Source: Cenococcum geophilum 1.58 (lineage: Eukaryota; Ascomycota; Dothideomycetes; Gloniales; Gloniaceae). From it: a stretch of 64,000 nt of DNA. Under the pieces are notes generated by a model that saw only the letters and a list, made by a program, of their open reading frames with translations, did no database searches and was not told where the DNA came from. Shown here piece after piece: positions 1 to 64,000 of the stretch. Numbering within the stretch: the stretch's first letter is position 1; each line of letters begins with the position of its first letter. The stretch covers positions 497,475 through 561,474 of the forward strand of contig KV748250.1 of assembly GCA_001692895.1 (NCBI GenBank). Reading direction: 5' to 3'. The translations under genes and the position numbers were made by a program.

Positions 1-977
1 GGGTCTAAGGCTCTACTACTAGCTCCTTCTAGTCCTATAAGCCTCGACTTTTCCTAATTATTAGCTTAGTCCTTAGGTACTTAGCTCGCTTATTAGCCAA
101 TACCTAGTTCGCTTCTTATCTTTAATATACTATAGATATATATTCTTAAGACATTCCTACTACTATTATCCGTCTAGGCATTCTTCCGTTAAGAATCTTC
201 CTAGTTATAATATTAAATCTCCTATATCTTAGATCTCTATTAGATACCAACTAGATATAAACTTTATATTTTAGTATCGTCGCTTATCTGGCGCCCAATA
301 TATCCTAAATAGGTATTTCTTATTTTTTACCTTTAGTGCCTTATATATATCGCACTAGTCGTCTATATATATAATCTATACCAATATATAATACGCTAGG
401 TACTTTAGGTTAACTCTTAGTTTATCTTTACCCTTAAGTTTAAACCTCTAATTTCGTTCCCTAAACGTTAGTATATTATTTACTAGTACTAAGATTTATT
501 ATACGCCTCTCTAGTCTACTACTTGTTCTTTAAGATTTCGGGACGTTATAATTAATGCTTCTTTAATATAACTTATGCGTTATTCTATAATTACTATATC
601 CTAGATAATATACTTATCTAACTATATATAAAAGTCTTCCTACTTATTATTGTGTCGCTACCTATACTACTTTTAGTATAGCTCCGTAAGTAAATATAGC
701 TTATTCTTAAGGAAGTATCTTATTATTACTATATCGTTATAGCCTTTTAAATATCTTTCTTTAAATCTAGACGGAATCCCTAAATTCTCTTCTTATTCCA
801 GTTCTTCTAACTATTTAGCCCTAGGTATTCCTATTTTAGGCCTATTAGTAATATATTATAGAGGTATCTTAACCCTCTAATCCCGCATCCCTTTATACCC
901 TTAGTGCTCCTACTATATCTTAACCTTTATCTCAAGGTCCTATAGTAGTTTTAGATTTAAGTATAAGATCAGACCCC
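1..977 (-). pseudogene. gypsy A4 fragment: region between gag zinc knuckle and protease
   Basis: Read on the minus strand, this stretch matches the plus-strand element A1 at about 30.5-31.5 kb, A3 at about 58.2-59.1 kb and the minus-strand element A2 at about 52.1-53.0 kb. The match begins with the same gggtctaaggctctactact block that starts at 52,103. It covers the unidentified domain that family A carries between the gag zinc knuckle and the protease. The protease itself lies off the left edge. Many in-frame TAG/TAA codons show RIP decay. The fragment is continued after the fold-back by the piece at 1,363-1,635. Confidence 0.75.
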
Positions 978-1362
978 TAGAACTCAGTTACCCCCTAAAC
1001 TTAGACGGGTTTCCTATATAAAACGCCGTTTTTCCACCTTTATAAAAATAGTATTAGTAATATATTATTATTAATATAAAGTTCTAAACTTAAAGTTTAT
1101 ATAGTTTTAAGTAAATTTATAAAAAAAAAATTTAAAAAAATATCTTATTACGCCTAAAATATAAAATANNNTATTTTATATTTTAGGCGTAATAAGATAT
1201 TTTTTTAAATTTTTTTTTTATAAATTTACTTAAAACTATATAAACTTTAAGTTTAGAACTTTATATTAATAATAATATATTACTAATACTATTTTTATAA
1301 AGGTGGAAAAACGGCGTTTTATATAGGAAACCCGTCTAAGTTTAGGGGGTAACCGAGTTCTA
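978..1362. repeat. Perfect fold-back palindrome with 3-N gap at its centre
   Basis: Positions 987-1168 and 1172-1353 are perfect reverse complements (182 bp per arm, checked base by base), separated only by NNN at 1169-1171. Complementarity continues outward to about 964/1376 with a few mismatches. It sits inside gypsy fragment A4, so it looks inserted or is an assembly product at an unresolved hairpin. No coding potential was seen. Confidence 0.9.
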
Positions 1363-1635
1363 ATAATCCGATCTTACTTCTTTCTTAAGCTCTACTCCTA
1401 CCTTAGTCTAACTAGGCTTTATTTTATCTCTTATCTAATTATTAGAATCTTAAGTACTAGAAAACTTCTATTCTTTACTTATACCTTTAAACTAAGCTAC
1501 TACCTTTTCCTATTGGTTTTAGTTTATTATAGGTTTATAGGCCGTCCTAATTACCTTTAGAGAATTTTAAATCTTTCTTATCTTGCTTAGGGAATCTTAG
1601 AATTCTCTTATCTCGTCTTAAGAATCTAAGCTAAG
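1363..1635 (-). pseudogene. gypsy A4 fragment: C-terminal gag region
   Basis: On the minus strand this matches the region after the zinc knuckle in family A, around 30.0-30.3 kb in A1 and 53.2-53.5 kb in A2. That region is marked by repeated gattcttaagat-like blocks, seen here as rc copies such as cttaagaatc. Together with 1-977 it forms one broken copy. Similarity stops near 1,635 at a (gaa) run, so the gag N-terminus and LTR are missing on this side. Confidence 0.65.
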
Positions 1636-2467
1636 GAGAAGAAGAAGATTCTTAATAGTTACCAAAGCCCTAAGATACTAGTATCCTATATCTATAATAT
1701 CTAGCTATTTTAACTAGTCTATAGAGGTATTTCTAGAAATAAAGTATTAATATAATTAATATAGTTTACAAGTAAGTTCTTACGCTATAATTTAATTTCT
1801 TCCTCTTATTTTAGCTATAATTTACTACTCTCGCTTAAATCCTCCCTAATAGTATATAGTATAGTAAGATCTAGCCTATTAAATTAACTTTGTCTTAGTA
1901 GTAAAGATCCTATATATATTAATAAATAAGCTAGTAAAAGTAATCTAATATTTTACTATTTACTATTATTTTGGCTTATATAGTAGACTACATACAGTAG
2001 TTAAAGCAGCTCTTCCTTTTATAGCGTGCCTATAATATTAAGATTATAGATAAAATATCTACGTATTAGCTAATTGGAATTAAAATTATAGAGGATATAC
2101 ATATAATTATAGCTTAAGCCTTAATATAATATATTAAGATTTTATCTAAGAAACTTCTAATAAAATAAATCTCTAAGTAAGCGGAAACGTCCTTAAGGAT
2201 TACTAGGTATATCTATAATATAGGCTTTAATAATAATATAAGTTTAACTAGTAGTAATATCGTCTATAGATAGTAGTAGGGGTAGAGATATAATATATAG
2301 GTAAGGCTAGAAATTATTATAGTAGAGAATTAAGGAAATAGTAGTTATTAGGAAAATACTAACATAGCCTATACTCTAGCTAACCCTATAGCTTAATAAT
2401 ATAAAACTTTAAGTAACCTAAGGTTACCTTAGTAAGCTTAAACTAAGGAATTAATACCCTAATTTAT
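1636..2467. other. Unassigned AT-rich, RIP-degraded DNA
   Basis: The stretch is strongly AT-rich with almost no CA/TG. Short reading stretches occur in the plus strand around 2.0-2.3 kb, but I could not tie them to a family. No repeat of it was found elsewhere in the window. Confidence 0.5.
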
Positions 2468-2481
2468 TTAGTAGATAATTA
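2468..2481. repeat. Left target-site duplication of C1
   Basis: The 14-mer ttagtagataatta here is repeated exactly at 3473-3486 and brackets element C1. Confidence 0.85.
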
Positions 2482-3472
2482 GTAGTAGTTCTTTAATTAA
2501 CGTCTAATACGGATCCTATCTAGGCCTACGCAGACTACTCTATTATAGGGGGAAAACTTATAATTTATAGGAAGAAAACCCTACAGTTAGGTTAGGGGAG
2601 GAAAAACCCTATAAGCTACCTTAGTAGGATAAAAAACCCCGGTTTACCATGTCCGTCTATAGCGGCGGCCCTACGGGCCTACGGCTACGTCCTATCCTCC
2701 TTAGATGTTCGAACTCCTTAGGAACCACTGCTTCCTTTACTAGGATATATAGTCCTTACCTAATTAATCGCTATACTGTTATTTCCCATATCTTGGCTAT
2801 CCCCTATATACTATCTCTTATTTAACCATTGCTATATACGCTATACCTCCCCCCCACTAAGGCCTATTGAAGGCGTAAGGGGGATTTATCTATAAACTAC
2901 CACTACACTATACTATAAGGCGAGCGGGACGTATATACCTAGGTATCTTTTATACCTAGGCCCCAGTCACTAGGCCCTCGCTAAGAGTTACCACTCCTTA
3001 AGAGGAGATAGGAAAACCGTACGGTGTCGTCCAGGCTGCCAGGTTTTTTCTAGTATTTAATAGTTAATAGCGAGTAACCGCATACTCCGCGGGCGATCGC
3101 CCTAGAGGTTAGGAGGGGCCGTATATTTGCTCATTGCTTATTGCTCGTTCACATTCACTCGTTCGTTAATATAAGAGGTCGTTAATGCTTTCTATTAGGG
3201 GTCAGGGGATGCTATTAAATGCCACGCATCTATGTTAGATCGTATAGGTGCTTAGCAGGGGAACAGTAGTAGCTATATTATAAAAGGGTACCGTCTATAG
3301 TGGTTTTCGAGATCTTACCATCCCATATAAAAACTTTTCACTACGCCCCACAACGCACACAACCACCACCAGGCCCACTAGCACGGCTATACAACGTCTC
3401 TGCGTTGGCTCTAGGTAAGACTAGGTTTGTAGCCGTTACCGTGTACAGGTACAGAGTCCGTTTTCGACAGCC
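2482..3472. mobile_element. Family C element, copy C1 (991 bp)
   Basis: One of three copies (with 44,539-46,092 and 55,831-56,833). The shared part starts at cgtctaatacggatcc and contains recognisable blocks: cagactactc, gcggcggccc, cctaaggcctat-type blocks, ggcgatcgccct and ggaggggccgtatat. The left 770 bp are shared by all three copies. The right 210 bp are shared only with C3 and end at cgacagcc. No long open frame exists on either strand. Long exact duplications of variable length argue for target-primed (non-LTR) integration of a non-autonomous unit; this is inference. Neither end has a poly(A) run, so orientation is unknown. Confidence 0.75.
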
Positions 3473-3486
3473 TTAGTAGATAATTA
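3473..3486. repeat. Right target-site duplication of C1
   Basis: Exact repeat of 2468-2481, starting immediately after the conserved right end cgacagcc of C1. Confidence 0.85.
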
Positions 3487-3772
3487 ATAAATAGGGAAAT
3501 AGGGGAGGGGAATAGGTATTAAAGCTCTCGTAGAGGCTTTAAAAATATCAATTAGCGGTACTTCTAATAACGTTAAGTAGGCTAAGTTACTAGCTAGTAA
3601 CTTACTTATAGCCAATAACTATTACGGCGCTAGTAGAATATAGTAGAACTAAAAGGGAACTTAATCTACCCCTCGCTACACAAGGGGCGTCTCGCGGCTC
3701 AACTTAGGTGGCCTTTACGTATAGATTTATATAATTAATCACGTAATATATATTAACAATAGCTATTTACAT
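3487..3772. other. Non-coding DNA downstream of the Helitron, with an LTR-like motif
   Basis: At 3,629-3,655 the sequence ggcgctagtagaatatagta resembles the start of the family-B LTR (tattatagcgctag and following bases). At 3,668-3,690 a small hairpin (acccct loop aggggc) is present. The Helitron 3' terminus should lie in this stretch on the minus strand, but I could not identify a hairpin followed by CTRR at the proper spacing. Confidence 0.4.
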
Positions 3773-3985
3773 CGTCGTTGTCGTCGTCGTCTTCTTCAAG
3801 CAACAGTACCAGCACTACCATCACCATCACCACCACCACCGCTACTGCTGCCGCTCCTACTTCTACTCCTGCTGCTACTGCCACTACTACTACCACCACC
3901 ACCACCGCGACCACCGCCGCCACCATGTCCGCGCCTAGCCGCCGCTTCTCGTCCGTGCCGCCGCCGTCTTAGGGTAGGCAGCCTA
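3773..3985 (+). repeat. GC-rich triplet-repeat island with a 64-codon open frame
   Basis: A sharp GC-rich island in AT-rich DNA, built from tcg/acc/gct triplets. A frame from 3,778 (TTG start) to 3,972 gives a Ser/Thr/Ala-rich peptide. Inside it, gccgccaccatg at 3,916-3,927 resembles a strong eukaryotic translation-start context, followed by 15 Arg/Ser/Pro-rich codons and a stop. The many CA dinucleotides mean it has not been RIP-mutated like its surroundings. It lies just downstream of the Helitron stop codon on the opposite strand, where Helitrons often carry captured host fragments. Gene capture is inference; simple low-complexity sequence is the alternative. Confidence 0.5.
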
Positions 3986-4458
3986 CGCGTAGGACTCTTA
4001 TAACAAAAGCAAAACTTCTAGATATATAATATTAACCGTTTCTATTTAATTTAAAGGAAGTAGTACTAAAATACTATTTACGGTAGTAACCCAAGATAGT
4101 ATAATATAGAGCTAACTATATATAAAAACCGGTATCCATAAATCAACGCCTATAAAGGTAAAAGACTAACCCTATAACTTATTTATGGTTATCGCAAAAG
4201 ATAAACGGATAGGAAACTACCGTCAACTAATAATAAACGGCAGCTCGCCTTCCGTAGAAGATAGTATAATCTATAGGATAACCTATAGCTAGTTAGCGAA
4301 GGTGCCACTAAGAATATAGGCTTTAAGACAGCAGCGGCCTATCTAGGTAAGAACTATACGGGTACCGTTATAGAGGCCCTCTTTAGGATATAGGTTCCAT
4401 AAAAGGATTATTAGAGCGCCAACCTTAAGGTAGAGTTATATAGGAGGAAGGTATATAG

Positions 4459-4470
4459 GGTTAAAGCTCT
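4459..4470. repeat. Target-site duplication of the half-LINE, left copy
   Basis: ggttaaagctct, identical to 6,587-6,598; the poly(A)/T run begins directly after it. Confidence 0.85.
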
Positions 4471-4494
4471 TTTTTTTTTTTTTTTTTTTTTTTT

Positions 4495-4829
4495 AGGTCC
4501 GTTGTATTATACTACGTACAATACTGCGCATGCAGCCTCTAGGCTATGGCGCTATAGTTCTATATACATAAATCCTTTCTAGGCAGCTTAATATGTACTA
4601 GTAGCTATGTCCTAGTAGTTTATAAACCCCTAAATTAGGAGTTTATAGTTTCCTAGTAAAATACTAAGATACTATAACTACTAGGGAATGAGAAAATGGT
4701 AAGAAAAACTATAAGAAATCTTAACCCCTGTCCCTGTCCTTTTGCAATTTATTTCTGTCCTTTTGCTCTCTAATATCATTTTAAGAGCCTAGTAGGGAGT
4801 TGCCTCTTCTAGAATCCTAAATCTGTTTT
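4495..4829 (-). other. 3' untranslated region of the half-LINE
   Basis: About 335 bp between the ORF1 stop and the poly(A) tail. It includes an inverted repeat around 4,622-4,647 (ataaacccctaa / aggagtttat). No coding sequence was recognised, so ORF2 is absent rather than decayed. Confidence 0.6.
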
Positions 4830-6208
4830 TATTCTTCCATAGAATCTTCTTCGCGTACTAGTTTAGCAGCTTTAAGAGTCTCGCAGTCTTTACTATAGCA
4901 AAGTTTTTCTTTACAATTAATACAAAGAGGGGTAGTATGCTGGCAAGGCTTGCCTGTTATTATACAGGTAGAACAGGAATGGTCTTTAGATAAATGTGCA
5001 GCCGCACAGTATCTACAGGCCCTAGTAGAGCACCTGTCTCCTATATGGCCAAATTTTTTGGCAGCTCGTACACTGCGTAGTAGGAGAGACTTCGAGGTAT
5101 TTTACTACCTTAGTAGCTGTACCTGCAATGATATCTCTTTTTGCTTAAGGATTTCTTGTCTTTTTTCTTCGTTTTCTATAGTAAAAACTATAGAGCCGAA
5201 TCTGGTCTATGGATCGTGTCTTTTTACACTAGGATGAGATCCATCTAGGTAGTCCTTATATCCTTATAGGGATTAAAGGTCTCAATTTTCTTCTTTTAGA
5301 AGCTTAGAGCCTCCTTCTCCTAGGAAAGGTAGGGGTAGGAACCCCCATAGGCTATAATTTGAACCCATGGTTCTAGTTTTGTTCTCTTTAAAAAGTAAGC
5401 AATTATGCCAGATTTCTTGTATTTAACTAGAAATCCGCATTATACTCTTCCGTAGTTATAAGAAGAATAGTTTTGTTTCCCTTTAGTTCTAGCTATGGAT
5501 GCTAAAACAGGTTTTTCCTACTTGCAGTTTTAAGCAAATAGTTAAATTGGACTTTGTTTCGTATAGAGAAGGATCCTAAAAGGTTAGTCCTTTTGGTCTG
5601 TAATAAGAACTAGCTTCCTTTCTTGTAGCTGCTTTTTTCTTACTTCTAGTAGAAGTAGAAGGGGTAGGAGATGGTGTTGGTAAGGAGGGCAGGGGGGACG
5701 AGGAAGGGAGGTTCTTCTTTAGTCTCTCTGCGTAGGTTTCCTTAGTAGGAGCTACCTCCTTACCGGAGAGCTCTTACTTCTTCGACTAATCCTTGTAGGA
5801 TATCTTTTTGCTTTTTCTTTTCCTTTTATAAAGGCGATTTTCTCCTACTAGAATACTCCGTGTATAGTCCTCTAGCTATTTAACTTATTCTTTTTCTTCT
5901 TCTTTTTCTTCTTCTTCTAGCCCTTTATAGGCCTGTATTAGGCTTTCTAGGGCCTTTATAGGTGTTGTTTAGGAGAAAGGGGAGGGAAAGATATACTTAG
6001 GTATACCAGCCGTTAAAAGTTATTAATTGTTGTCTTTTTTGCAGGTTTTTGGTTTCTTTTTCAGTAGAAGACTGAGGATGTCCTCTTTTTTCTCCTGTCC
6101 AAATAGGCCAGGAGAAGGAGAAGGGGCAGAAAAAGTGAATGTAGTCATAGACTCATTATCACTTATTTCTATAGGAGGTTTTTTTTTATGCCTATTAGAC
6201 TTTGGCAT
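4830..6208 (-). pseudogene. LINE ORF1, gag-like RNA-binding protein (decayed)
   Basis: The frame starts with ATG at 6,206-6,208 (MPKSNRHKKKPPIEISDN) and ends with TAA at 4,830-4,832, about 459 codons if read through. In order it has a basic N-terminus, a Ser/Pro segment, an acidic Glu/Lys tract (5.88-5.93 kb) and a Ser/Thr/Pro linker (5.63-5.72 kb). It ends in a Cys/His-rich tail at about 4.87-5.05 kb reading CRYCAAAHLSKDHSCSTC, then further Cys pairs CINC and a final Cys. This arrangement is typical of fungal LINE ORF1 proteins, which bind element RNA. Several TAA/TAG codons and at least one frame change break it. The open frame at 4,950-5,237 on the plus strand is its shadow. Confidence 0.82.
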
Positions 6209-6586
6209 CTTATAGGGGGGTTTCCTAGTTTTTTTTTCTAACCCTTATACCTTTCTCCTTACTAATCCTACTAGAAGATTTCTGGGGAGATTAGGCTAAA
6301 AGGGAGTAGAAAGACTAGCCCTATTGGTATTGGTATTGGTGGTAGTAGTAGTGGTTTTAGTGTTCCTGTCCGTGCCTCGCTTATAAGCTAGGACCACCCC
6401 TAGAGAAAATTTTCTGTTAGGATAAGGGGGTAAAATGACAAATAAATCCACCTCTAGCTCGCTAGGCGGTAGGAATTAGGTCTTGAAAGTTGGAAAATCA
6501 ATTGTTTTTGATGGTAAGATGGGTATGCGTAAGTTTTAGAGTGTGGCGCTACCTTTTGGTAAGGTTGCATGTGCGGTGAAGGTTTA
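6209..6586 (-). other. 5' untranslated region of the half-LINE
   Basis: About 380 bp from the 5' end next to the target duplication to the ORF1 ATG. It holds (ggt/agt) runs near 6,330-6,360 and no recognisable promoter element. The complete 5' side suggests this is not a 5'-truncated LINE. Confidence 0.6.
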
Positions 6587-6598
6587 GGTTAAAGCTCT
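6587..6598. repeat. Target-site duplication of the half-LINE, right copy
   Basis: ggttaaagctct, identical to 4,459-4,470. One base further out also agrees if a RIP G-to-A change is allowed. Confidence 0.85.
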
Positions 6599-9500
6599 AC
6601 AAAAGCTCTAAGGGGGGAGTATTTTTAGTATTTAGATTGTCCTATTCTACAGTATCCATAAAGTAGAAAACGGACTTAGGGCTATTAAGAAAGTAGAGAA
6701 TAGTATCATTAATAGCAGCAACGGTGTTGTTATAGATAGTTAAGATAGCACGGCCGTAAAATATATGGAGATTAGTATGCGCCTGCTATAAAAGATTAGG
6801 AGGGTAAATAAAGTCAATAAAAGGCTATAGACTGGTAAACTAGGCAATACCGGTAGATAACTAGATACAGCTAGTAAGAGTAGGATTATAAGAAAGACTG
6901 CGGACCTAGGTAGCAAAGTGCTAATTTAGCTTACCGTCTAAAACGCGTATATTCTAGCGTAGCGATAGAATACAGAGGGAAGCCATAAAAAGGACTGCCG
7001 TAAGCAGGCCGCAACAACATTAGCACAGGTCCCCTATTTTACAACAGGGAGGATCTAAGTAAAATTACCACCTAAAATAACGGGAACGCCGCTAAAAGGA
7101 GCCTAGGTATTAGAACGGACGTCTACAAGCATACAATACACGGCTTTAAAGTAGTAATAGTACTATATTAGCACTTCGTCCCAAATTATAAGGGCAGTAA
7201 AGCGCAGTAACTGCGCTAGCTAGGAGTCTTTAGGCACGTTATATACGGATTCCTTATATAGATTAATAGGAATATAAAAACGGGAGTAGGTAGTTTAGCC
7301 GCCAGGTAGTAAAAGGGCAGCTATACTAGAAGAGGTAACGTAGAGAACAATACGGCCACAGGAGCGGTAGTAGTAGCAGATACAGCAGTAAAGAAAGGTT
7401 TTACCGGTGCCTATAGGGCCCTATAGGAAAAAATAGGCGGTCTACGGGTCCGTATCTATAGCGGTAGTAACTATAGTAAAGTAGGCGGCCTTCCTTAGTA
7501 GTACTATAATTAAGCTCTACGGTAATAAGCGGGTTACCATCTATAAGGTCCTAGCGGTACTATAGTAAAGGTAAAAAGTAATCCGTAAGAGTTTTGCTAT
7601 AGTCCGTAAGCATCCGCTAGATAAGATATAGGCCGTAATCTAGATATACATTATTAATACTACCTAGAAAATTAGGCCGACGCTCTAAAACGCGAGGGAG
7701 ATTATTATAGAGAGACGGCTTAAATTTCGCCTAAAGGGCAGAAGGGTCGCTTACGGGGCCATAGACCAAAGAAGTTATAAAAAGAGACCGTAGCTAGGCG
7801 CCGGTAGCAAATATAGATGCTTCTTATAGGCAGTTAACCCACTCTTAGTTATTATTAAGGAGCCCTAAAGCTACGCAAGCGGCTTAAAAGGTTAGGTAAA
7901 TAGTGCCAGTAATAGTACGGAGGTGCTTAAAAGAGGTAGCGCCAAAAACGACGGTAAGTAGTAGCCGTAAATAATACCGTTTGCTAGTAACGGGGCTGCA
8001 GTAATATATACGGCCAATAACAGTATCCTTTAGGCGGACGCGGCGCTACTACTGGCGTATTTTTACTATAAAGGTATACTTATAAGGGAAGTCCTAGTAA
8101 AGCATAGCACGACTATCTATATTTTTAGAGTTATACTAAAACTAAGCGGTTAAAGTTAAATGAGCTATTTTAAGGCGCTATTACAGGTCCTTTATAGACT
8201 CGTCCGGCTAAAAATAAACGGGCTACTAGCCGGGAAGGTATATAGTAAGGTATATTATAGGGGGGTACTCCTTATAAATAGGAAACTTAAATAGCCGCCA
8301 GACAGCCTCTATAGGGCCGATATATCTGCCGTAAAAGTACTTACTAATTTTATCGTTATTATCCAAGAGCTATACAGTTATGCGGTCGTTCCCCTTATAG
8401 ATATACTTATTAATATACTTTATAGCCTATACGGAGCCGCAGGCCTTAACATTAATATAGGCCCTATACTTTACGCTAAGATACGGATTATACGGTACTA
8501 TATAGCGGTTGTTAAGGTCTATAGTAGCACCATTACTGCCCGGTATACGGATAGGCCACAACCGTAAATTATCGCGGCGCCGATACTAAGGGTACCTATT
8601 ATTATATACAACCGTTACGGGGCAGAACGGCTTTAGAAACCGCTTTAAGCAGGTTAGCGAACGCCCTAGAGCACCGGCAACCATATAAGGGGCGCTTAAA
8701 TTAGTAGCACCGCAGGGCCTATAGACCATTATAGTCCGTATAATATCCGTAAGGCGTCTAGTAGGGTTATCTTAGGGCCGTAGGAGCTCTGCAGATATAT
8801 AGCGGTTAATAACTACCGGATCTATAAACAAATTATGGTCCTACAGATGCAAAAAAAGAAGAAGGTAGAGATGCGGTAGGCCCCATTTTTAATATTTAAT
8901 AGTCTAAACGCAGCCTCGGAATTTACCAAAAATCTGCTTTTTCTTAAGGTCGTTAAGAAGGTGGGTAACCTTTATACGGAAAATATAGGCAACTAAATTA
9001 GGGCGGTTAGTAGCAGTTTACAAAGGTAAAAGCTCGCGTATAACTTTATCCTACTATAGATTGGCCGTAAAAGTAATAAATAGGCTTAGACGGCCGTAAC
9101 GGCGGACTATAGCTATAGCATCTTAGTAGCACTGGCCAATAAAGCGGGCGCTACCTAGGTAGTTTAAAGGAAGGATAACGCGGCGGCCAATAGAATTAGC
9201 GTTAACATCTCCGCGGGAAATAGTATCCGCAATACCGTTATATAGATCCGCGCGGAGGTTAGACTAATAGGAACGGATCTAGTTAAGCTTATTTTGGTTA
9301 TATAGGGCCTAGGCGTTAACTACGTACTACTAAAATAGCCGGCGAAAGGCAAATAGTACTAGTTTAGAGTTATTACGGACGTAAAGGTAAAACCGAAAAT
9401 AAGCTCGCTGGGGAAGCCAGTTATACTAGCGGGTATAGGAATCGCTACGGAGCCGCATACCCTAGTGCTAGCCACAGTCGCCATAAGGGAAGAGTAGTAC

Positions 9501-10404
9501 GTAGTATAGCGGCATATAAGTGGCGTAAGTTAGGCTAATACGGTAGTAACGCGGGGGCTTACCGGGCGGCCCACGGTTAGCAAGAATAATATCGCGGTAG
9601 CTGGAATTTTTATACTCGTTAGGAACAACGACAGCAACCTCATTAGCCGTAGGTAGATTTTCACGGCGCTAATCTACCCCCGCTTTAAAAATTAGCTTTA
9701 TCTACGGGTTAAGAATAATCTATAATAGAGTAGATATAGTTTACGCCTAAAGCCGTTCTATAGTAGTCTGGTATAACGTAATAAAAGGACTACTAATCTC
9801 ATATAGTATATTAGTAAGACACCGTAAAACGTCCGCATTAAGCTACGGATTAGTCTATAGACGGATATTAGTAGTATAGGCGGGGTCGTAAAAGTAAAGC
9901 TAAGTATATCAAGGTACAGCTCCGGAGGGAACTTCTATAGGCCTAGTAAGGTAGTATAGTTCGCCATAAATCTGGAAATAATTAATACCAGCCAAAGTAG
10001 CGCTACGGTTAGTAGTAGTGCAGCTAACGGAGGTAAAAGCCAAAGCTGCGTTATACGAACGGAGCTGGTCCTAAAACGTACGGGCGAAGCGTTCCTAGAA
10101 CTGCAGTAGGGTCCGTAAATACTACGGCGGGGGTATAAACAAAGGTAGAATAACATCGCCTTGCTTATAGCAGCTCTTAAAGCGAGGCTCTTTAGCCCAT
10201 GTAGAACTAATCCGTTTATCTATCCAGTATAAAGCTTAGCAGTAATTATAGGCTATATTTATAGGCCCAATATCTAACTAGTCCGCAATAGGGCGGACCG
10301 TAGTAATAGCGGCCATACTTATAGGCCTAATATCCAACTGGTCCGTAATAGGGCGGGCCGTAGTAGGTCGCGGCTAAATCAATACGGGCGGTATAAGGAG
10401 GCGG

Positions 10405-10535
10405 GAAGTAGAGGAAGAAGCAGCAGCGGAAGCAGCAGCAGAAGCAGCAGCGGAAGTAGCGGCGGAAGCAGCGGCGGAAGTAGCGGCGGAAGCAGCGGCG
10501 GAAGTAGCGGCGGAAGCAGCGGCGGAAGCAGCGGC
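10405..10535 (-). repeat. 12-bp tandem repeat inside the Helitron N-terminal coding region
   Basis: Repeats of the unit cggaagyagcgg run through this stretch. In the Helitron frame they encode Ala/Ser/Thr repeats (AASAATSAA-like). Periodicity is 12 and 24 bp, with alternating c/t at one site. The unit length is a multiple of three, so copy-number change keeps the frame. The open frame at 10,327-10,689 with RCFRRYFRR repeats is an alternate-frame reading of the same DNA. Confidence 0.85.
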
Positions 10536-10747
10536 AGGCTGCCGAAGGTCCGCTAAAGATCGTCAGGGCCGCCCCTTTCTTTTCTCCTATATATATATAG
10601 TTAGAAAGGCAGCTAAAAAGAAGGGAAAAAAGTATTAACCTTATAAGGGTTACAGGTCTTATACGGAGCTCCAAGACGGTTCGTTGCAAAGTCAGCAGAA
10701 GAGCGATACTGCCTACAGACAGTACAAAATGGACGATCGAAAGGCAT

Positions 10748-10924
10748 TTAGGCGGTATTTAGGCGGTAATATAGGTAGGGAATAGTAACTAGGGCAGTAA
10801 ATATAGAGAGCGGTAATAAGGGGTGGAAAAAGGGTTAAAAATATTTAATAGGGTAGCACGTGAGGGAATCAGGTGACCAGTATTTTTTTTAACAACTAAT
10901 TAAAAACCGCTAAGCCCCTTTAAA
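10748..10924. other. Helitron 5' flank / junction with gypsy B
   Basis: Non-coding, with short direct repeats (ggcggtattt aggcggtaat) just upstream of the Helitron ATG and a cacgtg at 10,858. The Helitron 5' end and the start of the gypsy-B LTR both fall here and cannot be separated by eye. Confidence 0.5.
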
Positions 10925-11162
10925 TAGTATATATAAGATATATAATAGATATAGCAGAATACGGCAGATTGCCGCAACTTGCCATCACGTAATAGCAAGT
11001 TGCTATTACGTAACTAGAGGATTGTATATAACCTCAAGCGGTGCTTCCGTTCTTCCCCTTTCCTTTCTCTAGCTTTAGATCCTTATTTATAGACAATCCA
11101 ATTATACAGGCTTACGCGTCCTCCTTACCGTGCTTATGCCTTAATTAACCAAGTCGCTAATA
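10925..11162 (+). repeat. Gypsy B 5' LTR (start approximate)
   Basis: It matches the 3' LTR from gcagaatacggcagattgc onward and ends at cgctaata (former cgctaaca). It carries about 20 extra bases (cttgccatcacgtaatag) relative to the 3' LTR. The first ~50 bp do not match the 3' LTR start tattatagcgctag well. Confidence 0.7.
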
Positions 11163-11169
11163 TTATCCA

Positions 11170-12480
11170 AAGCTCGTCACTACCCCTTCTTCCTAAGAAG
11201 GAACTTAAATATATCTATAAGGCTACAAATAGGAATAGGAATACGGAATTAAAACCTAAGGACATTACTAAAAGGAAAGGATAGAACCCTAAGGAAAGGA
11301 CTTATAAGATATATATAGACCAGAACCCCTAAAGGAATTACCCGGAATTACCTAATACCCCTACTACTATACTAAGAAATATAGCAGTTAGCAAAGCCGC
11401 TATAGGACCCACAAATACCTCTAATAATAAAACAATTACTGTCTTAACCCCCTAGGCGGAACTCGTGGCAGCTAATACCAAAATCGAATAACTACGAGGG
11501 CTGCTTAAAGCTAGAGATACCCCTATATCGACCGATAACTTATTAGACAGACTTACTACTATCCTTAAGGCCCTAGCCCAGTGTATAGTATTATCCCAGT
11601 CTATAAAGGTCGCGGACCCCCTATTACTTATAAATGGAACTAACCCTATATTTAATAATTAGAAGCTTTAACTATAAGATAAGCTTAAAGTTAATACAGA
11701 CCACTTCCCTACTACTCAAGCTAAGATAGCCTACGTCTTCAGCCGTACTGGCAGGGACGTATAGACGCACCTACGTCCGCGATATACCTAGGACTTAGCA
11801 GACCCCTTCCTCTCTAGAGAAGAGATAATTAACTACCTATCTTCTATTTATAAGGACCCCTATAAGGTATAGAATGCCCGCCTTAATTAGAAAGCCCTAA
11901 ACATAAAAACAACGGAGACCTTTTCGGCCTTCTAGACCCGCTTTCTATACCTAGCCGGCCAAGCCTATATTCCCTATAAAGACCTAATACTAGACCTCTT
12001 TAACAAGCTTACCCTAGACCTATAGCGCGCTATACTACCAGTTTTTACTACTATATAAACGCTAAAGGTACTTATAGACTAATACCTAGCTATTAATTAA
12101 GGCCTCTATTAAAGTAAGGTATAAGCTAAGCAGTATAAAGCAAAAAACTCTTTAAACTAGACTGCAAGCACTACAAGAACGGCCCGTAGTGCTACGGCAC
12201 GGTCTATAACCCTAGCAGCACCAGCTATATAACCCGCCGTTAATCCAGGAGCTAGCCGCGCAGCTAGTCCTACTACGGGTTCGGCACACACTTAGCCTAC
12301 CTATAGCGACCCCTATAAACAGGCTCTTAGTAACTAAGAAGCCTACTTCTTATACGGCTAGAAGGACCACTTTATAAAGGACTGCCTAGTAAAAGTAACA
12401 GTAGATAAGGTTCTATTAATCTAGAAGGATAGTATAGAGTTAAAAAAAGAGGAACCCTAGAGAAAGACTCCTCTCTAGGG
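11170..12480 (+). pseudogene. Gypsy B gag (capsid, CCHC knuckle)
   Basis: The plus-strand frame is broken by RIP stops. The body contains a retrotransposon gag core (about 11.6-12.1 kb). Near 12,342-12,385 the knuckle reads YFLYG-stop-KDHFIKDC, a CCHC zinc knuckle in which two Cys have become Tyr (TGC to TAC). The gag polyprotein would package element RNA in virus-like particles. The ATG is not preserved. Confidence 0.78.
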
Positions 12481-12589
12481 TTAAAAGGAATTAATATATT
12501 ATATATTAATCTGGGTTAGCTAGTTAGTAGAAAAAGCTATACTATCCCTTATACTTTATTTCGTAATAGATATTAAGTTTTAACCTCTG

Positions 12590-15500
12590 CTTTAGCTAAC
12601 TCTAGAGCAAATACCTTTGCCTTAATAGACACGCAGTACGCCGTAAAGCTGGCTGAATTTTTAAATACGCCCCTTAAAGAACTGCCTAAACTAGTTCCTA
12701 TCTACGGTTACAACGGAAGAATAGGGCCACCTATTACAACTATCTTACAGATCTACCTCCGCGTTAATAGACAAAGGCAGTATAACGTCCCCTTTCTTAT
12801 TATAGACCTAGGAAGCCACAATATAATCTTAAAAAGGAAATGGCTAGCCTATTTAGGTCTATAGCTTAATATATAGGGTAGATAGCATATCTAGCCCAAA
12901 TCCCTACCTCCAACCCCTTCCTTTATAAAAGAAATCAGTATTATAATAGAGAACCTTATATAGCCCTAGATTAATACTATTTACTAGGCCAATGCTATAT
13001 ATAGGGACTAGGCCTTTAAGAAAGATATACGGCTTAATCCGCAACGAATCCGTATACTACATCGCCCCCATACTACCTATACTACGCCACCCACACTAGA
13101 GACCTAGGAAGTCAGTAGTAGCTTAGCTAGGCCCCCCACGGAGAACTTGGGCCCCACGCACCTATAAAGGAAGACTAAGAATACCAGACGCTATACTAAA
13201 CTAATAGACTAGAAGGACAACTTACGGAAAATAGAACGCGAGCTAAGATTATAAACCCTATACCACAGAACACGGTTTAATAAAAGTCCGGAAAGAAACC
13301 TACGGACCTCCCACTAGTTGATATCTGCTATATTAGTGCTATAGGATTCTACCAGAACTTAGTCTAACCTAATACTATTACCTTTACCACCAGCTTATAT
13401 AAAATTAATCAAATGATTAAGGAAAAGGAAATTAAGCTTAGTGAATAGGAAGGCGAGCTTATAGACGAGGAGCTAGTAGAACAGAAGCTACCCTATTAAC
13501 ACTGGAAATTTAAGGATATATTCTCTAAGGCCGCGTCCGATATACTCCCACCTTACTAACCGTATAACTATAAGATCGAGATTAAGCCAGACAAGGAAGA
13601 CACCCTTAGTTATAGCCCCCTTCGCCAGTAGTCTACTACCGAATTATAGGCTATAAAGTAGTACCTTATTAATAACCTAAATAAGGGCTTTATTAAGCCT
13701 AGTTAAGCCCCTTTTAACTCGCCTATTCTCTTTATAAAAAAGCTAAATAGAGGACTTCACTTCTATATCGACTACCATAAACTTAATAATATAACCCGCA
13801 AGGACCGCTATCCACTACCCTTACTTAACGAGACTCTAGCCCAAATAAGTGGAGCTAAGATCTTTACTAAGCTTAATATCCGTTAGGCTTTTTACCGGAT
13901 TAGGATAAACCCTAGATCGGAAAATCTTACTACATTTCGGACCCGTTACGGAACATATAAATACAAAGTACTTCCTTTTAGACTAACTAACGGACTAGCT
14001 ACGTACCAACAATATATAAACGATATACTTTTTAACTACCTTAACGACTTCTATACGGCCTACCTAGATAATATTATAATCTACTCTAAGAATAAGTTAG
14101 AATACGAGGAGCACGTCTACAAAGTCCTAAAACGGCTCCACGAGGCCGGCCTCTAGGCCGATATTAGGAAATTAGAATTCAGTATTAAGCGTACAAAGTA
14201 CTTAGGGTTTATTATTAGTATAAACGGAATTAAGGCAGATCTAGAGAAGACGGCCGTAATTAACTAGTAGGAACCCCTACGGACCGTAAAAGGGGTGCAG
14301 TTATTCTTAGGGTTCTGCAACTTTTACTAGCACTTTATTAAGAACTATAGCAGAATTACCTAACCTCTTATCCGCCTTACTAGAAAGGACTAGCCCTTCC
14401 ATTTTAATACTATATATAAGCAGGCCTTTACTAAGCTTAAAAAGCGGCTAGTCTCTGCTCCTTTACTCGCTCATTTTTATCTAGAACGGCCCTTAATACT
14501 AGAAACTAACGCCTTAGATAGTACAATAGCTGGCGTTTACTTTTAGAGGCAACCAGACGGAGAATAGCACCCCATTGCTTATTATTTAAAGACTATAATA
14601 GATGCTAAGCTAAACTACTACGTTTATAATAAAGAAATACTAGCTATTATCTCTAGCTTCTAGCACTGGCGTATATAGCTAGAGGGGACCCCCGAACCCG
14701 TCTAAGTAGTATTAGATTATAAGGCCCTAGAATACTTTATAACGATAAAGGCCCTTACGGCCTAGCAGGCGCGCTAGGCGGATATCCTATCTTAGTTTAA
14801 CTTCCTAATTATATATAGGCTAGGTGCTACTAACTATACGGATACTCTTATAAGGCGTAAACAGGACCTAGATAACTAGGCAGCTATAAAGATCTTATTA
14901 TAGACTTAGACGCTACTATAACCAGAATGCCTTAACCTCTAAATACGGGCAGAACTAAATACGGACCCTTTGGACGCTAAGATATATCCCGTCAACTCTA
15001 TAGAACTTAACCTTATTAATAAACTACTGTAGGCAAACCGTACGGCCCCTTCTCTATAGGAGTACCACAAAAAGGTAAAGGATGCTACTAGCCTATAGTC
15101 CCTCAAAAACGGACTGCTTAAGCACTAGGAACGGCTAGTAGTAGCAGAGGAATAGAATTTACGGACTCGGCTTATTGCCGAAGCATATACTTAGGTCTCT
15201 ACGGCCTACCCTAGAAAAAATAAGACCCGTAGAATTATTAGCGACCGCTACTACTAGCCCAGAATAGTTATAGATATTAACCGCTTTGTACAGAACTGCG
15301 ACAACTACCGTAGGTCTATAATTCTACAAGACAAGACCCCAAGGCTATTAAAGCTACTCCCAATACTAGAACGCCCTAGTAGTATATCTCTATAGACTTC
15401 CACAAGTTACCTATAGACCGCGACGGATATAATATGGTTATAATCCTAGTCGACCGCTTTGGTAAGCGCCCGTTCTTAATCCCCTATTATAAGAATATTA

Positions 15501-16560
15501 ATGCTAAAGAGGCGGCCCGACTGTATATCCACTATATCTACTAAATCTATAGACCACTAGATACTATTATATCCAACCATAGACCGTAGTTTATATTAGC
15601 CTTCTAGAACGAGTTTACGCGAATCCTAGGTATTAGGCTAAAGCTCTCTATAGCATACTACCCCTATATAGACGGTTAGACAAAGATTATAAATTAATAC
15701 CTGGACCAGAGACTCCGGCCCTTCGTTAACTACTTTTAGAACAACTAGAGCGAACTACTACCTATAATAGACTACGCCCAGGCAACCCTACCCTATAACT
15801 CTATAGGGTTTATACCTATTTAGCTAGAAATAGGATACTTACCCTATATAAGCTTTGACTAGGAGAGACTAGAAGGACTATAGACTATACGCGAAAAACT
15901 ATCTTATAAGGAAGTATAGTAGTATACTAGACGCCTAGAAGAAGCGTAGACGGTAGCCTATAAGAACCTAGAAAAGGCCTAGAAATTAATAAAATAGTAG
16001 GCAAATAAGTATAGGCGCGAGCCTAACTTTACTGTAGGTAATAAGGTCTAGGTTATAACAAAGAACTAGAAGATAGAACAGCCTAGCTATAAACTAGACT
16101 ATAAGATAGTAGGACTGTATAAGATCCTTAATAAAGAAGGCAACTTATATAAGGTTAAACTCCTAGACTTAATTAAAGTCCACCCTATTTTCTTACTAGA
16201 TAAGCTATAGAAAGCTATAAATAACCTACTACCTAGATAAAAAAATAAGCCTCTACTATCGATCTAAGTTAATAGCGACGATAAATAGGAAGTTAATAAA
16301 ATACTAGCCTATAAGCTAGTACAAGGAACGCTAAAATACTATATTTAGTAGAAAGGGTACAATCTAGACCTAACCTAGTACCCCGCTTAGAACTTTATAG
16401 GTTACCCCTAGAAGCTTAAAGAATTCTATAACTAGTACCCTAATAAGCTAGGACCCTTAAAGTATCTAGATAAGTAGATAAAGTGCTAGTATAGCAAAGA
16501 TAATAAGCTACCTATTAAGTATATAGATAAGAATACTCTACGGACATAATACAGATATAT
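12590..16560 (+). pseudogene. Gypsy B pol: protease, RT, RNase H, integrase, chromodomain
   Basis: Protease lies near 12,600-12,640 (FALIDTQ, from an ALIDTG/C-type active site). The RT spans about 13.5-14.3 kb, with the catalytic box at about 14,062-14,090 reading YLDNIIIYS, where the second Asp is now Asn. RNase H lies about 14.5-14.85 kb. Integrase lies about 15.2-16.1 kb, with FHKLPIDRDGYN..VDRFGKRP and a later DRG/TDGQ region. A C-terminal chromodomain follows at 16.32-16.45 kb (YPA..NFIGYP.KLKEFY). Chromodomains steer integration to heterochromatin. Dozens of TAG/TAA codons make it dead. Confidence 0.9.
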
Positions 16561-16571
16561 AAAGCCTAAGG

Positions 16572-16597
16572 GCAGGCTTTTTCGGAGGGGGGGGTAA
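16572..16597 (+). promoter_or_regulatory. Gypsy B polypurine tract
   Basis: A purine-rich run ending in eight or more G (tcggaggggggggtaa) lies directly before the 3' LTR. It primes plus-strand DNA synthesis. Confidence 0.75.
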
Positions 16598-16818
16598 TAT
16601 TATAGCGCTAGTAAAATATAGTAGAAAGCGAGTAGAATACGGCAGATTGCTATAAGTTGCTATTACGTAACTAGAGGATTGTATATAACCTTAAGCAGTA
16701 CTTCTATTCTTCCCCTTTCCTTTCTCTAGCTTTAGATCCTCGTTTATAGACTACCAATTATATAGGCTTACGCGCCCCTCTTGCCGTACTTATGCCTTAA
16801 TTAACTAAGTCGCTAATA
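16598..16818 (+). repeat. Gypsy B 3' LTR (221 bp)
   Basis: It starts tattatagcgctag (former TG) and ends cgctaata (former CA). The same LTR occurs alone at 43,883-44,115 and, on the minus strand, split at 27,923-28,013 / 35,970-36,119. Confidence 0.85.
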
Positions 16819-17379
16819 CTAAAGGTATTAGAAGTATAGGTAGATAATAAGCTATAGTAAAGCGTATATATAGTATAAGTAGCCTATAAGGGCTAAGTAT
16901 AGTATATTACTATATATAAGATTACTAATTCTATATAGGGTCTATACTTTTAGAAATTACGCTTACTATATATAGTAGTTATTTAGGCTATTAGAGAAAC
17001 TAAAAAAGGCCCCCCCCTAAATTACTTCTTAAGCTACTCTAAAAGGGTTAAGTAGCCTATCTTTAGAGTATAATAGATAGATATAAGTAAACGCCAATAG
17101 TACTACTTAAGAAGAAAGTAAATATACTTCTTTTATAATTATATAAGAATAGATTCTAACTTAGTACTAAGTAATAAGTAAATTTCCCTATATAAAAGCA
17201 TAGTAAGTAAAGTATATATATTATATAATAAGTAACCTAGTAATTAGTTATAACTATAAACCTAGATTTTTATTAACTAAGGATATAAATACGTTATATA
17301 AAGGCTACCGGTTTTAAAATCTAGCTATTTTTTAAGTAAGAAAAATATAGGGTATAAAAATAACCCCTCTACCTATAGA
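16819..17379. other. Unassigned AT-rich DNA
   Basis: RIP-degraded sequence between the gypsy-B LTR and the Tc1 relic. It includes a C run (16,989-17,021) and no recognised frame. It may contain the 3' end of the Tc1 element, but no terminal inverted repeat was identified. Confidence 0.4.
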
Positions 17380-18480
17380 AAATACTATATTAAATTATAT
17401 ACTACCTATAAAACTTATTTCTACCTTTATACTCTATAATTATAGTATTAATTACTACTATTCTAGTAACTAAAGCCCTTATTTTATCTTAAGGAATCTT
17501 TTTTTACTCCCCTCTTTAAGCTTAATTTATCTATTCTAATATATATAAAGCCCCCTAATCCCTTATAATTACAATACTTATTAGTATCTAAGCTCCCTTA
17601 ATAGCGTTTATATTAGGGGAGTTGCCTATATATTTAGGTAACTTAATACCCTCCTTTTTAAGTTATTACTTTATCTATTTACTTATATATAAAAAAGTAT
17701 TATCTTATTAGAATAAGAAGGGAGGTTAATTATACTTAAAAGTATTAGAATTATATCTTTATAGTATAATTTCTTTATAAAATAGAATAAGATAAGGCTT
17801 AAGAACCTTATATATATATTATAGATTATCTACTCTACTATAAGATAGCCCTTTCTTATATTAATTCTTCTTCTAATATACCTCCTATAAAGCTTAACTC
17901 TTAGGCTATTTCTACCCTTTCTTATTCTATTTCTTAAAAGTAGCTTAATATTTAGCCTTAATCTCTTCTATATTTAACTATTCTATTTTAGCTTTATTAG
18001 CTACCTTCTACTTATTAGTTTTAGGGTAATAGATATAGTAGGGCCCTTTAGAATTATATGTAAAATACCCTTAAAATATTACTTTTAAGTAGTTATTATA
18101 TTGCCGTTTAATATAATTAGGATAGTATCTCTCTTCTTAACCTAATATTTAAGATATTTTTTATTAACTACGCTTTATAGAGATAACTATTAAAGCCTTA
18201 TCTAAGAATATAACTTACTACTACTCTTCTAAGCCCTAATCCTTTCTTAATAATATAACCTTATATTATTATACCCTTTAAATATCTATAAGATTAAGCT
18301 TTTTTATTAATTTATAGCGGTATAAGCCTTATACGTAAAGCTTCTTCTTAATTATATAATAGAAGAGATTAAAAAATCCTTCTTTATAAGCTATAATATA
18401 CTAAAGCTTCTACCTTTACTTCTTATTTAATATATAAGCTTTAAGTATAAAATATCCTTATTTAAGATCTTCTTCTTAGC
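17380..18480 (-). pseudogene. Tc1/mariner-type transposase (DDE), decayed
   Basis: On the minus strand the frame reads YFTYNSKGPYYI near 18.05 kb (from a WGCF..KGP motif). It then reads FL..DNTFLYISK near 17.7 kb (from QDNAPxHxS, second Asp) and PKYIGNSPNINAIKGA near 17.6 kb (from GNSPDLNAIEGAW, where the catalytic Glu is now Lys). This is the cut-and-paste DDE/D core. The C-terminal helical tail runs to about 17.4 kb. There are very many TAA/TAG codons. Terminal inverted repeats and a TA duplication were not located. Confidence 0.78.
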
Positions 18481-18709
18481 TCTACTCCCTTCCTTTTATA
18501 CTACTTACTCTATAAAAGGAGGAGGTAGTAGGCCTTATTCTATATTTTAAATTTATATCTCCCTATCTTTAAATTTAATATTATAATAGGGAAAAAATTA
18601 GGTAGAGAGGATTAGAAAGTAATAGAATATACTAGGTACTTTATAAATTTTTAAAGTATAAAGAAGGTTATAAATAGAGTATTATAATAATTTAATTTAG
18701 ATTTTATAG
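18481..18709. other. Unassigned AT-rich DNA upstream of the Tc1 relic
   Basis: This is where the 5' part of the transposase and its terminal repeat should lie. It is too decayed to call. Confidence 0.4.
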
Positions 18710-18733
18710 TTTTAGTATATTAATATACTAAAA
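18710..18733. repeat. 24-bp perfect palindrome (dispersed motif)
   Basis: A perfect inverted repeat centred on ttaa, of the form ttttagtatat/atatactaaaa. Close relatives lie at 36,047-36,070, at about 43,738-43,763, and six times in tandem at 37,085-37,270. Confidence 0.7.
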
Positions 18734-19998
18734 GTAGTAAATAGATTTAAAAGTAGTAAGGAAAGTAGTAGTAGAAATAAAAGTAGTAGTAATAGTAGAA
18801 GTAGAAGTAGTAATAAGAATAGTAATATAAGTAGTAGCATTAGTAGTAGGAATAGTAGTAGTAGAAGTAGTAGTATAGGATAGTAGGAATAGTAAAAGTA
18901 GTAGTAAAGGTAGTAGTAAAGGCAGTAAGAGTAGTTATAAGAGTAGTAATAAAAGTAAAAGTAGTAGTAGAGGTAGAAGTAAAATTAATAGTAGTAGAAG
19001 TAGTAATAATAATAGAAGTAAAAGTAATAATAAAAGTAGTAGTAATAGTAGAAGTAATAGTAAAAGTAGAAGTAGAAGTAGAAGTAGAAGTAGAAGTAGA
19101 AGTAGAAGTAGAAGTAGAAGTAGAAGTAGAAGTAGAAGTAAGAGTAGAAGTAGGAATAGAAGTAGGAGTAAAAGTAATAGTAGAAGTAGGAGTAAAAGTA
19201 GTAGTAAAAGTAAAGTAAGAGTAAAAATAGGAGTAGTAGTAAAAGTAGAAGTAGTAGTAAAAGTAGAAGTAGTAGTAAAAGTAAAAGTAAAAGTAAAAGT
19301 AGTAAAAAAAGTAAAAAAAAGTAGTAAAAAAAAGTGGTTTTTTTTATAAAGTAGTTAAAGGGATAAAGAAGTAAAAAGGTATTTTTTTAGTAGAGAAGTA
19401 GTAGTTTAAGTAAAAGTAGTTTTTTTAATAAAAAAAAAAGGTAGTAGTTTAAGTAGTTAAGTAGTTTTAAAAGTAATTTATTTAGTAAAAGGTAGTAATT
19501 TAAGTAGTTTAGTAGTAGTTTTAGTAAAGAAGTATTTATTTTAGTAGTTTAGGTAAAAAGTAGTAGTTTTAGATAGTAGTTTAGTAGTAGTTTTAGTAGC
19601 TAGGAAGTAGTTTAGGGATTTAGTAGTAGTTTTTTAGGTAGTTAAGTAGTTTTAGAAGTAAGAGGTAGTTTTAAAGGTAAAAGGTAGTTTTAGTTTAAGT
19701 AGTTTAGATAAAAGAAGTAATAGTTTAGGTAAAGTTTAATAGTAGTTTAAGTAAAAAGGTAGTTAAAAAAGATAAAGAGGTAGTTTTAAAAGTAGTTTTT
19801 TAGGTAGTAGTTTTAGTAAAAGAAGTGGTTTTAAAAGTAAAAAAAAGGAGAAAAAAGGGTACAAAGTAGTTTTATAGATAGGGAGTAGTTTCTTAAGTAA
19901 GTTTTTTAATTTTAAAGTAGTAGAGGGTAGTTTTAAAAGTTAAAAAAGAGGTTTTTAGGTTAAAAAAAAAGTTAGTTTAGTAGTAGTTTAAGTAGTTT
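18734..19998. repeat. AGT-rich low-complexity tract, left part
   Basis: More than 1.2 kb composed almost only of agt, aga, ttt and aaa words. Positions 19,062-19,140 are a clean (gtagaa)n hexamer run. From about 19.3 kb it shifts to gtagttt/aaagtag words. It continues after the Copia element at 25,906, so both parts were one tract. Confidence 0.85.
19994..19998. repeat. Copia target-site duplication, left (agttt)
   Basis: agttt, repeated at 25,906-25,910 immediately outside the other LTR. Confidence 0.8.
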
Positions 19999-20187
19999 TA
20001 TTGGGAATAAAGGCAAGTAGCTATTATATAAGGCAAGTTGCCATTATATACTGCCGCGGCACTAGCGTAGTAAGGAACCTTAAGTTCCTTACCCTTCTTT
20101 ATATTCTTAATACAATTAAGCTTTTAACTAACGTTACTATACCTACTCGAGTAGTAGTTACCAGTAAGTTACCCTATGTAACTAACA
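19999..20187 (+). repeat. Copia 5' LTR (189 bp)
   Basis: It begins tattggga (former tgttggga) and ends gtaactaaca, giving short inverted ends tgttgg/ccaaca. The open frame at 20,001-20,195 is inside this LTR and is not a gene. Confidence 0.88.
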
Positions 20188-20239
20188 CTAATTAGTAGTT
20201 AAATATATAGTTAACTATAGAGCAGCTAGGTTTTTAAAT

Positions 20240-23200
20240 AGAAGAGACAGTCTTATATAGGGGTGCTATATACGCTTATATAGAATAGATCCTAGCAATA
20301 CTATACTATCTTAGACTTGCGGAAAACTAGTAATAGAAGTGTTACTAAGTACTAGGAGATACTAAGTTACGTCTATTACGTAGAACAACCGCGTTTATAA
20401 AGATTTAGTTAAGTACTTTAGGTTAGAAGTGTTACTAAACCTAGGGTCCTAAGTTAACGTCTAAAACGCGTTAAATAACCTTTAATAATAGCTATTATAG
20501 CGTTAACCTACCTAAAGAAGTATAAGGACGACATTAACCTAGAGATATGGAAAACCGATATAATTAACCTTAAAGATGTTAATTAATAAGATTTAAACGG
20601 ATTCTTATTATACTATATAATATACTATAAGGATAGTAAATATAATAACACTATGCTATAGTACTGTATAAGGAAGGACTTTATTAGATAGATAAAGGGA
20701 ATATAGACTCCTATAAAGAAGGATATTATATAAGACTTCCGTAACTTCTTATAGGAGTATAGAGTGTTTATACCTATAGACGGGGGTACTATTAGAGATA
20801 ATATTTAGAAGTAGGTTATTAATATAAAGGAAGAGCACGAATAGACTCTATAAGAGATTAAGTACTAACTATATACTATAAGGAAGCTTAACTTATAATA
20901 GAATCTAAGTAATATACCTCTAGAGACGAATCTACCTCCGCCTTTAACTCCTCTATATCTAATTTAACCTATAACTTTAACATTAGATACTATACCCTAA
21001 TAAGAGTAGGTATAGGATCCTATTACTTCGCGATTTAATAACCTTCGGACTCTACCGACTAGACCTACATCCCTACTATAGCCTGCAATGCAACCCCTAC
21101 CTCCTCTATCTTAATCTTAAATTAGAGGTATTTTAAAATTACTTATAGAGCTTATAAAGCTCTATTCGGATTAGGAGAAGAAGTTTAGCGGGGAATTATA
21201 TAATGTTCTTAATTCGAAATTGCGTATCTTCTATAACTATTGCTAGAAGGTAGGAATAGAGTCTAAATAATACTACAACGCCTATTCTGTTATGCTTAGG
21301 GGCCAAGCTAGTACCTTCTATTATAATCGTTTAGTAGGAAAAGGATATAACTTTAACCGCATAATATATAAGTTAAGATACCACTTTAAAATAGAAGAGA
21401 ATAAGTAGCAGTATATATTAGAATGGAGAGAGACTACCTTTCTAAGGGTTATTACTATAAACCTAGGTATTCCTCGGCTCGATTATTTTTAAAAGCTCTT
21501 TAATCAACTTTAGACAATCTAGCGTGGTCTATCCAAATTATATTAAGAGGATTTTAGCCTATATAATTAAGTTATTAGCGTATACTAAGGTGTTAAAGAA
21601 TGCAACCTTACTCTCTTTAATCCTGCAAATACTTATAAAGGTATATATACTTAATTAAGATCTTCTGTTAGCACCGCTCTACGCTCTTAAGAAGTATAGC
21701 AATTTAACGCCTAACTCTAACCTACTTCAATTAACCCGCCTAACTAATACGATTATAACTAGACTGATCGAATATATAGTAGCCGTAGTAGGCAATATAG
21801 TAGAGGGTATAATTAACGACTATAAGGTAAAGGTGGAGGTCCTTATAGAGGTTTATTTCGAAGTAATCGCTAAAAGAAGTGCTATATTTATAAGAAACCG
21901 AATTACTAGTTAACTAGGCATTCTCTTAATAAGCGAAAGGAGGCATATAATAAGTTTCGCTAGAGTGTAAGAAATATTAGAAATTGTAAGGTTACTATAG
22001 CCTACTTCTAAAGCTTCCTAGTTTAATATAAAGGTATAGAAGATCTTAAGGGTAAGGTCAATAAGGCCGAATAGCTCCTTATAGATATAGAAATTGAGGA
22101 CTACTTACCTAACTAATACTTTACTAAGTATAGTAAGGTAGATAGTATATAAACCGTCGCTGTCCTTAATAACCAATCTACGCTTTATTCTATTATAAAG
22201 TTAGATATCTTTAACAAGCTAAAGGAGAGTTCCGCGTTCTCCTTCGACAATAGATACTTGGCAAACGTCTTCTATAGTATTATACTAGATACTAGAGCCG
22301 TAGGAGTATCTATAGTAGGAGAACCTTAAGTTTAAGCTCTTTAGCAGCTTAATAGCTCTATTTAGATCGACTAATTAACAGCAGGCCAATATACAATTTG
22401 TTTTAGTAAGGGTACTATAATCTCTCTTGGCACAATTAGGGTCCAAACCCCCTTAGGGTACATTACTTTCCACGTTATTCCCGCGAATACCCTATTTCTA
22501 TTTTACATTAAAGATATAGATAAATTAGGTGTTAAGCTTAATAACCTTAAGAACGTGCTTATCTAGGGAGATAATTAGGTGCCTGTTATACGCAAGTAGG
22601 GTTACCCCTAGTTACTCCCTTATTAACTAGAAAAGAGCGTTACTTAGAGACACTTAACCAAATTAGAACTACGCCAACTACACCATCGTTTTAGCCACCT
22701 ATCCGTTTACTAATTACTTAGGGTTCTTTAGCGAGCAGGTTATAAAGTTAAGGTTAAGGCAATTAAGCATCTTATAAAGTACTGCTATTACTACTAAATA
22801 AATTAGAAGTCCCCTAGCCGATTTAAGTTTACCCTTAAAGATAACTACAACTTTAACTTCTATATTATTATCGACGTTATATATCTTAGCGGTAAGCTAG
22901 TACTCTAAGTTGTTAACTTCTTAACCTCCTTCTAAGCCGCACGTTTCTTAAAGGATATATTAGCCAGGAACGCATAGGATACTCTTTAATTATACTAGAT
23001 TAATATCTACCTAGGACCCCCTAATTAAATCGTTTATAATATAGGAAAGAACTTCTTATCTATAGAGTTTTAATAATAGGTAAAGGTAATAGAAATTAAG
23101 GTTAAGGAAGTCCCTATTAAGGTATATAATAGTATTAGAAAAGTAGAATAATATTATACGCTATTACGCTAAGTTTCTAAGATTATTTCTTTAGAACTAG

Positions 23201-25430
23201 AGGGCGCTAGCGAAGAGCTTATCTTATAGATAGCTGTTAAGGCTATTAACGATTCCGCTAGCCCAGATGGGCTCGTACCTACGTTACTAGTTTTCAGCGC
23301 CTACCCTCAAATAACTAATAATTCTCTACTATCTCTATCCGTTATATAATAAGCTAAGGCTATCCGTAAGGCAATAAAGGAGGTGCGCCGTATCTACGCT
23401 ACGCGCTAGGTTAATAACGCACTAAGAATAAGAAACGGTTTAAATACCTTAATAACAATAGATCTACTACTCTAATCTAAAGTATAGGTATAGCGTAAGA
23501 AAGGGGGCTGGTTAGGCCTATATACACTTATCGCTATTAAGGGTTAAACTTATACTCTCTAGATGCCCTATAGACCCACTTAATTCCACTTAACTATTAT
23601 TAAGCCCTACTATAGGGATAATAGTTTTGAGCCTTTATAGGATGCCCTAGAGGATACCCTAGAGGAGAATTACAATTAACGTGCTTTAGAAGGCGACTAT
23701 AATTCTAATACAATTATAGCAGATATACCGCAACTACGACGCGGTAGAGGTCGCCTAAAAGGATTACAAAATCGCTAATATCTTATTGATTTCGAAGAGT
23801 AATTTATTACCACTATTAAGAATAGAGTTAAGTTATTAATGGCCTTTATAATAGCTAAAGAGAAGGCGGACTTTAAGCTCGCAAAACAACTCTAAAAGGA
23901 AGGCCGTATTATAACTCTAGGAGCCCCTTTCTAAGCATCTAATAAGTAGGAGATTAACGGTCTTATTATAAGAGGAGTCTTTAAATTTAAGAAGTATAAC
24001 CCTACTAAGTTTAATGGAGTTCGCATCTTTAAGTTAAGAATAGTTAACGAGATTAAAGGTAAAGCTACTAATACCCTATTTAAGAAGTCGAGACTAGTTA
24101 TTTAATGACGGTAAGGAAGTAATTCTTACGCAATCCCCTACGGTTTAACAAGCTAGTTAGTAAGTTATTATTACGCTAGCTCCCTCCTTAATAAAGAATA
24201 GAATAACGGTTTATTTATAAGATATTACCTAGGCCTATACCTAATTAGAGATATACCTTTAGCGCTTAATATTAGCATACCTTCTAGAGTAAATTTGCTA
24301 CTAATATCCTAAAGATACGATTATAGTTATACTTAAGCCATTATATAGAATCGTAGAGGTAGGAACTTATTAGTAGGCTACCTATAGTAAATACCACAAA
24401 GAGAAGCTTTTAATAATTACTTCTATATTCGACCCCTACTTTCTTATTATAACTATAGGAACTCTATTTAGAATTATTAGCATATAAACTAATAATATAA
24501 TTATCTTAGGAGATAGTTAATTCTTAGCTCTTGAAGAAGATAAGCTAGTAAAGGTAAATCTTATGGCAAAGCTAAAGGAAAGACTTAACTTAATAATACT
24601 ACTACTCTTTAATAGATATATCCTCTCCCTAAATAAGGATTCTATTGCTTTATACCAGAAGGGTTAAGGTAAGAAGATTAATATTATTAATATTAATTCT
24701 CTAAAGCAAGGATACGTAGAGTAACGCGCTCGCGGAGCTTATATTGCTTCTATCTGTTAACGTAAAGCTTCTTTTAATCTCTCTATTGCCGCTTAATACT
24801 AGGAACTAATTAAGGAGGATATTCTTGCCCTAAATAAGCGCCTTTCCTAGTAAATAAACTATTTTAATTAAGGACTACTCTATATACCTATTAACCTTCC
24901 TACTGCTAAGCTCTTTATATTTATTAATGGATCGTTTATAAATAATAAAGATTTTAGCTCCTAGCTAGGATATAAGATTATTATCGCGAACGAATCTACC
25001 GGAGAGAATAACTTTACGGTTTACGGCAATCTTATCTATTAGAGCTTAACTAAGAGCAAGCGCGTCACTTAAAGTATTCTAGCGTTAGAGATATATAGAA
25101 TAGTTAGCGGAGTTAATATAGCAATTGCAATTAGAACTACCCTAAAGATGATTATAGATCGACTTAAACTTCCCGTTATCCCTATAATTGTATATACCGA
25201 CTTATATTCCCCTTATAAGTGTTTAGTTAAGCTTAATACTATAAAAAAGAAGGGCCTTATAATTAATATTATAGTACTTTAGTAATCCTATAAGCGTTAA
25301 GAACTCTTTAAGATTTAATAGATTAATAGCTAAGATAACCTAGCGGATATAATAATAAAGGCAAACCCAAATAAGGCACTAGAGACGTTTGTTAATATAA
25401 ATACTCTACGTATACGAGTTAAAGGTTAGG
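20240..25430 (+). pseudogene. Copia gag-pol polyprotein, RIP-inactivated
   Basis: The gag region runs from about 20.24 kb. Protease is near 22,285-22,320 (LDTRAVGVSI, from DTGA). GAG-pre-integrase follows at 22.62-22.80 kb (RHLTKLELRQLHHRF then paired aromatic/Cys positions YCYYY). The integrase core lies about 22.85-23.35 kb. Linker and RT lie 23.9-24.75 kb, with the catalytic box near 24,488-24,505 reading TNNIIIL. That corresponds to the TDD-type box of this fungal Copia lineage with both Asp changed to Asn. RNase H lies about 24.9-25.4 kb. Stops are almost all TAG/TAA. The very long near-open integrase segment shows the frame clearly. Confidence 0.88.
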
Positions 25431-25716
25431 TTAAGAGGGAGTAAGAGATATAGTAATTTGGGTAGTAGTCCTAGTAGAACTTAATAGAATTTAGTAGAAT
25501 TCTATAGCTTAATAGAATTTAGTAGAATTTTATAGCGTAGTAGAATATAGTAGATTACGGCAGGTTACGGTAAATTACGGTCTTATGCTTAGTTTCTACC
25601 TACTAAGTAGGTAGAAATAGGTAGACGTATATAGGGTGTTATAGATATATTTTATAATACCACGCTTAATTACGTTAGCTATATATAGATAGTAACTATA
25701 AAAGAAGAGTTACTAG
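25431..25716 (+). other. Copia 3' untranslated region with short repeats
   Basis: It contains direct repeats of tagaatttagtagaatt between 25,485 and 25,550, then acggcaggttacggtaaattacgg. There is no coding sequence. The polypurine tract expected before the LTR is reduced to aaaagaagag at 25,700-25,709. Confidence 0.55.
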
Positions 25717-25905
25717 TATTAGGACTAAAGGTAAGTAGCTATTATATAAGGCAAGTTGCTGTTATATACTACCGCGGTACTAGTATAATAAGGAACTTTA
25801 AGTTCCTTACCCTTCTTTATATTCTTAATATAATTAAGCTTTTAACTAACGTTACTATACCTACTCGAGTAGTAGTTACTAGTAAGTTACCCTATGTAAC
25901 CAATA
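25717..25905 (+). repeat. Copia 3' LTR (189 bp)
   Basis: Same length as the 5' LTR, differing mainly by C/T and G/A changes as expected for RIP. It starts tattaggac and ends gtaaccaata. Confidence 0.88.
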
Positions 25906-26582
25906 AGTTTAGTAGTTTTTTTAGTAAAATTAGTAGTTTTTTTTATTATAAAGAAGTAGTAGTTTAATTTAAGTTTAATTTTTTAGTAATTTAGGTAGTA
26001 GTTTAGGTAGTTTAAGTAGTTTTTTAAGTTAAAAAGTAGTAGTTTAATAGTAAAGGTAGTAAAAAGAAAAAAAAGGTAGTTTAGTAATAAAAAAGGTAAA
26101 AAGAAAAAAAAAGTAGTTTAGGTAATAAAAAGAGTTTTAGGTAAATAAAAAATAAAAAAGAGATTTTTAAGTAATAAGGTAGTAAAAAAGTAATAGAAAA
26201 AGTAAAGGAATAGTTTTAAAAGTAGAGTAGTTTTAAAGGTAAAGAGATAGTAGTTTAGTAGTAGTTTAAGTAGGGAGGTAGTTTTTTAGGAAAGAAAATA
26301 GTTTTAAGGATAATAGTAGTAGTTTAAGTAAAAAAGGTAATAAAGAGGATAAAAAATGGTTAAGTTTAAGTAGTTAGGTAATTTTAAAAGTAGGAAAGTA
26401 GTTTTAAAGGTAGTTAGGTAGTTTAGTTATAAAGTAAATAATTAAGTAGTAGTTTAGAAAAAGAAAAAGGAAAAAAGGTAGTAGAGTAGTATTTTAAGTT
26501 TTAGGTAGTTTTAGTAAAGAGATAATAAAGTAAGTAGTAAAAAAAGTAGTAAAAAAGTAGTTTTAAAAGTAGTTTTTTAGAT
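25906..26582. repeat. AGT-rich low-complexity tract, right part
   Basis: Continuation of the tract at 18,734-19,998 beyond the Copia insertion (target duplication agttt at its start). It is made of gtagttt, aagtag and aaaaag words. Confidence 0.82.
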
Positions 26583-26614
26583 ACTTAAACGGGAAACTAT
26601 ATAACTAATATAGG

Positions 26615-26895
26615 GTTACGTTGCCCCTAGGGGTAAAACCTATATTTTAGTTATTATAAATAAAGACTTACCTCTAGGTATAAGAGCTTTTTATTACTAT
26701 ATAGACGACTTTAATAGCCTTACCCCTAGGGGCAGCCGTCTTATACCTAAGGGTAGCCGTTTTATAGCTCTTACACCTAGGGGCAGCTATATTAATTGGT
26801 TAATTATAGCTCCTATACCTAAGGTAACTATCTTATAGCCCTTACACCTAGGGGTAGCTATCTTATAGCTCTTACACCTAGGGGTAAGTAAGTCG
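26615..26895. repeat. Minisatellite with CCTAGGGG core (upstream of D1)
   Basis: About eight degenerate copies of a ~30 bp unit containing cttacacctaggggcagct plus atcttatag. A shorter version lies at 37,407-37,465 before D2, so it belongs to the 5' side of the D repeat. Confidence 0.8.
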
Positions 26896-27922
26896 CCTTA
26901 CTAAAAGTAGTACTAACTTAAGAAGTTTAAGTAACCTATCTAATAAATAGAACCTTTCGCTCTTCTACTTTATAACTAACTTATTTATAATTTCTAAAGC
27001 CGGATATTACTAATATAAAGCGCTGAAACCTACCTACCCTAAATATAATAGATAAGAAGTAGCGGCTTTAGGGCCCTAGGTTAAAAGCTTTCTATCTAAA
27101 GGAGATAGATTTAATATATAACCAGGCTAGGCTATATTAGCTAGTAATAGCGAAGTTCCTAATTAATTCCCTTACGCTAGTATAGACTGTTGGCGTAAAC
27201 TGGCCTATTAATAACGCGTATAAGTAAAGGCTTTATAAAATATTTAAGGAATAGGGTGTCCTTTAAAAAGACCTAGGGTATCAATTACAAGTAGCCTATA
27301 CTAAAGCCTATAATACTAACGCTAATATACTAGGAGATAAATTAGAGTATCTATTGTTTAAAGGCTAGGATATAATAATTAAAGAGAAGGCGGAGCTTAT
27401 AGAGGGTAATTATAGAGTAAAGGCATTAAAAGAATATTTGTAGTATCTAAAATCCCTAGAGAATAAGCGATAGTAGATTTATAATGTGTACGACAAAGGT
27501 ATTTAGCTGTACCCCTAGCCTAGCTAACTAAAATTAGCTAATACTAACGCGTTTATAGAGTAAGTAGTCTATATAGAAAACTAAATCCAAATAACGCGTA
27601 TCCTATACACTACAGAAAGGGTTATTACTATCTATACGCTTAGATATAGCTACTTAGGAAAATTAAAACTCTTAAAACAATTTAAATTATACCACTATAA
27701 TAAGGGATATGCTATCTAGAAACCCTAAAAAGTAAGGAAATAATAAAGATTATATACCTATAGCTTTATATCTAAGAGTTACTAAGAAATCTAGTGCTTT
27801 TAATTGGCTATATCCGGCCTTATAAGCGTATAGGTAGCGATAACCCTTTCCGTAGTATATAGGATAGTTAATTACGCTAATCTAATTCTTATTAATAACA
27901 CGTAGACAAATTTTAGCAGGAA
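26896..27922 (+). pseudogene. Unidentified coding relic D1
   Basis: From about 26.93 kb to 27.54 kb it is clearly homologous to D2 (37.48-38.19 kb). In the plus frame through 27.17-27.90 kb the only stops are TAA/TAG (former Gln/Trp codons), and long stretches stay open, so it was a protein. Visible segments include YKIFKE..GVL and NTNANILGDKLEYLLFKG. Against D2 it lacks 39 bp (13 codons). After 27.55 kb it continues open but no longer resembles D2. I do not recognise the family; a large DNA transposon or a tyrosine-recombinase mobile element are possible. It is cut at 27,923 by a gypsy-B LTR. Confidence 0.55.
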
Positions 27923-28013
27923 TATTGGTAACTTAGTTAATTAAGGCATAAGTATAGTAAGAGGGGCGCGTAAGCCTATATAATTAGATTATCTATAAAT
28001 AAGGATCTAAGGC
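27923..28013 (-). repeat. Solo gypsy B LTR, left part (minus strand)
   Basis: The reverse complement matches the LTR end, from the cttacgcgcccct-type block to cttaattaactaag. It is continued at 35,970-36,119, with element A1 inserted between. No matching 5-bp flank was found for the solo LTR itself (aggaa versus gtaga). Confidence 0.85.
28009..28013. repeat. A1 target-site duplication, left (aaggc)
   Basis: aaggc, repeated at 35,965-35,969. Confidence 0.85.
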
Positions 28014-28438
28014 TGTTACGGACGCTTTAAGTACGATGTTACGACTACTTGGAGAAGAGACGGAAGAAGCTAGTTGGTTGATTCAGGCACGGTCCAGGAT
28101 GGAGCCGGTAGAACCATGTGACGAGGAATGGTAACCGAGGTCACATGATGTGCTACGTATTGAACGAGAGGAACGAGAGGAACTTACGAACCTTATATAT
28201 AAGACGTACATTACGTACAAGAAGGATTTCATAGGAGTACGGTTGTGTATTTAAGGACCCTTAGTCCCTACCTAGATAGTTCCTTCCTTATAGTGATTCT
28301 TAGAATATAATTGGAGTTAATCTATTAGGCAACCACTCCACCAGTTGTTATTACGTTGTTAACTTTTGTATTTGCATTTCCTATACACCTAGCCTATTAA
28401 CGAACCCATTGTAGTTTTTGCTATAAGGTTCCGTTATA
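28014..28438 (+). repeat. Gypsy A1 5' LTR (425 bp)
   Basis: It starts tgttacgga and ends tccgttata (former tccgttaca), so the ends are a 9-bp inverted repeat. It is clearly less RIP-mutated than the 3' LTR, with many CA/TG retained. Confidence 0.93.
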
Positions 28439-28482
28439 CAATTACTACCTAGTTACGGTATTAGTATAAGAAGTCGAATAAT

Positions 28483-30440
28483 ATGCTACTAAAAGCAGCC
28501 ACTATAATGCCATTAACGGCAGCAACTACTTTAGGGATAGGAGGTGATACTAGTATAGCAGATACTGACTTATAGTAACCTGTGACGGTTGGATAGCTAT
28601 AGGAAATAGTCGACTAGCTAATAGCTAATAATATAGTGTTGGAAGAAAGACTTAATGGGATAGGAGCAGTAAAGATTAAGCTATTATTAATTGAGAGATT
28701 TATAGGAGAGAGGTTAAAGCTTAAAGGATTTCTTACGTAGATGCACTTTAAGGTCTTATAGGAGGGAGCGAAGTTACCTACACCCGTGGATCGGATAGCC
28801 TACGTAGGACTATTCTTATTAGGAAAAGCACTTAAGTGGTTTAAACTTTACCTTACGGAGATATAGGTAAACGGAATGACGACCACTAACTAAGACGTGT
28901 GATTTATGTTCTTAAGTTAGGAAGGATTCGCAGAACGACTTATATAGATGTTTGGAGACCCGGAAGAAATAACTATAGCAAAAAGAAAACTCTAGAACCT
29001 TATGTAACGAACTTTAGTAATTAAGTATACGATATAGTTCTAGACACTAGTAATATAAGTAGAGTGGAATAATAGGGCGCTTATGGCATAGTATAAACAG
29101 GGACTTAAGGCTAAAGTCTAGGACGTGATTATTCTAATAGAAGATATAAATACCCTAAGGGAGCTAATAGATCAGGCGATTAAGATTAATAATTAGATCT
29201 ACTAAAGGGAATAGGCTAAGAGAGGCTAGGATAGAGTTCTATAGTTATATAAGGCGTAGAGTATATAATAATAAAAGCTAAGTTAGAAACTATGGTATGG
29301 CGCAGAGCTAATGGACCTAAGTGGTATTAAAGAAGCCTATAAGAGATGGAGTAAACTATGGAAACCTAGAGGATAAGGATTAAGTAATTAAAGGTCTAAG
29401 GAGTAGAGGCCGAATTAGGGATCTTAATAGTAGAAGATATTTAGGCGGACTCTATAACAAGAGAAATAGTTTAAAGAAGGAGCTTACATAAATTGCGGAA
29501 AATAGGGTTATTATATTAGAGACTATAGAAGTAGGTAGAGTCACTATGTAGTAAAGGGTATAAGACTAGTAGACGATATATATGTATAAAGGGATAATAA
29601 TATACTGCGAGGAACAAAAGAATGTTTAATTAGAAGTTTTACGTTTTATTATAACAATGTATGCTAAATTCATAAGGACGCTAAGTATGGCGTAAGCTAT
29701 TAGCTATAAGAGCTAGCACCTATAGGATGTAGAGGAACTAATAAACTAGTTCACAGATCGGATATTAAGGATAATAAATTTAACCTAGGCGAAATATTCC
29801 GTAATGATAAGGCAATAAGGGCCGCTTACTGGGAGCGAGTAGACCTTAGAGATGTTATACTAGAGGTAGAGGATGATTCCACTATAGAATAGGGAATATT
29901 AGTAGGGATTAAGACCCCACTAGATACGATGTCTATCGCTTTATAAGATATAAGAGAAGTAGGATAGTAAATTACTTCGGCACTTGATAAAGGCAAAAGG
30001 CCAAAGGCTTAAGATTCTTATAGCGAGATAAGAGATAACTAAGATTCTCAAAACGAGATGAGGTAAGCTTAAGGACCTATAATGGATGATAACCGATAGA
30101 GTAGAGTAGCAGCTTAGTTTAAAAATATATAAATGAGCTTGGGACAGAAGTTCCTATAGGTATAAGATTCTTAAAATAAGACAAGTGAGATTTAAGACTC
30201 TTAAGATGAGATAAGAATACTAAGTAAGCCTAGTTGGACTAAGGCTAGAGCTAAGCTTAAGTTAGAAGCGAGCTTGGGATTAAAGAACCTAAGGGGTTAA
30301 GAATTCGGAGTATAAATTAGAACACCTATAAATAAGAGGCAAGGAGCTTCTTTATAGATTAGAGGATCTGCGGTATAAATAGTAATTAGACTAGGAGACG
30401 AATATATAGACCTAGAGGATTTACTAGTTAAATGAAGTGT
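28483..30440 (+). pseudogene. Gypsy A1 gag with CCHC knuckle
   Basis: An ATG at 28,483 opens MLLKAATIMPLTAA. The capsid-like part follows with RFIGERLKLKGFLTQ-type and GLFLLGKALKWFK segments (28.68-28.85 kb) typical of retrotransposon gag. Near 29,489-29,540 the knuckle reads INCGK-stop-GYYIRDY, a decayed CCHC with Cys to Tyr and His to Tyr changes. After it comes a low-complexity part with recurring gattctta..gagat blocks (29.99-30.30 kb). TAG/TAA codons are frequent. A3 keeps the corresponding ATG at 47,144, while in A2 it has become ATA. Confidence 0.82.
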
Positions 30441-31500
30441 TCGGACTAAAGATTAAAAAGTTAATACTAGGATTAAGAAGTAAGATGACTTTAAGGATTA
30501 GAGCGTAAGGCGCAAACTAAAAGAAACTATGGAAGAGTTTAGGTAAAGAATTATTGTATAGTAAGAACAGAAACTAGACAAGAGATTTAGTATATTAGGA
30601 CGTATAAAGGATAGAGTACTAGTATAAAGAATTACTAATAGACTAAGAGTAGGTATACTAAGAGCTAAGTGGCTTACTAAACTGGAAGATAAAGAGGATT
30701 TAGGGATTTTAATTAGGTTTAAGGAACGATATATAAAGGGCTGTTATAATGCAGTAATAAGAAGATACTTCCTTATGGATAGACTATATATACTCTAGCA
30801 GCTGTACTAAAAGTGGTATAGGTAAAGGCATAATAATAAGTGGGAAGATTTCTATATATAGTTGGATGAAAAAGTTATTTAGGACTACCTAATTATAGAG
30901 AAGGCTATAATGCATATTAAAGGAGCCTTAATTATAATGTTAAAGGATCTAGAGGAACGTTTAGAGGACTAGAGAAGTAAGAGGCGCATCTTAGTACCTA
31001 TAAATAAAGCCGTAACGTTCAGATTAGCACGATAAAGGTTTAAACTTAAGGACGAAGACGAGCTAAGAGTTGACCTAAAGCACCCAGCATATTACACGTT
31101 ATTATGGATTGTGTGCGTGGATAATATATGCGAAATGTATAAGAATCCAAAGGAAAAGAATTAGAGATACCCTATAAGGATGTACTAGATGACGGATAAG
31201 TAATAATATAGGAATGCTAAATATATGCATGGATGGCATCTAGTAGAGGTTTAAGAGGAAGGAAGTTTAGTACTTTAACTAGGAAGATTCCTTACGGAAG
31301 AATGCTTAGATGGATAATAGTAGTGGAAATGCCTAGAAAACATGTGTCTATAGTATATTAAAGATAAAAAGCGAACTAGATATTGGCTAAAGAGTAAGCC
31401 AAGTGCACTAGGATTAAGTAGCTAATAGTTGGGAAAAGTAGAGGCCTATAGGACTAGAGGGAGCTAGTGGTAGAGCCTTAGACCCTTAAAGGAATTTAAG
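30441..31500 (+). pseudogene. Gypsy A1 extra domain between gag knuckle and protease
   Basis: About 350 codons, conserved in all four A copies (also 1-977, 52.1-53.0 kb, 58.2-59.1 kb). It is rich in Lys, Arg, Leu, Tyr and Trp. Recognisable segments are ITNRLRVGILRAKWL, FKERYIKGCYNAVIRRYFLM and KWEDFYIQLDEKVI. I cannot assign it to a known domain. Between-copy conservation at protein level, with stops only at Gln/Trp-type codons, says it was translated, probably as part of the gag-pol polyprotein. Confidence 0.65.
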
Positions 31501-34500
31501 AACAACACCTAAATTTATAAGTTAATTGGTAAGATTAGTAGTTTAAAGCATTAATAGATAGTGAAGTAACGCAAAACTATATCTTACTAGCAGTAGTTAA
31601 GAGAATAGGACTACCTTATAGATAAAAGGAGCAACCTTACCTATTAGTTACAATTTTAGGAGATCTAATAACCTATAGAGGAGGGATTATTAATCTTAAA
31701 ACAGGACCTATTTAGATAACTATTAAAGGAAGACAAATTGAGATGTCTTTTAATATCCTACCATTGGGATAGGACGAGGTAGTATTAGGCATGCCTTAGT
31801 TATAGGAATATAATCTAAGGATTAATTAGATTATAGGTCAGGTCGATATTAGAGATACTTAACGCCATAAAATATAATAATAAGCTAAGTTGGTATAGTA
31901 CTAAGTAGGAGCAACCTATAAAGAAATAGAAAAAGGACTAAGTTATATACTAAAGAGATACTATAAGTATAGTAAGAAACTATGGTCACCGGAAAGTAAG
32001 AAGCTATTAAAATATATAGCGTAGGACTATAAAATAGAGTTAGAACTAGGAATAAGTCTAAAGTTCTTTCTAATCTATAAGCTTATTAAAGAAGAAGGTA
32101 GAGCGTTAAAAGAGTTTATCCAGGAAAATTTATAAAAGGGATATATTAGACTATTATAGTCATCAGCGGGTTATCCAGTACTATTTATACTAAAGAAGAA
32201 TGGTAAACTAAGGCTATGTATTAACTATAGATAGTTAAACAGCATTACTAAAAAGGATAGGTATCCTTTACCCTTAATTAGCGAAATCTAAGATAGGATA
32301 GGCAATACGCAAATCTTCACGAAGATAGATCTGAGATGGGCGTACCATTAGATTAGGATTAAGGAAGGCGACAAATAGAAGGCAGCCTTTAGGTTAAAGG
32401 AAGGACTATATAAACTATTAGTTATGCAATTTAGGCTTATAAACGCACTAGTAACGTTCCAGAAGCGTATTAATAATATATTAGGAGAACACTTGGATAA
32501 ATTTATTATGGTATATCTTAACGATATTATTATCTACTTAATAACTAAGGAAGAATATGGGGAACACGTTAAATAGGTCTTAAAGAGACTATAAGAAGAA
32601 CGGATGCTAATAGCAATTAAGAAATACGAGTTCTTCACTAGGAAGACCGATTTTGTTAGATTTATTATTAAACTAGGCTAACTTAGCATAAATCTAAAGA
32701 AGATTAAGGCTATAGTGAATTAGTAGGAACTAGAGAACGTTATATAGTTAAGATTGTTTTTAGGGTTTTGCAATTACTGTAGAAGGTTTATAGCGCAGTA
32801 GTTAAAGAATATTAAACCATTTACACGGTTAATAAAGAAAGAAGAACTATAGGTATAGGGGGAGGAGTAAAGGGAACTCTTTAAGAAAGTTAAAGAGTTA
32901 TTTACCTAGGAGCTAGTTCTTAAGATCTATTAACTAGGACTAGAAACGGTTATAAAAATAGATGCATTAGACTATATATTAGGGGCATGCTTTATATAAA
33001 GGCATTAAGATAGATAGCACCCAGTGGCATACTATAGTCGGAAGATAATACTACCGAAGTTAAACTATAATATCTACAACAAGGAGTTGTTAGGGATAGT
33101 TATAGTATTAAAGGAATGGAGAGTATTCTTATAAGGTATAGAGAAACTATTTATGGTTAAAACGGATTATAAGAACCTAATAGGATTCCTAATAATAAAG
33201 GAACTTAACTAAAGATAGGTTAGATGGGTAGAGATGCTTGCGGAATACTATTTTGAAATTTAGTATACTAAAGGTACAGATAATACGCGGGCAGATGCTC
33301 TAAGCCGTAAAGCTAAACTATAAAATAAGGAAAAGCTATTAGGGGCTTTATTGCGAAAAGATACAGACAAATTAATTAGGTATAATTATCTAAAAATCGC
33401 AGCAACCTAAGAAGACGATAAACTAGAGAAAGTCTATAAGATACTAGAAAGCTTTTAGGTATAAAGAATTCTAAAAGCATAGCTAGAAGATCTATAGACG
33501 GATATATACGAATATTAAGAAGCGAAGTATATCCTAAGAAGCATAGTAGAGCAGTTTATAGAGGACTTCTATAAGGGACTAACTTAAGGATATAATAGAG
33601 CTATAGGCTTAGTGTTAAGACTCTAAAAGGAGTATATTATTGACGGAATCTAGAGGATAGCTAGAAAGGTTATAAAGGAATATCTAGATTACTAAAGAAA
33701 TAAACCGATAAGGCATAAGCTATATAGAGGGCTATAACCTATCAAAATACTAGAGAGACTATAAGAGGTTATATTATGGGACTTTATTATTAAGTTACTA
33801 AAATTAAAAGATCCTATTACCAGATAAAATTACGACATAATCTTAGTAATAGTAGATAAGCTTATAAAGTGGGTATACTTTATAGCATGCATAGAAGAAA
33901 TCTTAGTAGAAGATGTCACTAGAATCTATATTAAAGAAGTGTTTATAAGATATGGAGCACTAAGTAAGATTATATTGGATAGAGACCTAAGATTTATAGT
34001 AGTATTTTAGGAAGTATTCTTAGCGGAGCAAGGAGTTTAAGTAGCAACTTCTACCGTATATTATCCGCAGATAGACGGTTAAACAGAAAGGTTAAATTAG
34101 ACGCTAGAGCAGTATCTAAGGCATTATATTAACCATATATAGAATAATTAGGTATTGCTATTACTAGTTATATAGTTTATATATAATATAATACCTTAAG
34201 AAGGAATAGGTATATTACTATTTAAGGCAAATTACGGATATAAGCTAAGAATATCGTTATTACTATAGCAAGTGAAGAAAACAAGTAGTATAGCTAAAGA
34301 GAGAATGAAGACGTTAATAAATCTTTATATAGACCTTATAGAATTAGCAAAGAAAGTATAAGAGAGAATGAAAAAGTACTATAATGCTAAGAGATCTAAG
34401 GGACCAGATCTTAAGGAGGGAGATAAAGTATGGCTACTATATAAAAATTTTAAGAGTTAATAACTAAGTAAGAAGTTGGANTACGTTAGGCTAGGACCTT

Positions 34501-34850
34501 TTAAAATTATATAGAGGATTTTACCGGTTACGTTTAAGTTAAACCTACTAGCTAAAATAAAGATCTACCCTATATAGCATATTATAATGCTAGAGCTAGT
34601 ATATAGAAATGTTAAGCCACTAGTCTATAAAGCAGACACGTATAGAGGATAAGAAGAAGATAAATAGCAAGTATTAAAGATTGTTAATTATAAGGACATT
34701 AACAACGAAATATGGTATAAGGTTAAGTAGATAGGCTATACTAAGACTACCTAGAAGTTACTAGAGAATTTAAAGAACGCTATAGGAAAGGTATAGGAGT
34801 ATTAGAAGAGATTAGGTTAGGTAGCATTAATAAAAAAGGATTACTAAAGA
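31501..34850 (+). pseudogene. Gypsy A1 pol: protease, RT, RNase H, integrase, chromodomain
   Basis: Protease is at 31,545-31,830 (ALIDSEVTQNYI, from ALIDSGAT). RT lies about 32.08-32.77 kb, with the catalytic box near 32,512-32,536 reading MVYLNDIIIY (first Asp now Asn). RNase H lies about 32.93-33.32 kb (ALDYILGACF.., [18 protein letters not shown]). Integrase lies about 33.66-34.30 kb (DKLIKWVYFIAC, GALSKIILDRDLRF, YYPQIDG). Its C-terminal part is at 34.36-34.57 kb, then a chromodomain at about 34.69-34.80 kb (NEIWYKVK.IGYTKTT.KLLENL). This element would integrate into heterochromatin. Stops are TAG/TAA; the N at 34,481 lies in the integrase C-terminus. Confidence 0.9.
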
Positions 34851-34861
34851 ATAAGTCACCT

Positions 34862-35144
34862 AAGGGGGACCTAAGAAGAGCAGTTGCCGAACTACTTAGA
34901 TCTATTTCCTTCTCTATTAGAGGAAAGTCTGTTCTTTTATTACCTAGTTCCTATAAACCTTATTTTATAAGTTTCCACTCCTTAAAACAAACCTTTTTAT
35001 AAACCTTCTTAAGATAAAGTAGATGAGTAGATGCCGCAATTTAAGCATCTAGAGCCTTCTATTCCGCGTTATAGGAACGTTCTAACTTAGTAAGGGCTTA
35101 TAATAGTTTACTATCTAGCCGTGCAGCAGTAGATTAAATATAAG
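34862..35144 (-). pseudogene. Antisense frame conserved in gypsy A (A1 copy)
   Basis: Minus strand, between chromodomain and LTR. It reads ALTKLERSY...LLYLKKVYKKVCFKEWKL and then GL.ELGNKRTDFP. It is co-linear with the antisense frame at 48,397-48,744 in A2, including former-Gln stops at the same places. An Ala/Leu/Lys/Arg-rich coil is predicted by eye. Function unknown. Confidence 0.45.
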
Positions 35145-35522
35145 ACCCTAAGACAAATTAATTAGGGAACTAGACGACTATTAAGAGTAATAGGTCGCGT
35201 ATATTTAGCATTAGAAGTAGAGCGAACGTTATAGAATAAACAAATATTCGCTTTAATACACTCTAAGTAAGAGGACAGTTATCGCGAAGATAGGTTCGCC
35301 AACGTAATATAAATTAACCCCTCTTTCGAACAATGAGAATATAGAGATGGTATAATCTTACTAAAAGATAATATTATAGCAACAGTGTAAGTACAACGTT
35401 AGGCGTATAAAGAAGAAATTGCTTTAGGTATAATAAGCAATAATGTTAACTAAATTAATTAGACGGATATTATACCTCTAGTAAACAACTTAAAGATGTT
35501 TTAAATCTTTAAGGACGAAAAT

Positions 35523-35539
35523 AAAGAGGAGGGAGATGG
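35523..35539 (+). promoter_or_regulatory. Gypsy A1 polypurine tract
   Basis: aaagaggagggagatgg, immediately before the 3' LTR. The same tract (reverse complement) abuts the LTR of A2 at 48,060-48,076. Confidence 0.85.
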
Positions 35540-35964
35540 TGTTACGGACGCTTTAAGTATAATATTATAACTACTTAGAGAAGAGACGGAAGAAGCTAGT
35601 TAGTTAATTTAGGCACGGTCTAGGATAAAGCCGGTAGAACTATATAACAAGGAATGGTAACCAAGGTTATATAATGTGCTATATATTAAACAAGAGAAAT
35701 AAAAGGAACTTACGTACCTTATATATAAGACGTATATTATGTATAAAAAGGATTTTATAAAAGTACGGTTGTGTATTTAAGGACCCTTAGTCCCTACCTA
35801 GATAGTTCCTTCCTTATAGTAATTCTTAGAATATAATTGGAGTTAATCTGTTAGGCAACCACTCTACCAGTTATTATTACGTTGTTGACTTTTATATTTG
35901 CATTTCCTACACACCTAGCCTATTAACGAACCCATCGTAGTTCTTACTACAAGGTTCCGTTATA
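35540..35964 (+). repeat. Gypsy A1 3' LTR (425 bp)
   Basis: Identical in length to the 5' LTR. It differs essentially by C-to-T and G-to-A changes and is the more mutated of the two. Confidence 0.93.
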
Positions 35965-36119
35965 AAGGCTAGAGAAAGGAAAGGGGAAGAATAGAAGCGC
36001 CGCTTAAAGTCTTATATAATCCTCTAGTTACGTAACCGTAATCTACTTTTAGTATATTAATATACCAAAATCAGCTATTATATAACCGTAATCTGCGGTT
36101 ATCTACTAGTGCTATAATA
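35965..36119 (-). repeat. Solo gypsy B LTR, right part (minus strand), with A1 duplication
   Basis: It starts with aaggc (35,965-35,969), the second copy of the A1 target duplication. The reverse complement then runs from the gaagaatagaagcgccgctt block to gtgctataata at 36,119, the LTR start. It contains an extra ~50 bp with the 24-bp palindrome at 36,047-36,070 between two accgtaatct direct repeats. Confidence 0.83.
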
Positions 36120-37084
36120 GTAGACGTATTTGCAGAGGCAGCTTATAGACGGTAGGTAACGGTGGTAATAGTTAAATTAATTCGCGGACTGCCTTATAGA
36201 TTACTATATAATCTAATTAATAAACTTAGGAGTAAGTAGGTAGTATTATAGGAGGTATTACTAGTAGTAAGAATGGTAACTAATATAGGGGTATATAATA
36301 TTATAAAAGGTAGTATAATAATTTATATATAGCGTTCTTATTACTTATAATAAAAAGAATAAATAAACACCTATATTAATAGCTAAAATATAGTAAATAA
36401 TACTTATATTTTTTAGATAAATATAACTAGTAGTAGATAGAGTTAGGCTTAGATATACATTTAACAATTAATAAAAATATGCCTAATTAGCGCTGCTGCT
36501 TAGTATAAAAACTTAGCTTAATTATTAGGCCAGTACTAATATCTCTACTAGGCTATACAAGCGTAATATACTTAGCCCTTTAGCTAAGGCTTCCCTAATA
36601 TTTTATTTTATACTTTTAGACTAAAAAGTACATAGTACGGAGTATAAAAGTCCCTTAGTATATGCCTTAGCTCTATTAAGTATATTAGTATAAAGATAGA
36701 GACTAATATACTAAGATACTATCGGCTATAATAAAGCTTAGTCAGTTTATAGTTATATAGTACTTATTATAATAATAATATATTATACTTAAACGCTAAA
36801 TAAATAGGTATTAGATTTAAAGAATTAATAGCTATATATAGCTGTTATAAGGACTTAAAAGGATTGTTAGAGAGCTTAATAGGAATATAGCTGCGGCTAA
36901 TTCTATATAGGGACATTAGGGTAGATAAACTATCTACTAAATAATACTAAGTAAAGAAAGGAATCCTATAATATTAACTATATATATAGTATAGCGTATA
37001 TAAGAGTAGTCCTATTATAGTACTACAAAATTATACTTTTAAACTTTTGGTTATAAATAGAAATTTTTATAGTTTTAATATATT
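36120..37084. other. Unassigned AT-rich DNA
   Basis: About 960 bp with very high A+T and no frame that I can follow. Its left edge, gtagacgtatttg, weakly resembles the left flank of the solo LTR (gtagacaaatttt). Confidence 0.4.
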
Positions 37085-37270
37085 TAGCTATTTCTTTTAA
37101 TATATTAATATACTAAAATTAAGTTCTTTTAGTATCCTAATATATAATAATTAACTTCTTTTAGTATCTTAATATAGTAAAATTAACTTCTTTTAGCATC
37201 CTAGTATGCCGAAATTAGCTTCTTTTAGTATATTAATATAGTAAAATTAACTTCCCCTAGTATATTAATA
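37085..37270. repeat. Array of six palindromic 32-bp repeats
   Basis: Direct repeats with a period of 32-33 bp: the ttc of each unit falls at 37,092, 37,125, 37,157, 37,189, 37,221 and 37,253. Every unit carries an imperfect palindrome, ttttagtat(c/t)(c/t)taatata(g/c)taaaatt. The copy at 37,195-37,216 keeps g/c pairs (agcatcctagtatgccg), suggesting a GC-richer ancestor eroded by RIP. Confidence 0.8.
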
Positions 37271-37447
37271 CAATAATACTAGGGCACGTTACTTACTATA
37301 TTCTAGCTGTTACGGACCTTATATTAGAAGTGTTATAAATACTTATTAGGAAGATAGATAAGCCGTAGAAAATAGCATAAGCTATAATAGAAATAGTTGC
37401 AACGGTCTTATACCTAGGGGCAGCTACTTATACCTAGGGGCAACTGT
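37271..37447. other. Linker between palindromic array and D2, with CTAGGGG repeats
   Basis: It starts with aatactagggcacg and a tgttacggacc resembling the gypsy-A LTR start. From 37,407 it holds two or three cctaggggcagct units, matching the minisatellite in front of D1. Confidence 0.55.
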
Positions 37448-38195
37448 CTTACACCTAGGGGTAAGTGAGTCGCACTAGTAGCCTCGCTAAAAGTAGCACT
37501 AACTTAAGAAGTCTAAGTAACCTCCCTACTATACCTCCTATTTAATAAATAAAACCTTTTACTTTCTACTTTATAACTAACTTATCTATAATTACTAAAG
37601 CTAGATATTATTAATATAAAGTGCCGTAACTAATCCTCCCTTAATATAATGGAAAAGAAATAGCGGCTCTAAGGCCCTATATCGAAAGCTTCTTATCTAA
37701 AGGAGATAGATTTAATATATAACTAGGCTAGGCTATATTAGCTAGTAATAGTAAAGTTCCTAATTAATTCTCTTACGCTAGTATAGACCGTTAGTATAAA
37801 CCGGCCTATTAATAATGCGTATAAGCAAAGGCTTTATAAAATATTTAAGGAATAGGGTGTCCTTTAAAAAGACTTAGGGTATTAATTGCAAGTAGCCTAT
37901 ACTAAAGCCTAAGTGTAGAAGATACTAGACTATATTAACGGCGGACGGGTATATAATACTAACGCTAATGCGCTAGGAGATAAATTAGAATATCTATTAT
38001 TTAAAGGCTGGGATATAGTAATTAGAGAGAAGGCGGAGCTTATAGCGGGTAATTATAGAGTAGAGGCATTAAAAGAATATTTATAGTGTCTAAAATCCCT
38101 AGAGAATAAGCAATAGTAGATTTATAATACATATAATAAAGGTATTACGTCCCTAGACCTAGCTAACCGAAATTAGCTAACACTAATATAGATAC
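37448..38195 (+). pseudogene. Unidentified coding relic D2
   Basis: Homolog of D1 (26.90-27.54 kb) over about 700 bp, including the leading cacctaggggtaagt(g/a)agtcgc block. Visible segments are DLGY.LQVAYTKA, DYINGGRVYNTNANALGDKLEYLLFKG and EALKEYL. The 13 codons VQKTLDYINGGRV lie in a stretch absent from D1. Stops are TAA/TAG. It diverges from D1 near 38,190, where element E sequence begins or where the protein family varies. Function not recognised. Confidence 0.55.
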
Positions 38196-39910
38196 GTTAC
38201 CACCCTATCTATATATTAAGCTCTGCGCTAATTAAGAAGATTTAGTTCTACCTAATAACTATAGCCAGATATAGGTAGAGCTAGCTACTTTATTATCTAT
38301 AGATAGTACTCTTTTCTAAGGATTAAATATAGTAGTAAAATGGCAAATACTAGATCTCCTAGGACTTAGCAGTCGGATTAAATTCCTAGTTAGATGGCTA
38401 GGTACTCTTTAGAGAAATAAAAATTAGAGGCTAATAATTATAAAATAGTGTAAGTTCTTAGTAGGCTAAGTAATATTTAATATTTTAATATTTAAATAGA
38501 TGGCTAGCTATAGGATTAATAACGTAAGTAAATAATAGAGCTCCCTAGAAAAATACTAACGATATTTATAGTTCTAGTTTAATACTTTTAACTAAGTAAT
38601 TAATTTAGTATCTTAAATCCGTGGTTAAGTTAAGATAGACGTTTAATTAAATAACTAGATTAAGTTGGCGAGCCTTCCATATAACCGTACGCCTAAAGAT
38701 ATTTAAAAGTTATTTTACCCTAAGTCTAAGGATAATAGAGCTAATCTGCTAGAGCTTTACCGGCAAGATCTCTTTCTAGCGGTAGATAATAAATTATATA
38801 ATAACCTATATAAATTTATACTTTTAAAACTAGAGCTAAGCTTTGCCGATATTTACTCCCTTCTTAAGATTATAAAATAGGAAGGAAAGGTAATAAGCAC
38901 GGTAATATCTTATGTTAGGTAGTGGCTAAACCGTAACCCTATAAAGGTTACTAAGTATAATAGTAATAAACCTCCGCTATAAAACGATTTTCTACTAGCT
39001 TTATAGGAGAAGTATAGTAAAGAAGCGGATAAGTAGTTATTGGAACTTTAAAACCGGGTCCTAGAATACGTTAGGGATAATATTAGTAAGTTTACCTACC
39101 TAGTAATAGAGTATTACCTATAAGAATACCTATATAGTAACGGTATAGCTTATACTAAACGATTCGAGTATAAGAGCTAGAAAGGTATATTAATTATTAT
39201 TCTTAATATTACTAGTCTATATCTCTAGTATAACGTACTACTATAATATAATACTAAGGACCTAAGAGAGATATACTCTAAACCGGTATCTATAATTGCT
39301 TAAGCGGTATATAAAATTATTAGCCGTATACCGGAAGTACTATAAAATCATACCCTTAATAAAAATAACGCTATAGACGACCTACGCGAAATAATTAAAC
39401 TATTAATTATAAGATGGGTAGTAAGGCGATGCGCTAAAGCGTTAGAGAGCCCTGCTAAATATTAGCAGCTATTAGTAATTAAGATAATAGAGGTATAGCA
39501 CGTAAAATATATAGCACTAGGGGAAGAAGACGTGCCTCCGCTAGCCCTAAACCCGCTAGAATATAATCCGCTAATATCTAATAAGGAAGTATGGGGAGGT
39601 AGTATATATAGTACCGGATCTAGTAGGTATAAGTTAAAAGTAGAGCAGCCTAATATAAAAGGGCTTAAGGACGGGCCCATAGCTGGCTATATTAGTGCAC
39701 TAGCTTCTATATATTGCTAATAGGTAGAAGATCTATTATAGCTAACGCTAAAGGGCTTATAAGAACTTTAAAGCTTATACCGTAATCGGACGCGGTTAGA
39801 ACTGTAGAATAATAGGCTAAAGACTTAAAGAGTAGGTAGGAAAGAAGGGAGCGGAAGTAGTAATATATTAGACGGTATTTAGCTAATATAACTATAATTA
39901 TTAACTATAG
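38196..39910 (+). pseudogene. Element E, first unidentified protein relic (E1)
   Basis: From about 38.49 kb a plus-strand frame can be followed for roughly 470 codons. Only Gln/Trp/Arg-type positions are stops, and long open runs remain (39,532-39,720 fully open). Segments: SLEKYQRYLQFQFNTFN, AFADIYSLLKII-like region, ALESPAKY, GEEDVPPLALNPLEYNP and EVWGGSIYSTGSSRYKLKVE. The tail turns Ser/Gly/Lys-rich before 39.9 kb, as a C-terminus would. I do not recognise the family. The minus-strand frame 39,462-39,680 is a shadow. Confidence 0.5.
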
Positions 39911-40269
39911 CTAAGGGTTCTTAGGCTTAGAGGAAACGTATAATATAAAGTTTAAATATATAATCATTAGATTTGCGTATTTAAATTTAGCTTTACTATA
40001 AATAATACTAAATACTAGAATGGTATTAATTGGCACGCTAAAATAATATACTTTCCCCCTAATATTTAGTGGTACCTTACCCCTAGGGGATCCCCCTTTT
40101 ATTAGGTAGTAGATACCTAAAAGTCTAGCAGATACTAATAAATTTATTTTATCTATCTTAAATATAACTACTAAATTCTTTAACAAAGTATATCGCTTAC
40201 CTAGTAGTAAGTTATAGCCCTTATATACTAAGTTTTTATAGATACTAATATAGTATAGAAATTAACGAT
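39911..40269. other. E1-E2 spacer with an open minus-strand frame
   Basis: 359 bp with no followable plus-strand frame. The minus strand has 91 codons open from ATG at 40,186 to 39,911, and the frame extends further upstream without a stop. In RIP-degraded DNA that length is unusual. Segments: IKGGSPRGKVPLNIRGKVYYF. No family recognised. Confidence 0.35.
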
Positions 40270-43220
40270 ATGGAGTTAAGTGTTAGCGAGGTAGATAATA
40301 GCGAGGTTAATAATAGTAAGGCCGATAATAGTAAGGTTAATAATAGCGACTTTAATAGGGACTTAGATAATAATAACGGCCTATATTATAGAGAAATATC
40401 TATATACTATAAACGGGACCTTAAAAATAGAAGCTTTAGGGATAAGGAGTAGGTAGATATAGTATCTAATTTATATTCCTAGAAAATTAATTACTTAAAG
40501 GGCGAGTATAAGCTTAAAGGTATAGACCTTTTTAATATATAAGGATAGAGAGCTAAAGGATTATAGTATAGGATCTAATTAAGAAGACGGACTCTCCCTA
40601 TTTTAACAGATATTAAGTAATTAAGATACTATAGTAGCTCTATATAATCGACTATAGAAGTAGAAAAGTAGGGTTAAAGGCGGTAGTAGTAGACGATAAG
40701 TACTACCGTGCCTTTTTCCTTAACCTATTAATTATTATTAGCTAATTACTTAGGCCAATCACGCAGTCAAACGGCCGGTTTTTTAATAATATTACTATAA
40801 GTTTTAAGAACTGGTAGGCCTTATATAGCAGTAAGTATATATATAGTCTACTATTTAACCTAGAGTACCGTACCTTTTAGCTAGCTATAGTAGTAATAAG
40901 GGAGGTATAGTATATTGTAATATATCAAATTGGGCCTATAATAACTAATTTACCTTTATTAAGGCTGGAGCGTTAGAAGCGCCTTAATAAGTTATCTTAG
41001 TCTAGTGCATTATAGCTTTACTATATATATTTTCTTATAGAATATATTAAGCAAGTCTTCCTTATTAACGACCTTCTTAAAAAGGGTATTAAGCCTTTAT
41101 AGACACTTAATGGCCTATACTTATAGAAGATTATATTTAATAAGTGGACTATTTTCTAAAATAGATTTATAGAGGAATAGGAGAGTTACATATAAGAATA
41201 CTCGTGCGATAATTTTTGGATGGAAAACCAGCCGGTATTTTACGCTTATAACTATAGCGCGAATATAGAGATTAAAGTTAATAAGTAGCTCTAAACCCTA
41301 CCTAAAGAAACCTATCTTTACTAAAATAATAAAGAGTCTAAGTTTAAGTTAGAGGATAGTATAGAGGTGTCTAGCTAGAGTAATATAGGAGAAGTGTTAG
41401 AAGCCCCTAAAGAGGTTAAATACTAAAGGCTATATACTAAGGGCCTTTATTAGCTTTAAACTAAATTAGAATAGAAGTATATACTTAATAATATCGGTAG
41501 TATATTATATACTTTAGCGGTTAACACTTACTACCTAAATATAAAGTCTCCTAACCTAAGTAATAAGCTTATATATTATTTCTTGACTAACTAGAATAAA
41601 GTCTTAAGAGAGTTTCGCGGCCCTTGGGACTTTATATTTCATCCGCTAGCCTTCTACCTAGTATATAGTAACTTCTTATTATTTTAGCCACCTTCGTTCC
41701 TTATAGATAACCTTTTTATAGTTATAAGAGATAATATAAGCTACTAAAACAATAGCGCTAATATGCTTAGCTATAGGTATTTTTAGGCATACTCTAATAT
41801 TAAGCGTAGTATCCATTATAGACTAGATAAGCTTCTCGCTACTAAGGGTATTATAATAGTAGCGCTTACTCTTCCTAAAACTAAGGCTAATATATCCTCT
41901 ATATATATAAGGGAAAAATATTAACGGCTCTTACGGATACTGTAAGGCCCTAATTCGTCTAAGCCGTTTATACGCAAGCGGTAGTATATTAAAGCGGCAA
42001 TTATAGAAGAAGAATTTTCGTTTTAAATAGAGTAGGCACTAACTATCTAAGTATCTAGGCTAGTAGATAGTCGGCGAAGTTTTTTAATAGTGCTTAATCT
42101 AATCTTTTAGCTAATGCGTTTCTATATTAAGGAGTCTTATCGCTATATATAGCTACTCTAGTCCTTCTAACTATTGGTCTTCCCTAGTATACTTAGCTCT
42201 TTTACTAGAATATTTAGGCTTACAATTAATAAAGTATATAGTAGGTTTAAGGCTAGGGGTTTAAAAGGGCTAGGTATTGCTTTAGTGGAAGGCGTATTAG
42301 TACTTAACTACTTAGGGAGTTACTACTTTATAGGGTTCCCTAAATCCCTTATAGGTTTAGTCCTTAGACCCTTAGGAATAATAGATAGTATATAGTAAGG
42401 AGCGTAGCTATATATTAACCCTTAAATATTAGACCTCTAAGATAGCGGAGGCAGCCTTTACCTTAGTTAGTAGCCGTAAGGTAAAAATAAGCGACTATTG
42501 CTTATGCACGTAGCTTTAATCGGCTTTTACTATAGTCCTAAGGTTATAGTAAGTTGTTATAGTAACGTCTAGTTTAAAGAGCTCGGCGGTATATTAATTA
42601 GAGGACTAAGCGGAGCAGCTAAATTTTTAGAAGAGTTGTTCTATAATTTATAGATACCGTAAATAGTCGCGTTTATCAATTACTAGTTTAATTATATACT
42701 TAGGTAGGGTAGTTAGGGTGCGGATAGGATAAAAGAGGGGGTATAGCTACTAGAGGATTAACAGGTATTAATACGGTAATAGTAGATTAGTATATTATTA
42801 GTTGCAATACTTTTAAACTAGATTAAATGCATTCCTAGGATATATTAATCTAAGCTTAGCTATTAGAGGGTTATTAAGCTAGTTAGCTATATACTACTAG
42901 CGCTAGGGCTTATAGCAAGACCTAGTAGCGTAAAACTAGTAGCTACTAAGGCTAAAGATAGAATAAAGCGGGCGGTAAAGAAGAGGAGGATTAACTTTAA
43001 CTACGCTATTCCGTTTACTAAGATTCCTAAGTTAGTTAAGGATAGTTTTAAATAGTAAGAAAAGAATTTTTAGGGGAAAGATAAAAAAAATACTAGAGCA
43101 CTATTAAGCTACTTAGGTCTACCTAGTAGGATATTTAGGTAACCTAGTTTACAATATAATACTAATAATAGTTTTAACATTTGCGTTATTATCTATAACA
43201 CTAATGGTAGCACTAAAGAC
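40270..43220 (+). pseudogene. Element E, second unidentified protein relic (E2)
   Basis: An ATG at 40,270 opens 60 codons with acidic repeats (SEVDNSEVNNSKADNS). The frame can be followed, with one or two shifts, for close to 950 codons. Segments: DNFWMENQPVFYAYNY near 41.2 kb, FRGPWDFIFHPLAFYLVYSN near 41.62 kb, LLATKGIIIVALTLPKTKA near 41.85 kb. The open stretch 42,174-42,395 includes RGLKGLGIALVEGVLVLNYL. Stops are TAG/TAA with rare exceptions. It follows E1 on the same strand, so the two probably belong to one mobile unit. Family unknown. Confidence 0.5.
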
Positions 43221-43737
43221 ACAGTATTTTAGTAAAGGGGCTAAAAAAGACTAGGGATTATTCGCAGCAAATTTAGTAATAAGAATGCTATAGTTTCTTC
43301 GGCCTAAAGCATTTCTATAGAAAATAGATACTAGGATAGTGCTTTAAATTCCAGAGATAATAAAGAAGTTAGGTAAGTTATTAAGTTAATATATAAATAG
43401 AAGAGGCTAATAAATATATAGAGTATAAAGGAGTAAATAATTAGATACTATAAGAAATAGAATAGGTTAAAGTAGTAAATAGTAACCGGGATAGTCCTTA
43501 AAATAGTAATATAGCTCTTTATAGTATTAATAAGTTACTATAAACTTAAAAAGAGCTTCTCTCTCTATAAAAAGATATAGATGGATTTATTATGAGAGTA
43601 TTTTATAGTAATAATAGTATTTAGGTGGATTAATATTTATAAATTATTATAGAAAAAATATAAAGCTAGATATATTTAATTTGGATAGAAATTTAATTTA
43701 GCTTAGTATAGTCTGCTCGTTAATAACTAGCAACTTA
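43221..43737. other. Unassigned AT-rich DNA after E2
   Basis: Purine-rich plus strand (many aagtag and agaata words). It is possibly the decayed C-terminus or 3' flank of E. No homolog in the window. Confidence 0.4.
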
Positions 43738-43763
43738 GTTTTAGCATATTAATATACTAAACC
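43738..43763. repeat. Single copy of the dispersed palindrome
   Basis: gttttagcatattaatatac and following bases, one mismatch from the perfect palindrome at 18,710. It lies on the right side of element E, as the array at 37,085 lies on the left. Confidence 0.6.
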
Positions 43764-43882
43764 TTTTTTCTATTAATAGCATATTATAAGATATTTAATT
43801 ACGCTATTACGGCTCCTATTAGGGTCTATATAGTAGGTCTATAGAGGTATATATATAAAAGGGAAACTGTATAGCTATAGGC

Positions 43883-44115
43883 TATTATAGCGCTAGTAGA
43901 ATATAGTAGAAAGCGGGTAGAATACAGTAGATGGCCATAACTTACCGTTAAGTTACTATTATATAACTAGATAATTATATATAACCTTAAGCGGTACTTC
44001 TATTCTTCCCCTTTCCTTTCTTTAGCTTTAGATTCTTATTTATAAACAATCTAATTATATAGGCTTGCGCGTCCCTCTTACTATACTTATACCTTAATTA
44101 GCTAGGTCGCTAATA
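43883..44115 (+). repeat. Solo gypsy B LTR (233 bp)
   Basis: It starts tattatagcgctag and ends cgctaata, collinear with the 3' LTR at 16,598-16,818. No internal gypsy sequence is attached on either side, so it is a product of LTR-LTR recombination. The 5-bp flanks (taggc / agtta) do not match. Confidence 0.88.
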
Positions 44116-44137
44116 AGTTAGTAGTACATATTAAGGT

Positions 44138-44345
44138 AGGTATTAAGATAAGTATTAAGATAAGTGTCGAAATAAGTATTAAGATAAGTATTAAGGTAAG
44201 TATTAAAATAAGTATTAAGATAAAGATTAAGGTAAGTATTAAGATAAGTATTAAAATAAGTATTAAGGTAAGTGTTAAAATAGTTATTAAAGTAAGTATT
44301 AAGATAAATATTAGGTATTAAAGTAGGTGTTAGTATAGTAATTAT
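44138..44345. repeat. 12-bp minisatellite (aagataagtatt)
   Basis: About 16 tandem copies of aagataagtatt with a/g variation (aaggtaagtatt, aaaataagtatt, aagataagtgtc). Confidence 0.88.
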
Positions 44346-44390
44346 ATAGGTATTAATAATATAAGGGTAATTAAAAGTATATATATATAT

Positions 44391-44486
44391 AACTTATTCC
44401 TATAATCTATTCCTATAATCTATTCCTATAACCTATTCCTATAACCTATTCCTATAACCTATTTCTATAACCTATTTCTATAACTA
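44391..44486. repeat. 13-bp minisatellite (cctattcctataa)
   Basis: About seven tandem copies of cctattcctataa, early units with ct to tt changes. It is separated by about 45 bp from the 12-bp array and sits just before C2. Confidence 0.88.
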
Positions 44487-44524
44487 TAATAGGCTTATAT
44501 AAATACCTCTAAACTAAAGCTTAT

Positions 44525-44538
44525 AGGTTACTACTATA
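44525..44538. repeat. Left target-site duplication of C2
   Basis: aggttactactata, identical to 46,093-46,106. Confidence 0.85.
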
Positions 44539-46092
44539 GTAATTCTTGATTAACGTCTGATACGGATCCTATCTAGGCCCACGCAGACTACTCCGTCACA
44601 GGGGGAAAACTTGTAATTTACAGGAAGAAAACCCTGCAGTTTTGGGGAGGAAAAACCCTATGAGCCACCTCAGTAGGATGAAAAACCCCGGTTTGCCATG
44701 TCCGTCCATAGCGGCGGCCCTGCGGGCCTACGGCTACGTCCTGTCCTCCTTAGATGTTCGAACTCCTTGGGAACCACTGCTTCCTTCTCTAGCTTATCCC
44801 AGCTAGGGTTCACTACGTCCTAGCTAGGCCTTGCCGTTCGACTGCTGTACACTTGTGGTTGTATTCCGTATTTTGACCACCCCCTATATGCTATCTCTTG
44901 TTGACTATTGCCATATACGCCATGCCTTCCCCCCCCTAAGGCCTATCAAAGGCGTAAGGGGGATTCATCCATAAACTACCACTATACCAAAAGGCGAGCG
45001 GGACGTGTATGCCTGAGTATCTTTTGTGCCTAGGCCCCAGTCACTAGGCCCTCGCCAAGGGTCACCACTCCTTGAGAGGAGACAGGAAAACCGTACGGTA
45101 TTGTCCAGGCTGCCAGGTATTTGATAGTTGATGGCGAGTGACCGCATGCTCCGCGGGCGATCGCCCTGGGGGTTAGGAGGGGCCGTATATTTGCTCGTTG
45201 CTCGTTCGTTCGCAATCGCTCGTTCGTCGACGTGAGAGGTCGTCGATGCTCTCTACTGGGGCAGGTAGTTATATATTAGCTAGTAATACAGTAGAGTTCA
45301 ACATGCCTGCTTATCCAGGCCTCTACCCCAGTTTTCTAGTGCTTTGGTCCCAAACTATAAGCAGTTGGCTGCCACCACCAATTGCGGGGAATTTCACCAG
45401 TTCTTTTGGATATCTTATAACGGTATTACCCGAGTACCAGTCTACCCCCCAGTAGTCTGTATAAGAGTTTCCTCCTAGAGTTGGTACGCTTTCGCACGGC
45501 TTGGGAGCCTTCCATAGCCTCTAGTTTCACGCCTTTATTATTATTTCCGCCGGCGCGGGCATAAGCTGCCGTTTCCAGGGGTTGTAACTCCCATCTTCGC
45601 GCCTACTGACGTAATCCTACGGAGGCGTCGTAGCTGCATCCTGCAATATAGTTGGGTATACCTTCTACGGACGAGGCCGAGCCACTGCCTCTCCCGCCTG
45701 AGTAACTCCTATTTGCTCCTTAAGTATATCTCACCGGCGAGCCGCCCTAGAGGCGAACGGTTCCGTCTGTTGATATACCGACACGCGCATCCGTTCTCTC
45801 AAGCCACGTAGTAGTCTCTCCGGCCAGGGTGTGATCCTGCCTGCCTACCAGGTGCACCAAAGGTCAGAGCCCAGTTAAGGGATGAGGTCCTTGGAGCCAG
45901 CAGTGGCTACTATATACTACGCCCCGCGGGAAGCCAGTAGTAATATAGGGGCGCAACACCCTATATACTACTAGTTCCCGTTTCGCGTTGCCTGTAAGAG
46001 TCTCCTTATGACAGGCCGACCGTGTCTTGCAGGAGGGGGGCCGTAGAGACCAGGTCCCGCACCGGGCGACCTGCTCTCCCCCCTCCTACTAA
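44539..46092. mobile_element. Family C element, copy C2 (1,554 bp), little RIP
   Basis: The left ~720 bp match C1 and C3; the right ~830 bp (from about 45,262) are unique in the window. Exact 14-bp duplications bracket the whole, so both parts moved as one unit. It is GC-richer and keeps CA/TG, hence young or RIP-escaped. Near the right end a strong hairpin is present at 46,049-46,073 (caggtcccg / cgggcgacctg), followed by C-rich sequence and ctactaa. Short open frames on both strands (44,965-45,147, 45,030-45,215, 45,198-45,455) overlap each other and resemble no protein I know. Probably a non-coding, non-autonomous retroelement. Confidence 0.78.
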
Positions 46093-46106
46093 AGGTTACT
46101 ACTATA
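46093..46106. repeat. Right target-site duplication of C2
   Basis: aggttactactata, identical to 44,525-44,538. Confidence 0.85.
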
Positions 46107-46265
46107 TAAAGATACTAAGCTAAGGAGAAGAAGAAGAAGAGAAAGGGTATTAAAGGTTAATATAAGTATAAGGGGGCCGCTAAGGCGCTAGTAATAAGCG
46201 AGCTAATAGCGATTTCTATCCTAGGGATAGAAAATCCTAATTAGTTAGTAGAATATAGTAGGTAA
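46107..46265. other. Short unassigned segment with LTR-like motif
   Basis: It begins with a (gaa) run resembling that at 1,623-1,640. It contains agtagaatatagtagg and ctagcgctattata, words of the family-B LTR start in both orientations. Too short to call. Confidence 0.4.
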
Positions 46266-46677
46266 TATACCCTAGCGCTATTATAGTAATTTAAGTAAAA
46301 AAGTAATTTTTTTTCAGTAAGGAGGTAAAAAGTAGTAGTTTTAGTAGTAGTAAAGAAGTTTTAGTTTTAGTAGTTTTTAAAAAAAAAATTAGTTTAAGTA
46401 GGTAAAAAGTAGTTTTTTAAGTAAAGAAGTAGTAATTTAGGTAAAGTAAGTAGTTTTTTAAGTTTTTAGTAGTAGTAAAAAGTAGTTTAATAGTTTAAGT
46501 AGTTTAGGTAAAAAAGTAAAGGGTAGTTTTAAAGGTAGTTTTATAGTAGTTTAAGTAAAAAAGGTAGTAAAGAGGGTAAAAAGTAGTTTAAAAAAGGTAG
46601 TTTAGTAGTTTTTTTTTGTTTAGGAGTAGTAAGAGATAGTTTTTTAATAGTTTTTTAGTAGTAAAATAGGTAGTAAT
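46266..46677. repeat. AGT-rich low-complexity tract, third occurrence
   Basis: Same gtagttt/aagtaaaaa word usage as 18,734-19,998 and 25,906-26,582. It directly precedes the A3 LTR. Confidence 0.8.
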
Positions 46678-47100
46678 TGTTACGGACGCTATAAGTATTA
46701 TATTATAACTACTAGGAGAGGAGTTAGAAGCGGCCTATTAGATATTAAAAGCACGGTCTATAATAGAGCCAGTTAAGCTATATAATAAGGAATAGTAACT
46801 AAGGTTACATAATATACTCTATAAGCTCTGTAAGCTCTATAAGGAACGTCTTATATACCTTATATACCTTACGTACCTTACATATAAGGAGGATTTCTTA
46901 GGAGTACGGTTATATATTTAAAGGACCACAGTCCCTACTTAAATAGTTCTTTCCTTATAGTAAATCTTAGAATATAATTAAAGTTAATCTATTAGGCAAC
47001 CACTCTACTAGTTATTACGTTTATTAATTATTTAACCTATACCTGTATACCTAGCCTATTAATAAGCCTACTATAGTATTTCCTACAAGGTTCCGTTATA
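46678..47100 (+). repeat. Gypsy A3 5' LTR (423 bp)
   Basis: It starts tgttacggacgct and ends ttccgttata. It is more RIP-mutated than the LTRs of A2. Confidence 0.9.
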
Positions 47101-47636
47101 TATTCACTATTATAGTTACGGTAGAAGGAAATAAATCGATACTATGCCACCCAAGATACCAGTTATAACGCCATTAACGGTATAAACTACCTTAGGAACC
47201 AGTAGCAATACTAGTATAAGAGATAATAATTCTTAGATAGTTATAATAGGACAACTTAAGAGCTTTATAGAGTAAGCCGATAATAACTAGTAGGCGTTAG
47301 TTAAACAGTTATAGGACATAAAGAGAGAAAAGATTAAGATACCGCCAATTAAAAGGTTTACTAAAGAAAAGTATAGGCTAAAGGGATTCCTTATATAGAT
47401 ATATATAAAAGTACTATATAAAGGAACTAAGCTAGTATAGCTAAGTGATTAAGTAGCGTACGCGGGACTATTCTTAACGGGTCAGGTACTAGAATAGTTT
47501 AAACCCTATCTTATAGAAATACAAGCTAATAGGTTAGCCACTTAAAATTTGGAAATGCGGTATATATTCTTAAGCTAGGAAGGATTTACTAGTAAACTAA
47601 CGCAGATATACGGAGATCTAGAATTGGTAGCAACGG
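47101..47636 (+). pseudogene. Gypsy A3 leader and gag N-terminal fragment
   Basis: ATG at 47,144 (MPPKIPVITPLT). It is homologous to the A1 gag 28.50-28.98 kb, including the RFTKEKYRLKGFL-type segment. It is interrupted at 47,636 by element A2 and resumes at 55,647; aacgg at 47,632-47,636 is duplicated at 55,647-55,651. Confidence 0.82.
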
Positions 47637-48059
47637 TGTAACGGAATCTTGTAGGAAATACTACGGTGGGTTCTGTTATTAGGCTAGGTATATAGGTATA
47701 GATTAAACAAGTAAACAACAACAGAATATAGAGTAGGTTGCCCAACAGATTAACTCTAATTATATTCTAAGATTCACTATAAGGAGAGAACTATCTAAGT
47801 AGGGACTGTGGTCCTTTAAATACACAACCGTACTCCTAAGAAATCCTCCTTATACGTAAAGTACGTGGTAATCCCAATAATTACACCCTAATCATCGTGA
47901 TCCCCCTGATTACTGTGATTATCGTCACGTGACCTCGGTTACCATTCCTCGTCATATAGCTCGATAGGGTCTATCCTAGACCGTACCTCCATTATCTAAC
48001 AGGCCGCTTCCAACTCCTCTCCTAGTAGCTATAACATTATACTTAAAGCGTCCGTAACA
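47637..48059 (-). repeat. Gypsy A2 3' LTR (423 bp)
   Basis: It begins tgtaacgga and ends tccgtaaca on the plus strand, with a cacgtgacc block retained. The polypurine tract lies next to it at 48,060-48,076 (ctatctccctcctcttt on the plus strand). Confidence 0.93.
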
Positions 48060-48247
48060 CTATCTCCCTCCTCTTTAGCTTCGTCCTTAAAGATCCTTAG
48101 TATCTCCAGGCTGCTTACTAGAGGTGCGATGTCCTCTAAATCATTCTGATTTTTATTACTGCTTATAATACCTCTTAAGATTTCTAAGTCCTTATCCTCT
48201 AAGTCTCGGGCTCGTACTACCGCTCGTATTTTATTGTCTGGTGTCAT
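48029..48247 (-). pseudogene. Gypsy A2 post-pol sense frame, open C-terminal part
   Basis: 72 open codons: MTPDNKIRAVVRARDLEDKD, then IFKDEAKEEGDSVTDALSIML, ending inside the LTR. It aligns with the A1 frame ending at 35,593. The frame continues upstream through RIP stops to the chromodomain. In the living element this was probably the last part of the pol polyprotein or a third ORF. Confidence 0.55.
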
Positions 48248-48396
48248 TATATCTCCGTGTTCTTGTTGTGCTTGTAAAGGGTTAGTATATATTACGCTAG
48301 AGAACCCTTTATCTAAGCAACCCTTATCCTACTCTAAGTGTACTAAAGTAAATCGTTAATTGTCCTGCGATGTTCGTGCGATTCCTAATAGTAAAT

Positions 48397-48744
48397 ATGC
48401 GCGTTCTATTATTCTAAATAGTCGCTAAGTTCCCTAATTAATCTGTCTTAAGGTCTCATATTTAATCCAAGGCAGAAAAACTCGAGAGCGCGCTTACCAC
48501 CGCTCGCGATAAACTGCGTCGTTCCTCTAAGGAGACAGCTCGGGCTCTGGAGTCTCAACGCCGCGCGTTTAAGTCTTAGCAGACCGCCTTTACTCGTCTA
48601 CAACGTCTCAAGAAAGTCTGTAAGAAGGTCCGTTCTAAGGAGTGGAAACTGGTGGAATAAGGTTTAGCTAAGCTAGGTAATGCAAGGACAGATTCTCCTC
48701 CCAAGAGGGGAACAACTCCAAGTAGTTCGGCAATCGTTCCTTAG
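48397..48744 (+). pseudogene. Antisense frame conserved in gypsy A (A2 copy)
   Basis: Plus strand, antisense to the element, ATG at 48,397 and TAG at 48,742. About 115 codons with five internal TAA/TAG at former Gln positions. Segments: KAEKLESALTTARDKLRRSS, RLQRLKKVCKKVRSKEWKLV and GLAKLGNARTDSPPKRG. Charged, Ala/Leu-rich, coiled-coil-like. In the best-aligned 31 codons against A1, third positions differ most (about 10 versus 6 and 5). A sense frame with the same wobble position (AELLGVVPLLGGESVL) is the competing reading. Confidence 0.45.
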
Positions 48745-48849
48745 TCCCCCTTAAGTGGTTCTTTCTTTAGTAACCCTTCTTTATTAATACTACCTGACCT
48801 AATTTCTTCCAATACTCCTATACCTTTCTTATAGTGTTTTTTAAATTAT

Positions 48850-51800
48850 CTAGTAGTTCCCAGGTAGTCTTATCGTAGCCTATCTACTTTACTTCGTACT
48901 ATATTTTATTATCTATGTCCTTATAACTAATAATCTTTAAAACCTACCATTTGTCTTCTTCTTGTCCTCTATACGTATCTACTTCGTAGACTAGTAATTT
49001 AACATCTCTATACGCTAGTTTAAGCATCGAAATGTGCTATATAGGGTAAATCTTCATTTTCGCTAGTAAGTTAAGTCTATACGTAACTTCTAAAATCTTT
49101 ACTATGATCCTAAATGGTCCTAATCTAATATAGTCCAACTTCTTACTTAGTCGTCTACTTTTAAAAATTTTGTGTATAAGCCACACCTTATCTCCCTCCT
49201 TAAGATCTAGTCCTCTAGATCTCTTAGTATTATAGTACTTTTTCATTTTGTCTTATACTAATTTAGCTATTTATATAAGGTGCTTATATAGATCCATTAA
49301 TGTCTCTACCCTTTCTCTAGCTGTAACACTAGTTCTCTTTACTTATCGTAGTAATAACAAGGTTCTTGGTTTATAACCGTAATTCACCTTAAATAGTAAT
49401 GTTCCCATTCCTTCTTATAGTGTCGCATTATATGCAAATTATATAACTGGTAATAGCAATACCCAATTATTCTGTGCGTAATTAACGTAATGTCTTAGAT
49501 ACTATTCTAGTGTCTAGTTTAATCTTTCCGTTTATCTATCCATCTATAGATAATATACGGTAGAAGTTACTGCTCTTACTCCCTATTCTGCCAAGAATAC
49601 CTCCTAGAATGCTACTATAAATCTTAAGTCTCTGTCCGATATAATTTTATTTAGTACTCTATATCTTATAAACACTTCCTTAATATAGATTCTAGCTATA
49701 TCCTCTACTAATATTTCTTCTATATATACTATAAAGTATCCCCACTTTATAAGCTTATCTACTATTACTAAGATCGTATTATAATCTCGTCCGGTAATAG
49801 GATCTCTTAATTTTAATAACTTTATAATAAAGTCCTATAATATAACCTCCCATAGTCGTTCTGGTATCTTAACTAGTTATAGCCCTCTATATAGCTTATA
49901 TCTCGTTAGTTTATTTCTTTAGCAATCTAGATATTCCCTTATAACTTATCTTGCTAAGCCCCAGATTCCTTAAACAATATACTCTTCTTAAAGTCTTAAT
50001 ACTAGGCCCTATACCCCATTATATCCTTATATTATTCCCCTATAGAAATCTTTAATAAATTCTTCTGCTATACCCTTTAGTACGTACATAGCCTCTCTTT
50101 ACTTATATTGCTCTAAGTCTAGATCTTTAAGCTGTGCTTTCTAAATCCTAGATTCCCAGTCTAATATTAGTGCTTTATATATTACCGCAAGTTTCGGGTA
50201 ATTATACCTAATTAATCTATCCGTGTCTTTACGTAATAAAGCTCCTAATAGCTTTTCCTCGTTCTATAGTTTAGCTTTTCTGCTTAGTGCGTCGGCTCTT
50301 GTATTATTACTACCCTTAGTATACTAAATCTCGAAATAGTATTCTGTAAGCATTTCCGCCTATCTAACTTATCTTTGGTTTAGTTCCTTTATCGTTAGGA
50401 ATCCCGTTAAGTTCTTATAGTCTATCTTAACTATAAATAGTTTCTCTATGCCTTATAAGAATGCTCTCTATTCCTTTAATGCTGTAACTATACCTAGTAA
50501 CTCTTTATTATAGATATTATAGTTTAGTTCTAGTAGTGTTATCTTTTAACTATAGTATGCCACTAGATACCATATCTTCTCGTGTTTTTATAGTAAGTAT
50601 ACTCCTAGTATAAAGTCTAATACGTCTGTCTCTATAACCGTATCTAGTTTAGGTTAATATATCTTAAGGATTAGTTCTTTAGTAAATAACTCCTTAAGTT
50701 CCTTAAACAACTTTCTCTATTCGTTACCCTAAGTCCACTGTTCCTCTTTCTTTGTAAGCCTCGTAAATAGCTTAATACTCTTTAACCACTGCGCTATAAA
50801 CCTCCTATAGTAATTGCAAAATCCTAGGAATAACCTTAGCTGTATAACGTTCTCCGGTTCTTACCAATCTACTATAGCTTTAATCTTTTTTAGGTCCATA
50901 CTAATATATCCTAGTTTAATAATAAATCTAATAAAATCGGTCTTCCTGGTAAAGAACTCGCATTTCTCTATTACTACTGGCATTTATTCTTCCTATAGTC
51001 TCCTTAAAACCCATTTAACGTGTTCCCCGTGTTCTTCCTTACTTATTAAGTAGATAATAATGTTATTAAGGTATACCATAACAAATTCATCTAGGTGTTC
51101 TCCTAATACACTATTAATTCGTTTCTAGAATATTACTGGTACGTTCGTAAGTCCGAATTGTATAACCAATGGTTTATATAGTCCTTCCTTTAACCTAAAG
51201 GCTGCCTTCTATTCGTCGCCTTCCTTAATTCTAATCTAATAGTACGCCCATCTTAGATCTATCTTCGTAAAGATCTTTATATTACCTATCCTATCCTAAA
51301 TCTCGCTAATTAAGGGTAAAGGATATCTATCCTTCCTAGTAATGCTATTTAACTATCTATAGTTAATACACATCCTAAGTTTCCTATTTTTCTTAGGTAT
51401 AAACAATACTAGATAACCTGCTAATAACTATAATAGTCTAATATATCCCTTCCGTAAGTTCTCCTAGACAAACTCCTTAAGCGCCACTATCTCTATTTTA
51501 GTAAGCTTGTAAGTTAGAAAGAACCTTAGACTCGTTCCTAGTTTTAACTCTATCTTATAGTCCTAAGCTATATAATCTACCAGCTTCTTACTTTCCGGTA
51601 ACTATAGTTTCTTACCATACTTATAGTATCTTTCTAATACATAGCTCAAGTCTAACTTATCCTCTTTATATACCGTTCTAGCCTAGTACTATACTAACTT
51701 AGCTTCTTATCGCATTCTACGTTATTAAGTATCTCTAATATTAACCTAACCTATAACCCAATTAATCTTTAGATTATATTCCTATAGCTAAGGCATTCCT

Positions 51801-52080
51801 AGAACTGCTTTATCCCGTCCTAATAGTAGGATATTAAATAACATTTTAATTTATCTCCCTTTAATGGTTATCTATATAGGTCCTATTTTAAGATTAATAA
51901 TGCCTCCTCTATAGGCTATCGGATCTCCTAAAATTATAACTAGTAGATACGGATTCTATTTCTATCTATGCGGTAATCCTATCCTTTCTACTGTTATAGG
52001 TAATATATAGTTCTGCGTTGCTCTACTATCTATTAATACTTTAAATTATTAATCTTGCCATTTAATACGTAGATTTAAGT
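48850..52080 (-). pseudogene. Gypsy A2 pol: protease to chromodomain
   Basis: On the minus strand, protease lies at about 52.05-51.78 kb. RT lies about 51.5-50.8 kb, with the catalytic box near 51,060-51,085 reading MVYLNNIIIY (both Asp now Asn). RNase H lies about 50.66-50.27 kb and integrase core about 49.9-49.3 kb. The integrase C-terminus is still open at 49,246-49,037 (KRSRGLDLKEGDKVWLIHK). The chromodomain lies about 48.95-48.85 kb. It differs from A1 by RIP-type and other changes. Plus-strand frames at 50,814-51,053 and 53,556-53,756 are shadows. Confidence 0.88.
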
Positions 52081-55000
52081 GTCTTCTATATAGTCCTTTA
52101 AGGGTCTAAGGCTCTACTACTAGTTCCCTCTGGTCCCGTAGGCCTCCCCTTTTCCTAACTATTAACTTAATTCCGCTATACTTAGCTCTCTCTTAGGCCA
52201 ATACTTAGTTTGTTTCTTATCTTCGATATGCTATAGATAGGTGTTCTCTAGGCATTTCCACTACTGTCGTCCCTCTAGGCATTCTTCCGTCAAGAATCTT
52301 CCTAGTTAAAGCGTTAACTCGTTAAGTTCCTGTTTCTCCGCTAGATGCCATCTATATATATATTTAGCATTCTGGTATTTACGCTCTTCTAGCGCCCAAT
52401 CCATTCGTATAGGATATTTCTTATACTTTATTTTCGGTATTTTATGCATTTCGCACTAGTTATCTATACATACAATCTACGCCAATGTGTAATATACTAA
52501 GTTCTTTGGGTTAACTCTTAACTCGTCTTAGTCCTCGAGTTTAAACCTGTCTTAGTAATCTAAACGTTAGTTTCTCGTTTGCCGGTACTAAGATTTATCT
52601 ATTATATCTCTAGTCCTCTAATCTACCTTCTAGGTCACTTAATGTTATTATTAAGGCCCCCTTAATGTGACTTATACGTTTCTCCGTAATCGCTTGCTCT
52701 TAGACTACCTTTTCGTCCAGCCATATATAAAAATCTTCCCACTTATCTCCTTTTCTCTATGTGTACTACTTATAGTATAGCTGGTTAAGTATATACGGCT
52801 TATCCATAAGGAAGTATCTTATTATTACTATATTATAACAACCTTTAGTATATCGTTCTTTAAATCTAGTTAGAATCCCTAGATCCTCTTCTTATTCCAG
52901 TTTATTTAACTATTTAGCTCTTAGTATACCTATCTTAGGCCTATTTATCGCCCGTCTTATAGGTATATATAGTCTACTCGGTAATCTTGGTTCTAGGTAA
53001 CCTTTTTATTCTTACTATATCCTAATTCGATCTTTAAACTCTATCCAATCTTCATTAGGCTTTCGTCTAGTATTAGGATTCTCTTAATCCTTAAACTTTA
53101 TAATTTTAGCGTCAACGTTTTAACCCTTAGGCTAATCCTTATAATTACCTAGTATAGGAGTCCTAATTTGTTCTCTAAATTCGTAACTACTCCTTTTTCT
53201 TTAAAACTCCTATTCTAAGTCTCTATCCGTGCCTATAAACCTTACTTATTTATATACTACGTGTTTTTCTATAGTACTTATTCCTTTTATAGAATCTTAA
53301 GTCCATTCTCTACTTAGTAGATAAATAGCTTGTATTCTTATCCTTTCTTTAGAATTTTAAACCTTCCTTATCTTATCTTAAGAGTCTTAGGTATCTAGGA
53401 ATCTCTATCCCTTACTTATTTATATACTACCGAACTAAGCCTATACTCTTAACTATCGGTTTTTGTCTGTTATAGGTCCTTAAGCTGTCCTTATCGCATC
53501 TTATAAGTCTAGATCTTCTCTTATCTTATCTTAAGAATCTTAAGCCTATGGCATTTTGCCTTTATTAAGTGGTAAGGTTGTAATATTAAATAATTATCTA
53601 CGTAGTTTGCTTTCAAACGTTCCTCTTCTCCCGTCTCGCGAAGCGATAGACACCGTGTCTAATAAAGTCTCAATCCCCATTGTTAATTTAGTCTCTATTG
53701 CTAATTTAACCTCTACCTCTATTATTACGTCCTTAAGGTCTATATACTCCCAGTAAGCTGCCCTTATTACCTTATTATCGCTGCTAACAGCCTAATTATC
53801 TTAATCCTTAGATCCTACCGCTTAGTAGAATTAGTATACGAGTATCTTCTCCGCTAACTGCTAGCTAGCTGTGCCGTCTTAGTCCTTATCCAATTTATAG
53901 AGTTAATTAAGTTCTTTATCTAACTCTTATATACCCCTAAGTCCTTTTAACTCGGGCTCTTATAACTAATAGCTTGCGCCATACTTAGCGTCCTTATAAA
54001 TTTGGTATGCGTTATTATAATAAAACGCAAAACTCTTTATTAAACAACTCTTTATTCCTTATAGCGCACTATTATTCCTATATACGTGTATGCCATCTAC
54101 TAGTCTAGTTCCCTTTACTGCGTAACCTTAGTAACTCTAACCGTCCTTATAGTCTCTAGCGAAGTAACCTTATTTTCCGCAATTTATATAAGCTCCTTCT
54201 CTATACCACTTTTCTTTCTATAGAGTCCGCCTAAACGTCTTCTGCTACTAAGGTCCCTAGTTTAGCCTTTACTCCTTAGGTCTTTAATTACTTAATCCTT
54301 ACCCTCTAGGTTTCTATAATTTCTTCTTTAACTCTTACGTTCCGCTAAGGTCTATTAGCTCTACGCCATACCATAGTTTTAAATTTTGGTTCTGTTGTTT
54401 TGCGCCTTACGTCTTATACAACTGTAGTGCTCAATCTTAACCCTTCTTGGCCTACTCTCTCTAATAGATCCGGTTATTAATCTTAACTGCTTAATTAATT
54501 AAATCCCTTAATGTTTCCGTATCCTCTATTAGGATAATCGAGTCCTAGACTCTTACTTTTAGTCCTTATTTATACTGTGCTATAAGCGCCCTATTATTCC
54601 ATTCGACCTATATAGCTAAAGTTTAAAACTACGCCGTATAGTTAATTGCTAATAATCGTTGCGTTAGGTTCTGTAGTTTCCTCTCCGCTATTATCATTGC
54701 CTCTAGATCGCCAAATATCTATATTAATTGTATAGCGAATCCATCCCAACTAGAGAAAATATACCGTACGTCCGGGTTGTTAGTACTTATCCCGTTTGCC
54801 TGTATTTCCGTAAGATAGGGTTTAAACCATTCTAATGCTTTTCCTATTAGGAATAGTCCTACATAGGCTATTTGATCCATTATAGTCGCTAGTTTTACTC
54901 CTTCTTATATAACCTTAAAGTGCATCTAGGTTAGGAATCCTTTAAGTTTCAACTTCTTACCTAAAAATCGCTTAATTAAAGGTAACTTAACCTTTACTAT

Positions 55001-55180
55001 ACCTATGCCATTAAGTCTGTTTTTAAGTATCGTATTATTTTCCGTTAACCTATTAACCATCTCTTGCAGTTAATCCGTGGTGACATATTATATGCTAGTA
55101 CTCCTTATACTGGTATTACCGCTTATACCTAAGGTAGTTGCTACCGTCGAAGGCGTAGTAACTGGTGCTTTTAGTAGTAT
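52081..55180 (-). pseudogene. Gypsy A2 gag plus extra domain
   Basis: On the minus strand gag starts near 55,180, where the ATG of relatives is ATA. The CCHC knuckle lies near 54,200-54,165. The repetitive region after it has cttaagaatctta-type blocks (53.3-53.55 kb). The unidentified domain shared by all family A copies occupies about 53.0-52.1 kb. RIP stops throughout. Confidence 0.8.
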
Positions 55181-55223
55181 CGTATCGACTTATTTTCTGC
55201 TACCGTAACTATAGTAGTAAATA

Positions 55224-55646
55224 TGTAACGGAACCTTATAGGAAATACTACGGTAGGTTCTGTTATTGGGCTAGGTATATAGGTATAGATTAAATAAGTA
55301 AATAACAACAGAATATGGAGTAGGTTGCCTAACAGATTAACTCTAATTATATTCTAAGATTTACTATAAGGAGAGAACTATCTAAGTAGGGACTGTGGTC
55401 CTTTAAATACACAACCGTACTCCTAAGAAATCCTCCTTATACGTGAAGTACGTGGTAATCCCAATAATTATACCCTGATCATTATAATCCCCCTAATTAC
55501 TATAATTATCGTCACGTAACCTCGGTTACTATTCCTCGTCACATAGCTTAATGGGGTCCATCCTAGACCGTGCCTCCATTATCTAACGGGCCGCTTCCGA
55601 CTCCTCTCCTAGTAGCCGTAATATTATACTTAAAGCGTCCGTAACA
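55224..55646 (-). repeat. Gypsy A2 5' LTR (423 bp)
   Basis: It starts tgtaacggaacc and ends tccgtaaca on the plus strand. Its length equals the other LTR. aacgg follows at 55,647-55,651. Confidence 0.93.
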
Positions 55647-55830
55647 AACGGCTAAAGGAAAGCTATACTAACTTATATAAAAGGGATTAGCAATAGATTA
55701 TATAACATAGTTCTAAATATTAGTAGCGCAGACTAAATAAAACTAAGGGGCGTTAATAGCATAATATTACCAAGGCCTAAAGAATAAAGTATAATAAACT
55801 ATAATACTAATAGATGGCTTAGATAATATA
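55647..55830 (+). pseudogene. Gypsy A3 gag, middle fragment
   Basis: It begins with the duplicated aacgg and continues the A3 gag, matching A1 at about 28.98-29.14 kb. It is cut at 55,830 by the insertion of C3. Confidence 0.75.
55815..55830. repeat. Left target-site duplication of C3
   Basis: tggcttagataatata (16 bp), identical to 56,834-56,849. Confidence 0.88.
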
Positions 55831-56833
55831 TTAGATTTGTTTATTGCTTAACGTCTAATACGGATCCTATATGGCCCACGCAGACTACTTCGTATATAGG
55901 GGAAACTTATAAATTTATAAGAAGAAAACCCCTAATATATTAGAGAAGGAAAAACCCTATAAGCCACCTTAGTAGGATAAAAAACCCCAAATTGCCATGC
56001 CTGCACAAGCAGCGGCCCTACGGGCCTACAGCTCGTCCTCCTCCTTAGGAACTACTACTTCCTTCTTTAGCTTATCCAAAGCTAGGGTTCACTACGTCCT
56101 AGCTAGGCCTTGCCAATCGATTGCTGTACGCTTATAGTTGTGCCCTGTATCTTAACTACCCCCTATATACTATCTCTTGTTAACCATTACTATATACGCT
56201 ATACCTTCCCCCCCCCTAAGGCCTATCGAAGGCGTAAGGGGGATTTATCCGTTCTACTATCCTAAAACTAAAAGACAAAAGCGGGATGTATGTATGTGTA
56301 TCTGGGTATCTTTTATGCCTAGGCCCCAGTTACTAGGCCCTCTCTAAGGGCACTACTCCGTTAAGAGGAGATAAGGAAAACCGTACGGGGTTATCTAGCT
56401 ACCGCTTTCAGTAGTATTATAGCAGTACGGCGAGTGACCGCATGCTCTGCGGGCGATCGCCCTAGGGGTTAGGAGGGGCCGTATATTTGCTCGTTCGTTC
56501 GTTTATTCGCGTTTACTTGTTCGTTAATATAAGGTCATTAATACTTTCTACTAGGGGACGGGGGATAATATCGAATACTATGCATCCATGTTAGATCGTA
56601 CAGGTGCCCTAGATAGGAGAATGTAGTAGTCGTCGTACTATAGAGAGCCAACAGTAGTGGTTTTCAAGATCTCACCATCTGAAAATTTTTCACCACCGCC
56701 CTTAACGCCTATAACCACCACAGGTCCTGTCCGCACGCTATGCGACGTCTCTACGTTAGCTCTGGATCTGAACTTCGAAGACCAGGTTCGTAGCCGTTAC
56801 CACGTACAGGTGCAGAGTCCGATTTCGACGGCC
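55831..56833. mobile_element. Family C element, copy C3 (1,003 bp)
   Basis: Collinear with C1 over its whole length, including the right end cgacggcc, and with C2 over the left part. It is inserted in the gag of gypsy A3. It is partly RIP-mutated, intermediate between C1 and C2. The short frame at 56,657-56,845 starts with GTG and runs into the flank, so it is not taken as a gene. Confidence 0.78.
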
Positions 56834-56849
56834 TGGCTTAGATAATATA
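56834..56849. repeat. Right target-site duplication of C3
   Basis: tggcttagataatata, identical to 55,815-55,830. Confidence 0.88.
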
Positions 56850-59296
56850 AGGAAGTTAATTAAATAGGCTATCTAAGTAGATAACTAGCTGTACTAAAGT
56901 AAAAGGTTAGGAAGAACGTATTAGGGACCGACGAATAATAAAAAGATATAGTAGGTGTTTAAACTATAGTATAGCGTAGAGCCAATAGACCTTAGTAGAA
57001 TGTAAAAGTTAAGAAAGAAAATATAGAAACCTAGAGGGTAAGGATTAAGTAATTAAAGACCTAAGAAGTAAAGGCTAAACTAGGGATCTTAGCAGCAGAA
57101 GATATTTAGGCGGACTCTATAGTAAGATAAGTAGTATAAAGAAGGAGCTTATATAAATTGCAGAAAATAAGGATATTATACTAGAAACTATAAAGATAGT
57201 TAGAGACACTAAATAGTAAAGGGAACTTATTTAGTAGTAGAAGACGTACACGCTAAAAGGGATAATAACGTACTATAATGAACCAGAAGTTGTTCAATTA
57301 AGAGTTTCGTGTTTTATTATAATAACATATATCTAATTTATAAAAACGCTAAGTATAGCGTAAGCTATTAGCTATAAGAGCCTAAGTTAAAGGGACTCTA
57401 GGGTATATAAGAGTTAGATAAAGAATAAGATCGACTCTATAAATTAGATAAAGATAAGGACGGTATAGCTAGCTAGCAGTTAGCGGAGTAAGTACTTACG
57501 CACTAATTCTAATAAGCGGTAGGATCTAAGGATTAAGATAATTAGACTATTAGTAGTAACAATAAGGTAGTAAAGGCAGCTTACTAGGAGTATATAAACC
57601 TTAAGGACGTAATAACTAAAGTAGAGGTTAAATTAGTAATAGAGACTAAATCAATAATAGGGATTAAGACTCTATTAGATACGGCGTCTATTACTTTATA
57701 AGATAGGAGAAGAGGAATATTAAAGACAAACTACGTAGACGATTATTTAATATCGCGACCTTACTACTTAATAAAGGTAAAAGGCTATAAAACTAAGATT
57801 CTTAGGATAAGATAAGGAAAGTTTAAGATTCTAAAGAAAGGATAAGAATAAGAGCTATTTATTTACCGAGTAGGGAATAGACTTAAGTACCTATAGACGG
57901 GATAAGTATATTAGAAAAGCATATAGTAAATAAATAAGTAAGGTTTATAGGCGACTAAGATAGCTATAGAGTATAAGATTCTTAGAAGAAGATAAGTACT
58001 AAAAGGAACTTAGAAAGAGAGTTTTAAAGAAAAAGGAGTAACTATAAATTCGGAGAACGAATTAAAACTCCTATAATAGGTAATTAATAGGATTAGCCTA
58101 AGGGTTAAAAAGTCGACGCTAAAATAACTAAGGTTAAGGATTAGATAGATTATAGTACTAGACGTAAACCTAATAAAGAGTAGGTAGGATTTAAGGAGTA
58201 AGTTAAAGCGTAGTAAGAGTAAAAAGAGTATCTACGCGCACCGGGTAGGTTATATACGCTAATATAACGGATTACTAATAGACCTAAGACGGGTATACTA
58301 AGAGCTAAATAGCTAGATAAACTGGAATAAGAAGAGGATCTAGGGATTCTAACTAGATTCGAAGAATGATATACTAAAGGCTGTTACGACGTAGTAATAG
58401 TAAGATCCTTCCTTACGGATAAGCCGTATACGCTAAATTAGCTATACTAAAAGTGGTATAAGTAAAGACGTAGCAATAATTAGGAAGAATTTTATATATA
58501 GTTGGATAAAAAAGTTATCTAGGATTAAGTAATTATAGAGAAACGCATAAACTATATAAAAGGGGCTTTAATAATAATATTAAGAGACCTAGAAGGTAGA
58601 TTAGAGGACTAGAGACGTAATAGATAGATCTTAGTACCCGCGAATAAGAAACTAACGTTTAGATTACTAAAATAAAGGTATAAACTTAAAGAGGACAATA
58701 AGCCTAGAGACAATCCGCGAAACCTAGCGCATTATATATTGGTATAGATTATATATATAGATAACTAGTGCGAAATATATAAAGCACTAAAGGTAAAAAG
58801 CTAGAGATATCCTAAGAGGATATATTAGACGCTAGAAGAGTAGTAATACTAGAATGCTAAATATATATATAGATAGCATCTAATTAAAAGATAGGAGTTA
58901 TAAGAGTTAATACTATAACTAGGAAGGTTTTTATTAGAGAAATACTTAGAGGGATAATAGTAGTGGGAATACCTAGAGAATATATATCTATAGTATGTTA
59001 AGAATAAAAAACGCGCTAGGTACTAGCCTAAGAACAAGCTAAGTATAGTAGGATTAAGCTAATAGTTAGGAAAAGTAGAAGCCTATAGGACTAGAGGGAA
59101 CTAGTAGTAGAGCCTTAAACCCTTAAAGGACTATATAGACGACACTTAAATTTATATATTAAATAGTAAGATTAGTAGTTTAAAGCATTAATAGATAGTG
59201 GAGTAACGTAGAACTGTATATTACTATATAGGCAGAAACGGAATCTATATCTATTAGTTACTATTTTAGAAGATCTAATAGCCTATAGAGGAGGCA
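56850..59296 (+). pseudogene. Gypsy A3 gag C-terminus, extra domain and protease start
   Basis: Continuation of A3 after C3. The CCHC region lies near 57.15-57.20 kb (INC..K.GYY). The repetitive gattctta blocks lie at 57.78-58.0 kb and the extra domain at 58.2-59.13 kb. The beginning of the protease is at 59.17-59.29 kb (ALIDSGVT, active-site Gly retained). It stops abruptly at about 59,296, where LINE sequence starts; RT, integrase and 3' LTR are missing. Confidence 0.82.
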
Positions 59297-61810
59297 TTAA
59301 TTGCCTGCGCTCCAATTCTTTATACCCTATTTATTATAGCTATAGCGGAACCCCTATAGGCATGCATCCAGATATTTAAGGCGTAGTCTACTACCGGCGC
59401 TACCGTTACCCCAAATAGCTGTCTTGCGGTTAAGGGGGATACTATCCGGAGTCTCTTTAGTGCTATAGCTGCGATAAGGCCCTTAGTGGCTGCTTTTGCG
59501 ACGTGTTGCTTATACTAAAGCTCCGCATCTATAACCACCCCTAGGATCTTAGCTATATGCCCTAGTATAACTATTTTTCCTTTAATTATAAACGGGGTAG
59601 TATTAGTCCGGTCTGCGTTTCTAGTAAAGTGTACTAGCATAGTCTTTTCACCTTTAAACGTTATGCCGCTTCGTTTCTCCCAGTTTATTGCTCTATTAAT
59701 AATAGCCTAAATACCTTCGCAGTTTGCTACTACTAATAGTCCTATAATCTATACATTATAGTCGTCTATAAACGCCATTAAGCCTTTATTTACGTTTAGT
59801 TAGTATTAAACTAGGTTAGCGTTAAAAAAGAGGAATAGTATTAGTAAGAGCGGCGATCCTTGCGGTAGTCCTACTTATAGTAACTATTACTAGTTAGAGG
59901 TATAACCGTTAACTAAGATAGTCGCCGTACGATTAGAGCAGAATGCATTAATCTACCGCACTAGCACTGGCGGTATACCTCTTGCCGTAAGCCTCTATAA
60001 TAGCCTCTCTTTATATACTCCGTTATATATACCCTTTACGTTAAAGCTAATAAGGCTAAGTACCTTCTTAGACCTCTACGCGTTGTAGATATATTCTTGT
60101 AGTAGCAGCAGCGCCTATTTAGTAGAGCGCTTCTTCCTTACCCTAAAGTAATTTATAGGCAGTAGTCTAAAGGTCTCTACCGCGTGCGATATTCTCTTAG
60201 TAACTATAGACTCTAGTACCTTACCTAGTGTAGATAGCAGAGAAATAGGCCTCCATACCCTTGCCTTCGTATAGTCTCCTTTATTCGGCTTCTTAAGCGG
60301 TATAATCTTAGCATTTCTCTATTAGTTAGGAAGGTCGCCCTTATCTAGTAAGGTCTGAAAGAGGAGCAGGACCCTATCTTTTATTACCGGCCATATCTAC
60401 CTCTACACCATCGCTAGTAGGCCGTCGTCCCCTGGCGCTTTCTATGGCTTTACCGCAAATATCTTCCGTTCCACCTCTTCCATTATAAGACGTGACATTA
60501 GTATTAGCGTTCGTTAAGGCCGTGGGCCCTCGTCCTCTATTCCTGCTAGCAGTAGGGGAAAGAATATAGTTAACAGCTCCGCTGCTTGCTTATCTTTACC
60601 TTCTATAGTAGATCCATTTATCCTTACTAACGGTAGTATCCTATTAAACGCTAAGTTGCCACTTAGGTTAAGGTATTTTGCTACTTACTAAATATTTGCG
60701 TTATCGGCCAGGAAGTCGTTCCAATGTGTCCTTTTCTATTTCCGTATTATATTATAGTATTCCTTTAAGGCCTCCTTTACTTATTACTTTAGTTCTAGTA
60801 ATATCTAACCCGCTTAGCGTTAGTTCTTTACCCGGTTCCTCTAGTAAGTATATACCCAGCAGAGCTTTATAAGGTCTATTATCCACTACCTTTTTATATA
60901 TAGTAATGGTTTAGCTTTTAAAGTTAATGCGTAGACTACCTCTAGCACTACATCTATAAGCCGGTCTGTTTGCTACTATACTCTACCGCCTACTAGGATA
61001 ATACAGAGGGCGGTGGCAATCCTATTCCTAATTTCATTCTATAGTACGTTCTTAAAGAGCATTCTCTATTCTATAGCGCGTTTAGGGACCGCAATATCGA
61101 ATATTATCTCAATTGCCCTATAATTAGATCCGTGTTCTATCCTATATACTATACACTTTACTACTATAGAAGCTAGCTCGTCTAATGCTAGGATTAGGTT
61201 AATTGTTGTCTCGCAGTTACCGTTTTACTATATTTTCGTACCCCTAGGTAGCAGGCTATATAGGGAGTAATCTCCTATAAGATTAATAATTAGGTTAGCT
61301 TCTCCCTATTTCGTTAGCGAGACGTTATTTCCTCCCTATAGCTAATTATGCCGATTAAAGTCTCCTATAAGTATTATATCGGTTTATATACCTATCTTAT
61401 TCTATATTTCCTAGATTAGTTAGTATAGTTTACCGGTTATATCCTATAGTGCCTCTATATTCTTTCCCTTAATATATACTAATACTACTAGTACTAATTA
61501 GTCGGGAAGGCGCAGCACCGCCGCGGTAAGGTCTGCCGATTATACTAGCACCTATTCGGCCTTAATATCTTTTTAAATCCATAACATGCTCCGTACCGCC
61601 TACCTCTCTTTATACTAGACTATAGGTATTACCTTAGTCCAATTTAAGTGTCCTATAGGGACTATTACTACTATATCGTCCGCTTTCTATACGTATAGCT
61701 CTAATATTGCTAACACTCCAAAGTCTTTTAGTTATTTATCGTTTATTAGGCTCTGCTATACAGCACTTTGCTTTTAGATATTTAATTAAAGTACCTAAAG
61801 TATCTTATAC
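59297..61810 (-). pseudogene. Tad-like LINE ORF2: endonuclease and reverse transcriptase, 3' end missing
   Basis: On the minus strand the apurinic-type endonuclease lies about 61.80-61.10 kb, with LIGDFNRH near 61.37 kb and INLILA-type catalytic segments. The RT lies about 60.45-59.55 kb, with the box AFIDDYNV at 59,757-59,785 keeping both Asp. The downstream part reads LRAIAAIALKRLRIV and GVTVAPVVDYALNIWMHAY. The RNase H domain normally following in Tad elements is absent because the sequence ends at 59,297. It would prime reverse transcription on nicked target DNA. RIP stops occur but are less dense than in the gypsy copies. The plus-strand frame 60,678-60,872 is a shadow. Confidence 0.88.
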
Positions 61811-63170
61811 ATAGCGGGTAGGATAAAGCACTTAACAATTTTTACTAAACGATTTATATGGTCCTCCGCATGGTATACACTTTAGGATCTGTCCTTAGCA
61901 GTTATTATAATAATATCCTCTTTAAGCGCATCTAGTATATACTTGCGGTCTTATATATACAAATGCTTTGTATCCTAGTATCTGATATTAGTAGTATTAT
62001 ATTAGGCCGCTTTTAGGTTTATAGGTTCTAACGTAGGCTGATTCCCCTATAATATAAAAGTATTAGTCCTATAGCAACCGTGCCGCCTTGCTGCTTTTAG
62101 TAACGTATATAACTATTAATCTATATACCTTTCCTATATCTTTTTTACTGAGCCACCCTATCTAGGCTATATATATATTATTCTCTTTTCCTAGCACCTC
62201 TACTACTTTATCTTAGATCTTTCCTTCCTAGTTAAGAACTGCTGTTCGGTTGGCGTTGTTAATTTTTACTAGGTAGAGCTGGTCTTGTAGCACCTAAATA
62301 CTAGGTGCTAAGGTCTTCTAGGCCGCTTCTTTTACACGTTAGAGCTTAGCTTTATTTCTATAAGTTATCCTAATATATATAGGGTTCCTAGGGTCTTTAA
62401 TTACTGCTATACAGCGCCAGTTCTCGTGGCCTTCTATTATACGTATATTATTTTTAATTACTTGCCTAATTACCCCTAGTTATGCTTCGTTTTTATTTTC
62501 CTCTTTAACTCTAGATATATCTACTGTACAGTATAGCGTGTTAGTAATAGTTAATGGCATAGTATTCCTTAAAGGGAAGGACGTTAGGTTGCTTAGTTAA
62601 CTGCTTGGCGGCGTACGGGCAATATCCGCGTACAACGGAGCCGCGCTTAGTGGTGCTTAAATGTTAGACAATTAGGTCTAGATTACCTCCATCTTTTTAG
62701 TAAGCGCGTTAATCTACTCTGTGAATATTTCGGTAAGGGCTTTAATTTAGTTCGCTTATACCTCTTTCTATTCTTCTATTACCCCTAGTAGTAATATAAC
62801 TAGGCTACTTAGCACCTTAATCTGCATATTTATTATTATATTTATCTTCTTAGTTATTAATTAGTTTGCCGTAGTAGCTATTATTACCGATTGCTCTACT
62901 CTCTTTTTAGCCATTACGCGGTTTCTTATTAATACCATTTAATCCTTAGGGCGTAGTTTTTTCCCTATACGCTTCGATCGTGGTATACTAGGGGCCACTG
63001 CTACTACATAAACCGTATCTTCTGTATTACTCTCGTAGTTCTCGTGTTTAAGGGCCTTGGTTGTCTTGGCGCGTTCCCGACACGATTAACGCGTCGAGCC
63101 TCCTTCCGCCTCTGTCGTCTCTATCTTCCCTCTCTTAACTTGATTACTGCGTGCTAGGGGGGGGAGGGAG
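61811..63170 (-). pseudogene. Tad-like LINE ORF1, gag-like, and 5' region
   Basis: On the minus strand a region reading KALKHENYESNTEDTVYVVA lies near 63.0 kb, where the frame probably begins upstream. The RNA-binding core lies about 62.58-62.10 kb (TNTLYCTVDISRVKEENKNE; GHENWRCIAVIKDPRNPIYI; LVKINNANRTAVL). A Cys-rich knuckle region lies at 62.05-61.88 kb (YKC..Y; CIPCGGPYKSFSKNC). The order ORF1-knuckles-ORF2 matches fungal Tad LINEs. A C/G run at 63,158-63,172 probably belongs to the 5' untranslated region. The element's 5' end is not fixed by a target duplication. Confidence 0.8.
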
Positions 63171-63221
63171 GTATTATTTGTAAATATTATCGGTTCTATT
63201 CAGGTCAAAGCTAAGGGGGTG
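63171..63221. other. Junction segment with polypurine-like run
   Basis: Non-RIP sequence ending aaagctaagggggtg right before the LTR at 63,222. A polypurine tract in this place would mean that the LTR is a 3' LTR of a plus-strand element. Confidence 0.45.
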
Positions 63222-63352
63222 TGTTAGATAATCTGTATTCTCTAGAGGCGTGGGTTACGTGCACGAATCACGTGCACGGAGCACGTATATTGTAAATCTC
63301 CTCAGCCCTAGGGGCCCTAGGTCAATCAATAAACCAAATCAAGACATCTATA
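63222..63352 (+). repeat. Short LTR-like sequence (about 131 bp)
   Basis: It begins tgttagataatctg, contains gcacgaatcacgtgcacgga with repeated cacgtg palindromes, and appears to end at catctata. It is preceded by a purine run. The pattern is that of a fungal Copia LTR. Little RIP. The exact right end is uncertain. Confidence 0.55.
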
Positions 63353-63589
63353 AGATTATTAATTAATCAACCCATTTTATCAATAAATAGCTCAATACGA
63401 GTTACGTAATAGTTATTCTATCTACTTTAAAAATAAGGGTACTACTAGGATAATAAAGGAGATAATAATCTTCTAGTTTAAAAGGATAATATAATCCTAT
63501 ATTAAATGGAAGAATGTTATAGATAATAGACTATCGAATACGTCCAATTAGGAAACTTGAAATCCGCATTTAATATTAGCCGTCTAACG
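63353..63589. other. Unassigned segment between LTR and Copia pol fragment
   Basis: About 240 bp, too short to contain gag and protease, so a deletion or two unrelated pieces are joined here. No frame followed. Confidence 0.4.
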
Positions 63590-64000
63590 CGCCGTTAACG
63601 GAAGTGGATATTATTAAGAGACGCTCGTCTAGATTCGAAAGGTAATATATAACTATAGTATCTACGTCTAGGTTATCTAGGACCTATAAGCCTTTATTAT
63701 CTAGGTCTTAACGCCCTAAAAGTTAAGCTTTAATGCCCTAAGATAATAGAATATTAACACTACAGTCTCGCTAAAATTAAGCGTTAGGTCTTAAGAAGGT
63801 TCTTAAAATAGAAAATTAATAAACCCTATCTTAACCTCTATATTAACTAGACTAACCTTAAGGAAGCGTATACTAGATTTATACGAGTTATACTTATCTA
63901 CAACACCTACTTAGGAAGATCCTTCCCGTATTTTATAATAACGTATAGCGAAGAGAAGGAGATACTATAAGTACTTAAAGACTTTATCTAATAGATTCGT
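63590..64000 (+). pseudogene. Copia 2 GAG-pre-integrase and integrase fragment
   Basis: The plus-strand frame to the window end reads YLRLGYLGPISLYYLGLN near 63.67 kb, the GAG-pre-integrase HxxLGH motif with His to Tyr. Next comes IIEY.HYSLAKIKR (former CxxC zinc pair of the integrase N-terminus). Then INKPYLNLYIN.TNLKEAYTRF, GRSFPYFIITYSEEKE and VLKDFI. This is a different Copia family from 19,999-25,905. Stops are all TAA/TAG at former Gln/Trp codons. It continues beyond the window. Confidence 0.8.

Follow-up and report, generated by a model that had tools for sequence, protein, structure and literature searches.

The closest described counterparts of the elements reported here are retroelements of Magnaporthe, Drosophila and trypanosomatids. 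The MINEs of Magnaporthe (WEIRD-MGL and WEIRD-MgSINE) consist of a non-coding RNA joined by its 3′ end to a 5′-truncated LINE or SINE; they have direct repeats of 10-20 bp and show double jumps, and the 3′ end of the SINE resembles that of the LINE (PMC2104539). In Drosophila, R2 and the R2/R1 hybrid SIDEs carry a 5′ HDV-like ribozyme, combined in the SIDEs with the 3′ end of a different LINE, by which they are mobilised, and the SIDEs display 14-bp duplications and template jumps (PMC3414825). For fungi, 230 HDV-class ribozymes from 26 species have been recorded, their gene associations varying; two examples were shown to cleave, and neither 'transpos' nor 'repeat' occurs in that text (PMC5640933). 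One fungal HDV-like ribozyme is mentioned in PMC3774820, and fungi are not mentioned in the accessible parts of PMC7761336 and PMC4908430. Within the open-licence literature searched, as far as the accessible portions of those texts extend, no HDV-like ribozyme joined to a fungal SINE or a WEIRD-like RNA was found.

The DNA analysed here (the window) is a stretch of 64,000 nucleotides from the ascomycete Cenococcum geophilum 1.58 that contains three copies of a repeat family, C, each reported in the original prediction to lie between exact direct repeats. All three repeats are present, at 14, 14 and 16 bp for C1, C2 and C3. The grouping of the three copies as one family holds for C1 and C3, which are ordinary C elements; C2 is a chimera of which only positions 44539-45261 are C, the remainder belonging to a second non-coding family, W. 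The features are as follows.

2468-2481, unstranded: C1 target duplication, sense 3′ side (14 bp, exact)
2482-3472, minus strand: C1, an ordinary C element of ~1 kb (running from its 5′ end, 3472, to its 3′ end, 2482)
3398-3472, minus strand: C1 HDV-like head, decayed, with P4 shortened (strict descriptor not satisfied)
3473-3486, unstranded: C1 target duplication, sense 5′ side (14 bp, identical to 2468-2481)
44525-44538, unstranded: C2 target duplication, sense 3′ side (14 bp, exact)
44539-46092, minus strand: C2, a W-C chimera, one integrated unit
44539-45261, minus strand: C part of C2, a 5′-truncated C of 723 nt, ribozyme head missing
44540-44594, minus strand: 3′ tail of C2, common to LINE-1; homologous tails terminate C1 and C3
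45262-46092, minus strand: W part of C2, covering W nt 1004-1834 (the last 831 nt), 5′-truncated and without ribozyme
46093-46106, unstranded: C2 target duplication, sense 5′ side (14 bp, identical to 44525-44538)
55815-55830, unstranded: C3 target duplication, sense 3′ side (16 bp, exact)
55831-56833, minus strand: C3, an ordinary C element (3′ end at 55831)
56749-56833, minus strand: C3 HDV-like head, lacking one position of P2 (strict descriptor not satisfied)
56834-56849, unstranded: C3 target duplication, sense 5′ side (16 bp, identical to 55815-55830)

As had been predicted, C contains no long coding frame: stop-to-stop frames of at least 150 aa occur only twice in the window, both times within a simple repeat at 18.8-19.3 kb. 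This repeat is an (AAGTAG)n-type tract of ~570 bp with strong GC skew (18732-19302). Elsewhere in the window there are two tandem arrays within a few dozen bp of the C2 duplication (44129-44313 and 44388-44484, with units of 12 and 13 bp), a LINE-1 fragment of ~72% identity (16819-17145, plus strand), and a tRNA-Asn(att) of 100 nt called by ARAGORN in AT-rich DNA, which is probably spurious (23257-23356, minus strand).

Further copies were sought in the host genome (177,193,698 bases in 162 contigs), where loci carry L numbers; the searches scored approximately the best 40 of 1244, 798, 493, 679, 853 and 358 candidates, so that the resulting counts are lower bounds and are biased towards well-preserved copies. 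Among 29 full-length C copies (27 from genome loci together with C1 and C3), 28 have exact duplications of 12-16 bp (mode 14) abutting both ends, compared with none of 812 mismatched 5′/3′ flank pairs reaching even 11 bp, which gives, across many copies, the consistent ends and long duplications that the original prediction had named as its check. This count omits L014, L034 and L007/L027 (5′ match too short: truncated or chimeric), C2, and the additional copy that L012 carries in opposite orientation. The sole copy without an abutting duplication, L050, is itself chimeric (W-C), and its 14-bp duplication lies beyond the W part. The duplications begin with T in 27 of 28 cases, followed by A in 26 of 28. 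L034 is a truncated C that retains the first 574 nt from the forward-strand left end and then meets a 15-bp duplication. Since truncations affect the forward-strand 3′ side and the tail shared with LINE-1 lies at the forward-strand 5′ side, the sense strand of C is the minus strand, a point that the original prediction had missed. In most copies the 3′ end carries a few TAC or TTA triplets in a row, and the predicted lack of poly(A) applies to these copies and not to L061, which ends in a run of A. Subfamilies of C vary at this end (L004, L008, L012, L053, L060 and L061), with (TTA)n in some, (TAC)n in most, and ACTACT in L060.

The duplications, the constant 3′ ends and the 5′ truncations together show that C inserts by target-primed reverse transcription (TPRT), the mode of integration originally proposed. 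A DNA transposon or LTR origin was considered and rejected, because duplication length varies and truncation is one-sided. C is therefore a non-coding, non-autonomous non-LTR retroelement, SINE-like, of ~1 kb and with its sense on the minus strand. It shows no sign of the tRNA-, 5S- or 7SL-derived head, with its Pol III promoter, of a classical SINE: no tRNA-like or 5S-like head was detected by ARAGORN on the window or by cmscan of the window and L010, and no Rfam family matched the window at its gathering score.

A resident LINE, LINE-1, supplies the counterpart of the C 3′ end. Pieces of LINE-1 found downstream of W overlap into an element of ~5.5 kb (a length inferred from the overlaps) and match RVT_1 (E 5.3e-18 and 2.2e-10) and, below the Pfam cut-off of 27.4 bits, Exo_endo_phos_2 (23.9 bits, E 3.9e-5); no solved structure matched a 93-aa reverse transcriptase (RT) piece. 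The last ~55 nt of LINE-1 align with the last ~55 nt of C, and a five-pair stem in this shared tail has C-G in LINE-1 where C has U-A, so that both sides of the pair differ. From the shared tail, LINE-1 is likely the source of the RT that mobilises C. The resemblance stops at the 3′ end, and no coding autonomous element with the same termini as C and fixed-length duplications was encountered. Three LINE-1 copies (L067-L069) have a common 5′ end that differs from those of W and C and in which no ribozyme match turned up. No target duplication was found for three LINE-1 copies, one of which showed no 3′ tail in the stretch examined. The search for a LINE that could have donated the ribozyme head of C, in which the LINE-1 5′ end was the one compared, yielded none. 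A second family, LINE-2, is represented by three linked pieces only; part of one of these aligns with LINE-1 at ~64% identity. RNase H was considered for the piece following W in L002 and was rejected for want of Pfam support.

The 5′ ends of both C and W can be drawn as an HDV-like ribozyme fold, the parts of which have conventional names (P1 to P4, P1.1, L3 and J4/2); in HDV ribozymes the J4/2 cytosine has a catalytic role. Complete W heads form P1 (GCCCGCG/CGCGGGU), P2 (CUGCAC/GUGCAG), P3 (GCG/CGC), a 7-nt L3, a 10-pair P4 and J4/2 of GCUAA; C heads form P1 (GGCCGUC/GACGGCU), P2 (CUCUGC/GCAGAG), P3 (ACC/GGU), a 7-nt L3, P4 and J4/2 of GCCAA or GCUAA. Both families thus have the nested double pseudoknot of P1, P2, P3 and P4 with a 7-nt L3 and a C in J4/2, and in both the first pair is G.U and P2 adjoins P3. 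A two-pair P1.1 is also present (GU/AC in C, CC/GG in W), although it proves little by itself.

Database scores for this fold are low, all Rfam HDV scores for C and W lying under the gathering thresholds. In L002, cmscan (E-value mode) placed HDV_ribozyme at 496-589 with 29.2 bits (E 0.19, gathering 50), model position 3 coinciding with W nt 1, and L056 matched in the same register (28.3 bits, E 4.6), the only match when another 16 W loci, 11 of them having a whole W head, were scanned jointly. With the C head of L010 taken alone, HDV-F-prausnitzii matched at 14.2 bits (E 1.5, gathering 44), the match beginning at C nt 1; scanned in full, L010 yielded no HDV match, and a genome search with RF00094 returned nothing at E<=10 among the best 86 of 983 candidates scored. 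For the bodies of C and W, Rfam and cmscan offered nothing convincing as a known RNA family. A flank of L005 (212-470, plus strand) matched MIR7533 with 52.4 bits (E 1.5e-07), the gathering score of 230 being far above this.

Support for the fold was sought within each family and between the two. In the set of 35 distinct C heads, pairing extends to 96.5% of cells, a value matched by none of 500 shuffles and by no slid structure (at most 40.8%); the covariation score and the number of cells in which both sides have changed likewise exceed all 500 shuffles. Two other covariation measures do not beat the shuffles (66/500 for pairs with a two-sided change and 336/500 for pair types), and one C pair, 51-71, is unpaired in 11 of the 35 heads. 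For 11 distinct W heads, 97.9% of cells pair, which 26 of 500 shuffles reach. The copies are marked by RIP-like mutation (when C2 is compared with other copies, 1684 of 2040 substitutions are C>T or G>A, and 1090 of these 1684 lie in CpA/TpG context), and since such mutation can mimic a change from G-C to A-U, weight is placed on the test between families. A structure model of 37 C heads with P2 left out (R1) and one of 12 W heads (R3) were each applied to the other family, with E-values that are rough owing to short calibration. With default filters, R1 recovered 13 of 16 complete W starts in 154 kb (E 5e-4 to 7.5e-3), all exactly at W nt 1, the next match having E 0.94 when the training members C1 and C3 are set aside; with filters off it recovered the remaining three and two more W starts (E 2e-4 to 0.08), for a total of 18/18. 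Reciprocally, R3 recovered 20/20 C starts (E 1e-6 to 4e-3) once filters were switched off, and 1 of 40 under default filters. A sequence-only model of those C heads recovered no W start, its only match being a 22-nt stretch elsewhere in L073 (E 0.016). A strict descriptor, drafted once the folds had been seen, is satisfied at nt 1 by 12 of 18 W heads and 9 of 37 C heads, and its background is 4 in 128,000 window positions and 0 in 110,040 shuffled positions.

These results bear on the possibility that C is an ordinary SINE or a deleted LINE derivative with a LINE-1 tail, in which the HDV-like fold is a relic or a coincidence and the 5′ end is simply a promoter start. The sub-threshold Rfam scores, the empty RF00094 search and the confounding of covariation by RIP count in its favour. 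The reciprocal recovery of nt 1 of the other family by structure models where sequence alone fails, the low descriptor background and the absence of a tRNA-like or 5S-like head argue against it, and this explanation is considered unlikely. In both C and W, nt 1 of the element is also the first position of an HDV-like ribozyme fold, and self-cleavage may set the 5′ end of each. In build, C is nearest to the R2/R1 hybrid SIDEs in having an HDV-like head and the tail of another LINE, differing in that the SIDEs reside in rDNA and derive their ribozyme from R2, whereas C is dispersed and has a body of ~1 kb (PMC3414825). It also resembles trypanosomatid NARTc, RIME and SIDER, which are short and non-autonomous with a 5′ HDV-like ribozyme; there, however, the LINE itself bears the head (Pr77), whereas LINE-1 here is without one (PMC4035085).

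The chimeric copy C2 introduces W. It is composed of 831 nt of W joined to a 5′-truncated C, with a single 14-bp duplication around both; that is, a non-coding RNA with a constant 3′ end is joined to a 5′-truncated LINE or SINE within one duplication, which is the structure of a MINE. The W repeat of C2 was scored at 40 places (the best 40 of 493 candidates). In most of the other copies W extends sense-5′ of the C2 portion, and in 12 of 29 it has a sharp start ~1003 nt further, giving a full length of 1834 nt that is complete in those 12 copies; W is frequently 5′-truncated, and a subfamily of 78-82% identity is present. The 3′ end of W (...AACTACCTG) is constant, and the sequence downstream of it differs by locus: of 36 W loci, 20 have LINE-1 as partner, eight have C (L007 via a second W piece) and three have LINE-2, with none assigned in five. 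The joints fall at scattered positions within LINE-1, C and LINE-2, as they do where WEIRD meets MGL in the Magnaporthe MINEs. A solo W insertion was found in none of 21 copies tested, the longest shared word being 8 nt. The window holds a further stretch (59300-59429, minus strand) that matches, at 92%, what lies after W in L002, a third W partner.

The joints themselves are informative as to how the chimeras arose. The first base past the W joint is C in 22 of 29 cases, compared with 21% C in those sequences, an excess that would follow from annealing of a G-terminated cDNA to the acceptor RNA. A duplication occurs at W's own 5′ break at 9 of 14 loci (including L054, where the break belongs to the second W piece and is matched within 3 nt) and was not found at L046, L049, L062, L063 and L066; further duplications at the W break are found at L004 and at L071, the latter the only one of six loci in a separate set. 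In L007, L054 and L063, two tandem W pieces precede the partner, which suggests successive jumps onto the W 3′ end. Nested insertions are frequent in repeat-rich DNA, and such tandem pieces could be taken to favour a reading of C2 as one repeat inside another, with no chimera before integration. A single duplication nevertheless brackets the whole of C2 with no C remainder beyond it, the W 3′ end is constant across many partners, and duplications lie at W's own 5′ break, all of which make nesting highly improbable.

Two other interpretations concern the nature of W. That W is the 5′ UTR of LINE-1, fused by internal deletion or splicing within one RNA, would suit both its ribozyme fold, a 5′ ribozyme being typical of LINE 5′ ends, and the predominance of W-LINE-1 fusions (20/36). 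The different, ribozyme-free 5′ end shared by L067-L069 speaks against this, as do the fusions of W to C and LINE-2, and no splice-acceptor (AG) rule ahead of the W joints was found in uninterrupted partners, for which reason splicing of W onto LINE-1 was rejected; this interpretation is very unlikely, if marginally less so than nesting. No more probable than nesting is the suggestion that a LINE RT captured W as one linear unit of a self-cleaving and perhaps circular RNA replicon, which would account for its fixed ends, 5′ ribozyme fold, length of ~1.8 kb and lack of any stop-to-stop frame longer than 97 aa in L002. In the W of L002, however, neither the descriptor nor cmscan found a second ribozyme on either strand, and W is not rod-like, with 5 pairs spanning >900 nt, so a rod-like circular RNA was rejected.

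Like the MINEs, the W-C and W-LINE chimeras combine a non-coding RNA with a truncated retroelement, and W can be likened to WEIRD by its description. The differences are that W measures 1834 nt, compared with 1113 for WEIRD, and is itself frequently 5′-truncated; that the partners of W are two LINE families and C; and that an HDV-like head is present here, whereas the word 'ribozyme' is absent from the text on MINEs (PMC2104539).

Taken as a whole, the preferred explanation, given a probability of roughly 80%, is that C is a ribozyme-headed non-LTR element borrowing the machinery of LINE-1, and that C2 is a template-jump chimera with W. An HDV-like self-cleaving ribozyme would free the 5′ end of the C RNA, whose last ~55 nt and short triplet run copy the 3′ end of the resident LINE-1. 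The LINE-1 endonuclease and RT would then nick AT-rich targets, prime on the C 3′ end and insert the cDNA, creating the duplications of 12-16 bp. In the formation of C2, the RT would have quit the C RNA partway, jumped to the W 3′ end and copied 831 nt, both parts integrating as one; such jumps onto the W 3′ end presumably recur, from LINE-1, C and LINE-2 alike, and RIP-type mutation would afterwards decay the copies. The LINE partner and the 5′ HDV-like fold of C had both been missed by the original prediction, which is partly supported overall.

The folds of C and W belong to the HDV class, as do the fungal variants described previously, which as a rule show C-G where cleavage occurs, carry a loop E within P4 and separate P2 from P3 by an extra nucleotide; C and W, unlike these, have G.U and P2 beside P3 (PMC5640933). 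A tentative generalisation, at present rather doubtful, is that fungal HDV-like ribozymes largely serve to process the 5′ ends of WEIRD-like RNAs and of non-autonomous retroelements dispersed in the genome, for which a ribozyme-made 5′ end aids life as passengers of a LINE RT, and that WEIRD itself is ribozyme-headed. The preferred explanation, if it holds, would give a concrete role to fungal HDV-like ribozymes, so far listed with variable gene associations, and would account for the fixed 5′ end of dispersed non-coding elements. It would also offer a handle on the nature of WEIRD-type RNAs, in a genome where MINE-like fusion occurs on a larger scale, with 31 of the 36 W loci examined joined to an identified retroelement.
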